DNA from: Serratia rubidaea
GTDB lineage: Bacteria > Pseudomonadota > Gammaproteobacteria > Enterobacterales > Enterobacteriaceae
Assembly (NCBI GenBank): GCA_901472405.1
Contig: LR590463.1
Location: 1,736,001-1,800,000 of the forward strand
Reading direction: 5' to 3'
DNA: 64,000 bases
Below the pieces are notes generated by a model that worked only from the letters and a program-made list of their open reading frames with translations, had not been told where the DNA came from and searched no databases. Positions 1-64,000 of this stretch are shown here, in pieces (the first letter of the stretch is position 1; the number at the start of each line of letters is the position of its first letter). The position numbers were made by a program, and so were the translations under genes.

Positions 1-3000
1 ATCTGGAAACCGATTATCAGGCGGCCAGCGATCACTTGAACCTGGTGCAGACCGCGATGCGTCAGCAGGAGAAGATCGAGCGCTACGAAGCCGATCTGGA
101 AGAGCTGACCTACCGTCTGGAAGAACAGAATGAAGTGGTGGCCGAAGCCGGCGAACAGCAGGAAGAGTACAGCGCGCGCGCCGAGGCGGCCGAGCTGGAA
201 GTGGATGAGCTGAAAAGCCAGCTGGCCGACTACCAGCAGGCGCTCGACGTGCAGCAGACCCGCGCCATTCAGTATCAACAGGCGCTGCAGGCGTTGGAAC
301 GTGCGCGTTCCCTGTGCCAGCTGCCGGATCTGAGCGCGGAAAATGCCGAGCAGTGGCTGGAAACCTTCCAGGCGCGCGAGCAGGAAGCCACCGAAGCGCT
401 GCTGATGCTGGAACAGAAGCTGAGCGTGGCCGATGCCGCCCACGGCCGTTTTGAGCAGGCCTACCAACTGGTATGCAAAATCGCCGGTGAAGTCAGCCGC
501 AGCGAAGCCTGGCAGACCGCGCGCGACGTGCTGCGCGACTGGCCGTCGCAGCAGCACCAGGCGGAGCGCGTGCAGCCGCTGCGCATGCGTCTGAGCGAGC
601 TGGAGCAGCGTCTGCGCTCCCAGCAGGACGCCGAGCGTCTGCTGCAGGAGTTCTGCAAACGTCAGGGACAGGACTATCAAGCTGACGATCTGGACGCGCT
701 GCAGCAGGAGCTGGAGGAGCGGCTGGAATCGCTGTCGCAAAACGTCAGCGTAGCCGGCGAGCGGCGGATGGAGATGCGCCAGGAACTGGAGCATCTCCAG
801 CAGCGCATTCGCGAACTGACCGCCCGCGCGCCGGTGTGGCTGACGGCGCAGGACTCGCTCAGCCAACTGAGCGAACAAAGCGGCGAACCGCTGGAAAGCA
901 GCCAGCAGGTTACTGAATATATGCAGCAGCTGCTGGAGCGCGAGCGTGAAACCACGGTTGAGCGTGACGAAGTGGCGGCCCGCAAACGCGAAGTTGACGC
1001 GCAGATCGAACGGCTGAGCCAGCCGAGCGGTGCGGAAGATCAGCGTCTGGTGACACTGGCCGAACGTTTTGGCGGCGTGCTGCTGTCGGAAATTTACGAC
1101 GACGTCACCATCGACGATGCGCCTTACTTCTCCGCGCTGTATGGCCCGTCCCGCCACGCGATCGTGGTGCCGGATCTGTCGCTGGTGCGCGAAATGCTGG
1201 AAGGGCTGGAGGATTGCCCGGAAGATCTCTATCTGATCGAAGGGGACCCGCAGTCGTTCGATGACAGCGTTTTTGCAGTAGAAGAACAGGAAAAGGCGGT
1301 GGTGGTGAAAATCGCCGACCGCCAGTGGCGCTACTCTCGCTTCCCTGAGGTGCCGCTGTTTGGCCGCGCCGCGCGTGAAAAACGTCTGGAAGTGCTGCAT
1401 GCCGAACGTGAAACGCTGGCGGAGCGCTACGCGACGCTGTCATTCGACGTACAGAAAATTCAGCGCTCTCATCAGGCATTCAGCCGCTTTATCGGCAGCC
1501 ATCTGGGCGTTGCCTTTGATACCGACCCGGAAGCGGAAATCCGTACGCTGAACGCGCGCCGCACGGAGATCGAACGTGCGCTGAACAACCATGAAGCGCA
1601 GAACCAGCAGCAGCGCCAGCAGTACGATCAGGCGAAAGAGGGCCTCTCGGCGCTGCACCGCCTGACGCCGCTGGTTTCACTGCTGAATGACGACACCCTG
1701 CAGGACCGGGTGGAGGAGATTCAGGACGAGCTGGACGAAGCACAGGAGGCCGCGCGCTACCTGCAGCAGCATGGCGTTGCCCTGAATAAACTGGAGCCGA
1801 TGGTGTCGGTGCTGCAAAACGACCCTGAGCAGCATGAACAGCTGCAGCAGGACTATCAGCAGGCGCAGAATACCCAGCGCCAGGCGAAGCAGCAGGCCTT
1901 TGCGTTGATCGAGGTGGTGCAGCGCCGCGCACACTTTAGCTATACCGACTCGGCCGGTATGCAGAACGCCAATAACGATCTTAACGACAAACTGCGCCGT
2001 CGTCTGGAGCAGGCGGAAGCGGAGCGCAGCAGCGCCCGTGAGCAGCTGCGTCAGTATCAGAGCCAGTTTACACAGTACAGCCAGGTATTGGCCTCGCTGA
2101 AAAGCTCTTATGAAGCCAAACGCGATATGCTCAAAGAGCTGAGCCAGGAGCTGGTGGATATCGGCGTCCAGGCCGATGCCAACGCCGAGGCGCGCGCGCG
2201 TCAGCGTCGCGACGAGCTGCATGCGGCGCTGAGCAACAACCGCGCGCGTCGCAATCAGCTGGAGAAGCAGCTGACCTTCTGCGAAGCGGAAATGGACAGC
2301 CTGCAGAAAAAGCTGCGCAAGCTGGAGCGCGACTACCATCAGCTGCGTGAGCAAGTGGTGACCGCCAAGGCGGGCTGGTGCGCGGTGATGCGCATGGTGA
2401 AAGATAACGGCGTTGAACGCCGCCTGCACCGCCGCGAGCTGGCCTATATGGACGGCGACGAGCTGCGTTCGATGTCGGATAAGGCATTGGGTGCGCTGCG
2501 TCTGGCGGTGGCGGATAACGAACATCTGCGCGACGTGCTGCGCCTGTCGGAAGATCCGAAGCGGCCGGAACGCAAGATTCAGTTCTATATCGCGGTGTAT
2601 CAGCACCTGCGCGAGCGCATCCGCCAGGATATTATCCGCACCGACGATCCGATCGAGGCCATCGAACAGATGGAGATCGAGCTGAGCCGTCTGACCGAAG
2701 AGCTGACCAGCCGTGAGCAGAAGCTGGCCATCAGTTCCAAGAGCGTGGCGAATATCATCCGCAAAACCATTCAGCGTGAGCAGAACCGCATCCGCATGCT
2801 GAACCAGGGGCTGCAGGCCGTTTCCTTCGGTCAGGTGAAGAGCGTGCGTCTGAACGTCAACGTGCGTGAAGCGCATGCGACGCTGCTGGATGTGCTGTCC
2901 GAACAGCAGGAGCAGCATCAGGATCTGTTCAACAGCAACCGCCTGAGCTTCTCCGAAGCGCTGGCCAAGCTGTATCAGCGCCTGAACCCGCAGATCGATA

Positions 3001-3482
3001 TGGGCCAGCGTACGCCGCAGACTATCGGCGAGGAGCTGCTGGATTACCGTAATTACCTGGAGCTGGAAGTCGAAGTATTCCGTGGCTCCGACGGCTGGCT
3101 GCGTGCGGAAAGCGGCGCATTGTCCACCGGTGAGGCGATCGGTACCGGTATGTCGATCTTGGTGATGGTGGTGCAGAGCTGGGAAGAAGAGTCCCGTCGC
3201 CTGCGCGGCAAGGATATTTCTCCGTGTCGTCTGCTGTTCCTCGATGAAGCGGCGCGTCTGGATGCCAAATCCATCGCCACCCTGTTTGAGCTGTGCGACC
3301 GTCTGGAAATGCAGCTGATCATCGCGGCGCCGGAGAATATCAGCCCGGAAAAAGGCACCACCTATAAACTGGTGCGTAAGGTGTTCCAGAATCAGGAGCA
3401 TGTGCACGTGGTGGGGCTGCGCGGCTTTGCCAATGAGCCGCCGGCGCTGGGGGCCAGCCCGGCAGAGACGCCGCAGGTTTAA
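1..3482 (+). CDS. mukB: Chromosome partition protein MukB (5' end outside window)
   Basis: SMC-like ATPase of the MukBEF condensin, which acts on the nucleoid in chromosome organisation and segregation. The reading frame is open from base 3, so about 1,159 C-terminal residues are present; the family is about 1,480 residues, so roughly 325 N-terminal residues (with the Walker A head) lie upstream. Visible parts are long Gln/Glu/Arg-rich coiled coils, the central hinge, a second coiled coil, and the C-terminal ATPase half with a signature-like [10 protein letters not shown] and the Walker B stretch [11 protein letters not shown]. It ends just before an intrinsic terminator and is followed by ldtD, the E. 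coli order. No indel is seen. Large antisense open frames inside it are shadows of its codon usage. Confidence 0.98.
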
Positions 3483-3500
3483 AACCCTCCTAAAAATCTG

Positions 3501-3530
3501 AAAATAGCCGCCCCAGGGTGGCTATTTTTT
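3501..3530 (+). terminator. Intrinsic terminator after mukB
   Basis: An inverted repeat AAAATAGCCGCCC / GGGTGGCTATTTT with one wobble pair, followed by a run of T, lies 18 bases after the mukB stop codon. It separates mukB from ldtD. Confidence 0.85.
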
Positions 3531-3694
3531 ATTGGCTATGGATGATAGGGCGGTTTCTTGCGCTGGCGTACCGGGCGCGGGTTCATCCGGCGGACGCATT
3601 TGGCGGCCGGGTGCAACTCCATTTATTTTCGGTATATACTTAAATTAATCAGTAATTTTTGTCGTATTTTTTGTGAGCAGAGAGGGGGCAAGGG

Positions 3695-5506
3695 ATGTTG
3701 CTTAAAGAAAGTAACAAGGTTCGACGTTTGGCGCTGAGCTGCGCTATCGCATGTGGTCTTGCCGCGTCGTTACCTGTATGGGCAGCTACGCCCGGATTGT
3801 CCGCCGGCTCTTCAGCGACAACGGTGGCGCAAAGCCGCGCCGAGATGATGTCGGCGCTGCCGCAGGGCGTTACGCCGCGCTACCTTGCCACGCTGGCCCC
3901 GCTGTACGCGGCCAACCACATGCAGCCGATGTGGCGGGATCGTGAAACGGTGCAGCAGTTCCAGCAGCAGCTGGCCGAGCTGGCTATTTCCGGAATTCAG
4001 CCGCAGTTTAATCAATGGGTGAAACAGCTGACCGACCCGGCAATCAGCGACATGGGGCGCGACATCGTGCTGTCGGATGCGATGCTGGGCTACCTGCAGT
4101 TTGTCTCCTCCATCGGCGCTAACGGCAATAATTGGCTATACAGCAATATCCCTTATAAATTGGCGACGCCGCCGGCCACCGTGATTAACCAGTGGCAGCT
4201 TGCGGTGCGTCAGAGTAAAACGCTGCCCTATATTGAATCGCTGGCGCCGCAGCATCCGCAATACGCAAAAATGCATCAGGCGCTGCGCGACCTGCTGACC
4301 GATAGCCGCCCTTGGCCGCGCCTGGCCAACGGCCCGACGCTGCGTCCGGGACAGAGCAGTAGCGATATTCCCGCGCTGCGTGAGATTCTGCAGCGCACCG
4401 GCATGTTGTCCGCCAGCGATGCCGGCATACAGCAGAGTCAGGAGCCGGCGATGGTGAATAGCAACGCGCCGGTGGTGGATGACGATCAGTCGGTCGATGA
4501 AGAAAAGCTGCGTGAGAACCGTGCCGCGGTGGTCAGCCCATCGTCGGCGTCGGTGACCCCGGAGGACGGCGGCATGCTGCAGTCCGCCGCGAGCGGCGCT
4601 AGCCTGTACAGCGACGATCTGGTTGAAGGCGTCAAGCGCTTCCAAAAATGGCAGGGGCTGAGTGCCGACGGCCTGATCGGCGTGCGCACGCGCGAGTGGC
4701 TGAACGTGTCGCCGCAAACCCGCGCCGCGTTGCTGGCGCTGAATATTCAGCGCTTGCGCATTCTGCCGGGGCGGGTGAATAACGGTATTATGGTGAATAT
4801 TCCCAACTATTCGCTGGTTTATTACCGCGACGGTAATGAAGTGCTGTCATCTCGGGTGATTGTCGGCCGCCCAAGCCGTAAAACGCCGTTGATGAGCAGC
4901 GCGCTGAATAACGTGGTGGTTAATCCGCCGTGGAACGTGCCGACGACGCTGGTGCGTGAAGATATTGTGCCGAAGGCGATGCGCGATATTAATTATTTCC
5001 AGAAGCACGGCTATACGTTATTGTCCGGCTGGAGCAATGATGCGCAGGTGATTGATCCGTCAACGATTGACTGGAGTTCTATCTCCGCCCGCAATTTCCC
5101 GTATCGTATCCGTCAGGCGCCGGGCGCGACTAACTCGCTGGGGCGTTTTAAATTTAATATGCCGAGTTCGGATGCTATTTATCTGCATGATACGCCGAAC
5201 CACAGCCTGTTCAAAAAAGATATTCGTGCGCTCAGTTCCGGTTGCGTACGGGTAAATAAAGCGTCCGTCTTAGCCAATATGCTGCTGCAGGATGCCGGTT
5301 GGAATGACAGCCGCGTTTCCTCCACCCTGAAGCAGGGTAATACCACGTTCGTTAATGTACGCGGGCGTATTCCGGTTAAATTGTATTATTTAACGGCGTG
5401 GGTTGCCGATGATGGACAGCCACAATTCCGTACAGATATTTACAATTACGATAATACCGTGCGATCGGGCGCACAAATTTTGGCCCGGGCGGAGAAATTG
5501 CTGTAA
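3695..5506 (+). CDS. ldtD: L,D-transpeptidase LdtD (YcbB)
   Basis: Periplasmic L,D-transpeptidase that makes meso-DAP to meso-DAP (3-3) crosslinks in peptidoglycan. It has 603 residues, close to the roughly 615 of E. coli LdtD. An N-terminal signal segment ends near VWA. A scaffold region and a putative peptidoglycan-binding repeat precede the YkuD catalytic domain, where HDTPNHSLF and the SSGCVRVN motif are visible; the catalytic cysteine is Cys517. The start is supported by a purine-rich AGGG about 5 bases upstream. It lies directly before mepK, whose product cleaves the same 3-3 bonds, as in E. coli. A low-complexity Asp/Glu-rich linker around residues 260 to 300 is a variable region of the family. 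Confidence 0.96.
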
Positions 5507-5691
5507 TAAATGCAGCATTTTTAAATAAATAACGGTCAGACTATTTGGACCAGACGCAGGCGCTCGATTTCAGAGCGCCTGTAAGCCGCGCCGCATCATG
5601 GGTTGACTCAGGCGGCGCTGGCGGTTAAGGTTCAGGCAGTGCGCTTTTTTGTGCATATTTTTTTGATATTCTTGCCGGGTCTGATAGAAAC

Positions 5692-6240
5692 ATGGACAAA
5701 ATTGATCTTCACCGCCGTAAATGGCTGGCGTTGGGTGGCGCCGCGATGGGCATGGCTTTACTTCCGGGTCAAGCATTTGCCAGCCTTTCTACTTCTCGTC
5801 CTCGTATTCTTGTAGTAAATAATCTGCATACAGGCGAATCACTGAAAGCCGAATTCTTTGACGGTAAAAATTATAATAAAGAAGAATTGGTGCGTTTAAA
5901 TCACTTGTTCCGCGATTTTCGCGCGAATAAAGTGAAATCGATCGATCCGCAGCTGTTTGATCATCTTTATCGCTTGCAGGGGATGCTGGGCACCACCAAG
6001 CCGGTGCAGCTGATTTCCGGCTACCGCTCGCTGGGAACGAACAACGATCTGCGCGCACGCAGCCGCGGCGTTGCCAAACACAGCTATCATACCAAAGGCC
6101 AGGCGATGGACTTCCATATCGAAGGCATTCAGCTGAGCAATATCCGCAAGGCGGCGTTGAAAATGCGCGCCGGCGGCGTAGGCTATTATCCGCGTAGCAA
6201 TTTTGTTCACATCGATACCGGGCCGGTGCGTACCTGGTAA
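5692..6240 (+). CDS. mepK: Murein endopeptidase MepK (YcbK, DUF882, M15-like)
   Basis: Periplasmic zinc endopeptidase, known in E. coli to cleave 3-3 crosslinks during wall growth. It has 182 residues with a twin-arginine-type leader (RRKWLALGG, then a hydrophobic stretch ending AFA). The zinc ligands of the E. coli enzyme are kept at identical positions: His133 and Asp140 in HSYHTKGQAMDFH and His173 in FVHIDTG. The start follows from the position of the twin-arginine signal. It lies between ldtD and gloC. The function is transferred from E. coli MepK; ligand conservation makes that strong. Confidence 0.94.
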   Translation: MDKIDLHRRKWLALGGAAMGMALLPGQAFASLSTSRPRILVVNNLHTGESLKAEFFDGKNYNKEELVRLNHLFRDFRANKVKSIDPQLFDHLYRLQGMLGTTKPVQLISGYRSLGTNNDLRARSRGVAKHSYHTKGQAMDFHIEGIQLSNIRKAALKMRAGGVGYYPRSNFVHIDTGPVRTW

Positions 6241-6305
6241 TCGCTGTGCCTCTGGGTTAAGAGAGCGCCGGCCGCAAGGTCCGGCGCCGTTGTCGTTGGA
6301 GCGTT

Positions 6306-6953
6306 ATGAAATACCAAATTATTCCCGTCACGGCGTTTAGCCAAAATTGTACGCTGATCTGGTGTGAGCAGAGTGGGCAGGCCGCGCTGGTGGATCCCGG
6401 CGGCGAGGCGGAAAAGCTGAAGGCGGCGGTGCAGGATGCGGGCGTGCAGCTGACGAAAATTTTGCTGACGCACGGGCATCTCGACCACGTCGGCGCGGCG
6501 GCGGAGCTGGCGGAACACTATCAGGTGCCGATTATCGGGCCGGACAAAGAGGATGCGTTCTGGCTCGACGGCCTGCCGGCGCAAAGCCGGATGTTCGGGC
6601 TGGAAGAGTGTGCGCCGTTAACCCCGACCCATTGGCTGGCCGAAGGCGACAGCGTGCAGGTGGGCGAGATGACGCTGAACGTGCTGCACTGTCCGGGACA
6701 TACGCCGGGACACATTGTGTTTATCAACGATACAGCGCGTCTGGCGCTGGTTGGCGACGTGCTGTTCAACGGCGGGGTGGGGCGCAGTGATTTCCCGCGC
6801 GGCGATCATCAGGCGCTGATTGCCTCCATCCGCAACAAACTCCTGCCGCTGGGCGATGATATGGACTTTATTCCGGGGCATGGGCCGATGTCGACCTTTG
6901 GCCATGAACGGCAGACCAACCCGTTTTTGCGTGAGCAGCCTGAGGCGTGGTAA
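6306..6953 (+). CDS. gloC: Hydroxyacylglutathione hydrolase GloC (YcbL)
   Basis: Metallo-beta-lactamase-fold glyoxalase II enzyme that hydrolyses S-lactoylglutathione in methylglyoxal detoxification in the cytoplasm. It has 215 residues, the family's usual length. The metal-binding signature THGHLDHVG is near residues 54 to 62, a further metal His in HCPGHTPGH near residues 129 to 137, the Asp in LVGDVLF, and a C-terminal PGHGP. It is the short YcbL-type rather than the longer GloB. A strong terminator follows. The methylglyoxal synthase gene mgsA also lies in this window, about 40 kb away. Confidence 0.94.
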
Positions 6954-6984
6954 ACAGCCGTATTTCCCGGCGGAAATAACAGCA

Positions 6985-7007
6985 AAAGGGGCGCAGAGCG
7001 CCCCTTT
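6985..7007. terminator. Bidirectional terminator between gloC and aspC
   Basis: Perfect 10-base arms AAAGGGGCGC / GCGCCCCTTT with a 3-base loop lie between convergent genes, with T runs at both ends. Confidence 0.85.
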
Positions 7008-7028
7008 GTTACATCTGATGGGTGTAGC

Positions 7029-8219
7029 TTACAGCACGGCGACGATGGCTTCGCACAGCGGCGCCATGTTATCCGGCGTCATGCCTGCGACGTTAACGCG
7101 GCCGGAGTTGACCGCGTAAACGCCAAACTCTTCGCGCAGACGCAGCACCTGCTCTTTGGTCAGGCCGCTGAACGAGAACATGCCGTTCTGGTTGATAATA
7201 AAGCTGAAGTCCTGCTGTGCGCCCTTTTCCTGCAGGGTATTTACAAACAGCTGACGCATGCGGTGGATGCGCTGACGCATATCGGCCAGCTCTTGCTCCC
7301 AGATCGCACGCAGCGCATCGTTGCTCAGGATGGTGGCAACGACGGCCGCACCGTGTGACGGCGGGTTGGAGTAGTTGGCGCGGATCGCCGCTTTAACCTG
7401 GCTGAAGGCGCGGTCTGCGGTTTCGGCATCGGCCGCCACTACGGTGCAGGCGCCGACGCGCTCGTTGTACAGGCCGAAGTTTTTCGAGTAGGAGCTGGCG
7501 ACGATCAGTTCCTGATGCTTGGCGGCAAAAATACGCAGACCCTGCGCATCTTCTTCCAGGCCTTTGGCGAAGCCCTGGTAGGCGAAATCGAACAGCGGCA
7601 GCCAGCCTTTGCTGACCGACAGCTCAGCCAGCTGGCTCCACTGCTCCGGCGTCGGGTCGATGCCGGTCGGGTTGTGGCAGCAGCCATGGAATACGATAAC
7701 ATCGCCGGCCTGCGCCTGTTGCAGGCTGCTCAGCAACCCGTCGAAGTCCAGCGCGTGGTTGGCGGCGTCATAGTAGTTATATTCCACCACTTCCAGACCG
7801 GCGGCGGCGAAGACGTTTTTATGGTTCGGCCAGCTTGGGTTGCTGACCCAAACGCGCTTGGCGTCGGTCTGGTTGGCAATAAAGTCGGCGGCTACGCGCA
7901 GGGCACCGGTACCACCAGGCGTTTGCGCGGTGCGCGCACGCTTGTCGGTAATGATAGGGCTGTTTTTGCCGAACAGCAGCTCTTGGGTGCAGCTGGCAAA
8001 CGCAGGGATCCCCTCAATGCCGAGGTAGTTTTTGGTGGTCTCATTTTCCAGCAGGTATTGCTCCGCTTTTTTCACACTGGTCAGCACCGGCGTTTTGCCG
8101 GTTTCGTCTTTGTAGACGCCGATACCCAGGTTGATTTTGTTCGGACGGGCGTCCGCGCGGAAAATGTCGGTCAGACCCAGAATCGGATCGGCAGGTGCTG
8201 CAGCGATTTTTTCAAACAT
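7029..8219 (-). CDS. aspC: Aspartate aminotransferase
   Basis: Pyridoxal-phosphate enzyme interconverting aspartate and oxaloacetate with glutamate and 2-oxoglutarate in the cytoplasm. It has 396 residues when started at [16 protein letters not shown], as in E. coli; an in-frame ATG five codons upstream was not chosen because homologues begin at MFE and GGAA lies at a usable distance. The PLP lysine is Lys246 in [15 protein letters not shown], and the C-terminal substrate arginine lies in SGRVNVAG. It is transcribed away from mukB-gloC and lies downstream of ompF, from which a terminator separates it. No frameshift is seen. Confidence 0.97.
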
Positions 8220-8400
8220 GTCAGATGGTTCCATAGCTTAGCGTTAAGCGGATAGAGGCATCAGGGTAGCGCCAGTTGTGCGCTTTGCCAACCGTTTGCG
8301 AGAAAAACACATCGAACTTGTGAGGAAGGCAGATTCAGCACAAAAAATGACGGTAAAGGGGCGGCAGGCAGCATAAAAAGCTGTCGATGGCGGAAAAACA

Positions 8401-8425
8401 AAAACAGGGCCGAAGCCCTGTTTTT
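8401..8425 (-). terminator. Terminator of ompF
   Basis: Stem AAAACAGGGC / GCCCTGTTTT with a CGAA tetraloop, flanked by A and T runs, lies about 40 bases past the ompF stop codon and before the aspC start. Confidence 0.88.
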
Positions 8426-8466
8426 CAAATGTGCCGGCGGTTGATGACCGGCAGATGAAGCAACAA

Positions 8467-9564
8467 TTAGAACTGGTAAACCAGACCAACGGCAACGATG
8501 TCGTCGGTGTTCAGGCCCAGCGGGTTGTTGTCGTTCAGCTGGTTGATTTTGTAATCAACGTAGGTGGACATGTTTTTGTTGAAGTAGTAAGTCGCACCGA
8601 CATCAACGTATTTGATCAGGTCAGCATCGCCGATGCCTTCGATGTCCTTGCCTTTAGACTGTACGTAGGCGATGGACGGACGCAGGCCGAAGTCGAATTG
8701 GTACTGAGCAACCAGTTCGAAGTTTTGCGCTTTGTTAGCGAAGCCGGTGGTGCCGTAGTTGAGGCTGCCGACTTTATCGTTTTTGATGTAGGTGGCGTTA
8801 CGGGTTTCACCGTACATCGCCGCCAGGTAGACGTTGTTGGCGTCGTATTTCACCGCAGCTGCCCACTGCTCAGCGCGGCCTTCGCCACGGGCGTAACCTG
8901 CGTTGGTCTGACGGTCGGTACGGTCAGAAGATGCGTATGCGGCGGAGAAGCCTACGCCAACCGGCAGTTCATAAGTGGTGGAGATACCCCAGCCGTCGCC
9001 GTTAGAACGTTTGATGTCTTCACGGTCGTTTTTGCCCTGGTACTGCAGGCCGAAGTTCAGGCCGTCAACCAGACCAAAGAAGTCGTTGTTGCGGTAGGTC
9101 AGCAGACCGGTAGAACGGCCAACCATAAAGTTGTCGCTGCCGGCAGAGTCGCCGCCGAATTCAGGCAGCATATCGGTCCAACCCATTGGGTCGTAAACGA
9201 TGCCGTAGTTACGGCCGTAGTCCAGAGAGCCGTACTCGGCGAATTTCAGACCGGCGAAGCCCAGACGGGTTTTGTTGCCGTTTTGCGCGTCGTCGCCGCC
9301 TTCGCTGTTGTTGGCTTGGATGTTGTATTCCCACTGGCCGTAACCGGTCAGTTGGTCATTGATCTGGGTTTCACCTTTGAAGCCGAAGCGGACATAAGAC
9401 TGGTCGCCATCATCGCTTTTGCTATCGGAGAAGTAGTGCAGGCCGTCAACTTTACCGTACAGATCCAGCTTGTTGCCGTCTTTATTATAGATTTCCGCTG
9501 CGTTTGCTGCACCAGCAGCCAGCAGCGCAGGAATTACCACTGCAAGAATGTTGCGCTTCATCAT
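8467..9564 (-). CDS. ompF: Trimeric porin OmpF
   Basis: General diffusion porin of the outer membrane, 365 residues. The signal peptide [18 protein letters not shown] ends at ANA, giving a mature protein that starts [16 protein letters not shown]; the protein ends in the C-terminal Phe (GLVYQF) read by the BAM machinery. The start at MMKRN is preceded by GAGGGTAATA, the same leader as E. coli ompF. The loop 3 constriction region is recognisable ([14 protein letters not shown] and neighbours). Synteny (aspC-ompF-asnS) and the upstream leader identify it as OmpF rather than OmpC. Expression is expected to depend on OmpR and the MicF sRNA because both target regions are conserved. Confidence 0.94.
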
Positions 9565-9723
9565 TATTACCCTCATTGGTGTTATTCGGACACCTTTGCC
9601 ACTGCCGCCAATAATTCTTTAGGGAACTATTGTTGATAGATTGGTGTCGTCCTGTGTCTGAACGCAGTGTTCCATTCAGCGCAGGGTTAATCTAGGGTTA
9701 AGATGCTACTAATGTCGTAAAAA
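9565..9723 (-). promoter_or_regulatory. ompF leader / likely MicF target region
   Basis: Read on the minus strand, this segment resembles the E. coli ompF promoter-proximal and 5' UTR sequence as I remember it, including GAATGGAA, CAGACACA, ATCAACAATAGTTCC and CACCAATGAGGGTAATA. MicF pairs across the ribosome-binding site there in E. coli. The exact transcription start was not assigned. Confidence 0.6.
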
Positions 9724-9750
9724 CGTTTCACAAAGAAAATATGTGTAACT
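9724..9750 (-). promoter_or_regulatory. Putative OmpR site upstream of ompF
   Basis: On the minus strand the segment AGTTACACATATTTTC followed by TTTGTGAAACG closely matches the E. coli ompF OmpR boxes (GTTACATATTTTTTC, TTTTTGAAACC). It lies about 160 bases before the start codon, a distance similar to E. coli. Confidence 0.65.
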
Positions 9751-9791
9751 AAATATTAATGAAACGGAACTTTGTGAGCTTCGTCAAGAAT

Positions 9792-9824
9792 AAAAAATGC
9801 GAAAGGCCAGCAGAGCTGGCCTTT
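9792..9824 (-). terminator. Terminator of asnS
   Basis: Perfect stem AAAGGCCAGC / GCTGGCCTTT with a 3-base loop, followed on the minus strand by a T run. It lies 43 bases beyond the asnS stop codon. Confidence 0.85.
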
Positions 9825-9866
9825 GTTTTGTAACAAAATGGTAGTGAATTTGTTTAGCGTTGCTAA

Positions 9867-11267
9867 TTAAAAGCTTGCGTTACGCGGAGTGCGTGGGAAC
9901 GGGATTACATCACGCACGTTTTGTACACCGGTCACATAGGCGATTAAACGCTCAAATCCGAGGCCAAAGCCGGAGTGCGGCACGGTGCCGTAACGACGCA
10001 GGTCGCGGTACCACCAGTAGTCTTCTTTATTCAGCCCCATTTCCGCCAGGCGCTGATCCAGCACGTCGAGACGCTCTTCACGCTGAGAACCGCCGATGAT
10101 CTCGCCGATGCCCGGCGCCAGCACGTCCATAGCGGCAACGGTTTTGCCGTCGTCGTTCATGCGCATATAGAACGCCTTGATGTCTTTCGGATAGTTCTTG
10201 ACGACGACCGGCGCCTTGAAGTGTTTCTCCGCCAGATAACGCTCATGCTCAGAAGACAGATCGATACCCCAGGACACCGGGTTCTCGAAGGTCTGACCGG
10301 AAGCCAGCAGGATATCGATGGCGTCGGTGTAGTCCACCTGGGCAAAGTCGGAAGAGACAAAGCGTTTCAGACGTTCAACGGCGTCTTTATCAACGCGCTC
10401 GGCAAAGAACTGCATATCGTCGGCGCGCTCATCCAGCACCGCCTGGAACACATATTTCAGCATGCTTTCGGCCAGCGCCGCGGAATCATCCAGCGTCGCG
10501 AAGGCGACTTCCGGCTCAATCATCCAGAACTCCGCCAGGTGGCGGCTGGTGTTGGAGTTTTCCGCCCGGAATGTCGGGCCGAAGGTGTAAACTTTTGATA
10601 ACGCACAGGCGTAAGTTTCACCGTTCAACTGGCCGGAAACGGTCAGGAACGCTTCCTTGCCGAAGAAGTCTTCGCTGAAGTCGACCGCGCCTTTATCGTC
10701 GCGCGGCAGGTTTTCCAGATCCAGCGTGGACACGCGGAACATTTCGCCGGCGCCTTCGGTATCGGACGCGGTGATCAGCGGGGTGGAAACCCAGAAGTAG
10801 CCGTTTTCATGGAAGAAGCGGTGGATCGCCTGCGCCAGCGTATGACGCACGCGCGCCACGGCGCCGATCAGGTTGGTGCGCGGACGCAGGTGCGCCACTT
10901 CACGCAGGTATTCGATGCTGTGACGCTTGGCGGCCATCGGATAGGTATCCGGATCGTCGACCCAGCCGACCACGTTGATTTCAGTCGCCTGCAGCTCAAA
11001 GCTCTGGCCTTCGCCAGGTGAGGCGACGACTTTGCCGGTCACTTCAACCGAGCAGCCGGTGGTCAGATGCAGCACTTCATCCTGATAATTCGGCAGAGAA
11101 TTATTAACGACGGCCTGTAACGGATTAAAGCAGGAGCCGTCATAAACGGCGAGGAAGGAGATACCAGCTTTAGAATCTCTTCGGGTACGCACCCAGCCGC
11201 GCACGGTGACTTCACTGTCAACCGCAGCACGCCCTTGCAGCACGTCGCATACAGGCACTACGCTCAT
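9867..11267 (-). CDS. asnS: Asparagine--tRNA ligase
   Basis: Class IIb aminoacyl-tRNA synthetase that charges tRNA-Asn in the cytoplasm. It has 466 residues when started at [12 protein letters not shown], the family start, preceded by AAGAGAGA; upstream in-frame codons are not conserved. An N-terminal OB-fold anticodon-binding domain ([12 protein letters not shown]) is followed by the catalytic core with motif 2 ([20 protein letters not shown]) and motif 3 ([10 protein letters not shown]). The protein ends RTPRNASF. It lies between ompF and pncB as in E. coli. Confidence 0.97.
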
Positions 11268-11472
11268 AAATTTCTCTCTTAAATTGATTTGATAAAGAAA
11301 TAGCTTACAACCCAAGACAATGGGGGTCTTGCTATGTTACTTGCCGCGGTGCAGAGCACAAGCAGAAATCACCAGATTGGCGCAACATTTCTGTCTTGTC
11401 GCGGCGAGTAGGGGCGGGAAGGGTAATAAAGAAGAGAAAAGCCGGCTGAAAACTCACCCGGCTTGCCGACGG

Positions 11473-12679
11473 TCAGCTGGCTTTTTTCACCAGCGGCAGG
11501 TCAAACGCCTTGCGCAATGCTTTGACAAACGCCTGGTCCTGGCAGATGGTTTTTTCCCGGACTGTCGGAGAGTTTCGCCACCGGTTTGCCTTTGCACTCC
11601 ACCAGTTTGATCACAATATTCAGCGGCTTGACGCCGGGGATATCGCAGGTCAGGCGCGTGCCGATGCCGAAGACCAGATTAATGCGGCGATCGAAACGGC
11701 GGTACAGCGCCAGCGCTTTCTCCAGATCGAGGTTATCGGAGAACACCAGCGTCTTGCTCATCGGGTCGATGCCCAGCGTCTGATAATGGGCGATGGCTTT
11801 TTCGCCCCATTCGAACGGGTCGCCGGAATCATGACGCAGCCCCTGATAGCGTTCGGCGAACTGCAGGCCGAAATCACGCAGGAAGGCGTCCATGGTAATG
11901 CAGTCGGTCAGGGCGATGCCGAGCTGATCCGGGTACTCATCCAGCCAGGCCTGCAGGGCGGCGCGCTGACTGTTGGCCAGCACCGGGCTGATCTGCTGGT
12001 GCGCCTGGAACCATTCATGCGCCTGGGTGCCGACCGGCGTCAGCCCCAGCTGGTGGGCCAGATCGTAGTTGCTGGTGCCGACCAGATAAGGGAACTCCTG
12101 CTGCAGCGTGCTGACGATCGCCTGTTGCACCGGCTGTGAGAAGCGGCGGCGGGTGCCGAAGTCCATCAGCTTAAAGCGCGAGATATCGATATCCTGCGTC
12201 AGCTGGCGGAACTGCGTCAGTTTGTTGCGCAGCTGCGCGACCGCCATCGCGGGCGTGACCTCCGGCGTGCGGTGGCGGTGCACCACTTCGCTGATCACCG
12301 CCAGCAGCGGCACTTCCCACATGATCACTTCACGCCACGGCCCGGCGATGCGGATCCGCAGCCTGCCATCCTGATTGTCGATGGCGACCTGCTGCGGGTT
12401 GTAACGGAAATCGCGCAGCCAGTTAAGGTAATCCTGCCGGAAGAAAGGCAGCCCGGAGAGATACTGGTATTCAGCCTCGGTCAGCGCCAACTGTCCCATC
12501 AGCGCGACCTGCGCGCGGATTTCGTCGGCGTACTCGCCCAGCAGCTCGTCGCCGCGGCAGCGGAACTCCGCCGCGACGTCGATCGCGGGATAGCGATGGA
12601 ACACTGCCTGCTGCATATGGAGCTTGTAAGCGTCGGTATCCAGCAGTGATGTCAAAATCGGGGAAGCGTATTGAGTCAT
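11473..12679 (-). CDS. pncB: Nicotinate phosphoribosyltransferase (one +1 indel near its 3' end)
   Basis: NAD salvage enzyme converting nicotinate and PRPP to nicotinate mononucleotide in the cytoplasm. The start [19 protein letters not shown] matches the family. The frame breaks after SDSPGK in a run of six T (plus strand, 11550 to 11555); removing one base restores the expected ending [19 protein letters not shown] and a stop at 11473, giving about 400 residues as in E. coli. As written, the protein ends about 9 residues early with a wrong tail. The active-site histidine region [11 protein letters not shown] is intact. A homopolymer sequencing error is the simplest reading. Confidence 0.93.
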
Positions 12680-12937
12680 AGCGCGTTACAGCATCCTCGT
12701 CAGGGCGCGTCTCCAAAATCCGGTTAATCATAAAAAGATGGGGGAGTATACCCGGATTATCCTGTTATTGAAGCGCCATCACACCATAAATCGGGGGAAC
12801 GGGTCGAGGATTAAACGTGCGCTTATGCGCCGCCGCGGCGCGGCGCTGAAATGAAAAGGCGGATAAACCAAGAAAAGTGAATCACTTAGTCTAATTAGCG
12901 ATAAAAATTATAAGGTTAATTATTTTAAACAGCGCTT

Positions 12938-14638
12938 TTAGCGGCAGCTTGAACCGTCGTTGATCGCCACCCGATCCTTGCCGTTTTTCTTGCAGAAGTA
13001 GAGCGCCTCATCGGCCAGTTTTATCGCGGTTTGCAGCTGACGCGGGGACGCCACCGCGGCGATGCCGCAGCTGATGGTATAACGCACCGGCTGCCCGTCG
13101 GGAACCGGCAGCCGCAGCCGCTGGACCTTGTGACGCAGTTTCTCCAGCGCCATTCTGGCGTCCGGCAGCGCGCAGTGGTGCAGCAGGATGGCGAACTCCT
13201 CGCCGCCGTAACGGCAGAAGATGTCCTCGGCGCGGAAGGCGTGGCGCAGCAGATCGGCAAAGGCCACCAGGGCCAGGTCGCCGATATTGTGGCCGTAGGT
13301 GTCGTTAAGCGCCTTGAAGTTATCGATATCGATCAGGCAGAAGGCCAGCGGGTAGCTGGCGTCCGGCAGCTGTTCGGCGTCACGGAAGAAGCGGCGACGG
13401 TTGTAAATGTTGGTGAGCGGGTCGAGATAGGAGGACGCCTCCAGCTCGGTAATCAGCGCATGCTTCTCCTGCTCCAGCCGCACCTTTTCCAAATGATACT
13501 GTTTGAGCTGATTGATGGCGTCGGTGATGGCAATCAGCTCCTGGCTGTAAAACACCTCCGGCGCATCGATCGCCATATCGCCGTGCGAAAGGCGCTGAAT
13601 ATTGCTTTGCGTTTTGGTCAGCCAACGGCTGATGTTGGAACAGAAAATCAGGGTCGGCATCAGCAGAAACAGGGCGAGCAGCCAGGCAAAGGCAAACAGG
13701 CCGTTAATCGCCGTCTGGCTCTGGTACATTTGCTTGCGGCATTTGGCGATCTCCAGCTCAAAGCTGCGCTGGAAAAGCTGCTGCGACAGCCGGTCCATCT
13801 CTTTGACATAGGCGTAAATGCGTGCGGCGTCGAACGCTTTGCCATGGACCATCGAATCGTACAGCTCGCCGGCCAGGCCGTCGGTTTGCTGCGGGGAAAG
13901 CTTTTCCAGCAGTTGGTTGATAATACGGCTGATTTGCGGGTCGCTATAAACCATTTCCATAAACAGCAGGCGTGAACTCAGCACGTTCAGCACGCCGGTC
14001 AACTGGATGGTTTTGAGATAGGACTCTTTGTCATTCTGTCCGTTGAGCGTGATATCCACCAGCTGATCGATAATCTCGGTGAGGGTGATATTAAGCTGAT
14101 TATTCAGGCGGATTGACTCGAGGAATAAAAAGGCGTCGGCATTCAGAATACGGCTTTCGTAGGTGTAACTGTAATAATCCATGCTGGACTGGGTGATGTA
14201 ATACGCGCTGTTGATATTGAATAAATTACGGATGGCATTATTCATCGGCGCCAGTTGCTGGGTATCGTTATCCAGCATTTTCTCCAGCAGGTTAAGCATG
14301 GAGCGGATGTCGATTTTTTGCTGGGTGGTTAAGTGTTGCAGGGCACCCGAGTTGACGTAGCGGCGTATCTGCCGGATGTTGTTACGCGTTTCCCGTTCGC
14401 TTTCCTGCCAGAGCGCAGGCTTCAGCTCCGGATTGACCAGGCTCAGGCGCTTTACCGTATGCAGCCGCAGGGTATTTTGCAACACCGAAGATACCTCTTC
14501 CGAGTGCAGGGTTTTATTCAGGTTCCAGGCGCTGTCGTTATATTGCTTTTTGGCTTCCGCCCACTCATCGCAAATTGCAATAGTGAACGAGGCGGTTAAT
14601 AAAAAGGTAAAAAAATAAATAAGGTATTTAACTTTCAT
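12938..14638 (-). CDS. Membrane diguanylate cyclase (GGDEF)
   Basis: Predicted inner-membrane enzyme making cyclic di-GMP from two GTP. Of 566 residues, a first hydrophobic segment is at about 5 to 22, a long helical periplasmic sensor region follows to about 310, a second membrane segment at about 312 to 336, a HAMP-like linker and coiled coil, then the GGDEF domain. The active-site motif is GGEEF (residues 478 to 482), and an intact inhibitory RxxD (RAED) lies five residues before it, so both catalysis and product feedback are predicted. It is transcribed divergently from pepN and lies between pncB and pepN, where E. coli has no such gene. The signal it senses is unknown. Confidence 0.88.
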   Translation of the reverse strand: MKVKYLIYFFTFLLTASFTIAICDEWAEAKKQYNDSAWNLNKTLHSEEVSSVLQNTLRLHTVKRLSLVNPELKPALWQESERETRNNIRQIRRYVNSGALQHLTTQQKIDIRSMLNLLEKMLDNDTQQLAPMNNAIRNLFNINSAYYITQSSMDYYSYTYESRILNADAFLFLESIRLNNQLNITLTEIIDQLVDITLNGQNDKESYLKTIQLTGVLNVLSSRLLFMEMVYSDPQISRIINQLLEKLSPQQTDGLAGELYDSMVHGKAFDAARIYAYVKEMDRLSQQLFQRSFELEIAKCRKQMYQSQTAINGLFAFAWLLALFLLMPTLIFCSNISRWLTKTQSNIQRLSHGDMAIDAPEVFYSQELIAITDAINQLKQYHLEKVRLEQEKHALITELEASSYLDPLTNIYNRRRFFRDAEQLPDASYPLAFCLIDIDNFKALNDTYGHNIGDLALVAFADLLRHAFRAEDIFCRYGGEEFAILLHHCALPDARMALEKLRHKVQRLRLPVPDGQPVRYTISCGIAAVASPRQLQTAIKLADEALYFCKKNGKDRVAINDGSSCR

Positions 14639-15060
14639 AACAACCGCGCGTCCTCATGCCTGGAGCCGGAATGATACCACCGCCGTGGCGCGTATGTTTC
14701 ACCATCTTAATGATCGACGTCAGGAAATAATACAAATAAATAGTCAGCCGGCGAGGTGGACACAATGATGGCCTGCAGGCTGGCGGGTTTGTCTGGATAA
14801 ATGGCTGCGCATGGTTATTTTATTGGCATATCGTGCTGTTTTTTCCTTTTCGTGCTCTGTGGTCGCTGAATAATGGCTGGCAGAGGATGATCCGCTGCGC
14901 ATTTCTCTGCTGCGGATGCGGTGGTCTCTGGGTTTTTTCCGTGGCTGTGATACAGTTTATTTACAATCCGGGTCGCGGTGGCGCCGAGCGCCAGTGCGCC
15001 GTGCCGTGCAGGACATCGCGGCCCGTTATCCGTTACTCACTGAGACGTCAAAGGGTTTGT
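14639..15060. other. Intergenic region between the diguanylate cyclase and pepN
   Basis: This 422-base gap separates divergent genes and must hold both promoters. An open frame from 14833 runs in phase into pepN, but it is not conserved in known PepN and was not called. A TACAAT at 14962 to 14967 could be a -10 element for pepN; I see no convincing -35. No RNA gene was recognised. Confidence 0.4.
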
Positions 15061-17676
15061 ATGACACAACAGCCACAGGCGAAATATCGCCATGATTATC
15101 GCGCGCCGGATTACACCATCACCGACATTGATTTGGATTTTGATCTGCACGCCGACACGACGCGCGTCACCGCCGTCAGCAAAGTGAAACGTCAGGGCGC
15201 CGCCGGCGCACCGCTGGTGCTGGACGGTGAGGATGTGACGCTGGTGAGTCTGCAGATTGACGGTCAGCCCTGGGAGGCGTACCGCCAACAGGATAACCAG
15301 CTGATTATTGATGGTTTGCCGGAACAATTTACTGTCACCATCGTCAACGATATTCATCCGGCGCAGAACAGCGCGCTGGAAGGTTTGTACCTGTCCGGCG
15401 AGGCGCTATGCACCCAGTGTGAGGCGGAAGGCTTCCGTCATATTACCTACTATCTGGACCGTCCGGACGTGCTGGCGCGCTTCACGACCCGCATCACGGC
15501 GGATAAACAGCGTTATCCGTTCCTGCTGTCCAACGGCAACCGCATTGCCGAAGGCGAACTGGACGACGGCCGTCACTGGGTGCAGTGGCAGGATCCGTTC
15601 CCGAAGCCGAGCTATCTGTTTGCGCTGGTCGCCGGTGATTTCGACGTGCTGCGCGACAGCTTTGTGACCCGCTCAGGGCGCAAAGTGGCGCTGGAACTGT
15701 TTGTTGACCGCGGCAACCTGGATCGCGCCGACTGGGCGATGACCTCGCTGAAGAATTCGATGAAATGGGATGAAACCCGCTTCGGCCTGGAGTATGACCT
15801 CGACATCTATATGATCGTCGCGGTGGACTTCTTCAATATGGGCGCGATGGAAAACAAAGGGTTAAATATCTTTAACTCCAAATACGTGCTGGCTAAGGCG
15901 GAAACCGCGACCGACAAGGATTACCTGAATATTGAAGCGGTGATCGGGCATGAGTATTTCCATAACTGGACCGGCAACCGCGTCACCTGTCGCGACTGGT
16001 TCCAGCTCAGCCTGAAAGAGGGCCTGACGGTGTTCCGCGATCAGGAGTTCAGCTCGGATCTGGGGTCGCGTGCGGTTAACCGTATTGATAATGTCCGCGT
16101 GATGCGCGGCGCGCAGTTTGCGGAAGACGCCAGCCCAATGGCGCACGCGATTCGTCCGGACAAAGTGATCGAGATGAACAACTTCTACACCCTGACGGTG
16201 TATGAGAAGGGTTCTGAAGTGATCCGCATGATGCATACGCTGCTGGGCGAGGAGAACTTCCAGAAGGGGATCCAGCTCTATTTTGAACGCCATGACGGCA
16301 GCGCGGCGACCTGTGATGACTTTGTGCAGGCGATGGAAGATGCCTCCAATGTCGATCTGTCCCTGTTCCGCCGCTGGTACAGCCAGTCCGGCACGCCGGT
16401 GCTGACGGTGCGCGATGATTATGACGCCGAGCAGCAGCAGTACCGCCTGCAGGTCAGCCAGCATACCGCGCCGACCGCCGATCAGCCGCAGAAACAGCCG
16501 CTGCATATCCCGCTGGATATTGAACTGTACGATTCCGAAGGCAACGTGATTGTGCTGCAGAAGGACGGCCTGCCGGTTAATAACGTGCTGAACGTGACCG
16601 AAGCGGAGCAGACCTTTATTTTTGACGGCGTTGCGCAGCGTCCGGTGCCGTCACTGCTGCGTGAGTTCTCCGCACCGGTGAAGCTGGACTATCCGTACAG
16701 CGACGGGCAACTGACCTTCCTGATGCAGCATGCGCGCAACGATTTTGCCCGCTGGGATGCCGCGCAAAGCCTGCTGGCGACCTACATCAAGCTGAACGTC
16801 GCCAAGCACCAGCAGAAACAGCCGCTGTCGCTGCCGCTGCACGTGGTGGATGCGTTCCGGGCGGTCTTGCTGGATGAAAAACTGGATCCGGCCCTGGCCG
16901 CGCAGATCCTGACGTTGCCGACGGAAAATGAGATGGCCGAACTGTTTGCCGAAATCGATCCGGAAGCGATCGCCGCGGTGCACGACGCAATCACCCGTTG
17001 TCTGGCGCAGGAAATGGCCGACGAGTGGCTGGCGGTATACCGCGCCAACCGCACCGACGGCTACCGCGTTGAGCATGGCGATATCGCCAAACGCGCGCTG
17101 CGCAATACCTGTCTGCACTATCTGGCCTTCGGTGATGCGCAGCAGGCCGATACGCTGGTGGCTGAGCAGTTCCGCCAGGCGGATAATATGACCGACTCGT
17201 TGGCGGCGCTGGCGGCGGCGGTGGCCGCACAGCTGCCTTGCCGCGACGCACTGATGACGGCGTTCGACGAGCGCTGGCATCAGGACGGACTGGTGATGGA
17301 CAAATGGTTTGTGCTGCAGGCCACCAGCCCGGCGGCCGACGTGCTGAACACGGTGCGCGGTTTGCTGCAGCATCGCTCATTCAGCCTGAGCAACCCGAAC
17401 CGCACCCGTTCGCTGGTGGGGGCGTTCGCCTCGGCGAACCCGTCGGCGTTCCATGCGCCTGACGGCAGCGGTTACCAGTTCCTGGCGGAGATCCTCAGCG
17501 ATCTCAACACGCGCAACCCGCAGGTGGCGGCGCGCCTGATTGAACCGCTGATCCGTCTGAAGCGCTATGACGCTGGCCGTCAGGCGCTGATGCGTAAAGC
17601 GCTGGAGCAACTGAAGGGGCTGGAGAATCTGTCCGGCGATCTGTTTGAGAAGATTAGCAAGGCGTTGGATGCCTGA
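15061..17676 (+). CDS. pepN: Aminopeptidase N
   Basis: Zinc M1-family aminopeptidase of the cytoplasm, the main broad-specificity aminopeptidase in enterobacteria. It has 871 residues, against 870 in E. coli, starting at MTQQPQAKYRHDYRAPDY. The exopeptidase motif GAMENKG begins at residue 261 and the zinc motif HEYFHNW at His297, the same positions as in E. coli, with the third zinc-ligand Glu in KEGLTVFRDQEF. N-terminal beta domain, catalytic domain and C-terminal helical domain are all present with no frameshift. A bidirectional terminator follows. Confidence 0.97.
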   Translation: MTQQPQAKYRHDYRAPDYTITDIDLDFDLHADTTRVTAVSKVKRQGAAGAPLVLDGEDVTLVSLQIDGQPWEAYRQQDNQLIIDGLPEQFTVTIVNDIHPAQNSALEGLYLSGEALCTQCEAEGFRHITYYLDRPDVLARFTTRITADKQRYPFLLSNGNRIAEGELDDGRHWVQWQDPFPKPSYLFALVAGDFDVLRDSFVTRSGRKVALELFVDRGNLDRADWAMTSLKNSMKWDETRFGLEYDLDIYMIVAVDFFNMGAMENKGLNIFNSKYVLAKAETATDKDYLNIEAVIGHEYFHNWTGNRVTCRDWFQLSLKEGLTVFRDQEFSSDLGSRAVNRIDNVRVMRGAQFAEDASPMAHAIRPDKVIEMNNFYTLTVYEKGSEVIRMMHTLLGEENFQKGIQLYFERHDGSAATCDDFVQAMEDASNVDLSLFRRWYSQSGTPVLTVRDDYDAEQQQYRLQVSQHTAPTADQPQKQPLHIPLDIELYDSEGNVIVLQKDGLPVNNVLNVTEAEQTFIFDGVAQRPVPSLLREFSAPVKLDYPYSDGQLTFLMQHARNDFARWDAAQSLLATYIKLNVAKHQQKQPLSLPLHVVDAFRAVLLDEKLDPALAAQILTLPTENEMAELFAEIDPEAIAAVHDAITRCLAQEMADEWLAVYRANRTDGYRVEHGDIAKRALRNTCLHYLAFGDAQQADTLVAEQFRQADNMTDSLAALAAAVAAQLPCRDALMTAFDERWHQDGLVMDKWFVLQATSPAADVLNTVRGLLQHRSFSLSNPNRTRSLVGAFASANPSAFHAPDGSGYQFLAEILSDLNTRNPQVAARLIEPLIRLKRYDAGRQALMRKALEQLKGLENLSGDLFEKISKALDA

Positions 17677-17695
17677 CGGAAATTGTTTTTTGCCA

Positions 17696-17724
17696 AAAAA
17701 CGCCCGGTGATACCGGGCGTTTTT
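17696..17724. terminator. Bidirectional terminator between pepN and the acyl-CoA-oxidase-like gene
   Basis: Perfect 13-base arms AAAAACGCCCGGT / ACCGGGCGTTTTT with a 3-base loop between convergent genes. Confidence 0.88.
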
Positions 17725-17734
17725 CTGTCCGGCA

Positions 17735-19552
17735 TCAGCGCAGGGAGGTTGGGGTGAAGCGCGGTTCTAGCCGGGTGTGTTGCAGCCAGTATTCGCCCAT
17801 ATCTGTTGCGCCGATCTCGGTCTGCGCCAGTAAATCGGCAATATCCCACTCTTCAGCGGCGTTGACGGCGCGCCGTTCGAAGATATCGACCAATAAGCGG
17901 CGCAGCTTCTCCTCGGCTTCGCCAAACTCTTCGGGTGTGAGGGCCTGTTGGGTGATAAACCACACGGCATTTTTGAGCAGTTGGCTTAACGCAAAGGCGG
18001 CCTGTATGTCCGGCTGCGGCGCCAGCGCGTCAAGCGCGGCGCGCACACCGTGCGTCCAGGCCAGTTGATAGGCCAGATCGGAATGTTCATTCCAGGCGTG
18101 GTTTGCATCTTGTGCGGTGGCCATTAGGGTAGCGAGCCTGTCTCTCAACGCATGTTCCTTTGTCTGCAGTAGCGCCATGATATGCCGGGCGGAAAGCCGC
18201 GGGTAGGGGGGCTCTTCGGCTGTTTGCGTCACTGACGATGGTTTCAGCAGCCGTTTGGCGATGTTCATCAGCACCGGCAGGCTGTCGCCTTCTGCGGTTG
18301 CGGTGTGGTCGTTCACCATCATCGCGAGTGTGATGCGGTTGCGAATCAGTTTACCGTGCACGCCGGTGCGCATCAGACATTTTCTGATCGCCTCGCGGGA
18401 AAGTTCAACCACCATACTTTTGACGATGCTGGCATGAAACTGTAGCTGTGAGGCATCCAGCGCGTTGTTAAGGCAATATTCTTTTCGGTTTTCATACAGT
18501 GCGATGGAGGCCGCGGCGGTGACGTAGGCATCTGCCGCTTCAGTTTTGTTGATCAGGATATCGGCGACGTTAATTTCTTTTTCTCGGGTATTGAGCTTGC
18601 GGTGTGTCTGATAGTGTACGGTGCTGGCGACGGCCATTTTTAACGGAGAAATCAGCGCGGCGGTTAACACGATTTTTCCCCATTCAATCCGGCACAGCGA
18701 ATGAAAGAATGTTTCCCGGTGTGACGTTGCGCGGGTGATGAATTTGCCATCGGGCGTCACCTGATGCAGCCTGCCGCCAAGAAAAGCGTGGTGCGGAACC
18801 CTTACCTGATGAAAGGCGGTAATACTGTGATCGACGTAAGAAACGGAATAAATATCCACATCTTCGATATCACTAGTCTGAATCCCCGGCAGCAACCGAC
18901 CTTTATGGTCGCGGCAGCGCACAATGAACGGGTGAATGCCGCAATCCCGCGCCTCTATAAACAGCCGTGCCATTACGATAGCCAATTTGGGTTGTTGCGC
19001 AGAGAGGTAGGGCATAAATTTACAGGCGCCCGGCGTTGGCGTATTGATGATAAATTGTCGGGCCTGACTGTCATAATGGGCTTCGGTTTGCAGGCTCATG
19101 GCGTTGTTACCGACATCGATCTCGGTGACCATATAGAGTCCTTTACTGCTGACCGCTTCAAGTTCGGCGATATATTGCCGTATGGCGGTAGAAGAAGGGT
19201 CCGCCAGCGCCATAATGGTTCCCAGGCACAGGTTATAGTGGCTGGCAAGCAAGGGAGACAGACCAAAGTTGGCCGTTATACACGGCGACTCCATCACGGT
19301 CAGCAGTTTACGCATATCGTCAAGTATGTCGCGCCCGCTCAGAGGTACTGCAGTGGTGACCTGTTGCATCAGCGTATACAGGTGATCGATCTGCGCAGAT
19401 CGTGTTAATCCACTGATATTTCTTTGGAAAGGTTCGGTTTGGCTTAGCTGTTTTAACGTATGGCGGATCTGCTGATAGTGGTCGGGAGAGTGAATCATTA
19501 TTTCATCCATGCTGAGTATGGCATTAAGGCAGTTCTCATTATGGAAAAGCAT
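17735..19552 (-). CDS. Acyl-CoA oxidase-like flavoprotein
   Basis: Resembles the acyl-CoA oxidase branch of the acyl-CoA dehydrogenase superfamily (FAD, fatty acyl-CoA or acyl-carrier oxidation). Of 605 residues, the N-terminal helical domain (about 20 to 130) is followed by a beta domain with KGLYMVTEIDVGNNAMSLQT, where oxidases have their TELGHG-type FAD segment, then the middle helical bundle and a C-terminal helical domain typical of oxidases but not of ordinary dehydrogenases. Glu421 in TATAEGDSLPVLM aligns with the catalytic base of rat ACOX1, which is also Glu421. The usual GGHGY is changed to RTGVHGK. Starts at 19510 or 19498 are possible; none has a good Shine-Dalgarno. It stands alone, with no pathway genes beside it, and is absent from this locus in E. 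coli. Confidence 0.72.
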   Translation of the reverse strand: MLFHNENCLNAILSMDEIMIHSPDHYQQIRHTLKQLSQTEPFQRNISGLTRSAQIDHLYTLMQQVTTAVPLSGRDILDDMRKLLTVMESPCITANFGLSPLLASHYNLCLGTIMALADPSSTAIRQYIAELEAVSSKGLYMVTEIDVGNNAMSLQTEAHYDSQARQFIINTPTPGACKFMPYLSAQQPKLAIVMARLFIEARDCGIHPFIVRCRDHKGRLLPGIQTSDIEDVDIYSVSYVDHSITAFHQVRVPHHAFLGGRLHQVTPDGKFITRATSHRETFFHSLCRIEWGKIVLTAALISPLKMAVASTVHYQTHRKLNTREKEINVADILINKTEAADAYVTAAASIALYENRKEYCLNNALDASQLQFHASIVKSMVVELSREAIRKCLMRTGVHGKLIRNRITLAMMVNDHTATAEGDSLPVLMNIAKRLLKPSSVTQTAEEPPYPRLSARHIMALLQTKEHALRDRLATLMATAQDANHAWNEHSDLAYQLAWTHGVRAALDALAPQPDIQAAFALSQLLKNAVWFITQQALTPEEFGEAEEKLRRLLVDIFERRAVNAAEEWDIADLLAQTEIGATDMGEYWLQHTRLEPRFTPTSLR

Positions 19553-19615
19553 AGTATTTAGCGTCTGGCGTGCTAAATAGGGGGCAAGAGAATATTGTCT
19601 GTGGGGTGTAAACTT

Positions 19616-19652
19616 CAGCGCTTCCGGATTGCCGCAGCAGGCGGAAGCGCTG
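19616..19652 (-). terminator. Candidate terminator of the ssu operon
   Basis: Perfect 11-base arms CAGCGCTTCCG / CGGAAGCGCTG lie just after the ssuB stop codon on the minus strand. The following T run is weak, so the function is tentative. Confidence 0.5.
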
Positions 19653-19660
19653 GAAGGAGA

Positions 19661-20434
19661 TTAATTCGCCGCCTGGCGCGCCGGTTCTGCGGTTGCAGCC
19701 GGCGACAGCACCCGTTCCAGGATCTGCGCCTCCAGTTCAGCCAGCCTGGCCGAGCCTTTGCGGCGCGGTCGCGGCAGGTCGATAGCCATATCCAGGCCGA
19801 TGCGTCCCTGCTCAATCAGTATCACGCGGTCCGCCAGGGCGATCGCTTCGCTGACGTCGTGGGTGACCAGCAGCACGGTAAAGCCATGCTGTTGCCACAG
19901 GTTTTCAATCAGCCCCTGCATATCGATGCGCGTCAGCGCATCCAGCGCGCCCAGCGGTTCGTCCAGCAGCAGCAGACGCGGCCGATGGATCAGCGCGCGC
20001 GCCAGAGCGACCCGCTGCTTCTGGCCGCCGGACAGCGCCGCCGGCCATTCGTCGGCCCGCTCCTCCAGGCCGACTGCCGCCAGCGCCTGACGCGCCGCGT
20101 CACGCCAGTCGCCGCGCAGGCCCAGGCCGACGTTATCAATCACCTTTTTCCACGGCAGCAGGCGCGCATCCTGAAACATCAGCCGGGTGTCTTCTTTCAC
20201 GCTGCTTAATGGCGCGCTGCCGCTGAGCAACGCGCCGCTGCTGGCGTTTTCCAGCCCGGCCAGCAGGCGCAGCAGGGTGCTTTTGCCGCAGCCGCTGCGG
20301 CCGACCACGGCGACAAACTGGCCGGAGGTGATGCGTAGCTGCAGATTATCCAGCACCGTGCGGTTGCCGTAGCGCTTGGCGATGGACTCCAGGGTGACGG
20401 GCGTCCCCTGGGGAATACGGGTCGGAGTCGTCAT
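19661..20434 (-). CDS. ssuB: Aliphatic sulfonate ABC transporter ATP-binding protein
   Basis: ATPase subunit of the SsuABC importer for alkanesulfonates, on the cytoplasmic face of the inner membrane. It has 257 residues starting at [16 protein letters not shown], preceded by AAGGGGAAG; the frame is open further upstream but that is a shadow of ssuC. Walker [10 protein letters not shown], the signature LSGGQKQR and Walker [13 protein letters not shown] are present. Its ATG overlaps the ssuC stop by four bases. It is the last gene of ssuEADCB, the E. coli order. Confidence 0.95.
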
Positions 20435-21224
20435 GATGCTTCCCCTTGTTTCAGTTGATAAGCCGGGTGCCAGCGCAGCCACAGGCGTTCCAGCCACTGT
20501 GCGCTGACGTCCGCCAGTTTGCCGAGCAGGGCGTAGAGCACGATGGCCACCACCACAATGTCGGTTTGCAGAAATTCGCGGGCGTTCATCGCCAGATAGC
20601 CGATGCCGGAATTGGCCGAAATGGTTTCGGCGACGATCAGCGTCAGCCACATCAGCCCCAGCGCAAAGCGCACGCCGACCATGATGGAAGGCAGCGCGCC
20701 GGGCAGCACCACCTGGGTAAACAGGCGGAAACCGCTCAGGCCATAGCTGCGCGCCATTTCCAGCAGCCGCGGTCGATATTTTTGATGCCGTGATAGGTAT
20801 TGAGATAAATCGGGAACAGGGTGCCGAGCGCCACCAGGAAGATTTTTGCCGATTCATCAATACCGAACCACAGGATCACCAGCGGGATCAGCGCCAGATG
20901 CGGAATGTTGCGCAGCATCTGCACCGAGCTGTCCAGCAGGCGTTCCCCCCAGCGGGACAGGCCGCTGATCAGGCCCAGCAGCAAGCCAAGGCTGCCGCCG
21001 ATGCCAAAACCGATCAGCGCGCGCCAGCTGCTGATGGTGAGGTGCTGCCAAAGTTCACCGCTTTGCGTCAGCGTCCAGAACGCCGTCGCAACGGCGCTGG
21101 GGGCCGGCAAAATGCGGCTGGAGAGCCAGCCGGCCTCAACGGCGATCTGCCAGAAAACCAGCAGGGCGATCGGCAGGATCCAGGGGGCTAAACGGTGCAG
21201 CAGGCGCTGTGTGCGATGGCTCAT
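20431..21224 (-). CDS. ssuC: Aliphatic sulfonate ABC transporter permease (one -1 indel)
   Basis: Inner-membrane permease of the SsuABC sulfonate importer. The start [15 protein letters not shown] has a good AAGGAG. Several hydrophobic segments are visible ([35 protein letters not shown] and others). The frame breaks at NIDRG near 20766 to 20772, where adding one base gives [17 protein letters not shown] and continues to the end, about 264 residues, the family length. The cytoplasmic loop that contacts SsuB spans the break. The gene overlaps ssuB and starts 11 bases after ssuD ends. Sequencing error is likely. Confidence 0.92.
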
Positions 21225-21234
21225 AACTGGCTCC

Positions 21235-22383
21235 TTAGCTTTGCGACGCCCGCTGCGGCGCATAGATATTGGCGATGACTTCCCCCTGAGGCGCGACCGG
21301 ACGCAGCGGCGCCGGCGCGGCGTGTTGCGCGACATCCAGATGCGGGAACAGCAGTTCGCCAACGCGATAGGCCTCTTCCAGATGCGGGTAGCCGGAAAGA
21401 ATAAAGGTGTCGATGCCTAAATCGGCGTACTCCCGGATGCGTTGCGCCACCGTCGGGCCGTCGCCCACCAGCGCGGTGCCGGCGCCGCCGCGCACCAGGC
21501 CAACGCCCGCCCACAGGTTAGGGCTGATCTCAAGGTTATCTTTCTTGCCGCCGTGCAGCGCCGCCATGCGCTGCTGGCCGACCGAATCAAAACGGGCGAA
21601 AGCCTGCTGCGCGTCGGCGATGGTTTTATCGTCCAGATTGGCGATCAGACGGTCGGCGGCGCGCCAGGCTTCGTCGTTGGTTTCACGCACGATCACATGC
21701 AGCCGGATGCCGAAGCGCACCTTACGGCCCTTGGCGGCGGCTTTGGCGCGTACTTCGTCCAGCTTCTGTTTCACCTGCGCCGGCGGCTCGCCCCAGGTCA
21801 GATACAGCTCTACCTGGTCGGCGGCCAGATCCTGCGCGGCGGCCGACGAGCCGCCGAAGTAGAGTGGCGGTCGCGGCTGCTGAACCGGCGGGAACAGCAG
21901 TTTGGCGCCTTTGACCTGAATATGCTTACCGCTGAAATCGACGGTTTCCCCTTCCAGCACCCGGCGCCAGACGTGGGTAAACTCCGCCGAGGCTTCATAG
22001 CGCTCTTCATGGTTAAGGTGCAGCCCTTCGGCCGCCAGTTCGTCCGGGTCTCCGCCGGTGACCAGATTAAACAGCGCGCGGCCGTTGGAGAGGCGATCCA
22101 GCGTTGCCGCCTGCCGCGCCGCCAGCGTCGGGGAGATAATGCCGGGGCGCAGCGCCACCAGGAATTTCAGCCGCTGCGTGACGGGGATCAGGGACGCGGC
22201 CACCAGCCAGGAGTCTTCGCAGGAGCGTCCGGTCGGGATCAGCACGCCGCCGAATCCCAGGCGGTCGGCCGCCTGGGCAATTTGTTGCAGATAGCCGTGA
22301 TCGACGCTGCGCGCCCCTTCGCTCGATCCCAGATAGTGACCGTCGCCGTGGGTGGGTAAGAACCAAAAGATATTCAGGCTCAT
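21235..22383 (-). CDS. ssuD: FMNH2-dependent alkanesulfonate monooxygenase
   Basis: Cytoplasmic luciferase-family oxygenase that uses FMNH2 from SsuE and O2 to split alkanesulfonates into aldehyde and sulfite. It has 382 residues (381 in E. coli), starting [19 protein letters not shown]. Family motifs such as [29 protein letters not shown] and NLVTGGDP are present. It is in the ssuEADCB operon with short spacers on both sides. Sulfur-starvation control through CysB and Cbl is known for the E. coli operon; I did not identify those sites here. Confidence 0.96.
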
Positions 22384-22399
22384 AATAAGCTCTCCTCAA

Positions 22400-23371
22400 T
22401 TATTGGGCGCTGGGCTGCCAGACGCGTTGGGAAATATCCAGCTTCACCGGCACCAGATGATTGGCGTAGAACAGATCGGCGGTTTGCTGCTGGGCTTTGA
22501 TGGTGTCGGCGCTGAGCGGCGTAATGGTGGTGACCGGCCGGTGATCCAGGTAGGCGGCGATCACCGGCTGCGGCAGGCCGATGGTTTTGGCCAGCAGGGC
22601 GATGCTCTGCTCGCGGTCGCTGCGGGACAGCGCGTCAGCCTGCGTCAGCACCTTCAGCACCTGTTGAATAAACGCGCCGTTGGCTTCGGTATATGGCCGG
22701 GCGGCCAGATAAAACGAACCGGTCTGGTTGAGCTTGCTGCCGTCGGTCAGCACCCGTACGCCGCCCTGCAGCAGCGCCGCCGAGTAGTAGGGATCCCAAA
22801 TCGCCCAGGCGTCGACGTTGCCCTGCTGGAAGGCGGCGCGGGCGTCGGCCGGGGTCAGATACACCGGCTTGATGTCGGTAAATTTCAGGCCGGCCTGCTG
22901 CAGGGCGCGCAGCAGCAGATTGTGCGAACTGGAGCCTTTCTGGAAGGCGACCTTGTGCCCCTTCAGTTCGGCAACGTCGTGGATCGGGCTGTTTTCCGGC
23001 ACCAGAATCACTTCCGCCTTGGGCTTGGGCGGCTCTACGCCGACGTACAGCAAATCGGCGCCGGCGGCCTGGGCAAAGATCGGCGGAATATCACCGGTGC
23101 TGCCGACATCAATACTGCCGACGTTCAGCGCCTCCAGCATCTGCGGCCCGGCGGGGAATTCGGTCCAGCTGATTTTGGTCTGCGGGAAACGCTGTTCCAG
23201 CAGACGATGACTTTTCGCCAGCACCAGACTGACGGAGCCTTTTTGGTAACCGATGCGCAGCTGCTGGGGGCCGGGATCGGCCGCGGCGCCGTAGGCCACG
23301 CCCAGCGTCAGAGCGGCCGTCAGCGATGTGGTCTGCAGCCAGCGGCGCCAGGAAGAAAGTCGCGTCATCAT
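22400..23371 (-). CDS. ssuA: Aliphatic sulfonate ABC transporter substrate-binding protein
   Basis: Periplasmic binding protein of the sulfonate importer, 323 residues. The signal peptide includes a positive start (RLSSWRRWLQ) and a hydrophobic stretch ending near GAAADP. The mature part begins QQLRIGYQKGSVSLVLAK, typical of SsuA, and includes GSIDVGSTGDIPPIFAQA and the substrate-pocket segment WAIWDPYYSAAL. MMTR offers two adjacent ATG codons. It lies 16 bases from ssuD and 32 from ssuE in one operon. Confidence 0.95.
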   Translation of the reverse strand: MMTRLSSWRRWLQTTSLTAALTLGVAYGAAADPGPQQLRIGYQKGSVSLVLAKSHRLLEQRFPQTKISWTEFPAGPQMLEALNVGSIDVGSTGDIPPIFAQAAGADLLYVGVEPPKPKAEVILVPENSPIHDVAELKGHKVAFQKGSSSHNLLLRALQQAGLKFTDIKPVYLTPADARAAFQQGNVDAWAIWDPYYSAALLQGGVRVLTDGSKLNQTGSFYLAARPYTEANGAFIQQVLKVLTQADALSRSDREQSIALLAKTIGLPQPVIAAYLDHRPVTTITPLSADTIKAQQQTADLFYANHLVPVKLDISQRVWQPSAQ

Positions 23372-23403
23372 TATTTCCTTATTGGTGGTGTTTATCGGCA
23401 GGG

Positions 23404-23976
23404 TCAGGATTGCGTCTGCAGCAACGCCTCTGCGGAGGAGGGCGCAGGTTGACGACGGCTCAACGCCAGATAAAGGCTGTTCAGCGCTTCCTCCAGCCGC
23501 AGCGCCACGGCATCGCTGGGGGTTAACCGCTCGCCCTGCGTGGTGAGCTGGCCGTCATCGGCAAAGACGCCGTGCAGCACCTCCTGGGCTTTTAACGCCG
23601 ATAGCACCGGCTTTAAGGCGTAATCCACCGCCAGCATATGGCCGACGGAGCCGCCGGTGGCCAGCGGCAGCACCACTTTGTGTTCCAGCGCGCGTTCGGG
23701 CAGCAGGTCCAGCAGGGTTTTGAGCGCGCCGGAAAATGACGCCTTATACACCGGGGTGGCGATTAGCAACCCGTCGGCCTGCGCCAGGCGGGCGGCGAAG
23801 GTTTTAATCGCCGGGCTGTTGAAATTGGCGCGCAGCAGATCTTCGGCGTCGAAGTCATACAGGGTGTAAGGCTCCACCTCAACGCCGCGCCGCTGCAGCC
23901 ATGACTGGGCAATATTCAGTAACCCCGCGGAGCGGGAGGGGAGACGCGGGCTGCCGGCCAGAGTTATAACGCGCAT
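23404..23976 (-). CDS. ssuE: NADPH-dependent FMN reductase
   Basis: Flavin reductase that supplies FMNH2 to the monooxygenase SsuD, in the cytoplasm. It has 190 residues from [20 protein letters not shown], the E. coli-like start, with AAGGA at a usable distance; an ATG two codons earlier is less likely. The flavodoxin-like fold shows GSPRLPSRS as phosphate loop and [20 protein letters not shown]. It is the first gene of the operon, so the promoter lies in the 310 bases towards pyrD. Confidence 0.94.
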
Positions 23977-24286
23977 AACCAATCCTTATAACTAAAAGTT
24001 AGGTTTAATGAGTAAAAGATGAGTAAGTGTTTTAAAGCTAACAGCAAAGCGGCCGGTTTTTTAAATCTCATTTTTGGCTTTGGTTATGCGCAAATGCGGA
24101 TTGGCGGTATGAGGCGGGATCGGCGGGAAAACGTTTGCGTAAAAAACGCTTTTTTTGCGCGGAATCAATTCCAATTACGCCGGGGATCCCGGATAATACG
24201 CCCCCGGTTTGTAACTAACCCAATAGCGTTCGGGATGCGGCGGCCACTTCCGCATTCTGGGGATAACCGGGAAATCAGGAGAGTAC
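23977..24286. promoter_or_regulatory. Divergent promoter region, ssuE and pyrD
   Basis: No gene was found in this 310-base gap between divergent genes. The ssuE side is AT-rich with poly-T tracts; the pyrD side carries a good ribosome-binding site CAGGAGAG before its ATG. CysB/Cbl control (ssu) is expected from E. coli, but I could not place specific sites with confidence. Confidence 0.4.
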
Positions 24287-25296
24287 ATGTACTACCCCCT
24301 CATCAGGAAAGCGTTGTTCCAGCTCGATCCAGAGCGCGCGCATGAATTGACCTTCCAGCAACTGCGCCGTGTCACCGGCACCCCTTTCGAATTTCTGGTG
24401 CGCCAGTCGGTGCCGACCAAACCGGTTACCTGCATGGGGCTGTCTTTTAAGAACCCGCTGGGGCTGGCCGCCGGTCTGGATAAAAACGGCGAATGCATTG
24501 ATGCGCTGGGTGCGATGGGCTTCGGCTTTATTGAAATCGGCACCGTGACGCCGCGTCCGCAGCCGGGCAACGATAAGCCTCGCCTGTTCCGCATTGTTGA
24601 AGCGGAAGGCATTATCAACCGCATGGGCTTTAATAACCACGGCGTGGATAACCTGGTTGATAACGTCAAAAAATCCCACTTTGGCGGCATCCTGGGGATT
24701 AATATCGGCAAGAATAAAGATACGCCGGTTGAAGAGGGCAAAGACGATTATCTGATCTGCATGGATAAAGTTTATCCGTATGCCGGTTATATTGCGATCA
24801 ACATCTCATCGCCGAATACCCCGGGATTAAGATCCCTGCAGTATGGTGAAGCGCTGGACGATCTTTTGGCGGCGGTTAAAAATAAGCAGGCGGAGTTACA
24901 TGAGCGCCATCACAAATATGTGCCGGTCGCGGTAAAGATCGCGCCGGATCTTTCTGAAGAAGAGTTGATCCAAATTGCCGACAGTTTGGTTCGCCATAAT
25001 ATTGATGGGGTCATCGCTACCAATACCACGCTGGATCGTAAACTGGTGCAGGGATTAAATTACTGCGAGCAGGCCGGCGGCCTGAGCGGCCGTCCCGTTC
25101 AGTCGCTCAGCACCGAAGTGATCCGTCGTCTGTCGCAGGAGCTACAGGGCAAACTGCCGATTATCGGCGTCGGCGGAATTGATTCCCTGACCGCCGCGCG
25201 TGAAAAAATAGCGGCGGGGCGACGCTGGTGCAAATTTATTCCGGCTTTATCTACCACGGTCCGCGTTTGATTAAAGATATCGTTAACCACATCTGA
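24287..25296 (+). CDS. pyrD: Dihydroorotate dehydrogenase, class 2 (one -1 indel)
   Basis: Membrane-associated FMN enzyme of pyrimidine synthesis that oxidises dihydroorotate with quinone. The start [20 protein letters not shown] matches E. coli and includes the membrane-associating helix. Catalytic-site segments [20 protein letters not shown] and [11 protein letters not shown] (with the family's catalytic Ser) are intact. The frame breaks at a run of four G (25216 to 25219); adding one G gives [19 protein letters not shown] and a stop at 25294, for 336 residues as in E. coli. Because the product is needed for growth without added pyrimidines, a sequencing error is far likelier than a real mutation. 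Confidence 0.94.
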
Positions 25297-25531
25297 TATT
25301 TTTTTCCTTTCAGACCTTGTCGGGGGTTTATTTATTCCCCCGGCTCGTCTATATTTTGTCCATTAGGCTAAATATCGTTCGCGGAATTATCCGATGTTTA
25401 GACCAGATTTTCGGTGGTAAACTCACCCTTTGGGGTAAATTATATGACCGGTTTGAGCAGCGGCGCACCGCGAGCGCGGCTTCTTTTTATGCCGGATATA
25501 TTCGTTGGCGAGTGGCGATAAAGGACAAACG

Positions 25532-26080
25532 ATGAAGATAAAACCTGACGATAATTGGCGTTGGTATTTTGACGCCGAACACGACCGGCTGATGCTTGAT
25601 TTGGCCAACGGGATGATCTTTCGTTCGCGTTTTCCGGCCAAGATGCTGACGCCGGACGCCTTTAACGAATGCGCGTTTTGCGTCGAGGATGCCGCGCTGT
25701 ACTTTACCTATGAAGAACAGTGCAAACGCACCAAACTCAGTCACGAGCAGCGTGCGGAGCTGGTGCTGAACGCGCTGGTGGCCTACCGCTTCCTCAAGCC
25801 GCTGATGCCGAAGAGCTGGCACTTTGCCCAGCAGCATTTCCCGCTGCAGCCGAAAAACGGCGAGCTGGCGGCGGTCAAGGTGATGGACAGCGGACAGGAT
25901 GCGCGGCTGCTGGTGGTGGAAGCCGGCGATAACGCCAGCTTGTGCTTACTGGCGCAGGGACAGCTGACGGTAGCGGGGCGCACCATGGTGTTCGGCGACG
26001 CCATCAAGGTGATGCACGACCGCCTGAAGCCCTATGCGCACGATGCCGATACCGCCCCGGCGTATGACAGAGCGGTCTGA
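25532..26080 (+). CDS. zapC: Cell division protein ZapC
   Basis: Small cytoplasmic FtsZ-associated protein that stabilises FtsZ protofilament bundles. It has 182 residues starting [20 protein letters not shown], with AAGGA seven bases upstream; an ATG nine codons earlier lacks conservation. Homologue-like segments include [15 protein letters not shown] and [11 protein letters not shown]. It is about 235 bases downstream of pyrD, with no gene between, and converges on ycbX, as in E. coli. Confidence 0.92.
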
Positions 26081-26082
26081 GC

Positions 26083-27183
26083 CTAACGTAACGTCAGGTC
26101 GCTTTTAGGTATACAGCTGCAAGACAGAATCGTGCCGTCATTCGCCACTGCGCTTTTTGTCAGCGGCGCCACTTCGCCGTTGACCAGCGTCATTTGGCAG
26201 GTTCCGCAGATCCCCGCCCGGCAGGAGTAGGGTACGCGGATGCCCTGCTGCTCTAACTGCTCCAGTAAAATCTGCTGATTGTTGCCGCTAAACACCTGGC
26301 CCTGATAGTCGATGGTAAGGCTTTGCGCCTGGTTTTGCGGCGCCTGCACCTTTTCGGTTACCTTGCCAGCGTGGTACGGCGCGGCGGTTTGTTCGACAGC
26401 ACCTCCACCGTATCGCCAACGCGGATAATTCCGCTGTTGCGGGCAATCATATTCTGACCAAAATCCACATCGCCGTTATCCGCCGTGCGGAAGCTTTGCA
26501 GCGTCGTCAGCGCTCGCCGCTCGGGTGTTTGCGTCCGCGTTCGGTGCTGACGGTGGTCAGCACGCAGCGGCTGCACGGTTTGACCAGATCGAACATCACC
26601 TCGCCCACGCGGATCACCTGCCAGCCGTCTTCGGCCCAGGGCGCGGCGCCGGTCACCACCAGGTTAGGGCGAAACTGCTCCAGTTTGACGCCGGCGGGGC
26701 AACGCTGCTGCAGATCGCGGAATGAGGCCTCATTGATCAGCAGGAACGGATAGCCGTCGGCAAAGGAGAGCGGCACCTCCGGGTGTTTTTTCACGCGGCG
26801 GCTCAGCGCCGGCCCGAGCCAGCGCAGCTGGACGTCACGCTGGAAATAGCCGCTCAGCCACTGGTTGATGGCCGCCGGCGCCACCCGGGCGGTGAAATGG
26901 TTGCCCCACACTTCGGTCGGCTGCTGCTCGGCGGCAAAGTCGTCAAAGCGGATGGTCGCGCTGTCGCCGTCGGGCGCCGTCAGATACAGGCCGTCCGCCA
27001 GCAGCGCCGGTGTGAACAGCACCATCTGCGGATATTGCCGCGCGGTAATAAAGGTGCCGTCGGGGCTGGTGATCATAAAGCTGCGATCGAACGCCAGTCC
27101 GTGGTTCGCCACCTGGGCGTGGGAAAGCTGCAAGCCGCGTAAGGATTTCACCGGATGGACGTAAAGCGAGAAAGCGTGATCAC
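26083..27183 (-). CDS. ycbX: MOSC and 2Fe-2S ferredoxin domain protein YcbX (three -1 indels)
   Basis: Molybdenum-cofactor sulfurase-type (MOSC) oxidoreductase; E. coli YcbX reduces N-hydroxylated bases such as 6-hydroxylaminopurine. The best start is a GTG at 27183 with GGAGG five bases before it, reading VITLSR; one base missing near 27163 to 27165 then leads to the conserved [10 protein letters not shown]. The MOSC part carries the cofactor cysteine region [13 protein letters not shown] second break near 26512 and a third near 26376 separate it from [20 protein letters not shown] and the C-terminal ferredoxin with [13 protein letters not shown]. Repaired, it has about 367 residues as in E. 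coli. Three losses in one gene could mean a pseudogene, but the same error type recurs across the window. Confidence 0.85.
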
Positions 27184-27286
27184 CCTTGCCTCCGTGGGTT
27201 TTGTAAATAGAGAGGAGCAACTTTATGACAAGCGGTGCGGATTAGCTATAATGCGCAACAATTTTCTTTTTGGTGATAAGTACGAT

Positions 27287-29408
27287 ATGAACTCTTTGTT
27301 TGCTAGCACAGCGCGTGGATTGGAAGAACTGTTAAAAAGCGAACTGGAGCGGCTTGGCGCCCACGCCTGTAAAGTCGTGCAGGGCGGGGTACATTTTCAA
27401 GGCGACGATCGTCTTCTGTACCAAAGTCTGCTGTGGAGCCGCCTGGCTTCACGCATTTTGCTGCCGCTGAATGAATTCCGCGTGCACAGCGATCTGGATC
27501 TCTACCTTTGGCGTGCAGGCGATCGACTGGACGTCGATTTTCGGCGTGGATAAAACCTTCGCCGTGCACTTCAGCGGCGTGAACGAAGAGATTCGCAACA
27601 GCCAGTACGGCGCGTTGAAAGTGAAAGACGCCATCGTCGACAGCTTTACCCGCAAAATCGACCAGCGCCCGACCGTGGCGAAACAGCAGCCGGATATCCG
27701 CATCAACGTCTTCCTGCAGCGCGATATGGCCAGCGTGGCGCTCGACCTGAGCGGTGAGGGTCTCCACCAGCGCGGCTACCGCGATCTGACCGGCCAGGCG
27801 CCGCTGAAAGAGACTCTGGCGGCGGCGATCGTACAGCGCTCCGGCTGGCAGCCTGGCACGCCGATGCTGGATCCGATGTGCGGGTCCGGTACCTTACTGA
27901 TTGAAGCGGCGATGATCGCCGCCGATCGCGCGCCGGGGCTGCATCGCCAGCACTGGGGCTTCAGCGCCTGGAACGGCCACAACGCCGAGCTGTGGCGTGA
28001 AGTGGTGACCGAAGCGCAGGTGCGCGCCCGCCGCGGGCTGCAGGAAACCACCTCGCGTTTCTTCGGCTCGGATATCGACCGCCGGGTGATTGATATGGCG
28101 CGCGCCAACGCCCGCCGCGCCGGCGTCGCCGAACTGATTACCTTTAACGTCAATGACGTCAGCAAGCTGAGCAATCCGCTGCCGGAAGGCCCGACGGGCA
28201 CCGTACTCAGCAACCCGCCGTATGGCGAACGCCTGGAAAGCGAACCGGCGCTGATTGCGCTGCACAACATGCTGGGGCGCATTATGAAGAGCGCGTTCGG
28301 CGGCTGGCAGCTGTCGCTGTTCAGTGCTTCGCCGGAGCTGCTGAGCTGCCTGCAGCTGCGCGCCGAGCGCCAGTATAAGGCCAAAAACGGCCCGCTGGAC
28401 TGCGTACAGAAAAACTATCAGCTGGCGGAAAACCCGCAGGGCAGCGGCGGCATTCAGGTGGCGGAAGATTTCGCCAACCGGCTGCGTAAGAACGTTAAAA
28501 AGCTGGATAAGTGGGCGAAGCAGCAGGGGATTGAGTGCTATCGCCTGTATGACGCCGACCTGCCGGAGTATAACGTTGCGGTGGATCGCTACGGCAGCAA
28601 AGTGGTGGTGCAGGAGTACGCGCCGCCGAAAACGGTCGATGCGCAAAAGGCGCGTCAGCGGCTGTTTGACGTGATCAACGCCACGCTGGCGGTGCTGGAG
28701 CTGCCGTCCAACCAGCTGGTGCTGAAGACCCGCGAGCGGCAGAAGGGGAAAAACCAGTATGAGAAACTGGCGCAGAAGGGCGAGTTCCTGCTGGTGGAAG
28801 AGTTTAACGCCAAGCTGTGGGTTAACCTGACCGACTACCTGGATACCGGCCTGTTCCTGGATCACCGCATCGCGCGCCGTATGCTGGGCGAGATGAGCAA
28901 AGGGAAAGATTTCCTCAACCTGTTCGCCTATACCGGCAGCGCCAGCGTGCACGCCGGTCTGGGCGGCGCGCGCTCCACCACTACGGTCGATATGTCGCGC
29001 ACCTATCTGGAATGGGCGGAGAAAAACCTGCGCGCCAACGGCCTGACCGGGCGGCAGCACCGATTGATACAGGCGGATTGCCTGTCATGGCTGCATAATG
29101 CCGCCGAACAGTTCGACGTGATCTTTATCGATCCGCCGACCTTCTCCAACTCCAAGCGGATGGAGAACACCTTTGACGTGCAGCGCGACCATCTGGCGCT
29201 GATGACGGATTTAAAACGGCTGCTGCGCCGTAACGGCACCATTATGTTCTCGAACAACAAGCGCGGTTTCCGCATGGATCTCGACGGGCTGCAGGCCCTG
29301 GGTCTGGAAGCGAAAGAGATCACCAATCAGACGCTGTCGCAGGACTTTGCCCGTAACCGTCAGATTCACAACTGCTGGCTGGTCAGCCATGCCGGCGAAG
29401 GAAAGTAA
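27287..29408 (+). CDS. rlmL: Bifunctional 23S rRNA methyltransferase RlmKL (one +1 indel)
   Basis: Fusion enzyme that makes m2G2445 (RlmL half) and m7G2069 (RlmK half) in 23S rRNA. The start [20 protein letters not shown] is the family start. A THUMP region is followed by the first methyltransferase domain ([23 protein letters not shown]) and the second ([27 protein letters not shown]). The frame breaks in a run of three T (27507 to 27509); removing one gives [20 protein letters not shown]. Repaired length is about 706 residues, against 702 in E. coli. It is 5 bases upstream of uup, suggesting co-transcription. Confidence 0.94.
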
Positions 29409-29413
29409 TAACT

Positions 29414-31318
29414 ATGTCGTTAATTAGCATGTCCGGCGCCTGGCTCTCTTTCAGCGATGCGCCGCTTCTGGACAACACCGAAATTCATATCGAAGACAAC
29501 GAGCGCGTTTGTCTGGTCGGGCGCAACGGCGCCGGTAAATCCACCCTGCTGAAAATTCTCGGTAAGGAACAGCCGCTGGATGACGGCCGGGTGATTTACG
29601 AACAGGATCTGATCGTTGCACGCCTGCAGCAGGATCCGCCGCGCAATATCGGCGGCACGGTGTTTGATTTTGTCGCGGAAGGGGTGGCCGAACAGGCCGA
29701 ACACCTGAAGGCCTATCACGCGATCTCTCACGAGGTAGAGCAGGATCCCAGCGAGAAAAACCTGGCGAAGATGGCGAAGGTCATGGAGATCCTCGATCAC
29801 CACGGGCTGTGGCAGCTGGATAGCCGGATTGCCGAGGTGCTGGCGCAGCTGGGTCTGAACGGCGAAGCGCAGCTGTCATCGCTTTCCGGCGGCTGGCTGC
29901 GTAAGGCGGCGCTGGGACGTGCGCTGGTCAGCTCGCCGCGCGTGCTGCTGCTGGACGAACCGACCAACCACCTGGATATTGAAACCATCGACTGGCTGGA
30001 AGGCTTCCTGAAGGAGTTCCAGGGCAGCATTATCTTTATCTCCCACGACCGTTCGTTTATCCGCAATATGGCGACGCGCATCATCGATCTTGACCGCGGT
30101 AAACTGGTGTCCTGGCCGGGCAACTACGATCAGTATTTGTTGGGCAAAGAGGAAGCGCTGCGGGTGGAAGAGCTGCAAAACGCCGAATTCGACCGCAAAC
30201 TGGCGCAGGAAGAGGTGTGGATCCGTCAGGGCATCAAGGCGCGCCGCACCCGTAATGAGGGGCGCGTGCGCGCGCTGAAAGCGCTGCGGATGGAGCGCGC
30301 CGAACGCCGTGAAGTGATGGGCACCGCCAAGATGCAGGTGGAAGAGGCGACGCGCTCCGGCAAAATTGTCTTCGAGCTGGAAAACGTCAACTATCAGGTC
30401 GGCGATAAAGTGCTGGTGCGTGATTTTTCCGCCCAGGTGCAGCGCGGCGACAAAATTGCGCTGGTCGGGCCGAACGGCTGCGGCAAAACTACGCTGCTGA
30501 AGCTGATGCTCGGTCAGCTGCAGGCCGACAGCGGCCGCGTGCACTGCGGCACCAAGCTGGAGGTAGCCTATTTCGATCAGCACCGTGCGGAGCTGGACCC
30601 AGAGCGTACGGTGATGGACAACCTGGCGGAAGGCAAACAGGAAGTGATGGTCAACGGCCGCTCACGCCACGTGCTCGGCTATCTGCAGGACTTCCTGTTC
30701 CATCCGAAACGCGCGATGACGCCGGTGAAGGCGCTGTCGGGCGGTGAACGCAACCGCCTGCTGCTGGCGCGGTTATTCCTGAAGCCCAGCAACCTGCTGA
30801 TTCTCGATGAACCGACCAACGATCTGGACGTTGAAACGCTGGAGCTGCTGGAAGAGCTGATCGACGGCTATCAGGGCACCGTGCTGTTGGTGAGCCACGA
30901 CCGTCAGTTTGTTGACAACTCGGTGACCGAGTGCTGGATTTTTGAAGGCAACGGCGTGATTAACGCCTTTGTCGGCGGTTACTATGACGCCCACCATCAG
31001 CGCGCCACCGCCAAACCGATCCGCCAGACCGCGCCGGCGGCCCAGAGCAAACCGGCGGAGAAAAAAACCGAGCAGCCGAAGAAGCCAGCGACCAAACTAA
31101 GCTATAACCTGACGCGTGAGCTGGAACAATTGCCGCAGCGCCTCGAACAGCTGGAGACGGACATTGAGGCGTTACAGGCCGAAGTGAGCGACGCCGATTT
31201 CTTCTCACGTCCCCATGAGGAGACGCAAAAGGTGCTGGGCGATCTGGCCGCCGCCGAGCAGGCGCTGGAAAGCGCATTTGCCCGCTGGGAAGAACTGGAA
31301 GCAATGAAAAACGGCTGA
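29414..31318 (+). CDS. uup: ABC-F family ATPase Uup
   Basis: Cytoplasmic ABC-F protein linked in E. coli to precise transposon excision, branched DNA intermediates and ribosome function. Of 634 residues, two ATPase modules are visible: Walker A GRNGAGKST (about residues 36 to 44) with signature LSGGW and LLLDEPTNHLD, then GPNGCGKTT (about 351 to 359) with LSGGERNR and LILDEPTNDLD. An interdomain linker is followed by a C-terminal coiled coil (ELEQLPQRLEQLETDIEALQ) that binds DNA in E. coli Uup. No indel is seen. It starts right after rlmL. Confidence 0.96.
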   Translation: MSLISMSGAWLSFSDAPLLDNTEIHIEDNERVCLVGRNGAGKSTLLKILGKEQPLDDGRVIYEQDLIVARLQQDPPRNIGGTVFDFVAEGVAEQAEHLKAYHAISHEVEQDPSEKNLAKMAKVMEILDHHGLWQLDSRIAEVLAQLGLNGEAQLSSLSGGWLRKAALGRALVSSPRVLLLDEPTNHLDIETIDWLEGFLKEFQGSIIFISHDRSFIRNMATRIIDLDRGKLVSWPGNYDQYLLGKEEALRVEELQNAEFDRKLAQEEVWIRQGIKARRTRNEGRVRALKALRMERAERREVMGTAKMQVEEATRSGKIVFELENVNYQVGDKVLVRDFSAQVQRGDKIALVGPNGCGKTTLLKLMLGQLQADSGRVHCGTKLEVAYFDQHRAELDPERTVMDNLAEGKQEVMVNGRSRHVLGYLQDFLFHPKRAMTPVKALSGGERNRLLLARLFLKPSNLLILDEPTNDLDVETLELLEELIDGYQGTVLLVSHDRQFVDNSVTECWIFEGNGVINAFVGGYYDAHHQRATAKPIRQTAPAAQSKPAEKKTEQPKKPATKLSYNLTRELEQLPQRLEQLETDIEALQAEVSDADFFSRPHEETQKVLGDLAAAEQALESAFARWEELEAMKNG

Positions 31319-31392
31319 TTGGCTCAGACCCGGCCCGCATGCTGCTGCGGGCCGGATTACAGCATTGAGCGTTGATGTTGTTAAGGAGGAAA

Positions 31393-32705
31393 ATGGTGTG
31401 TTCCCACGACAATCACCAGCAGCATAGCCATTCGTTGCACGGCGAGCAGCAAGATGGCCTGATTCTGTGTCCGCAATGCGACATGCTGGTGGCGATGCCG
31501 CCTCTGGCCTATGGCAGCAAGGCGCTATGCCCGCGCTGCAAAACCCAGCTCAGCGCCCGTTGGGATGAACCGCGCAAACGGCCGATTGGCTACGCGCTCA
31601 GCGCCTGTTTATGCTGCTGGTGGCCAACCTGTTCCCGTTCGTCAATATGCGCGTGGCCGGCATCGTCAGCGAAATCAAACTTATCCAGATCCCCGAAGTG
31701 ATGGTGGCGGAAGATTACGCCAGCATGGCGACGCTGTTTATGGTGTTTGTCCAACTGATCCCGACGTTTTGCATGCTGGCGATCATTCTGCTGTGCGGCC
31801 GGGTAAGGCTGCCGCAGGGGCTGAAGGTGTGGATGGCGAAAGTGCTGTTCCAGTTCAAAACCTGGTGCATGGTGGAGATCTTCCTGGCGGGGGTGTTGGT
31901 CAGCTTCGTCAAGCTGATGGCCTACGGCGATATCGGCATCGGCACCAGCTTTATCCCTTACTGCCTGTTCTGCCTGCTGCAGGTGCGCGCCTTCCAGTGT
32001 GTCGATCGCCGCTGGCTGTGGCGCGACATTGCCGCTGCGCCGCCGATCGAACAGCCGGTCACGATCGGTACGACCGGCATGCGCCAGGGGCTGCGTTCCT
32101 GCCGCTGCTGCACCGCCATTCTGCCGGCGGAACAGTTGCGCTGTCCGCGCTGTCACAGTCATGGCCATGTACGACGCCACAACAGCCTGCAGTGGACCAT
32201 GGCGCTGCTGATCACCTCATTTATCTTGTATATCCCGGCGATGCTGCTGCCGATTATGGTGACGGAGGCGCTGGGCAATAAAATGCCGTCCACCGTGATG
32301 GCCGGGGTAATTTTGCTGTGGAGCGACGGCTCCTATCCGGTCGCCATGGTGATTTTTATCGCCAGTATTATGGTGCCGAGCCTGAAAATGCTGGCCATCG
32401 GCTGGCTGTGCTGGGACGCCAACGTGAAAGGGAAGCAGCGTGCGGACAGTGAGCGCATGCATCTGATTTATGAAGTTGTCGAGTTTGTCGGCCGCTGGTC
32501 AATGATTGACGTGTTTGTGATCGCCGTACTGTCGGCGTTGGTACGAATGGGACAGTTGATGAGTATCTATCCTGCGACCGGCGCGCTGCTGTTCGCCCTG
32601 GTGGTGATCCTCACGATGTTTGCCGCCATGACGTTTGATCCCCGCCTGAGTTGGGATCGCGTAAGTGAAACAATAAAGAAGGAGCCGCAAGGTGACGGAA
32701 AGTAA
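31393..32705 (+). CDS. pqiA: Membrane integrity protein PqiA (one -1 indel)
   Basis: Inner-membrane partner of the PqiB MCE protein in envelope lipid homeostasis; paraquat-inducible in E. coli. Two zinc-ribbon-like modules are visible (CPQCDMLVAMPP with CPRCKTQ, and CRCCTAILPAEQLRCPRC), each followed by hydrophobic segments. The start at MVCSHDN has a strong AAGGAGG. The frame breaks at 31604 to 31605; adding one C gives YALSALFMLLVANLFPFVNM, the E. coli-like first membrane segment. Its end overlaps the pqiB start by 14 bases. Repaired length is about 437 residues, a little longer than E. coli. Confidence 0.93.
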
Positions 32706-34337
32706 TCATAGCGTCGCGGATGTTGAAAAGATTAAGCGCTGGTCGCCGGTGTGGATTATCCCGATCGTCACGGCGCTGATCGGCGCGTGGATCCTGTTTT
32801 ACCATTTCAGTCATCAGGGGCCGGTGGTGACCTTATACACCACGACGGCGGAAGGGCTTGAGGCGGGTAAAACCAAAATCAAAAGCCGCAGCGTGGACGT
32901 CGGCACCGTCGAGAGCGTGACGCTGAGCGACGACCTGAACAAGGTGCTGGTGACGGCGCGACTCAACGCCGGCATGAATAAGCTGCTGCGTCAGGACTCC
33001 GCCTTCTGGGTGGTGAAGCCGCAGATCGGCCGTGAAGGGGTAACCGGTCTGGGCACCTTGCTGTCCGGCGCCTATATTGAGCTGCAGCCCGGCAGCAAAG
33101 GCGAGAAGGGCAAAGAGGAGTACCAGCTGCTGGATGCGCCGCCGCTGGCCTCGCCGGACGCCAAAGGGCTGCGCGTGGTGCTCGACAGCGATAAATCCGG
33201 CCAGCTGAACGCCGGCGATCCGGTGCTGTTCCGCGGCTATCGCGTCGGCTCGGTGGAAACCAGCTACTTCGACCCGAAAATCCGCGCCATGCGCTACCAG
33301 CTGTTTATTTCCGCCCCTTACGACCAGTTGGTCACCACCAACGTCCGCTTCTGGAAAGACAGCGGGTAACGTTCGATATGTCGGCGCAGGGCATGCGGGT
33401 TGAGATGGGCTCGCTGACCACCCTGTTCAGCGGCGGCGTCAGCTTTGACGTCCCGCAGGGCTGGGAGCGCGGCGTGCAGGCGAAAGAGAAATCCGTGTAC
33501 GAGCTGTATGAGAACCAGCGCAGTATTCAGGATTCGCTGTATACCGTACATAAAGATTACCTGATGTTCTTCTCGGACTCCGTACGCGGCCTGCAGCCAG
33601 GCGCGCCGGTTGAGTTCCGCGGTATCCGTCTGGGGACCGTTGCGCAGGTGCCGTTCTATAAAGAGGGCCTGGAACAGAGTCTGAACAGTGATTATCGTAT
33701 TCCGGTGCTGATCCGCATTGAGCCGGACCGCTTCCAGAAACAGCTGGGCAAAGACTTCGATATGGAACAGCACTTGAAGGACGCCGAGTCGCGTGGCTTG
33801 CGCGCGTCGCTGAAGTCCGCCAACCTGCTGACCGGTTCGCTGTATATCGATCTGGACTTCTACCCGCAGCAGAAAGGCTGGGAAGGGCCGCGTAAAATGT
33901 TCGGCTATCCGCTGTTGCCGACCACCAGCGGCGGCCTGGCGCAGATCCAGCAGAAACTGATGCAGACGCTGGATAAGATCAATGCGATGCCGCTGAACCC
34001 GATGATCAACGAGGCGACCAAAACGCTGGCGGAAAGCCAACGCACCATGCGTGAAACGCAGGAAACCATGAAGTCGCTGAACGAGATTATGTCCAGCAAG
34101 GCGATGCAAGATCTGCCGCAGGATATGCAGAAAACGCTGCAGGAGCTGAACCGCAGTATGAAAGGCTTCCAGCCGGGTTCGCCTGCCTACAATAAAATGG
34201 TGGGTGATATGCAGCGTCTGGATCAGGTATTGCGCGAACTGCAGCCGGTGCTGCGCACCCTGAATGAAAAGAGCAATGCATTGGTGTTTGAAGCCAAGAG
34301 CAGCGACGATCCTCAGCCGAAGAAGGCCAAACAATGA
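32692..34337 (+). CDS. pqiB: Intermembrane transport protein PqiB, MCE family (one -1 indel)
   Basis: MCE protein anchored in the inner membrane and spanning the periplasm towards PqiC; implicated in lipid transport. A GTG start within the end of pqiA follows GGAGCC. One N-terminal membrane segment (WIIPIVTALIGAWILF) is followed by repeated MCE domains (VVTLYTTTAEGLEAGKTKIK, GLRVVLDSDKSGQLNAG, VRGLQPGAPVEFRGIRLG) and a C-terminal helical region. The frame breaks in a G run at 33364 to 33366; adding one G gives KDSGVTFDMSAQGMRVEMGS. Repaired length is about 548 residues (546 in E. coli). It overlaps pqiC by four bases. Confidence 0.94.
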
Positions 34338-34894
34338 TGAAATGGATTCCGGTAACTCTGGCGCTGTTGCTCAGCGCCTGTAGCAGTACGCCACAGAAAA
34401 CCTACTATCAGCTGCCGGCGATGAGCGCGCCGGCGCAGCAGGGGAGCGCCGCCTCGGCGTCGCATCAGCTGTGGCTGGAGCACGTCGGCGTGGCGGATTA
34501 TCTGGCGCAGAACGGCGTGGTGTATCAGACCAACGACGTGCAGTATGTGATTGGTCAGAACAACCTGTGGGCCAGCCCGCTGGATCAGCAGCTGCAGCAG
34601 TCGCTGGTCACCAACCTGAGCAATGCGTTGCCGGGCTGGCTGGTGTCTTCGCAGCCGATGAGCAGCGATCAGGATGTGCTTAACGTGACGATCACCGGCT
34701 TCCACGGGCGCTACGACGGCAAGGCGATTATTCGCGGCGAGTGGGTGCTGAACCGCCAGGGGCGGATGATCAAGCGGCCGTTCAGCCTGGAGCTGACGCA
34801 GAGCGAAGACGGCTACGATGCGTTGGTGCGCACGCTGGCGACGGGCTGGCAGCAGGAGGCGCAGGCCATCGCCGCCCAGCTGGGCGCTTTCTGA
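34334..34894 (+). CDS. pqiC: Lipoprotein PqiC
   Basis: Outer-membrane lipoprotein working with PqiA and PqiB, 186 residues. The signal peptide ends in a lipobox LLSAC, so the mature protein begins at a lipidated Cys16. ATG overlaps the pqiB stop. DUF330-type segments such as YYQLPA and SLVTNLSNALPGW are recognisable. A terminator follows, closing the pqiABC operon. Confidence 0.92.
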   Translation: MMKWIPVTLALLLSACSSTPQKTYYQLPAMSAPAQQGSAASASHQLWLEHVGVADYLAQNGVVYQTNDVQYVIGQNNLWASPLDQQLQQSLVTNLSNALPGWLVSSQPMSSDQDVLNVTITGFHGRYDGKAIIRGEWVLNRQGRMIKRPFSLELTQSEDGYDALVRTLATGWQQEAQAIAAQLGAF

Positions 34895-34924
34895 TGCTAT
34901 AAGCGGGAGCGAAACGGTCTAAGC

Positions 34925-34968
34925 GAACGCCGGCGCGTCATGGAACGATGACCCGCCGGCGTTTTTTA
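34925..34968 (+). terminator. Terminator after pqiC
   Basis: Long inverted repeat AACGCCGGCG ... CGCCGGCGTT with inner GTCAT / ATGAC arms, ending in six T. Confidence 0.85.
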
Positions 34969-35168
34969 TTGATATATTTCAATTAATTACATTGAATCTC
35001 GCGTTATCAGCCACTTAGCGATTTCTGCGTGTATAGCTCACAAATATGACACTGGCGTGAAATTTGCGCATTGATCTTCACTGCGAATCGCGCTATTGAT
35101 TATTCGTGGCTGCACAAAAAGTGGCCGCTGTTTTCTTTCCAGCAGACCAAGAATGAGGGAAACGAGGC

Positions 35169-35336
35169 ATGAAGAGACAGAAGCGAGATCGTCTGGAGCG
35201 GGCACAGTCCCGTGGTTACCAAGCAGGTCTTTCAGGGCGTTCCAGGGAACTTTGTCCCTACCAGTCTTTAGACGCCCGGGCCAATTGGCTGGGAGGTTGG
35301 CGACAAGCCATGGAGGACAGGGCTGTGACCGCTTAA
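35169..35336 (+). CDS. rmf: Ribosome modulation factor
   Basis: Small basic protein that pairs 70S ribosomes into inactive 100S dimers in stationary phase. It has 55 residues, exactly the E. coli length, starting MKRQKRDRLERAQSRGYQAG and containing CPYQSLDARANWLGGW. GAGG lies just before the ATG. Its own terminator follows. In E. coli it is induced by ppGpp and slow growth; a matching promoter was not identified in the roughly 200 bases upstream. Confidence 0.95.
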   Translation: MKRQKRDRLERAQSRGYQAGLSGRSRELCPYQSLDARANWLGGWRQAMEDRAVTA

Positions 35337-35364
35337 GCGGCTCCCTGTCATGAAGAAGGAATGA

Positions 35365-35388
35365 CCTCCGCCGGTGCGCGGAGGTTTT
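35365..35388 (+). terminator. Terminator of rmf
   Basis: Stem CCTCCG / CGGAGG with an inner GC pair and loop, followed by TTTTCATTT, 28 bases after the rmf stop codon. Confidence 0.7.
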
Positions 35389-35727
35389 CATTTCTGTACC
35401 TGGGTAACGTTACCGTTCATCAGGGTTATCTGAAGCGCCAGTTTCCATGTTTCCCCGCAAAAAAACGCCTGATTATTTGATTAACTTTTCTTTATTAATT
35501 CCCTGTTTATGTTATTAACACTCTATAAAGTCATTGTATAACAATGATTTATGTAGTGAATTGTCGCTATGGTTTTATCTGCTGAAGTGATAATCCGTAG
35601 TGCGAGGCTGGCGACGTCAGAGACGTTGCTGCAAGGTGACGACGTATTCGTAACCAGCCTGTGAGGAGAAGCGTGTAAAGCCTGGCGCAAGCGGGTTTAC
35701 CAATAAAAGGGAATATAAGGAAATAAT
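35389..35727 (+). other. AT-rich leader before the fimbrial-like gene
   Basis: A 339-base gap with no credible gene. The first half is AT-rich (TTGATTAACTTTTCTTTATT and similar) and likely holds the promoter; the last 20 bases carry a clear ribosome-binding site (AAGGA). No RNA gene or operator was recognised. Confidence 0.35.
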
Positions 35728-36216
35728 ATGGCGAGTAAATCGATTCGTTTTAGCGCGGAAGTTCTCGATAGTCCGTTGACCGTGCCCGAACTGGGCGGCG
35801 GCCTGCTGCCGCTGGCGACACCACCGGTCTCTGAACCGAGCGTGCGCGCCGCTGCAGAACCGGCCGACGTAGAGATCATGATGGCGACGGTCTCTGTCTC
35901 GGTATTTCGCGTGGCCGGCAGCAGCGCGGCCGCCATGCAGGGGCGGGTAGTGTTCAATCAGGCGTGCAAGGCGATGGTGGGCTATTTTAGCGGCGCGAGC
36001 GCGCCGGGTGACGAAGCGCTGTTTGCCACGTCGCATCCGGATATCGGCATTCGTCTCTCTTGCATCGGCAAGCCTATTCTCCCGGAGCAGGGACAGAGTT
36101 TCCCGCTGGTTGGTGATATGCTGGTGTTTGAAGCGATGCTGGTGGCGTTACATGACCAGGTGAAGCCGGGAGCGGTTGAGGCGCGGATTGCGTTCAACTA
36201 CGGCAGCGACTGGTAG
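35728..36216 (+). CDS. Fimbrial-subunit-like protein without signal peptide
   Basis: Unrecognised 162-residue protein. Its opening IRFSAEVLDSPLTV and its end (IGIRLSCIGKPILPEQ, DMLVFEAMLVALHDQVKPG, VEARIAFNYGSDW) resemble type 1 fimbrial subunits, whose first and last strands look like this and which carry a single disulfide (two Cys here, in NQACKAMV and LSCIGKP). There is no signal peptide: the N-terminus MASKSIRF is polar, an in-frame stop lies four codons upstream, and AAGGA supports this ATG. No chaperone, usher or other fimbrial gene is nearby. Resemblance is by eye only; it may be a non-pilus protein. It is absent from this position in E. coli. Confidence 0.6.
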   Translation: MASKSIRFSAEVLDSPLTVPELGGGLLPLATPPVSEPSVRAAAEPADVEIMMATVSVSVFRVAGSSAAAMQGRVVFNQACKAMVGYFSGASAPGDEALFATSHPDIGIRLSCIGKPILPEQGQSFPLVGDMLVFEAMLVALHDQVKPGAVEARIAFNYGSDW

Positions 36217-36233
36217 TGCGGAAATCTCGCATT

Positions 36234-36260
36234 AAAAAAAGCCTCGCTTGGCGAGGCTTT
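36234..36260. terminator. Bidirectional terminator before fabA
   Basis: Stem GCCTCGC / GCGAGGC with a TTG loop, A run on one side and T run on the other, between convergent genes. Confidence 0.85.
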
Positions 36261-36309
36261 CTGCTATTCAGTGACCCGTGGCGACGTTTGGGGAAGCCAC
36301 TGTCTGTCA

Positions 36310-36828
36310 TCAGAATACCGTTGGGTCCTTGAACAGGCCCACTTTCAGATCGGTGGCGGTGTAAATCACTTCGCCGTCGACCAGTACTTCGCCATCGGCG
36401 ACGCCCATAATCAATTTACGGGTGATAACGCGCTTGAAGTTGATGCGGTAGGTGACCTTTTTCGCGGTCGGCAGAATCTGACCGGTGAATTTCACTTCGC
36501 CGACGCCCAGCGCGCGGCCTTTGCCTTCGCCGCCCAGCCAGCCGAGGTAGAAGCCTACCAGCTGCCACATGGCGTCCAGACCCAGACAGCCAGGCATCAC
36601 CGGATCGCCGATAAAGTGGCAGCCGAAGAACCACAGGTCCGGATTGATATCCAGCTCTGCCTCAACGTAGCCCTTACCGTGCGTGCCGCCTGTTTCTGTC
36701 ATTTTGACCACGCGGTCCATCATCAACATGTTACCTGCCGGCAACGGCGGGCCACCGGCGCCGAACAGCTCGCCACGGCCGGATGCTTCGAGGTCTTCTT
36801 TCGTATAGGAGTCGCGTTTATCTACCAT
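36310..36828 (-). CDS. fabA: 3-hydroxydecanoyl-ACP dehydratase/isomerase
   Basis: Essential cytoplasmic enzyme that dehydrates and isomerises 3-hydroxydecanoyl-ACP, the entry to unsaturated fatty acids. It has 172 residues starting [20 protein letters not shown] as in E. coli. The catalytic pair is visible as His71 ([13 protein letters not shown]) and Asp85 (CLGLDAMW). The upstream region holds FabR and FadR sites. It lies between the fimbrial-like gene and lonH; no indel is seen. Confidence 0.97.
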
Positions 36829-36866
36829 GTTCTCAGTAAACCTTATTTTAATGAAGGACGAAGGTT

Positions 36867-36884
36867 AGCGTACACGTGTACGCT
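36867..36884 (-). promoter_or_regulatory. FabR operator upstream of fabA
   Basis: Perfect 18-base palindrome AGCGTACACGTGTACGCT, the FabR-type operator known from enterobacterial fabA and fabB, 39 bases upstream of the fabA start codon. FabR represses when unsaturated acyl products are plentiful. Confidence 0.85.
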
Positions 36885-36885
36885 G

Positions 36886-36902
36886 AACAAGTCCGATCAG
36901 CC
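36886..36902 (-). promoter_or_regulatory. FadR site upstream of fabA
   Basis: On the minus strand GGCTGATCGGACTTGTT matches the FadR consensus (AGCTGGTCCGAYNTGTT) closely and abuts the FabR palindrome. FadR activates fabA in E. coli. The site overlaps the last two codons of lonH. Confidence 0.85.
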
Positions 36903-38664
36903 GTGGTTAAACCAGTTGAGCCAGCGTAAGCACCATGGACGTTGCCGTTCCTGCGGGTTCACCTGCGCTATCCGTTCCTGAATCGCCGACAGCAGATTAG
37001 GCTGCTGTTCATCGGTATAGAGGCAACCCGTTAATAATGGCAAGGTTTCCGCCACGCTGTCCACCGCCCACAGATGGAATTGTCCTTCACGCACCGCATC
37101 GACCACCTCCTGGCGCAGACACAGATGGCGTACGTTGGCCGCCGGCAAAATAACGCCCTGCTGGCCCGTCAGGCCGCGGCGTTGGCAGACCTCGAAGAAT
37201 CCTTCGATTTTTTCATTAACGCCGCCAATGGGCTGTACGTTGCCAAATTGGTCGACGGAGCCGGTGACGGCAATTTGCTGGTTGATCGGCTGTTGCGACA
37301 GGGCGCTGATCAGTACGCACAGTTCGGCCAGCGTGGCGCTGTCGCCGTCGACTTCACCATACGATTGCTCAAACACCATCGAGGCGGAAAACGGCAGCTG
37401 TTGATCCAATTCCAGTTCGGAAATCAAAAACGCCTGCATAATCATCATGCCTTTGGCGTGCAGATTACCGCCCAGCTCGGCTTTGCGTTCGACGTCGGTA
37501 AATTCTCCGTCGCCGAGGTGCACCACACAGCTGATGCGGAAGGCTCGCCGACGCTGCCCGGATGGCCGGGATAATCCAGCACCGACAGGCCGTTAATCTG
37601 GCCGACGACTTCACCTTCGGTCTGGATCAGAATCTGGCCGAGCTCGATATCATCCTGCATCCGCTCCGCCAGATAGCCTTCGCGCCATTGGCGGGTGGTC
37701 AGGGCGGCGTCCAGCGCCTTGGCGGTAATCTGGCCTTCTTCGGCATAGAGCGACGCCTCGGACAGCTGTTGGCCCAGCCAGGTCGGTGAGAGCGGCAGGC
37801 TGGCGCAGTCACCGCTGTAGCGCACCGCCTGCGTCAGCAGCGGGGGCCAGGCGTCGGCTGCCAGCGCCGGCAACTGGCGTTCGGCCGCCAGGGTATTCAC
37901 ATGGCCGCACCATAGCACCATATCTTCATCGTCGGCGAGCTGCAGCTCTTCTTCATATTCGCCATACATCGCCAGCTCGCTGATTTCCGGCTCCATTTCG
38001 TGGAAGTCGGCCAGCCCAAGGCGGTCGCCCACCACAATCAGTCGTAGCTCCAGAGGCATCGGCGGGATTGGTGACCGGCAGCGGGCGTGTTTCATCCGGG
38101 GAGTACCACAGGAATTGGCGCTGCTCGATCATCTGTTTCAGACGCAGCCACATCAGAGGCTGCGCCAGCAAGGTGCGCGCGGAGAGAATCAGCACGCCGC
38201 CGTTGGCGCGGTGTATTAACCCGGCGCCAGCGAAACGTTGCCCTGCAGCTGGCGTACACAGCCAAACAGCTGTTCAGGCTCAACCCACTCTTGGTAAATG
38301 CAGGCGCCGGCGGCGGCAAACGGCTCATCGCCCTGGCTGGCCGGCTCAACCTGAACCTGACCGTTGTGCACGGTGTAATGGCTGCCGGGCAGGCAGGCTG
38401 CTGCGGCTGACGCTGTGTGACCGCATTCGCAATTAATGCCAGATATTCGCGGTTTTCCTGCGCCTTAAGCAGCATAAAACGGGGTTGAGAACGTGGGTGG
38501 CAGAATAACGTCAGGGCATTATCCAGCCGGGGCTGCAGCGCAGCAAAGGTGACGGGCGCCAACTGAGCAGCAGAATCGAATATCGCCTGGTAAGGCGCAA
38601 CGGCAGGCAACAAGGATTGCCATTCAAGTCGGTTATTGGTCAAAGTGTTAGATGCAGTTATCAA
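36897..38664 (-). CDS. lonH: Lon-like AAA+-derived protease YcbZ (LonH) (four indels)
   Basis: Putative ATP-independent Lon-family protease homologue of E. coli YcbZ (586 residues). The frame is broken four times: near 38397 (-1), 38220 to 38222 (-1), 38064 to 38066 (+1) and 37538 to 37539 (-1). Repair gives a continuous protein of about 589 residues with ANGGVLILSARTLLAQPLMW, LPVTNPPMPLELRLIVVGD and GEPSRISCVVHLGDGEFTD. The C-terminal Lon proteolytic domain keeps the catalytic serine in EVDGDSATLAEL and the lysine in PIGGVNEKIEGFF. Each repair reads straight into the homologous sequence, with no extra stops, so sequencing error is favoured, although loss of a non-essential gene is possible. 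Its end overlaps the fabA FadR site. Confidence 0.88.
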
Positions 38665-38851
38665 AAAGTGAAACAGCGATTATACAAGAATAACGTCAGC
38701 TTGATACAGTGGAGTGCCGCTTGATGTCCGGGAGTTTGACATCGGGCGACGACTGTGCAAAAAACAGTCTGTCAGAGGTTTTAATTGCCGGGGAAATTCG
38801 GCGTAAAGCTGTTATGCTTATTGAAGTTACGCGGTCACTGAAGAGCTCACG

Positions 38852-39310
38852 ATGAAATATCAGCAACTGGAAAATCTGGAGAGCGGTTGGAAATGGAAAT
38901 ACCTGGTGAAGAAGCACCGGGAAGGGGAACTTATCACCCGCTACATTGAAAACAGCGCTGCGCAGGATGCGGTTGACGAGCTGCTAAAATTGGAAAATGA
39001 GCCGGTTAAAGTTCTGGCATGGATTCATGCCCATATGAACCCTGCGCTTGATAACCGGATGAAACAGACCATTCGTGCCAGACGCAAACGCCATTTTAAC
39101 TCCGAGCACCAGCATACGCGTAAAAAATCCATCGATCTGGAGTTTTTAGTGTGGCAGCGGTTGGCGGCGTTAGCCCGTCGTCGCGGCGTGACGCTGTCGG
39201 AAACGGTGGTACAACTGATTGAAGATGCCGAGCGTAAAGAGAAATACGCCAGCCAGATGTCATCGCTGAAACAAGATCTGCAAGCGATTCTGGGCAAAGA
39301 CGAAGAGTAG
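38852..39310 (+). CDS. matP: Macrodomain Ter protein MatP
   Basis: DNA-binding protein that organises the Ter macrodomain by binding matS sites and interacts with ZapB and MukB in E. coli. It has 152 residues (150 in E. coli), starting [21 protein letters not shown] basic helix region [20 protein letters not shown] is followed by the ribbon-helix-helix part ([38 protein letters not shown]) and a C-terminal coiled coil. Its place between lonH and ompA is the E. coli arrangement. Confidence 0.96.
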
Positions 39311-39332
39311 GGATGGGCAGCTCACGATAAAG

Positions 39333-39354
39333 CCGGCCGCGCGCCGGTTTTTTT
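39333..39354 (+). terminator. Terminator of matP
   Basis: Stem CCGGC / GCCGG with loop CGCGC, followed by seven T, 22 bases after the matP stop codon. Confidence 0.8.
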
Positions 39355-39381
39355 ATGGCGGCAATGGGCAGAAGGCGAAAA

Positions 39382-39406
39382 AAAACCCCGCAGCGCGGGG
39401 TTTTTT
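39382..39406 (-). terminator. Terminator of ompA
   Basis: Stem CCCCGC / GCGGGG with loop AGC, extended by A and T runs, 16 bases past the ompA stop codon on the minus strand. Confidence 0.88.
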
Positions 39407-39422
39407 ATTAAGAAGCGGTAAC

Positions 39423-40490
39423 TTAAGCCTGAGGCTGAGTTACAACGTCTTTAACGCCTTTAACTTCGATTTCTACACGGCGGTTCGGTGCCAGGCACTC
39501 GATCTGTGCTTTGGTAGCACGGCCGTTTTTGTAACCGCAGCTATCGGTAACTTGGTTAGCTTCGCCCATGCCACGTGCAGAGATTTTGTCTGCAGGGATG
39601 CCTTTAGAAACCAGGTAGTCAACTACGCTGCGAGCGCGGTTTTCAGACAGACGCTGGTTGGCTGCATCTTTACCAACTGGGTCAGTGTAGCCCAGAACAA
39701 CTACGGAACCGTCTTTAGGATCCATAGAGCTCAGCTGGGAGTACAGCTGATCCAGAGCCTGCTGGCCTTCTGGTTTCAGAGTAGCTTTACCGAAGTTGAA
39801 CAGAACGTCAGACTTCAGGGTGAAACGCTTGGTTTCAACAACTGGAGCTGGAGCTGGCGCTGGTGCTGGAGCAGCTTCGTCCTGACCGAAACGGTAAGAA
39901 ACGCCCAGGCTCAGCATGGTGTTGTCTGGACGTGCGCCCACGGTGCCTGCGTCGCCGATGTTGCTAACGAACTGATAATCCAGGCGGGTAGCCCAGTTTT
40001 TGGTCAGTGCGTATTCAACACCAATTGCAGCCAGCGGAGAAACGCCGGTGTCGTGGTTGCTGATGCGGGTGCCATTGCCAAAGTTAGCTTTGGAATCTGC
40101 ACGCCATACCATACCACCCAGACGGGTGTAGATGTCCAGATCGTCAGCGATTGGGTAGCTCAGTTTAGCTGCCAGCTGAACGCCCTGTGCCTTGAAAGCA
40201 CCGTTGTTCACGCTGCCTTTGTAAGGCATACGGCCCAGCCAGTCATAGCCCAGCTCGAAGCCCAGGTATTGGTTCGCCTGGTAACCCAGGAACGCACCAG
40301 CACCCAATTGGTTTTCATGGATTGGGCCGTTACCGGTACCGGTGTAGCCGTTGCCATAGAAACCTACGTCATGATACTGGGACCAGCCCAGTTTAGCACC
40401 GGTGTACCAGGTGTTATCTTTTGGGGCGGCTTGCGCTACGGTAGCGAAACCGGCCAGTGCCACTGCTAATGCGATAGCTGTCTTTTTCAT
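39423..40490 (-). CDS. ompA: Outer membrane protein A
   Basis: Abundant outer-membrane protein tethering the membrane to peptidoglycan. It has 355 residues from [21 protein letters not shown] (signal peptide) with GAGGCG before the ATG; upstream in-frame ATG codons lie in the leader. The N-terminal eight-stranded barrel runs from [15 protein letters not shown] to about residue 195, followed by an Ala-Pro linker ([10 protein letters not shown]) and the OmpA peptidoglycan-binding domain with [20 protein letters not shown] and NRRVEIEV. Two Cys in SCGYKNG and IECLAPN match the E. coli periplasmic pair. The barrel loops resemble Serratia OmpA. Confidence 0.97.
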
Positions 40491-40851
40491 TTTGCGCCTC
40501 GTTATCATCCAAATAGGCAATGAGCTTTAAAGCTGATTTTTAAGCCCTTGGTTAAATTCCTTCGCCAAGGTTTGTGCCCTCGTTTGTTACTCTCCAGTTT
40601 TTTACTGGCGTTATAGAGCAACCTTGGCGATGTAAAGTCTACAACGTGGCGCGAAAGTTACAAGTGTGATGTGATAAAGCTCTAAAAAAAAACGCAGAAA
40701 TAGTCATATTTGCTAACAAATTTAGGCGCATTTTTAGCCGATTTTTTGTTCGACTGAGGGCGTGGAACCGCGGCTGCTCTCGCTTTGTCCATGATCCCCC
40801 AAAGGTTCCGTTTTCGGGGGATAAAAATGATGGGAAAAATCCTAAATTTAC
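40491..40851 (-). promoter_or_regulatory. ompA leader and promoter region, ompA-sulA gap
   Basis: No gene lies in these 361 bases. On the minus strand the sequence next to ompA (CAAATGGATGATAAC-like, then GAGGCGCAAA) matches the 3' end of the E. coli ompA leader, and TGTAGACTTTACATCGCCA matches its promoter-proximal region. A hairpin CCAGT AAAAA ACTGG at about 40594 to 40608 may be the 5'-end stabilising stem-loop, as in E. coli. On the sulA side, ATCCCCC / GGGGGAT arms (40795 to 40822) may end sulA but lack a T run. Confidence 0.5.
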
Positions 40852-41364
40852 TTAATGATACAAAGAAGAGTGAATTTTTAGGGTCGGAAACTGTCCCTGA
40901 GCCGGGATTGTGTCACGCTGAGGACGCATAATAAAACCGTAAGCATGACCCTGTTCAGCCGCCCGCTGTAATTTTAGACGATCTTCCGCGGTTAGCTCGG
41001 GCAACCAGCCGAGAACGGCGCTGTAGTTCCCCGTCAGCAACGCTTTTTCCATCGCATCGACCGTATTGATCGGGCTGATTTGGCTCAATTGTACGACTTT
41101 ATCTGCAGGCAGGCCAGAGCGCTGCAGCCACAGCTTGCTGAGTTTCTGCTGCGGCGTTAGCCATAACAGCCAGCGCGACTGGGTGGCTAACTGCTGCAAC
41201 AGCGGTAATAATAGAAGCTGAGTGACCGCGGGCTGATGCTCGTTGTAAACAAATTCACCGATCAGGCCATTTTCGCTGGCGCTGCCCGCAGAAGCGTTCT
41301 GCGCACCGTTCAGGGTAAACGCGTTATGGCTGCGATGGGCTTTGTGAAGTGATTGAGTACGCAT
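40852..41364 (-). CDS. sulA: SOS cell-division inhibitor SulA
   Basis: Cytoplasmic inhibitor that sequesters FtsZ during DNA damage and is degraded by Lon. It has 170 residues (169 in E. coli), starting [20 protein letters not shown]; upstream in-frame ATG codons lie in or across the LexA box region and were not used. The FtsZ-contact region [20 protein letters not shown] and the C-terminal Lon-recognition end HSSLYH are present. A perfect LexA box precedes it. Its place next to ompA matches E. coli. Confidence 0.96.
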
Positions 41365-41385
41365 GTGATATCCCGCCTGTAGTTG

Positions 41386-41405
41386 TACTGTATGTATATA
41401 CAGTA
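41386..41405 (-). promoter_or_regulatory. LexA (SOS) box of sulA
   Basis: TACTGTATGTATATACAGTA matches the LexA consensus CTG-N10-CAG with AT-rich centre; it is read here on the plus strand and is near-palindromic. It lies 22 bases upstream of the sulA start codon. Confidence 0.96.
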
Positions 41406-41594
41406 TCCGCAATATCTCCCGAGATCAAGCCAATTTTTCGTCACGCCTCGCATAATCGTGAACGTTTTTTGTACATATCTGAATTGTGATTGGCAGTGCA
41501 GACATTAATGCGTATTTTTCTATTACGTGTTCTCGTAAGTTTTATCTTATTGATTTTAATTATGATTGACTGAGAAGCCACAGAGGAGAACGTT

Positions 41595-42232
41595 ATGCAT
41601 GGAAGAACAATAGCAAGAGTCGCACAGGCAAAAGCCTGTTTTGATACATTGGGCACTATTACTACCCGTTCACAGTTCGGCGGCTACGGATTACTGGCAG
41701 ACGGCGTGATGTTCGCCGTCGTTGCCGACGGCGAAATGTATTTGCGCGCCACCAAGAGTCTGGAGTCGGAGTTTCGCGCACGCGGCATGGTCAACATGGT
41801 GTACTCAAAGCGCGGCGTGCCGATCATCATGCGCTATTACTGGGTGGACCATCAGCTGTGGGGCGAGCCGCAGGCGCTGTTTGCGCTGGCCTGGCAGGCA
41901 AAGCGCGAGGCGAACAAAGAGATACAGAGCCGCAGCCGCGGCAGCCGGCGGTTGAAGGGGCTGCCCAATATCGATGCCGGCCTGGAGCGGCTGCTGTGGC
42001 GGGTGGGGATCCGCGACGTGTATGATCTGCGTCTGCAGGGGGCCAAGGGCTCTTTCAGAAGCTGATGCGGCAGCAAAAAAACCTGGGGTTGAAGGCGCTG
42101 CTGTCGTTGGCCGGCGCGATTGCCGGCTACCATCACGCCGCGTTGCCCGATGAGATTCGCGGAGAACTGAGCGCCTGGTTTAATCAACAAAATGCCGCAG
42201 TAAGGCGCGTTAACGACTTTAACGCGCCTTAA
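41595..42232 (+). CDS. sxy: Competence/CRP-S coactivator Sxy (TfoX) (one -1 indel)
   Basis: Cytoplasmic activator that lets CRP act at CRP-S promoters of competence genes. The N-terminal TfoX domain (TRSQFGGYGLLADGVMFAVV) and C-terminal domain (GLPNIDAGLERLLWRVGIRD) are clear. The frame breaks at the G run 42047 to 42049; adding one base gives AKGLFQKLMRQQKNLGLKAL and a stop at 42230, about 212 residues against 209 in E. coli. As written it would end at residue 156. The last codons lie in a hairpin shared with the end of yccS. Confidence 0.9.
42201..42231. terminator. Hairpin at the convergent ends of sxy and yccS
   Basis: Perfect 13-base arms TAAGGCGCGTTAA / TTAACGCGCCTTA with a 5-base loop. 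It covers the last codons of sxy, so sxy would end translation inside the terminator stem. It is 15 bases before the yccS stop codon. Confidence 0.7.
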
Positions 42233-42245
42233 TCTGGCTACAGGC

Positions 42246-44381
42246 TCATTGTGATTGCCCAATCTGCGCGTTCAACGACGTCAGCTCCGGCAGCAGCTCC
42301 ACAACCAGCCCTATTTGCTGCAGAACTAACTGCTCTTTGCTTTCTGGCTCTGGCGTCAGCTGCGCGATGCGCGCGGACAGTTTTTCCAGCGCCAGGTTGA
42401 TGCGTTGAGCATCGGCGGCGTCGTGTTGCAACGCGCCGTCTACGTAGCAAACGGCGTCGTTCAGCACGTTGAACACGTCGATATTGGTCAGCCGTTCACG
42501 ATGGGCCCCCAATGCCGAAATATAACTCAGCAGCGTATGGTTAAGGCACAGCAGCCGGAAGGCTGCGTCCTGCGTCGCCTTGTCGGCTTTGGGGTCGGCG
42601 GACATATTTGAGATCACCGACGCCAGTTCCGCATCGCTGTTATGGGCGTCGCGGCGGGCAATACGGTAAGGCAGACCGTTATTTTTCCCTTCGTGGTACT
42701 GCACCAAAATGGCGTCCAGGTAGCGGCAGTCGGCATCCAGCGTTTTGCTGACGACGGCGGAAAGCTGACGGAAGCGCCAGTCCGGCCAGATAAAGGTCAC
42801 GGCCGCCCAGGCGATGGCGCAGCCCAGCAGCGTGTCGTAAACGCGCGGAGCGGCGACTTCGAAACCCTCGCCCAGCAGGTTGAAGCACAGCAGCACCAAC
42901 AGGGTGATAAACATGGTGGCGTGAGCGTACTGCACCGTACGGAAGGCGAAAAACAGCACGCCGCTGATCACGATCAGCACCAGCTGGCCTTCGGTCGACG
43001 GGACAAAGTACAGGATTGGCAGGCCGATCAGAACGCCCGCCAGGGTGCCGATAATCCGCAGCGCCAGCCGCCGGCGGGTGGCGTTGTAGTTAGGCTGGCA
43101 GACAAACAGGCTGGTGAGCAGGATCCAGTAACCGTGCCGCATTCCGGTCAGTTGAATAAACGCATAGCCGATGCACAGCACGACCGACATGCGGATGGCA
43201 TGGCGGAACAGCGCCGATTGCGGCGTCAGGTGGCGGCTGATGCGCAGGCGGATATCGCTCCAGCCGGTGAGCCGGTCGTCTGACAGGCTGTTCTCTTCTT
43301 CCTGACCGTTGGCCAGCGCCTGTTCCGATTCAATATTCGCCAGCTGGGCGTCAATCGCCCGCAGGTTTTTCAGCAGATGGGACAACGCCTTGGTCAGCTC
43401 GCGGTTATCAGCATTGACGGCGATGCGCGCCAGCGCCTCTTCGATACGGGTAAACGCCGGTTCAAAGCGGCTGTTGTGCTGATATTTCTGCCGCAGCAGG
43501 ATTGACTGCGCCAGCTGCTGGCAGGCGCGGGCCTGTTTACTGAGTAACCGCTGGAAGCGGAACAGAATATCGCTGTGGCGGAACTGTTTGCTCAACGCCT
43601 GATACTGTACGTGTGAAGAGCTGGCGCGCTCATGGATGTCCTGCGCGACAAAGTAGTAATGCAGGGTACGGCGGGTGCCGCGCTGGCCGCGATCGCCTTT
43701 CAGGCGGGTCAGCAGCGACATTTTAGTCTGGTTCAGCGTGCTGACCAGGCTGCTGTTGGCCATGGCGACGTCCATCCACGGCAGGTCGGCGTCCTTTTCG
43801 GCGTCCGGGTCGAACAGATTGGCCTTGGCGTCCAGATAATTGGCCAGCTGCTGGTAGCAACGCGCCAGGTTCTCCTGCAGCGGGCGGATAGGGAACAGCA
43901 GATGGCCGATCAGCGTCAGCAGGTTATACCACACCGCGCCGACAATCAGCAGAATCGGTTGCTGATACCAGACGTCATACATCGAGGTGCCGAGCATGGC
44001 GTACACCGCAATCAGCAGAGCGCCAAACGCGATGGTGGCATAGCGCTGCCCCAGGGCGCCCAGCAGAATAAAGCCGCAGGTAGACAGCGCCAGGCCCAGG
44101 ATAAACAGCCACGGGTAGGGGAACAGCAGTTCGATCGACGCGGAAGCAATAAAGAAGCAGACCAGCGTAATCAGCAGATTACGCAGCCTGCCGGCGAGCC
44201 GGTCATCCAGATCGGTGAGGGCGGCGGCGACCACCCCCAGCGTCAGCGGAATGGTGAGCTTGGCAACGCCCAGCCACCAGGGAACGGCGGTGGTGCCGAC
44301 CAGAGCGATAAAAATACGCAGGTTGTAAAGCAAACTGCTGTTGTAGGCATAACGACGCAGCGCCGGTGCAAAAGCAAGCAC
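42246..44381 (-). CDS. yccS: YccS/YhfK family inner-membrane protein
   Basis: Predicted inner-membrane protein of unknown function, related to aromatic-acid efflux and FUSC-type proteins. It has 711 residues (about 717 in E. coli). An N-terminal group of hydrophobic helices (RIFIALVGTTAVPWWLG, LTLGVVAAALTDLDDRLAGR, IAFGALLIAVYAMLG), a large cytoplasmic part and a second membrane group (LCIGYAFIQLTGMRHGYWIL, IIGTLAGVLIGLPILYFV) repeat the FUSC pattern. No indel is seen. It lies 28 bases after yccF on the same strand, so an operon is likely. Confidence 0.92.
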   Translation of the reverse strand: MLAFAPALRRYAYNSSLLYNLRIFIALVGTTAVPWWLGVAKLTIPLTLGVVAAALTDLDDRLAGRLRNLLITLVCFFIASASIELLFPYPWLFILGLALSTCGFILLGALGQRYATIAFGALLIAVYAMLGTSMYDVWYQQPILLIVGAVWYNLLTLIGHLLFPIRPLQENLARCYQQLANYLDAKANLFDPDAEKDADLPWMDVAMANSSLVSTLNQTKMSLLTRLKGDRGQRGTRRTLHYYFVAQDIHERASSSHVQYQALSKQFRHSDILFRFQRLLSKQARACQQLAQSILLRQKYQHNSRFEPAFTRIEEALARIAVNADNRELTKALSHLLKNLRAIDAQLANIESEQALANGQEEENSLSDDRLTGWSDIRLRISRHLTPQSALFRHAIRMSVVLCIGYAFIQLTGMRHGYWILLTSLFVCQPNYNATRRRLALRIIGTLAGVLIGLPILYFVPSTEGQLVLIVISGVLFFAFRTVQYAHATMFITLLVLLCFNLLGEGFEVAAPRVYDTLLGCAIAWAAVTFIWPDWRFRQLSAVVSKTLDADCRYLDAILVQYHEGKNNGLPYRIARRDAHNSDAELASVISNMSADPKADKATQDAAFRLLCLNHTLLSYISALGAHRERLTNIDVFNVLNDAVCYVDGALQHDAADAQRINLALEKLSARIAQLTPEPESKEQLVLQQIGLVVELLPELTSLNAQIGQSQ

Positions 44382-44408
44382 AAAAAAACTCCTCAGACGG
44401 AGAAAAAG

Positions 44409-44861
44409 TTAACGTTGTTGGTATTGGCGACGTGCATTTTCACTTCTGGCCTGCTGAGCCATTTCGACGGAAACCACCCGGCGTCCGACCGGCCACAGCG
44501 CAATGGCGGCGATTTTAAAGTTGGCGATGCCTACCGGGATGCCGATAATGCTGATGCACTGGGTGATGCCGGCGGCAATGTGCGACAGGCACAGCCACCA
44601 GCCGAAGAAGATCAGCCAGAACACATTGAGCAGCGAACCGCCGGCGGAAAGCAGGGCATTGCTTTTTTCCGGGTACAGTTCGTTGACGCTGATTGCTTCA
44701 TTGCCGTAAGGCAGGAAGGAGAGTTTGGTGATTTCCCAGCAGGAGCGAGTTAACGGCAGGGTAAAGATTAAGACGATACTGACCAGGGTGGCAAACAGCC
44801 ACGCCAGGGTCGTGAAAAAACCGCCTAACACAAAATTCAGAATATTCAGTACAGTACGCAT
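44409..44861 (-). CDS. yccF: YccF domain inner-membrane protein
   Basis: Small inner-membrane protein of unknown function (DUF307/YccF), 150 residues. Hydrophobic segments ILNFVLGGFFTTLAWLFATL, LLNVFWLIFFGWWLCLSHI and ITQCISIIGIPVGIANFKIA, and the paired GIPVGIANFKIA-type motif near ALWPVGR, are family marks. It is expressed ahead of yccS on the minus strand and divergent from helD. Confidence 0.92.
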   Translation of the reverse strand: MRTVLNILNFVLGGFFTTLAWLFATLVSIVLIFTLPLTRSCWEITKLSFLPYGNEAISVNELYPEKSNALLSAGGSLLNVFWLIFFGWWLCLSHIAAGITQCISIIGIPVGIANFKIAAIALWPVGRRVVSVEMAQQARSENARRQYQQR

Positions 44862-45020
44862 AGTTGGGACTCTGCTCTAATCATGGTCAAACCGCAGGGC
44901 GGTTGCGTTTGCTATCAAAACGTAGAAACTATTCTACCCTTTTTTTAGCGCTAGAGTGCCACTGCTTATCGCAGGTAAACTGGCAACTCTCCAATCTCAA
45001 TAGAGTCATGGCACGCCGAT

Positions 45021-47080
45021 ATGGAACTTAAAGCGACATCGCTGGAAAAACACCTGGCTCAGCATCCTTATAACAGAGTACGGACTGTTGCATGCCGGCG
45101 TTGAGGTCAGCGGTGAAAGCATGAATACCTGATTCCGTTCAATCAGCTGATCGAGGTCCGCTGTAAGCGCGGCCATCGTCTGGGGTGAAACTGGAGTTCG
45201 AACTGCCGGACGAAAAAGTGGTGCGTCTGCACGGCACCGAATGGCAGGAAACACAGCGTTTCTACCACTATATGCTGCAGGCGTGGCAGCGCTGGAGCGC
45301 CGAAATGAGCGAGATCAGCGCCGGCGTGCTGCAGCAGCAGGTGGAAAACATCCGGCGCATTGAGCAGCAGGACAAATGGTTCAAGCGGTCGTCGCTGGGC
45401 AAGCTGCAGCAGCAGATCCGCGAGGCCTTCGGCGCATTGCCGATGCCGGCGGGCGCGTCTGGAAAGTTTTGACAACTGCCGCGATGATTACCGCCTCTGC
45501 CTGCAGTGGCTGCAGCACGGGCCGCACAGCGTCGCCGAGCGCAACCGGCAGTGGACGGAGCGGATGTTGGCGGAGCATGACGATTTCTTCCGGACGGTGG
45601 AAACCTCGCCGCTGAACGATTCGCAAAGCCGGGCGGTGGTCAATGGTGAAGACTCGGTGCTGGTGTTGGCCGGCGCCGGCAGCGGTAAAACGTCCGTTGC
45701 TGGTGGCGCGCGCCGGGTGGCTGCTGCGCCGGCAGGAGGCGCGGCCGGAACAGATCCTGCTGCTGGCGTTCGGCCGGCAGGCGGCCGAGAGAGATGAACC
45801 AGCGGATAGAGGAACGCCTGGGCGTCAGCGCGATTCAGGCGAAAACCTTTCACGCGCTGGCGCTGCAGATTATCCAGCAGGGCAGCCGTAAAGTTCCCGT
45901 CATCAGTAAGCTGGAAACCGACAGCAAGGCCCGGCGTGACTTACTGATTGCCAACTGGCAGCAGCAGTGCGCCGAGAAAAAGGCGCAGGCGAAAGGCTGG
46001 CGTCAGTGGCTGACGGAGGAGCTGGCGTGGAAGTGCCCGAAGGGGACTTCTGGCAGGATCGGCGGCTGGCGTCGCGCCTGGCGGGGCGCCTGGAGCGCTG
46101 GCTGGGCCTGATGCGCATGCACGGCGGCAGCCAGGCGGAGATGATTGAGCAGGCGGATGACGAGAGCCGCGATCTGTTCTCCAAACGTATCCGGCTGATG
46201 GCGCCGCTGCTGAAGGCGTGGAAAAGCGCGCTGAAGGAGGAGGGGGCGGTCGACTTCTCCGGCCTGATTCATCAGGCGGTCAACATTCTGGAAAAAGGGC
46301 GCTTCGTCAGCCCCTGGAAACATATTCTGGTGGACGAGTTCCAGGATATTTCACCGCAGCGCGCGCAGCTGCTGGCCGCATTGCGCAAGCAGAATACCCA
46401 GACCTGCCTGTTTGCCGTCGGCGACGACTGGCAGGCTATTTATCGTTTCAGCGGGGCGGAGCTCAGCCTGACCACCGCGTTTGCCGAGAACTTCGGCGCC
46501 GGGGCGCAGTGCGCGCTGGATACCACCTATCGCTTCAACGAACGCATCGGCGATATCGCCAACCGTTTTGTACAGCAGAACCCGCATCAGCTGAAAAAGC
46601 CGCTTAACAGCCTGAGCAAAGGCAACAAGAAGTCGGTGGCGATTCTGCCGCAGGAGCAGCTGGAAAATCTGCTGGATAAGCTCAGCGGTTACGCCAAACC
46701 CGACGAACGCATCTTGCTGCTGGCGCGTTACCACCACTTAAAGCCGGAGCTGTTGCAGAAGGCCGCCACCCGCTGGCCGAAGCTGAATCTCGACTTTATG
46801 ACTATCCATGCCAGCAAGGGGCAGCAGGCGGAGTATGTCATTATCGTCGGGCTGCATGACGGCAACGACGGTTTCCCGGCGGTAGTGCGCGAATCGGTGC
46901 TGGAAGACGTGCTGCTGCCGCAGCCGGAAGATTTCCCGGATGCGGAAGAGCGGCGGTTGCTGTACGTGGCGCTGACGCGCGCCAAACATCAGGTGTGGCT
47001 GCTGCAGGATCGCGAGCGGCCGTCGGTATTTGGTCGAACAGCTGCATGAGCTGGGCGTGCCGCTGCAGAAAAAACCGTGA
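45021..47080 (+). CDS. helD: DNA helicase IV (nine single-base indels)
   Basis: UvrD/Rep-type 3'-5' DNA helicase, 684 residues in E. coli. Start MELKATSLEKHLAQHPYN is family-like, but the frame is broken at about 45084 (+1), 45120 (-1), 45173 (+1), 45188 (+1), 45451 (+1), 45696 (+1), 45790 (+1), 46030 (-1) and 47032 (+1). Repair gives a continuous protein with Walker A AGAGSGKTS, VDEFQDISPQ as Walker B, GDDWQAIYRF, TTYRFN, and TIHASKGQQAEYVI with VALTRAKHQVW. The repair frames add up exactly. Nine events in 2 kb is far denser than elsewhere here: either very poor data at this spot or a pseudogene. No nonsense substitution or large loss is seen. Confidence 0.85.
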
Positions 47081-47115
47081 TCGCCGGGCCGCGGCAGTCG
47101 GCCCGGCATCGGCCG

Positions 47116-47574
47116 TTATTTCAGGCGTGCTTGCAGATAGCGCTGATAGTCGGGAATGGTGATGTCCACGGCCTGTGTGAACAGTGAGGAGTCAATCAGG
47201 AAATCGGCGGTGGCGCGGTTGGTGGCCACCGGAATGTTCCACACCGTCGCCAGACGCAGCAGCGCCTTGACGTCGGGGTCATGAGGCACGGCATTGAGCG
47301 GGTCCCAGAAGAAAATCAGCATATCGATCTTGCCTTCCGAGATCAGCGCGCCGACCTGCTGATCGCCGCCCATCGGGCCGCTTAACATACTTTGTACCGG
47401 AATACCGCTGGCGCGCTGGATCAGATTGCCGGTGGTGCCGGTGGCGTACAGCTGGTGTTGGGACAGCGCCGCTTTATGCTCTTCAACCCAGCGCAGCAAA
47501 TCCTGTTTACGGTGATCGTGCGCCACCAGGGCGATATGTTTACGTTCCGCAATCGTGCGGGTAGTCACTTCCAT
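47116..47574 (-). CDS. mgsA: Methylglyoxal synthase
   Basis: Cytoplasmic enzyme turning dihydroxyacetone phosphate into methylglyoxal, a bypass when sugar phosphates build up. It has 152 residues like E. coli, starting [20 protein letters not shown]. The active site shows [24 protein letters not shown] with the catalytic Asp, and [17 protein letters not shown]. It converges on helD; a GC-rich hairpin (GCCGGGCC / GGCCCGGC at 47083 to 47107) lies between. Confidence 0.96.
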
Positions 47575-47700
47575 TGCAATATCCTTGCTTACCGATTCAT
47601 ACTCAGCAGATTACTGAAACCGCGTTTTTCTGCCTAGCGTTTACGCATTGAAAATTATGATTAAGTGATATCCGCCGGCTTTTGGCCGCTGTCGAGGGCA

Positions 47701-48254
47701 TTATGGCGTATGCCAGGGTTTAGCGCCGGATAAGCGTTCCCGATCGTCGGCGCTCTGGCGCGCAAAGGCCGGAACGGCGGCCGGACGCGGTTGGCGGTTA
47801 TAGTCGGCGACGGTTTTCTCCAGCCGCTCATGGGCATACGGTGGGGTAATGCGCAGAATGTCGCGTTTTGCCGGCAATGCTTTCCCCTGTTTATCAATCA
47901 CCTGATAGTTTTGCTGCTGTTCAAAGCGTTGGCCATCCTGCTGGCTGTCGATCGGGGGGAGCTGGATCGCCACCGTACTGACATTATGCGTGTTGAATGC
48001 CACCAGCATCAGCGGCGAGGTGTATAACGAAGGCGGCTGGCTTGCCGCGTGCAGGGGTTTACTGACCTTAAACAGCAGTTGATGCTGCCCGCCGTTTAAT
48101 TCGAGACTGTCAGCGCCTTTTAACAGCGAGCCGGTCATCTGCTTGCCGTCAACGACCAACAGTTCGATATCCGGGGAGAGTTTCAGGGTCGTAGCTACGG
48201 CCGGCAGGCTCAGGCACACGCCGAGCAATCCCGTAACCACCAGACAAATTTCAT
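47701..48254 (-). CDS. yccT: UPF0319/DUF2057 periplasmic protein YccT (one -1 indel)
   Basis: Exported protein of poorly known function; E. coli YccT affects curli formation. The best start is the ATG at 48254, seven bases after AAGGAG; adding one base near 48244 to 48250 joins it to a signal peptide LVVTGLLGVCLSLPAVA and the mature TTLKLSPDIELLVVDG, as in the family. An ATG further upstream would give an unbroken frame but a poor N-terminus. The C-terminal part after RERLSGAKP is shorter than in E. coli (220 residues) and may hide a further break. Confidence 0.75.
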
Positions 48255-48545
48255 TCGTTATCTCCTTATCTGCAGGCATGCTTTCTATTGTTGGGAGCGG
48301 ACACAGTGTGTCAAAATTTTTCCGTCAGCCGCTACGGCTTACATTTTGTCATTTTTATTGATTGTTAGACACATAATCCGCCGCCGCCGGTCGGTTGATT
48401 CCTTCAGACCGCAAAAATGCCGCAGGGTTGCAGCGTTTGTTATTTTTATCCGGGACTTATCGGCGCAGGTTTATTGCCTGCCTGCGAGCGCGTTTGGGTA
48501 TAGACTAAACGGCAGGTATTAGCCGCCAATAATCAGGAGAGCGAG

Positions 48546-48959
48546 ATGGACGATCGTGAAATTGCCGAGGTGCTGCGGCAGGTGAAAACTATTGCGCTGG
48601 TCGGTGCCAGCGATAAACCCGCGCGCGCGAGCTATGGCGTGATGGCCTACCTGCTGTCGCAGGGCTATCAGGTGACGCCGGTCAGCCCGAAGCTGGCCGG
48701 ACAGACGCTGCTGGGTCAGCAGGTGTACGCCAGTCTGGATGACATTCCCCATTCCATTGATATGGTCGATGTTTTTCGTAATTCGGAAGCGGCCTACGGC
48801 GTGGCGCAGGAGGCGATTGCCATCGGCGCCAAGGTGCTTTGGCTGCAGATTGGCGTGATTAATAGCCAGGCGGAAGAGCTGGCGCAGGCGGCCGGACTCA
48901 AAGTGGTGATGGATCGCTGCCCGAAAATCGAAATCCCGCGTCTGGGGCTGGAGCGATAA
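48546..48959 (+). CDS. yccU: CoA-binding protein YccU
   Basis: Small Rossmann-fold protein with a CoA-binding domain, function not established. It has 137 residues, as in E. coli. The nucleotide loop [19 protein letters not shown] and [10 protein letters not shown], plus [12 protein letters not shown] at the end, are family motifs. AGGAG precedes the ATG by 8 bases. It lies between divergent yccT and convergent hspQ. The 291 bases before it, between the divergent yccT and yccU starts, hold no gene I can recognise. Confidence 0.93.
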
Positions 48960-48993
48960 AAACACAGGGGCCCGATGTAGCGTCGGGCCCTGC
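48955..48993 (-). terminator. Terminator of hspQ
   Basis: Minus-strand stem GGGCCCGA / TCGGGCCC with a 7-base loop, followed by TGTGTTTTT. It lies about 25 bases beyond the hspQ stop codon. Confidence 0.65.
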
Positions 48994-49013
48994 GGGTTTC
49001 TCAGGCGTGATGC

Positions 49014-49405
<392 letters not shown>

Positions 49406-49410
49406 TCAAG

Positions 49411-50595
49411 TTACATCACCCGGCACGCAAACCCTTTCAGATACAACCCTTCCGGATAGGTGGCGATCACCGGGTGATCGGCGGCCTGCCGATACTGCTC
49501 TATAAATTGTATATCACAACCGGCATCGACAGCGGCGTCGGCCAGGATTTTTTGGAACAAATCGGTCGCCATCAGCCCGGAGCAGGAGAAGCTCAGCAAG
49601 ATCCCGCCGGGATTGAGCAGCTGCAGCGCCAGCATATTGATATCTTTATAGCCCCGACAGGCGCTGGCCAGCTGGTTTTTATTTTCGACGAACTTCGGCG
49701 GATCCATAATGATCAGGTCGAACTTCTCTCCCTGATTGCGACAGTTGCGCAGCAGCTGGAACACATCGTCCCGCACGAACTCGGCCTTGCTGACATCCAG
49801 CCGGTTGAGCTCAACGTTCTGGCGGGCCACGTCCAGCGCCGCCTGCGAGGTATCAACGCTGATCACCTGGCTGCAGCCGCCCATCAGGGCCGAGACGGCG
49901 AAAGCGCCGGTATAGGAGAAGCAGTTCAGCACGCGGCGACCGGCGGCAAAATTACGCGCCGCCAGGCGGCTGTCGCGCTGATCGAGATAGAAACCGGTTT
50001 TGTGCCCCTGCTGAATATCGACCAGCAGCTGCATGCCGTGCTCGGTAATCGGCAACAGCGCCGGCGGCAGCTCGCCCAGCACCGGGCCCTGCGTCAGCGG
50101 CAGGCCCTCTTTTTTACGCACCGCCACGTCGGAGCGATCGTAAATCGCACATTCCGGGTAGCAGTGCTGCAGGGCGGTAATCAGCGCGGCGCGTTGATGT
50201 TCAGCGCCGGCAGACAGCAGCTGCAGCACCAGGAAATTCTGGAAGCGGTCAATGGTAATGCCCGGCATGCCGTCAGATTCGCCGGCAATCAGGCGGTAGC
50301 CGTTCAGGCCGTCGCGTTTGGCGACCCAGTCACGCCAGCTTTGCGCCTGCTGTAAGCGGCGGATAAAGAACGCGCTATCAACCGCCTCATCCTGCTGGAA
50401 GGTCCAGACGCGCGCACGGATTTGCGACTCCGGCGAATAGGCGCCGCGGGCCAGCCATTTTCCCTGACAGTCGTGGATATCGATGGTTTCGCCGGAAAGC
50501 GGTTTGCCTTCGATGCGTTGGACCGCGCCGGAGAAGACCCAGGGATGACGACGAAGCAAGGACTTTTCACGTCCTTTAGCGAGAAACAGGCGCAT
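49411..50595 (-). CDS. rlmI: 23S rRNA (C1962) methyltransferase RlmI
   Basis: SAM-dependent enzyme making m5C1962 in 23S rRNA. It has 394 residues from [20 protein letters not shown], the E. coli-like start; in-frame codons upstream are not conserved. An N-terminal PUA domain is followed by the methyltransferase with [36 protein letters not shown], the motif [12 protein letters not shown] and SFSCSG, where the catalytic Cys sits. No indel. Confidence 0.95.
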
Positions 50596-50840
50596 TATAA
50601 TTACTCTTTCAATACGGTGGATGACGACGGATAGGTCATTATCAGTCAAAATGACATCAATCATCGGCGGGCGAGGGCGTCGGCCGGCGATGTGGGATGG
50701 ATGTCCGCTGGATGGCGCAGCGGCCATCATGTCGGGCTAGTTTACGTGATTTGTTAGAATAATCCGACAGAGTTGTGATATTCCGCCGGCGGCAGCGGCA
50801 GGAAACGGCGCGGCGGAGTGGTAATAAAGAGGGGGCGGTG

Positions 50841-51119
50841 ATGACGCAGATGTGTAAAGTGGCCTATGTCTACGGCCTGGTGCAGGGCGTGGGCTTTCGT
50901 TACAACACGCAGATTAAGGCGACGGCGTTGGGCCTGAGCGGCTATGCGCGCAACCTGGATGACGGCAGCGTGGAAGTGTTGGCGTGCGGGGAAGCGCAGC
51001 AGGTTGAGGCGCTGATCGACTGGCTGCAGCAGGGCGGCCCACGCAGCGCGCGCGTTGATCGCGTGCTGGTGGAGCCAAGGGGCGCGCAGGCCCTACAGGG
51101 ATTTACGATTCGCTATTGA
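50841..51119 (+). CDS. yccX: Acylphosphatase
   Basis: Small cytoplasmic enzyme hydrolysing acylphosphates. It has 92 residues (same as E. coli) starting [25 protein letters not shown] precedes the start. The active-site loop [14 protein letters not shown] with the catalytic Arg and [13 protein letters not shown] with the catalytic Asn are intact. The longer open frame upstream is not conserved. It converges on tusE. Confidence 0.94.
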
Positions 51120-51130
51120 GCGTCGGCGGC

Positions 51131-51460
51131 TTAGATACATTTGACCGGCTTGGGCAGACCGGCGATCTTGGTTGCCTGTTTGGCCGGGCCTTTCGGGAAT
51201 AAGCGGTATAAATAGCGGCTGTTGCCTTTTTCTTCGCCGTACTTCTGCGCCATGGCCTTCACCAGCATACGGATTGCCGGTGAGGTATTAAATTCCTGAT
51301 AGAAATTACGCACAAAACGCACCACTTCCCAATGCGCGTCCGTCAGGACAATCTCTTCCTGCGCCGCTAACAGCGGCGCCAGGCCTTCATGCCAGTCGGC
51401 GCTGTTTTTCAGGTAGCCCTGCGCATCGGTATCAATAATCTGACCTTCAAACTCCAACAT
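51131..51460 (-). CDS. tusE: Sulfurtransferase TusE
   Basis: DsrC-like sulfur carrier that takes persulfide from TusBCD and passes it to MnmA in 2-thiouridine tRNA modification. It has 109 residues (E. coli 109), starting [19 protein letters not shown]. The penultimate Cys of the C-terminal KCI is the active residue. In E. coli it is directly next to yccA; here an alcohol dehydrogenase lies between. Confidence 0.95.
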
Positions 51461-51632
51461 ACAGCCTCAATAACGGGTAACTGATCACGTTGCGCAGTCT
51501 AACAAATTTAAGCGGCGGCAAACACCGGGGCCGAAGGTGCAGGGACGGCATCCGCCCACGGCGTTGACTACACTCTGAGAGGGCATTTAGGCCCGAGTTC
51601 GTCCCATCAACCAGAGTATTAAGGACGCTGAT

Positions 51633-52718
51633 ATGAGTATGATGAAAGCCGCTGCATTTATTGAAAAAGGGCGTATTGAGCTTGTTGATAAGCCGATTCC
51701 TACCCCCGGCCCCAATGATGCGTTGCTGAAGATTACCACCACCACCATTTGCGGCACGGATATTCATATTCTGAAAGGGGAGTACCCGGTATCCAGGATG
51801 CTGACCGTGGGCCATGAGCCGGTCGGCATTATTGAAAAACTGGGCAGTAACGTAAAGGGGTATCGGGAAGGGCAGCGGGCGCTGGCCGGCGCCATTTGCC
51901 CCTCGTTCACGTCTTATGCCTGCCAGGACGGCTACCCCGCGCAGGACGGCTCGCATTTGCCCGGCTGTGCTTGCCACGGCTATAAGGCCACCGCCGGCTG
52001 GCGCTTTGGCAATGTGATTGACGGTACCCAGGCGGAGTACGTGCTGGTGCCGGATGCCGAAGCGAACCTGGCGCCGATCCCCGACGGCCTGTCCGATGAA
52101 CAGGTGCTGATGTGTCCGGACGCGATGTCCACCGGCTTTAAGGGCGCGGAAAACGCCGGCATCAAGATTGGTGATGTGGTGGCGGTATTTGCTCAGGGAC
52201 CGATTGGTTTATATGCGACCGCCGGCGCGCGTCTGCGCGGCGCCAGCCTGGTGATCGCCGTCAGCAGCGCGCCGGAGAAGTTGGCGATAGCCGGCCGGAT
52301 GGGGGCCAACGTGCTGCTCAATTACAAACAGGTCGACGTGGTGGATGAGATTATGAAGATCACCGGCGGACGCGGCGTGGACGCCAGCATTGAGTGCCTG
52401 GGCACGCAGCACACCTTTAATCAGGCGCTGCGGGTGCTGAAACCGGGCGGCACGCTTTCCAGCCTCGGCGTATACAGTGAGGATTTGCAATTACCGGTTA
52501 ACGCGATCGCTAACGGATTGGGAGACCACACCATCCGTACCGCGCTGTGCCCCGGCGGTAAAGAGCGGATGCGCAGAATGATGAACGTGGTGCAGCATGG
52601 CGGCCTGGACTTGACGCCGCTCATCACCCATCGTTTCCCGCTCGATGAGATCGTTGATGCCTATAGACTGTTTGCGGAAAAACGCGACGGCGTGATTAAG
52701 CTGGCGATTAGCGCCTGA
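51633..52718 (+). CDS. Zinc-dependent secondary alcohol dehydrogenase
   Basis: Medium-chain dehydrogenase/reductase resembling the Thermoanaerobacter/Clostridium secondary alcohol dehydrogenases (isopropanol-acetone type). It has 361 residues. Catalytic zinc ligands appear as Cys40 (ICGTDIH), His61-Glu62 (GHEPVG) and the Asp of CPDAMSTGF; GWRFGNVIDGTQAEYVLVPD is like that group. The Rossmann motif is FAQGPIGLYA. After the second strand (VIAVSSAPEK) the Gly-Ser-Arg used for NADP in the Thermoanaerobacter enzyme is replaced by Ser-Ser-Ala, so cofactor choice is open. AAGGA supports the start. It is an insertion between tusE and yccA; physiological substrate unknown. Confidence 0.82.
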   Translation: MSMMKAAAFIEKGRIELVDKPIPTPGPNDALLKITTTTICGTDIHILKGEYPVSRMLTVGHEPVGIIEKLGSNVKGYREGQRALAGAICPSFTSYACQDGYPAQDGSHLPGCACHGYKATAGWRFGNVIDGTQAEYVLVPDAEANLAPIPDGLSDEQVLMCPDAMSTGFKGAENAGIKIGDVVAVFAQGPIGLYATAGARLRGASLVIAVSSAPEKLAIAGRMGANVLLNYKQVDVVDEIMKITGGRGVDASIECLGTQHTFNQALRVLKPGGTLSSLGVYSEDLQLPVNAIANGLGDHTIRTALCPGGKERMRRMMNVVQHGGLDLTPLITHRFPLDEIVDAYRLFAEKRDGVIKLAISA

Positions 52719-52736
52719 CGCCGGCCGTTAAACGTA

Positions 52737-52764
52737 AAAAAGCCCCCGCGTAGGCGGAGGCTTT
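52737..52764. terminator. Bidirectional terminator between the dehydrogenase and yccA
   Basis: Stem AAAAGCC-C-CCGC / GCGG-A-GGCTTTT with a GTA-containing loop and one mismatch, between convergent genes. Confidence 0.75.
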
Positions 52765-52788
52765 TATCATCATCTTACCGGTGATAAA

Positions 52789-53444
52789 TCAGTTGCTGCG
52801 GGCGAAGCCCAGAATGCTCAGCAGGCTGATAAACATGTTGTACAGCGAGACATACAGGCCGACGGTGGCGCGGATGTAGTTGGTTTCGCCGCCGTGGATA
52901 ATGTTGCTGGTTTCCCACAGGATGGCGCCGGCGGAGAACAGAATAAACAGCACGCTGATTGCCAGGTGCAGGGCAGGGATCTGCAGGAACAGGTTGGCGA
53001 TCACCGCCACCAGCAGCACCACAAAGCCCGCCATCATCATCCCGGACAGGAACGACATATCCTTACGGGTGGTCAGCACGTAGGCCGAGCAGCAGAAGAA
53101 CACCAGCGCGGTGCCGCCCAGCGCCAGCATAATCAGGTCGCCGGCGCCGGCATTCAGGAACGAGCTGAGGATCGGGCCCAGGGTATAGCCCATAAAGCCG
53201 GTCAGTGCGAAGGCGGCCAGGATACCCGCCGGGCTGTTGGCCAGCTTGTGGGTCAGGAACATCAGGCCGTAGAAACCGACCAGCATCAGCAGCAGCCCGG
53301 CGCCGGCAGCCCCAGCATGGTGCTGGCGGTAGCGGTCAGCGCGGAGAAGCCCAGCGTCAGGGAAAGCAGGAAATAGGTATTGCGCAGCACCTTGTGGGTG
53401 CTGAGCAGCGAATCGCGCGAGGATGAGACGACAGTGCGGTCCAT
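52789..53444 (-). CDS. yccA: Modulator of FtsH protease YccA (one -1 indel)
   Basis: Inner-membrane Bax inhibitor-1 family protein; substrate and modulator of FtsH in E. coli. The start [20 protein letters not shown] is E. coli-like. Seven hydrophobic helices are visible, including [20 protein letters not shown] and [20 protein letters not shown]. The frame breaks at 53296 to 53298; adding one base gives [19 protein letters not shown]. Repaired length is about 218 residues (219 in E. coli). The protein ends [12 protein letters not shown]. It is the last E. coli-syntenic protein gene before the tRNA. Confidence 0.94.
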
Positions 53445-53671
53445 AGAATGATCTCTCTTATCAGGTCATCACAAAATTAGTTACGATGATAGAGAGCGCA
53501 AGCGATTGATTAAAGTTTGTTTACCAATCTTTACCCTTAGTATCATTGGTGCAACGGCGTACGATTTGCTGCTTTATTCGGCGAGCGGCGCGAGCGTGCT
53601 GTTTTTTCACGCGGTTGAACGGCCGCAGCCTTTACAAGCCCACGCACTGTGTTTATAGTTCGCCTCATTAC

Positions 53672-53758
53672 GGAGGGTGGCCGAGTGGCTGAAGGCAACG
53701 GTCTTGAAAACCGTCGACGGGCAACCGTTCCAGAGTTCGAATCTCTGCTCCTCCGCCA
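53672..53758 (+). tRNA. serT: tRNA-Ser (anticodon TGA)
   Basis: Class II tRNA with a D-arm GGCCGAGTGGCTGAAGGC, anticodon stem-loop CGGTCTTGAAAACCG (anticodon TGA, serine UCA family), a long variable arm, T-arm GAGTTCGAATCTC and encoded CCA. Position after yccA matches E. coli serT. The 5' acceptor strand reads GGAGGG where CTCCTCC on the 3' side calls for a seven-base partner such as GGAGGAG or GGAGGGG; one base appears to be missing, so the gene is 87 rather than 88 bases. As the same error type occurs in many genes here, it is likely an assembly artefact. Confidence 0.93.
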
Positions 53759-53766
53759 TATTACAG

Positions 53767-53796
53767 ACCCGGGCTTAGCGATAAGCCGGGGTTTTT
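53767..53796 (+). terminator. Terminator after the serine tRNA
   Basis: Stem ACCC-G-GGCTTA / TAAGCC-G-GGGT with loop GCGA, followed by TTTTTC, nine bases past the CCA end. Confidence 0.75.
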
Positions 53797-54575
53797 CGTT
53801 ATGGGCCGCCGTGAGTCAGCAGAGCGTATCTGCGCGGCGGCGGCTGTTGCGTATCGCGTATTAATTTCTTCTCCCGCCGTCAGTTCCTCAACGTTGTAAC
53901 GCTTCCTTTGGCAAGCCGCCGTTTTCACCCGCCTGACGTTAACCGCGCCGAAATGGCATGTTTATTTCGAGCAGAGCCCAGCGTATCGCACGGCAATAAT
54001 AAGCCTGCTGTGTATCCAAAGTGATTAATCCTGTTAAATGACGCCGCACAACTCTCCGGTATTTAAATGCACGCCATTTCTTTTTGTTGATCGCGCACGG
54101 CTGAATAGCGACAGACGTCTCATTTTTAATAAAAAATAAACCTTAGGACATTTCTTTTTTATTAGGCGTATTTTGATCAATCTATGAGATTAGGATTCGC
54201 CGATCGTTTTATGTGCGCCCTTATCCCACAAGGCTTTGGTGGGTATTGTTAGGATTTTTCTTGTAAATCAACTCGATGCTTCCTTTTTTGTGATGGCAAA
54301 AAAGAAACATTTTGTTACATATAAAGATTTTCAATCATGCCATTAACGTTTTTAAACTCCCGCCATAGGTAATTATCTGAATTTTTATTTTTCAGAAAAA
54401 ACCTAGGATACCGTGTCATGTCGCTAATGGATAAAAGCGCTTGCTGTGACCCCGGTTATTTATTTACGTCGGAGGACGTAAACAGGGATGTGCCGTACTG
54501 GCAACTCAGCCTTTCTGTTTTTATTCATCAACGGCATTGAGCGTTTCTATTTATTGCATAGAACAGGGATAGCCA
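53797..54575 (+). other. AT-rich region upstream of the type VI secretion cluster
   Basis: About 780 bases without a credible gene between the tRNA and tssB. The part from roughly 54050 to 54420 is markedly AT-rich, with TTTTTATT and AAAAAAG tracts, unlike the rest of the window; such AT-rich DNA often binds H-NS. It probably holds the promoter of the tss operon. I found no direct repeat of the tRNA 3' end, integrase or sigma-54 element here. An inverted repeat near tssB is listed separately. Confidence 0.45.
54463..54482 (+). promoter_or_regulatory. Inverted repeat (possible operator) before tssB
   Basis: TTTACGTC GGAG GACGTAAA has perfect 8-base arms and a 4-base spacer, centred about 100 bases upstream of the tssB start. 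It has no T run, so a protein-binding site is likelier than a terminator. The binding protein is unknown. Confidence 0.4.
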
Positions 54576-55072
54576 ATGTCTAACTCATACCAGTCCGAGA
54601 TCCCAAGGCCCGCGTCAATATCAAGCTGGACCTGCATACCGGCGGCGCCCAGAAAAAAGTCGAACTGCCCCTCAAGCTGATGGTGGTGGGGGATTACAGC
54701 AACGGCAGTGAACAACGCCCGCTGTCCGAGCGCGAAAAGATCAACGTTAACAAAAACAATTTTGACAGCGTGCTGGCCGAATTCTCTCCGTCGGTCAACC
54801 TGGCGGTGGAAAACACCCTGGCCGGCGACGGCAGCGAGGAAAACGTCAGCCTGACGTTCCGCGAGATGAATGATTTCACCCCGGAACAGGTTGCCCGCCA
54901 GATCCCGCAGCTGAAAGCCATGCTGGCCATGCGCAACCTGCTGCGCGACCTGAAGGCCAACCTGCTGGACAACCAGACGTTCCGTAAAGAGCTGGAGAAA
55001 ATTCTGCTGGATCCCGCCCTGAGCGCTGAACTGCGCGATGAACTGTCCGCCCTGGCGCCGGCGCAGCCGTAA
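54576..55072 (+). CDS. tssB: Type VI sheath small subunit TssB (one -1 indel)
   Basis: Cytoplasmic small subunit of the contractile sheath (VipA family). AGGGA precedes the start MSNSYQSEIP; one A missing in 54605 to 54606 (AAA read as AA) breaks the frame, and repair gives KARVNIKLDLHTGGAQKKVE, then LPLKLMVVGDYSNGSEQRPL with the family marks INVNKNNFDSVL and the C-terminal RDLKANLLDNQTFRKELEKI. Repaired length is about 165 residues, as usual. tssC follows after 33 bases. Confidence 0.92.
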
Positions 55073-55105
55073 CGGCCGCGATATTTAACGGATTAACGAG
55101 AGAAA

Positions 55106-56653
55106 ATGCTGATGTCTGTAAAAAATGAGAATGCCGCCGGCGGTGAGAGTGTGGTGCTGGAACGTCCGCAGGCGGGCGGTGTGTATGCTTCCCTGTTTGA
55201 AAAAATCAACCTGAACCCGGTGGCGTCGCTGAGCGCGCTGGACAGCTGGCAGGATAACCAGACGATGTCCGACGCCACGGCGGACGAACGCGTCACCGCC
55301 GCGATGCAGATCTTCCTGGAGCGTCTGAAGCAGTCCGGCGACAAGGTGGAAAAACTCGACAAGACCCTGCTGGATCACCACATTGCCGAACTGGACCACC
55401 AGATCAGCCGCCAGCTGGACGCGGTGATGCACCACGAGGACTTCCAGCGCGTTGAATCCCTGTGGCGCGGCATGAAGTCGCTGGTGGACAAAACTGATTT
55501 CCGTCAGAACGTCAAAATCGAGCTGCTGGATCTGTCGAAGGACGACCTGCGGCAGGATTTTGAAGACGCGCCGGAAATCGTGCAAAGCGGCCTCTACCTG
55601 CAGACCTACGTTGCCGAATACGACACCCCGGGCGGCGAGCCGATCGGCGCGCTGATCTCCGCCTATGAGTTCGACGCCTCCGCGCAGGATATCGCGCTGC
55701 TGCGCAATATTTCCAAGGTGTCCGCCGCGGCGCACATGCCGTTTATCGGCTCCGCCGGGCCGAAGTTTTTCCTGAAAGACAACATGGAAGACGTCGCCGC
55801 CATTAAGGATATCGGCAACTACTTTGACCGCGCCGAATACCTCAAATGGAAAGCCTTCCGCGAAACCGATGACGCCCGCTATATCGGCCTGGTGATGCCG
55901 CGCGTGCTGGGCCGCCTGCCGTATGGCCCGGACACCGTGCCGGTGCGCAGCTTTAACTATGTGGAAGAGGTCAAAGGCCCGGACCACGATAAATACCTGT
56001 GGACCAACGCCTCCTTCGCGTTCGCCGCCAATATGGTGCGCAGCTTTATCAACAACGGCTGGTGCGTGCAGATCCGCGGCCCGCAGGCGGGCGGCGCGGT
56101 GCAGGACCTGCCGATCCATCTCTACGATCTCGGCACCGGCAACCAGGTGAAAATCCCGTCGGAAGTGATGATCCCGGAAACCCGTGAGTTTGAGTTCGCC
56201 AACCTGGGCTTTATCCCGCTGTCGTACTACAAAAACCGCGACTATGCGTGCTTCTTCTCCGCCAACTCCGCCCAGAAGCCGGCGCTGTACGACACCGCGG
56301 ACGCTACCGCCAACAGCCGCATCAACGCACGTCTGCCGTATATCTTCCTGCTGTCGCGCATCGCGCACTACCTGAAGCTGATCCAGCGCGAAAACATCGG
56401 CACCACCAAGGATCGCCGCCTGCTGGAGCTGGAGCTGAACACCTGGGTACGCAGCCTGGTGACCGAAATGACCGACCCGGGCGACGAGCTGCAGGCCTCG
56501 CACCCGCTGCGCGACGCCAGGGTGGCGGTGGAAGATATCGAAGACAACCCGGGCTTCTTCCGCGTGAAGCTGTATGCGGTGCCGCACTTCCAGGTGGAAG
56601 GGATGGACGTCAACCTGTCGCTGGTATCCCAGATGCCGAAGGCGAAAGCATAA
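55106..56653 (+). CDS. tssC: Type VI sheath large subunit TssC
   Basis: Cytoplasmic large subunit of the contractile sheath (VipB family) that assembles with TssB around the Hcp tube and is disassembled by ClpV in complete systems. It has 515 residues. Family motifs include LDHHIAELDHQISRQLDAVM, RGMKSLVDKTDFRQNVKIEL and AYLPYGPDT-like GRLPYGPDTVPV. MLMSVKNE gives two possible ATG starts, two codons apart, after GAGAGAAA. The segment is GC-rich like the chromosome. No indel is seen. Confidence 0.95.
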   Translation: MLMSVKNENAAGGESVVLERPQAGGVYASLFEKINLNPVASLSALDSWQDNQTMSDATADERVTAAMQIFLERLKQSGDKVEKLDKTLLDHHIAELDHQISRQLDAVMHHEDFQRVESLWRGMKSLVDKTDFRQNVKIELLDLSKDDLRQDFEDAPEIVQSGLYLQTYVAEYDTPGGEPIGALISAYEFDASAQDIALLRNISKVSAAAHMPFIGSAGPKFFLKDNMEDVAAIKDIGNYFDRAEYLKWKAFRETDDARYIGLVMPRVLGRLPYGPDTVPVRSFNYVEEVKGPDHDKYLWTNASFAFAANMVRSFINNGWCVQIRGPQAGGAVQDLPIHLYDLGTGNQVKIPSEVMIPETREFEFANLGFIPLSYYKNRDYACFFSANSAQKPALYDTADATANSRINARLPYIFLLSRIAHYLKLIQRENIGTTKDRRLLELELNTWVRSLVTEMTDPGDELQASHPLRDARVAVEDIEDNPGFFRVKLYAVPHFQVEGMDVNLSLVSQMPKAKA

Positions 56654-56668
56654 GGCGGGTTATCGGGG

Positions 56669-58017
56669 ATGAAAATCTATCGTCCGTTGTGGACTGACGG
56701 GGCCGTGCTGGCCCCACAGCAGTTCCAGCAGCAGTCTGAATGGAAGCATTTTCCAGGGCGGGAGTCTCTTCCCTCAACTCACCTTTCCCGTGGGGAGTTG
56801 AGCGTGTTGAACTGGATAATCAACATCTGGCGTCGGGGCGCATTCAGGCACAGTTTCTGCGTCTGTGGCTGCCCGACGGTACGCTGGTTGACACGCAGAA
56901 CAGCGATTTGCCGCCTGAGCCGCGTGAAATCCCGTCCCCCGTCAGGGGAAGCACTGAGCGGCTGACGGTCTTTCTGGCTCTGCCGGTGATGCAGCCGGGC
57001 ATCGTTAACGTTCAGACCGATACCGTGCGGGCCGAGCGCCCGCTGCGTTATCGTGAAGAGTGGGCGGTGGTTCCGGATGCGTTTGGCAAGGAAGAAGAAT
57101 CGATGGCGGTGGCTAGGTTTAATCTTGCTTTCCGTTTTGACACTGAGAGCAACGATGCCTGGCAGACCTGTGCGGTAGCCCGTTTGCTACCGGACGGAAA
57201 CGCAGGCTGGCGTCAGGATCCGGACTTTATCCCGCCCATGGCGCTATTTTCGGCAAGCGGCCTGTTGCACGAACGTCTGGTGCTGCTAAATCGTCAGTTG
57301 CGTTCTCGTCGTCAGCGCCTGATGGCGATGCGTCGCGAAAGTAATGACCGCATGGCGGACTTCGCGGTTGCCGACGTCTCGTTGTTCTGGTTGCTGAACG
57401 CGCTGAATACTCATGCTCGTGTGCTAACCGAGTTTGAACGTTTCCCGGCCCGTCATCCTGAGCAGGTATGGGCGGAGCTGGCACGGCTGGCAGGCAGTAT
57501 GCTGACGTTTTCACTGGATCGCGATCTGGACGCTATTCCGGGCTATGACCATCAGGCCCCGGAAAACACCTTCCCGCCGCTATTTGAGCTTATTAGTGAG
57601 CTGCTTGAAGCCAGCCTGCCGTCCCGCGTTATTGCCGTGGAGATGACTCGCCAGGACGAGCAGACCTGGAAAGCGGTATTGCACGATATTCGTCTGCGTG
57701 AAGAAGCCGATTTCTACCTGTCTGTCCGTTCAAATCTGCCGGCCTGGCAAGTGGCTGAGAAGTTTGCCGATATGGCCCTGGCCGGAACTCCGGATGATGT
57801 AGGTCAGATTTCCGGCGTAGCAATGGAAGGCATTGGACTAATCCCTCTCAGCCGTGTCCCTGCGGCATTGCCGGTGCGTCTGGAAAATCAGTACTTCGTG
57901 CTGGATATGGAGAGCCGTGCAGCGCATGACATGCTGGAGCAGGGGGTATGCCTGTTCTACGTGCCGTCATTGTTGGGCGAGCTTGAACTTGAACTGTTTG
58001 CGGTACTGCGCTCATGA
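56669..58017 (+). CDS. tssK: Type VI baseplate adaptor TssK (one -1 indel)
   Basis: TssK trimers link the baseplate to the TssJLM membrane complex. The start MKIYRPLWTDGAVLAPQQFQ is family-like. The frame breaks at 56742 to 56743; adding one G gives QSEWEAFSRAGVSSLNSPFP and continues with WGVERVELDNQHLASGRIQA to the end. Repaired length is about 449 residues, in the family range. It is 15 bases after tssC, and its last codons overlap the tssL start by four bases. Confidence 0.92.
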
Positions 58018-58733
58018 GAAAGGATATCGATATTGACAGCCTGATGGCGGATACCTGGCTTACCGTGGCGCAGCTGCGTCACGGCGCCAAGGCGCCGAAC
58101 GGGCAGGCGCTGTATAAAAATTGCTGTGCACAGGTGGAAAGCGTGCGTGAAGCGCTGGAACGAGCCGGTTATGACAGTGAGAGCATCACACATATTTCTT
58201 ATGCGCAGTGTGCTCTGCTGGATGAAGCGGTGATGAACCGTAAGCCCGTGTCTGCAGATGAATACGTGAATTCGCCGGACTCTGAATCTGAGGCTCTACA
58301 GAAAACCGACATGGACGAAGGCATCAAAGCCTGGCGTGCCGCACCGCTGCAGGCCCGTTACTTTGGCTCGCTGCGTGCAGGTGGTGCATTGTATGACCGC
58401 ATCGCGGAAGTGCTGCGTCAGCCGTCTCCGGTTCCTGCGGTGCTGACCTGCTACCAGCGTGTTCTTGCATTGGGATTTCAGGGGCAGTTTAGCCTCTCCG
58501 GCGTCGGACAATCGCAGCGAGACGAAGTAATTGCCGCCCTGAACGAGCGTGTCCCACGACTGGAGACGGGGAGCGATCTGGTTGTACAGAAAACAGGTAA
58601 GCGGCGCTACAACATTCTGCGTTCAGTGTGGTTCTGGATCGTTATGGCCGTGGTGTTCACGGCGCTGGTTTGGACAGGTGGCCACCTGTGGTTGCAACAC
58701 CTTCTGCACCAGCAATTACCGGAGCTGCGCTGA
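58014..58733 (+). CDS. tssL: Type VI inner-membrane protein TssL (DotU family)
   Basis: Inner-membrane anchor of the TssJLM complex, with a cytoplasmic helical domain that contacts the baseplate. It has 239 residues. The DotU pattern is visible (SYAQCALLDEAVMNR, a family-typical helix) and a single C-terminal hydrophobic segment (SVWFWIVMAVVFTALVWTGG, about residues 203 to 222) anchors it. The peptidoglycan-binding extension found in some TssL is absent and is supplied by the next gene. It overlaps tssK and tagL. Confidence 0.92.
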   Translation: MRKDIDIDSLMADTWLTVAQLRHGAKAPNGQALYKNCCAQVESVREALERAGYDSESITHISYAQCALLDEAVMNRKPVSADEYVNSPDSESEALQKTDMDEGIKAWRAAPLQARYFGSLRAGGALYDRIAEVLRQPSPVPAVLTCYQRVLALGFQGQFSLSGVGQSQRDEVIAALNERVPRLETGSDLVVQKTGKRRYNILRSVWFWIVMAVVFTALVWTGGHLWLQHLLHQQLPELR

Positions 58734-60430
58734 TGCGAAAGTCTGCGCTGATATGGGCTGCATTACCGGTGCTGATTTGTCTGGCGGCTGCGCTCTGGGT
58801 TATGTGGGGATTTCTGAATGTCTCCGTGCTGGTTAAAAGCGTGCTGACGTTGGCTGGCTTCATGGTGGCGCTGCTGCTGATGCATCGCCGCTATCGCCGT
58901 CAGCAGCCTGTTGGCCAGCATGTTGATGAGGATGGTTACCCGCCAGCTGGTTTTACCGGCCCAGTTTTACTGGTATGCGGCGATATCAACGATCGCCTGT
59001 TTGCGGATGGTGGATGTCGCACCACGGCGCAGGGCTGCTATCTGAAAGTGGGGTCAACGGATCGGTTAAGCAAATTTGCTGACCGCTTGCTGGTGCGTGA
59101 ACCTCGCATGGCCGGACAACTGGTCGTCATGTTCCGCTGTCTGCCGGACTTGCACGAAGATGAAGGGCTGTTGCGTGCTTCTCTGAAGGTGCTGCGCCAA
59201 CAGGTGAAGCAGATGAAGAATCTTTCCGGCTATTTGCCTCCTGTCGTGCTGGCTGGAGAGTTTTCCGGGCCGGAAACGCCGTGGATTATGATTCGGGGCA
59301 AAACGCCGTTGGTCTGCCCGACGGATGAGCCTGCGCTGACGCTGGAGGAGTGGCGTGCCCTGCCTGAAAACGTAACGCGTTTACCATATCTGTCCCATGC
59401 AATGAACCTGCTGCAGCAGGTGGTGATGGAGGAACTGAAGAAAGCAGACCGTCTGTATCCGGCCGTCTCGCCGTTTGCGGTGGTTGTTCGTAGCGGCGCA
59501 GTTCGAACTCAGACGGAAGCCGTCTGGCCGCAGTGGCTGTTCCGCCATTCGACATTGTTACCTCCGACAGCGACCGCAACGTATCCGGCGCAGTGGCATT
59601 TTGCCGACCCGGTACTGCCGGTGCTTGCTCCTTATGCCATGCCGCTTCAGGGCGGAAAAACCGGGCGTTGGGTGGTGATCTCCCTATTGCTTTGCATCAT
59701 CAGCGCGCTGGGCTTGTCCGTACTGCACAACCAGTCTCTTATCGGGCGGATTGCCTCCGATCTGCAGCGTTGGTACGCCATTCCGATGACGCTCTACGCG
59801 CCGAAAGCGCAGTCCCTGCATGCCCTGCAACAGGATGCCTTGCTGTTGGAACGCTGGCAGCGCCAGGGCGAGCCGCAGCGTTACGGCCTGGGGCTTTATC
59901 CGGGCGAGCGGTTGTGGCTGAGCGTACAGCAGGCGATTGATACTTATATTCCACCGCCGCCGCCACCGCCGCCAGAAGTCAAACCGCAGGCGCCGGCGCC
60001 GAAAATTGTCCGCCTCGACAGCATGTCGCTGTTTGACTCCGGCAAGGCGGAGCTGAAAGCCGGCTCGACCAAAATGCTGGTCAATTCGCTGGTGGGCATC
60101 AAGGCCAAACCGGGCTGGCTGATTGTGGTCAGCGGCCATACCGACAACACCGGCAAGGCGCAGCTGAATCAGCGGCTGTCGCTGCAGCGCGCCGAGGCGG
60201 TACGCAACTGGATGCGCGATACCGGCGACGTGCCGGAAAGCTGTTTTGCGGTGCAGGGCTACGGCGCAAGCCGCCCTGTCGCCGACAACGATACGTCGGA
60301 AGGCCGTGCGCTTAACCGACGCGTCGAAATCAGTCTGGTACCGCAGGCGGACGCCTGCCGGCTGCCGGACGCAACCCCGCCGTCATCATTGGAAGGTGAC
60401 GGCGTTGATAACAACGAGTGGAGAAAATGA
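58733..60430 (+). CDS. tagL: Type VI peptidoglycan-anchoring protein TagL (OmpA-like C-terminus)
   Basis: Matches the TagL layout known from enteroaggregative E. coli: three membrane segments and a periplasmic OmpA/Pal-type domain that ties the secretion complex to the cell wall. Of 565 residues, two hydrophobic segments lie at about 5 to 24 and 29 to 47, a third at about 309 to 328 (GRWVVISLLLCIISALGLSV), then a proline run (PPPPPPPP) and the OmpA domain with SGHTDNTGKAQLNQRLSLQR and NRRVEISLV. Start ATG overlaps the tssL stop; the frame is open further up but that is within tssL. Base composition shifts near the proline run (see findings). Confidence 0.85.
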   Translation: MRKSALIWAALPVLICLAAALWVMWGFLNVSVLVKSVLTLAGFMVALLLMHRRYRRQQPVGQHVDEDGYPPAGFTGPVLLVCGDINDRLFADGGCRTTAQGCYLKVGSTDRLSKFADRLLVREPRMAGQLVVMFRCLPDLHEDEGLLRASLKVLRQQVKQMKNLSGYLPPVVLAGEFSGPETPWIMIRGKTPLVCPTDEPALTLEEWRALPENVTRLPYLSHAMNLLQQVVMEELKKADRLYPAVSPFAVVVRSGAVRTQTEAVWPQWLFRHSTLLPPTATATYPAQWHFADPVLPVLAPYAMPLQGGKTGRWVVISLLLCIISALGLSVLHNQSLIGRIASDLQRWYAIPMTLYAPKAQSLHALQQDALLLERWQRQGEPQRYGLGLYPGERLWLSVQQAIDTYIPPPPPPPPEVKPQAPAPKIVRLDSMSLFDSGKAELKAGSTKMLVNSLVGIKAKPGWLIVVSGHTDNTGKAQLNQRLSLQRAEAVRNWMRDTGDVPESCFAVQGYGASRPVADNDTSEGRALNRRVEISLVPQADACRLPDATPPSSLEGDGVDNNEWRK

Positions 60431-60431
60431 A

Positions 60432-60923
60432 ATGGCAATTCCTGTTTATCTTTGGCTGAAAGACGACGGCGGCGCGGACATCAAAGGGTCGGTGGACGTT
60501 CAGGATCGCGACGGCAGCATCGAAGTGGTGGCGCAGGAACATAACCTGTACATCCCGACCGATAACAACACCGGCAAGTTGACCGGCACCCGTATCCATA
60601 CGCCGTTCCTGTTTACCAAGGAGATCGATGCCTCCAGCCCGTACCTGTACAAGGCGGTCACCACCGGCCAGACCCTGAAGTCGGCGGAGTTCAAATGGTA
60701 CCGCATTAACGATGCCGGTCAGGAAGTGGAGTACTTCAACACCAAACTGGAGAACGTGAAGGTGGTGAAAGTGAATCCGCTGATGCACGACATCAAGGAT
60801 CCGTCGTTTGAAAAGCATAACCACCTCGAGCAGATCGAGCTGCGTTACGAAAAAATCACCTGGACCTACAAAGACGGCAACATCATTCATTCCGACTCTT
60901 GGAACGAACGCGCTACTGCGTAA
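60432..60923 (+). CDS. hcp: Type VI tube protein Hcp
   Basis: Hexameric ring protein that stacks into the inner tube, secreted and a carrier of small effectors. It has 163 residues starting MAIPVYLWLKDDGGADIKGS, GGAGA before the ATG. Hcp1-family motifs include VAQEHNLYIPTDNNTGKLTG, GQTLKSAEFKWYRI, and the C-terminal EKITWTYKDGNIIHSDSWNE. It is one base from the tagL stop. A strong terminator follows. Confidence 0.97.
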   Translation: MAIPVYLWLKDDGGADIKGSVDVQDRDGSIEVVAQEHNLYIPTDNNTGKLTGTRIHTPFLFTKEIDASSPYLYKAVTTGQTLKSAEFKWYRINDAGQEVEYFNTKLENVKVVKVNPLMHDIKDPSFEKHNHLEQIELRYEKITWTYKDGNIIHSDSWNERATA

Positions 60924-60990
60924 TGCCCCGTCATACTTCGCGCCGCAGATACGTTGGCTGCGACACGAATGATTGAGGCTAACAACCTGT

Positions 60991-61018
60991 GCGGACAGGT
61001 CCCCTGTCCGCTTTTTTT
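60991..61018 (+). terminator. Terminator after hcp
   Basis: Perfect stem GCGGACAG / CTGTCCGC with a 5-base loop, followed by seven T. It would let hcp be made in excess over the genes beyond it. Confidence 0.9.
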
Positions 61019-61143
61019 CCTGAGCATCCGGCATCCGGGTGTTCAGCAAAGAGATCACAATCCGGCAATCTGACCTGATGCGCTTTGGTACACAGTGATG
61101 GGCGGTAGCGTGCCCGGGAGAACCGATTAATCAAGAGAGAATT

Positions 61144-61263
61144 ATGGAAAATTCAGCTGTCCTGTTACGCCGCCTTAATCCTTCAATACGGTCGACCTGC
61201 TTACAGCCACTTACCCTGGGATGGAGTGAAGAAGGGATTGCGCTGATGTTTGGGGACAGATAA
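61144..61263 (+). pseudogene. clpV: Probable clpV (tssH) remnant with large internal deletion
   Basis: A 39-codon open frame after AAGAGAGAA. Its first 13 residues MENSAVLLRRLNP resemble the start of ClpV AAA+ ATPases of enterobacterial type VI systems, and its last residues LTLGWSEEGIALMFGDR resemble ClpV C-termini. Everything between, normally about 850 residues including both ATPase modules, is missing, so it cannot disassemble sheaths. The join is in frame and a GTCGAC hexamer lies at 61191 to 61196, at the apparent junction. clpV is expected between hcp and vgrG in this kind of cluster. Recognition is from memory of homologues, so it remains probable. Confidence 0.55.
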
Positions 61264-61316
61264 GAAATAAAGAGTCTACACATTAAAAATGTGTGTTTAA
61301 AAAGGGAAATTAAAAA

Positions 61317-62132
61317 ATGTTCAAAAAAATGGTTTTATTAACGTCAGTTGTTGTGTTTTCTGGTTCGGTAAATGCCGGGTTATTTGATTCTAACGATTTC
61401 AAATGTGGCAGGAATGATACTGTTAAAGCGCTTACTGATTATATAAAAAACGATGCTTCGGGTATGTTGCAAAGTGACTATCTTACAAAATCAAATTTTT
61501 ATTATGATAAGCCTGTTTCAGTTTATCAGAGTATGCTGGACAGCATGGAAGTGACAATTGCAAATGTATCAACATCTGGTAAAGGTAGTCATGATCTAAA
61601 TTGCAGTGCAACTATTTCAATGAAAATCCCGAAAGACACGCTGGATGTGGTAAATAAAATCCCTAATTACTTACATTATATCACTGGCGGATATGGAAAG
61701 ATAAATAATAATGGCGTAATTTGGAATGGCGTTGCCTATAGTGCAAAACTTGCTGATAATAATAAGGATGTTATTTTTAGCAACTTCAGCAGAACTGATG
61801 CTTCTGCTGCTTTATTCAATATGAGCGTGCTCGCTGTAAACAAAGAACAGATTATTAGTGCTCTCTCGCAGAATGCGCTGAGTTCAGCACGCTCTGCTTA
61901 TGTAAACGCCGATCGTGAGTTGAATGCTGTATGGAAGGAATTACCCGACTCAGCACGGAATTCACTGAAAAAAGAGCAAGTGGTCTGGGTTAATAATAAA
62001 GTGGCTAAATGTGGAAAGCTTCCAGATGGCGAGTCAGAGAAAGATAATGTACAGCGGTGGGTTGATATTTATCAGTGTCAGACAAAAATGACTAATGAAA
62101 GGATCACCTATTTAACTGGTAATGATAACTAA
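61317..62132 (+). CDS. Exported LprI/DUF1311-like protein of the type VI cluster
   Basis: Unrecognised as a whole: 271 residues with a signal peptide MFKKMVLLTSVVVFSGSVNA and about 33 percent GC in sampled stretches, far below its neighbours, so it is likely acquired. The C-terminal third (SAYVNADRELNAVWKELPDS, SLKKEQVVWVNNKVAKCG, IYQCQTKMTNERITYL) fits the DUF1311/LprI pattern of lysozyme-inhibitor-like proteins, with two cysteines in the usual place. AAGGGAAA precedes the start. Lying just upstream of vgrG it could be a periplasmic immunity or accessory protein for a wall-attacking effector; that is inference only. Confidence 0.65.
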   Translation: MFKKMVLLTSVVVFSGSVNAGLFDSNDFKCGRNDTVKALTDYIKNDASGMLQSDYLTKSNFYYDKPVSVYQSMLDSMEVTIANVSTSGKGSHDLNCSATISMKIPKDTLDVVNKIPNYLHYITGGYGKINNNGVIWNGVAYSAKLADNNKDVIFSNFSRTDASAALFNMSVLAVNKEQIISALSQNALSSARSAYVNADRELNAVWKELPDSARNSLKKEQVVWVNNKVAKCGKLPDGESEKDNVQRWVDIYQCQTKMTNERITYLTGNDN

Positions 62133-62200
62133 CTATCAAGTTTTTTATTTCTCCAGAGAGTGAGTGATAAATGAGAAAGTGCGGGAGAGAGGATTAAAGT

Positions 62201-64000
62201 ATGAGTGATTCTGTGATTGCCTTGGCAAAGGAAAAAATCAACCAACTTCTGGGAATGTCCCGCTATAAGCTGGACGTTCACGAGTGCCCGCACTTTCTGG
62301 ATGTCTTCAGTTTCAGATCGGAAGAAAAGCTCAGTGCACCGTGGCACTACACCGTCAAAGTAACCTGTTCCGAAAGTGATATTTCCAGCGACGACATGCT
62401 GCTCAAACCGGCATCGTTCACGTTCCAGGTTCCGCTGTATAACGGTATGCCCGCCACACCTGTGCGTACCGTTTATGGCGTGGTTCAGACATTTCAGCGC
62501 CTCTCTACTTCTGCCGATGAAACCCGGTACTCGCTGACGATTGTGCCGCGCATCGCGCTGATGCAACACACAAAGCGCAGTGAGATTTACCTCAATCAGT
62601 CCGTTGTGGAAGTGGTGGAGCAGATCCTGCGCTCCCACGGGCTGGCAGGCGATGATTTTGAATTCCGTCTGTCGCAGAGTTATCCGGTACGTGAACTGCT
62701 CACCCAGTGGCGTGAGACTGACCTCGAATTTGTGCAGCGCCTGCTTGCCGAAGTGGGTATCTTCTGGCGCTTTGAAATGGATGGACGTCTCGAAAAGGAT
62801 GTGGTGATTTTCCAGGACAGCCTGGAGCACTATCAGTTTGGCGTGGTTCTGCCGTTGATCCCGCCGTCACGCACCAGCGATAACGGGCAGCTCAGCGTCT
62901 GGGATATAAAAAAACGGTCATCAGGTGGTGTCAGAACGTGTCGCCAACCGCGATTACAACTACCGCGAGGCGCTGAAGCCGCAGGACAGCTCCGCGTCTG
63001 TCAGCACCACGGATGGCATCACGACGGGCGAGGTGTATCACTACGCAGAACCTTTCCTGAGCGGAGGCGATGCCGCAACTCCGGAGAGCGGGGCGTACTA
63101 TGCCCGCCTGCGCCATGAACGCATTCTGAATGCGCAGCAGGCGGTCACGGGGAAAACAACCAGCCCCGTGCTGTCACCGGGGGAGGTGCTTGAACCGCAG
63201 GGCTCGCTTCCTGCCAGCCTGAAAAACGGCATCGTTATCACCGGTGTGCAGAGCAGTGGTTCGCGTAAGCAAAGCTTTAAGATGACCTTTACCGGGATCC
63301 CTTACAGTGAAGCCGTGTGCTATCGTCCGCCGTTACATCATCGCCCGGTGATTGCCGGTACCTTACCTGCACGCGTGGAAAGCACTGAGAAAGGTGATAC
63401 CTATGCCTGGCTGGACAATCAGGGCCGCTACCGCACGAGGCTGGACTTCGACCGCAGCGACAGCGAGCAGGGCTACGCCTATTTGTGGCTGCGTCTAGCG
63501 AAGCCGTATGCTGGAGACAATTACGGCTTTCATGCGCCGCTGCTCGACGGTACCGAAGTCTCGGTGATGTTTGATGCGGGGGATCCTGACCGTCCGTATA
63601 TCGCCCATGCCCAGCACGATTCAGAACACCCGGACCACGTCACTGACGATAACCATACGCGCAACGTCCTGCGAACCCCGGCGAACAATAAACTCCGTAT
63701 GGAGGATAAGCGCCAGGAAGAGCACATCAAGCTCGCGACGGAGTTTGGCAAGACCCAGCTCAATCTCGGCCATCTGGTTGATGCGCAACGTGAAAAGCGC
63801 GGTACGGGTTTTGAACTGCGCAGCGATGAGTTTGGCGCCGTGCGCGCTGCCCGCGGTGTTTACCTGACAGCCGATGCGCAGGCTAAAGGCCAGGGAGAGG
63901 TACTGGAGATGAACCCGGCTGTCAGCCGGATAACCCAGGCCAACAGCGAGATGCAGGCACTGAACGGGGCTGCCGAACAGGCGAAAGCCCTGACCAGTGA
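62201..64000 (+). CDS. vgrG: Type VI spike protein VgrG (one +1 indel; 3' end outside window)
   Basis: Trimeric puncturing spike at the tip of the Hcp tube, often fused to or carrying effectors. From MSDSVIALAKEKINQLLGMS the gp27-like part shows YKLDVHECPHFLDVFSFRSE and LLTQWRETDLEFVQRLLAEV. The frame breaks in a run of seven A (62908 to 62914); removing one gives DIKNGHQVVSERVANRDYNY and the frame stays open to the window end with the gp5-like LWLRLAKPYAGDNYGFHAPL and FDAGDPDRPYIAHAQHD. About 600 residues are present; any C-terminal effector domain lies beyond. Confidence 0.93.

Follow-up and report, generated by a model that had tools for sequence, protein, structure and literature searches.

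Incomplete T6SS loci have been described in Klebsiella. According to the available parts of those papers, some loci are without tssB, tssC, tssD, and tssH, and their dependence on a complete locus has been suggested (PMC9550808; PMC12469244; reviewed in PMC13367176), and incomplete loci in that genus may be dead or may borrow from the complete one (PMC9550808; PMC12469244). Partial loci of another make-up feature in the available part of a survey of Pantoea and Erwinia (PMC3235180). With regard to control, the accessible text on Escherichia coli CFT073 reports that, once H-NS and StpA are removed, ChIP-seq detects RfaH at the ops-bearing leader of c3392-tssH (PMC9765446). In an rfaH mutant of Yersinia pseudotuberculosis, T6SS genes were raised and, as far as the available text goes, no ops-like motif was detected ahead of them (PMC12607645).

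The locus investigated here was found in a 64,000 nt stretch of the genome of Serratia rubidaea (GCA_901472405.1, contig LR590463.1, positions 1,736,001 to 1,800,000), referred to as the window. The genome (G000) is represented by one contig of 5.0 Mb and is 91 % complete. A frame of 39 codons, the stump, stands in the window after hcp, and is most likely a natural remnant of the resident clpV (tssH) of a T6SS locus.

As with T6SSkleb1 and CH1157 T6SS-2 of Klebsiella, in so far as the available parts of the reports describe them (PMC12469244; PMC9550808), there are relatives of this locus that are tail-less and stand beside a complete locus. Unlike the Klebsiella loci, the window locus has lost only clpV and tssA, both of which are duplicated downstream; the relatives, for their part, keep DNA stumps and include tssA in the lost set. 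Since stumps of the lost genes are kept, the tail-less state appears to have arisen by deletion from a fuller locus. T6SS-3 of Pantoea and Erwinia is similar in its overlapping host genera, in having hcp in the conserved block, in the absence of FHA, PpkA, and PppA, and in its extra and partial vgrG genes; however, the available part of that account, to which the loci were mapped by description, mentions neither clpV stumps nor a displaced clpV-tssA block (PMC3235180). The c3392-tssH operon of CFT073 is a T6SS operon that takes its name from tssH and also has ops in its leader, yet here the ops leader outlasts the deleted clpV and a second ops leader precedes the other clpV, compared with what the accessible text describes (PMC9765446). 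The second T6SS locus of Mixta tenebrionis (G072:C45) likewise has clpV-tssA-tssE-vasL in one block, with a tssA that is 75 % identical, but there full hcp and tssC precede clpV, whereas the window genome has only an hcp tail. In the literature examined, within the parts of each text that were available (including PMC6580597, PMC7108748, PMC13185608, and PMC4239648), there is no report of clpV stumps or clpV-tssA displacement, nor of ops conserved in clpV-less loci.

The 39-codon frame

The frame at 61144-61263 reads MENSAVLLRRLNPSIRSTCLQPLTLGWSEEGIALMFGDR-stop and fuses 13 codons from the start of clpV with the last ~17 codons of that gene (Table 1). The full clpV of this genome (G000:C1:1823790) begins with the same 13 residues as the frame, and the leader and start together (61005-61183) have 90 % DNA identity to this downstream copy (E 5.4e-62). 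The matching stretch is annotated as tssH in eight of 11 plasmid-collection records, the other three having no listed gene there, and in all three matching records of a further search. The right end of the stump matches the full ClpV of its own genome weakly (11 of 17 columns, E 0.014-0.035 in 54 kb). Against the ClpV C-terminus at the syntenic place in Kosakonia sacchari, where a full clpV lies between hcp and the LprI-like gene, it matches at 75 % over 16 columns, and the DNA match continues from the 3′ end of the stump up to where the next gene begins (93 of 119 columns). With its last residues, the intergenic DNA behind them, and the LprI-like gene and vgrG all corresponding to the place of clpV in K. 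sacchari, the stump is, on sequence grounds, orthologous to that clpV and has lost about 2.5 kb. The preliminary description of the window had read the frame as beginning and ending like ClpV and as an in-frame scar where clpV should be, and comparison of product and DNA with ClpV/tssH genes, in which both ends found a match, bears this out.

The ~26 nt of the join (61184-61209) have no clear match to anything. With three of six clpV templates, similarity to the NxDSLLNQ region of ClpV has a p of about 0.01-0.03 when compared with shuffled sequences; for the remaining three (p 0.08-0.2) the best places are elsewhere, and an origin of the join in that region is only suggestive. No family was found in a Pfam scan of the 39-residue product, which has neither the two AAA+ domains nor the N-domain of a ClpV/TssH ATPase and is a remnant. 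When the stump or its surroundings were searched against E. coli genomes, only hcp was among the matches listed; against the plasmid collection only the tssH start matched, and one of the searches of E. coli, plasmid, and phage sequences gave nothing. In another species of the genus (G001), no ClpV above 54 % identity was found and the sole match to the stump region was 33 bp.

The join is in-frame and contains GTCGAC, which had been put forward as a possible mark of an engineered deletion, the clpV of a laboratory strain having been removed with a SalI site left behind. This is very unlikely. The window contains 13 GTCGAC sites against about 20 expected from its composition, so the site is not enriched; a natural-looking tssA deletion and hcp remnant are present in the same locus; comparable stumps are seen in records of Pantoea, Erwinia, Citrobacter, and Enterobacter; and the 3′ end of the stump does not come from the remaining clpV of the genome. 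With tssA deleted as well and stumps in other genera, the pattern is not that of a designed join in a single gene absent from relatives, and the engineered scar was rejected.

Nor can collapse of an intact clpV with the second copy during assembly be given much credence, although it might be invited by the presence of two leader copies that are 90 % identical, in an assembly that is a single contig and contains frame errors. The 3′ end of the stump and the following DNA match K. sacchari and not the full copy, and a collapse would not make a second join at tssA. The clpV lineage that the right end resembles is not that of the full copy, and this candidate was also rejected.

Table 1. Features of the T6SS locus within the window (positions are those of the window)
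Feature	Position	Strand	Evidence
tssB, 130-aa frame, start not settled	54680..55072	+	Matches at the tssB place in relatives; homology and order
tssC	55106..56653	+	Open frame, homologues in relative loci; homology and order
tssK	56740..58017	+	Open frame, homologues in relative loci; homology and order
tssL	58014..58733	+	Open frame, homologues in relative loci; homology and order
OmpA-like C-terminal protein	58727..60430	+	Query that found the 58 loci; homology and order
hcp, 163 aa, intact	60432..60923	+	Pfam T6SS_HCP
clpV leader common to the second copy (from G000:C1:1823650)	61005..61143	+	90 % between copies; lower to each relative compared
Exact ops (RfaH recruitment) sequence GGCGGTAGCGTG, predicted, 31 nt before stump ATG	61101..61112	+	Sole exact copy in the window
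5′ end of resident clpV, first 13 codons	61144..61183	+	Identity of peptide start, 90 % DNA identity to downstream clpV, tssH records
Join, origin unsure, holds GTCGAC	61184..61209	+	Suggestive similarity to NxDSLLNQ region, three of six templates
3′ end of resident clpV, LTLGWSEEGIALMFGDR-stop	61210..61263	+	Syntenic K. sacchari ClpV C-terminus and following intergenic DNA
LprI-like (lysozyme inhibitor) domain protein, 271 aa	61317..62132	+	Pfam PF07007, E 4.6e-7
vgrG, two overlapping frames, continues past window end	62201..64000	+	Pfam Phage_GPD, T6SS_Vgr, and others

Gene order and the resident tssA

In the window genome the order is tssB, tssC, tssK, tssL, ompA-like, hcp, clpV stump, lprI-like, vgrG1, and unknown genes, then tssM, tssF, tssG, tssJ, vgrG2, a DUF4123 adaptor, and further unknown genes and, at the far end, an hcp tail, clpV, tssA, tssE, and vasL. 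This is a complete type i T6SS locus, with the tssA-tssM core in one locus and several genes split in the assembly, based on Pfam matches for Hcp, VgrG, TssM, TssF, TssG, TssJ, ClpV, TssA, and VasL and a GPW_gp25/TssE match; tssB, tssC, tssK, tssL, and the OmpA-like gene were named by homology and order.

The order in K. sacchari is hcp, clpV, lprI-like, vgrG, ..., tssM, tssA, tssF, tssG, tssJ, vgrG2, ..., tssE, vasL, and the LprI-like protein that follows clpV there is a 74 % identical orthologue of that in the window. The K. sacchari SP1 locus (L031; G060:C18), which was the main yardstick, is broken upstream: tssL is present from residue 65, as are hcp and clpV, and no tssB, tssC, or tssK was found in the 10 kb before tssL. 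In contig C67 of M. tenebrionis, tssB to vgrG is whole, clpV follows hcp, and tssA is just before tssF, an order that supports the same putative ancestral places for clpV and tssA. The resident tssA, between tssM and tssF, has been cut to ~34 bp in the window genome, and the flanking DNA matches K. sacchari at 84 % on one side and 97 % on the other. Of the resident core genes, clpV and tssA were found with internal deletions, and it is these two that recur side by side downstream.

Short pieces nearly identical to vgrG (86 %, 98 %, and 98.6 %) are present at G000:C1:1803761-1803892, 1804795-1804947, and 1821967-1822188, a scatter that would fit the addition of effector cassettes through recombination at vgrG. 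A second LprI-like domain, joined to a VgrG-like stretch, was found at G000:C1:1806360-1806845; the proteins at this position and at 61317-62132 are possibly immunity proteins.

The downstream clpV-tssA-tssE-vasL block

A whole-genome search found a near-full-length close clpV at G000:C1:1823790-1826434, which belongs to the same T6SS locus as the stump and lies 26.6 kb downstream of it. It is followed by tssA, tssE, and vasL and preceded by an hcp tail of ~25 residues (about residues 136-160). AAA domains, AAA_lid_9, and ClpB_D2-small, found by Pfam on the frame after a frame change, identify its product as a ClpV/TssH ATPase, which is 71-83 % identical to the close clpV genes of other T6SS loci. 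The earlier proposal that the system had lost its sheath-recycling ATPase while keeping tssBC, hcp, and vgrG is thus half right: the resident clpV is nearly all gone and tssB, tssC, hcp, and vgrG are kept, but the cluster is not without clpV, given this same-family copy. The second clpV that was thought worth seeking does exist, and the suggestion that ClpV from another cluster is used comes close to the finding, except that the copy sits in the same locus. Two more clpV-like genes are present in the genome, the first at about 3.03 Mb, within a T6SS cluster of a different type, and the second at about 1.859 Mb. The latter (G000:C1:1858397-1860674) is a Clp-type gene in two overlapping frames, 51-58 % identical to ClpV, and the 16 kb examined there has no match to the other T6SS proteins of the locus.

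The best match to the downstream tssA outside the window genome is in C45 of M. tenebrionis (75 %; 47 genomes were searched, 40 of which had a match at the limit used), while identity to the tssA of K. sacchari is 54 %. In C45, tssC-hcp-clpV-tssA-tssE-vasL are contiguous, and the DNA of the block in the window genome is 78-80 % identical to it over clpV and tssA and 68 % over vasL. In a ClpV tree of 52 rows, the downstream copy pairs with that of Mixta C45 at modest support (81/78, the bootstrap not having settled), inside a group of 15 rows (98/99), and K. sacchari is in a separate group. Support for the pairing with Mixta C45 is weak.

Within the assembly, the downstream clpV has one frame change near codon 50. 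Across the genome, a ClpB-like gene, tssM, vgrG, and clpV are split in this way, and the assembly probably contains uncorrected indels. Because vgrG1, vgrG2, tssM, and the ClpB-like gene are also split, the change in clpV is more likely to be an assembly error than decay; if it is real, the locus may be without a working ClpV. Splits in the downstream clpV, tssM, vgrG1, and vgrG2 are also what would be seen if the stump were one of several broken genes in a decaying relic, with the whole T6SS locus being lost. This is unlikely: the split ClpB-like gene is elsewhere in the genome, as expected of an error-prone assembly (91 % complete), the frames of tssC, tssK, tssL, hcp, tssF, tssG, and tssJ are open, and for each of the two core genes with internal deletions the locus holds a second copy.

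It is instead proposed, with a probability of about 0.8 for the explanation as a whole, that the stump is natural, that the resident clpV and tssA were displaced by the downstream block, and that the leader was kept for its ops. A clpV-tssA-tssE-vasL block related to the second T6SS locus of M. tenebrionis would have reached the far end of the locus and taken over the jobs of the resident clpV and tssA, and these, now redundant, would then have been deleted down to their ends. Import or recombination of the block would be followed by loss of the redundant copy, clpV and tssA here and hcp there. The remnants, the second block, and the gene order can be read directly, and from them we infer the order of events and the functions. 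ClpV recycles the TssB/TssC sheath after contraction, and assembly of the sheath is organised by TssA. When the window locus is compared with the Mixta C45 block, identity is about 95 % for both Hcp and TssC, and therefore a foreign ClpV could plausibly serve the resident sheath. Weighing against the explanation are the frame change in the downstream clpV, the two other clpV-like genes of the genome, loci in which tssA has gone although clpV is intact, the upstream damage in the K. sacchari yardstick, and the weak tree support; against its leader part stand the missing ops of L049, the leader piece of Mixta C45, and the findings in Y. pseudotuberculosis (PMC12607645).

The ops leader

The leader of the stump contains GGCGGTAGCGTG, which corresponds to the ops consensus and whose role is supported by the accessible text on CFT073 (PMC9765446). 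There are two sites within one mismatch of it in the window, one of them exact, against 0.51 expected, and five exact sites in the genome against two for the pattern read backwards. Two of the five are those before the stump and before the full downstream clpV. An rfaH gene is present in the genome, above the cut-off, and the predicted ops, which reads in the coding direction and precedes the ATG by 31 nt, is as in the leader of an RfaH-controlled operon.

Among the relatives, 55 of 57 loci have ops within one mismatch (47 of them exactly) in the interval from the OmpA-like gene to vgrG or clpV; the two exceptions are L037, where the contig ends, and L049. Six of the seven clpV-less relatives have it exactly, including L041, in which no hcp or clpV was detected, L049 being the one without ops. 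C45 of M. tenebrionis has a 56-bp leader piece between ompA and vgrG in which there is no exact ops; its only exact ops precedes its clpV. The G+C content, 54-62 % before the stump, falls to 34-45 % in stretches after it and is 56-60 % in vgrG.

On the explanation proposed here, the 5′ end of clpV survives because its leader and start hold ops and a ribosome-loading start. The putative ops would load RfaH on RNA polymerase and the start would let a ribosome load, and RfaH and the ribosome together would help transcription through the lprI-vgrG-effector region with its AT-rich stretches. The ops and the start codon behind it may be kept for the vgrG-effector operon, RfaH binding and function being predicted from sequence.

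Loss of clpV in related loci

One scan with the OmpA-like protein as query returned 58 loci. In seven of these (L041, L044, L046, L049, L051, L059, and L061) clpV is reduced to a stump or absent, and each of their genomes has another full close clpV, 73-82 % identical to that of the window genome. Two or more close clpV genes were found in nine of 41 further genomes. Near-total loss of clpV was seen in 7 of 16 two-locus genomes and 0 of 36 single-locus genomes (Fisher, 8.6e-5; 2.8e-4 when Erwinia persicina is counted once), counts in which the loci are phylogenetically non-independent and several end at contig breaks. These 52 genomes are 11 from a first clpV search, with the window genome and G001 left out, and the 41 further ones, and the two classes were set by close clpV hits and by the loci of the 58-locus scan. 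The clpV classes exclude L037, whose contig stops in hcp, and L088, which is an unrelated MAG; L045 and L064, in which frame changes split clpV, were treated as intact, and the close clpV of G064 and that of G060 each have one stop inside the match, perhaps the native end. A truncated clpV with no other close copy is present in two single-locus genomes (L035 and L080), which counts against a strict rule; with these as losses the contrast is 7/16 versus 2/36 (p 0.002).

In L080 (Kosakonia sp. S29; L080:13700-14150), clpV is broken at about residue 779 and runs straight inside vgrG, a different deletion. An enterobacterial-type T6SS locus was also found in L083 (CACSKA010000001.1), titled Chryseobacterium sp. 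18061 and probably a mixed or mislabelled assembly.

In L041, L046, L049, and L051, other tail genes are reduced as well, the match covering 0-42 of the 515 residues for tssC, 0-87 of the 130 for tssB, and 0-23 of the 163 for hcp. In L061, whose stretch does not reach tssC, 30 of the 163 hcp residues are left; hcp is retained in L059, together with tssB and tssC, and also in L044. If a tail-less locus is one in which tssB, tssC, hcp, and clpV are absent, L041 is without all four and L046, L049, and L051 keep scraps, whereas the window locus, with tssB, tssC, and hcp kept, is not tail-less. In L041, L046, L049, L051, and L061, tssK (450-453 aa), tssL (224-236 aa), and the OmpA-like gene (575-639 aa) are open without stops, as are tssM (1150-1207 aa) and tssF (588-597 aa) in the clpV-less loci where readable; the reading for L041 covers tssK, tssL, and the OmpA-like gene only, and tssM and tssF of L051 were read from its presumed continuation contig. 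Judged by these frames, selection seems to keep the launcher and not the tail.

A remnant of tssA, or none, is present in all four contiguous loci that have lost clpV (G000, G061 C99, G066 C1, and G067 C40), against loss or a partial tssA in 4 of 34 contiguous loci with intact clpV (p 9.5e-4). The 30 pairs with both genes intact were counted by hand as being on the same contig within 26 kb, and the count excludes G093 C35, where the end of the contig truncates tssA, as well as loci whose contig stops sooner. The clpV-intact exceptions are G088 C62, with a scrap of tssA, G075 C12, where tssA is partial and not gone, and G094 C32 (near 343 kb) and G102 C1 (near 303 kb), both without tssA and tssF; in G094 C32 a fragment of tssM runs into vasL. 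Loss of tssA with clpV is a tendency, and tssA can also be lost while clpV stays. On the contigs that are probably the continuation of L051 and L044, tssA is a remnant or broken.

It might be supposed that the 39-residue peptide is a selected small protein and not a by-product of deletion, since L044, L049, and L051 likewise have remnants in which a frame stays open from the start of clpV in the direction of its end. This is very unlikely, as the remnants differ in length and sequence, the 39-residue product has no Pfam match, and the remnants in L046, L059, and L061 leave the clpV frame or stop early; a conserved small protein was rejected because the remnants are too different.

The clpV remnant of L059 (Enterobacterales MAG JAATFO010000091.1) contains five copies of a ~26-nt clpV segment encoding QTRAHAEI (L059:11530-11814), at an exact spacing of 61 nt with differing stretches of ~35 nt between them. 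This looks like a CRISPR-like array grown on clpV sequence. A phage search with the array gave no match, and Cas1-like matches in this MAG are below the cut-off.

Implications

The same parts appear to have been lost repeatedly, as the stumps suggest: ClpV with TssA, and often the sheath and tube. The loss has been seen where a second clpV exists, and the rest of the machinery stays open. From this we infer that one tail would be shared in trans. It is suggested, tentatively and at slightly less than even odds, that the tail (TssB/TssC, Hcp, ClpV, and TssA) is a swappable module shared between two related T6SS loci of the Enterobacterales, in which one locus repeatedly has its tail genes cut to stumps and relies on the tail of the other to drive its own membrane complex, baseplate, and VgrG effectors. 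The window locus would be a stage of this within one cluster, with an imported ClpV-TssA serving the resident sheath and tube, and the ops leader would be the hardest part to lose as the effector operon needs RfaH. For annotation, absence of clpV beside hcp does not mean that a T6SS is inactive. A putative RfaH control point before clpV is conserved in many genera, and the idea of one tail for two launchers becomes testable by gene removal.
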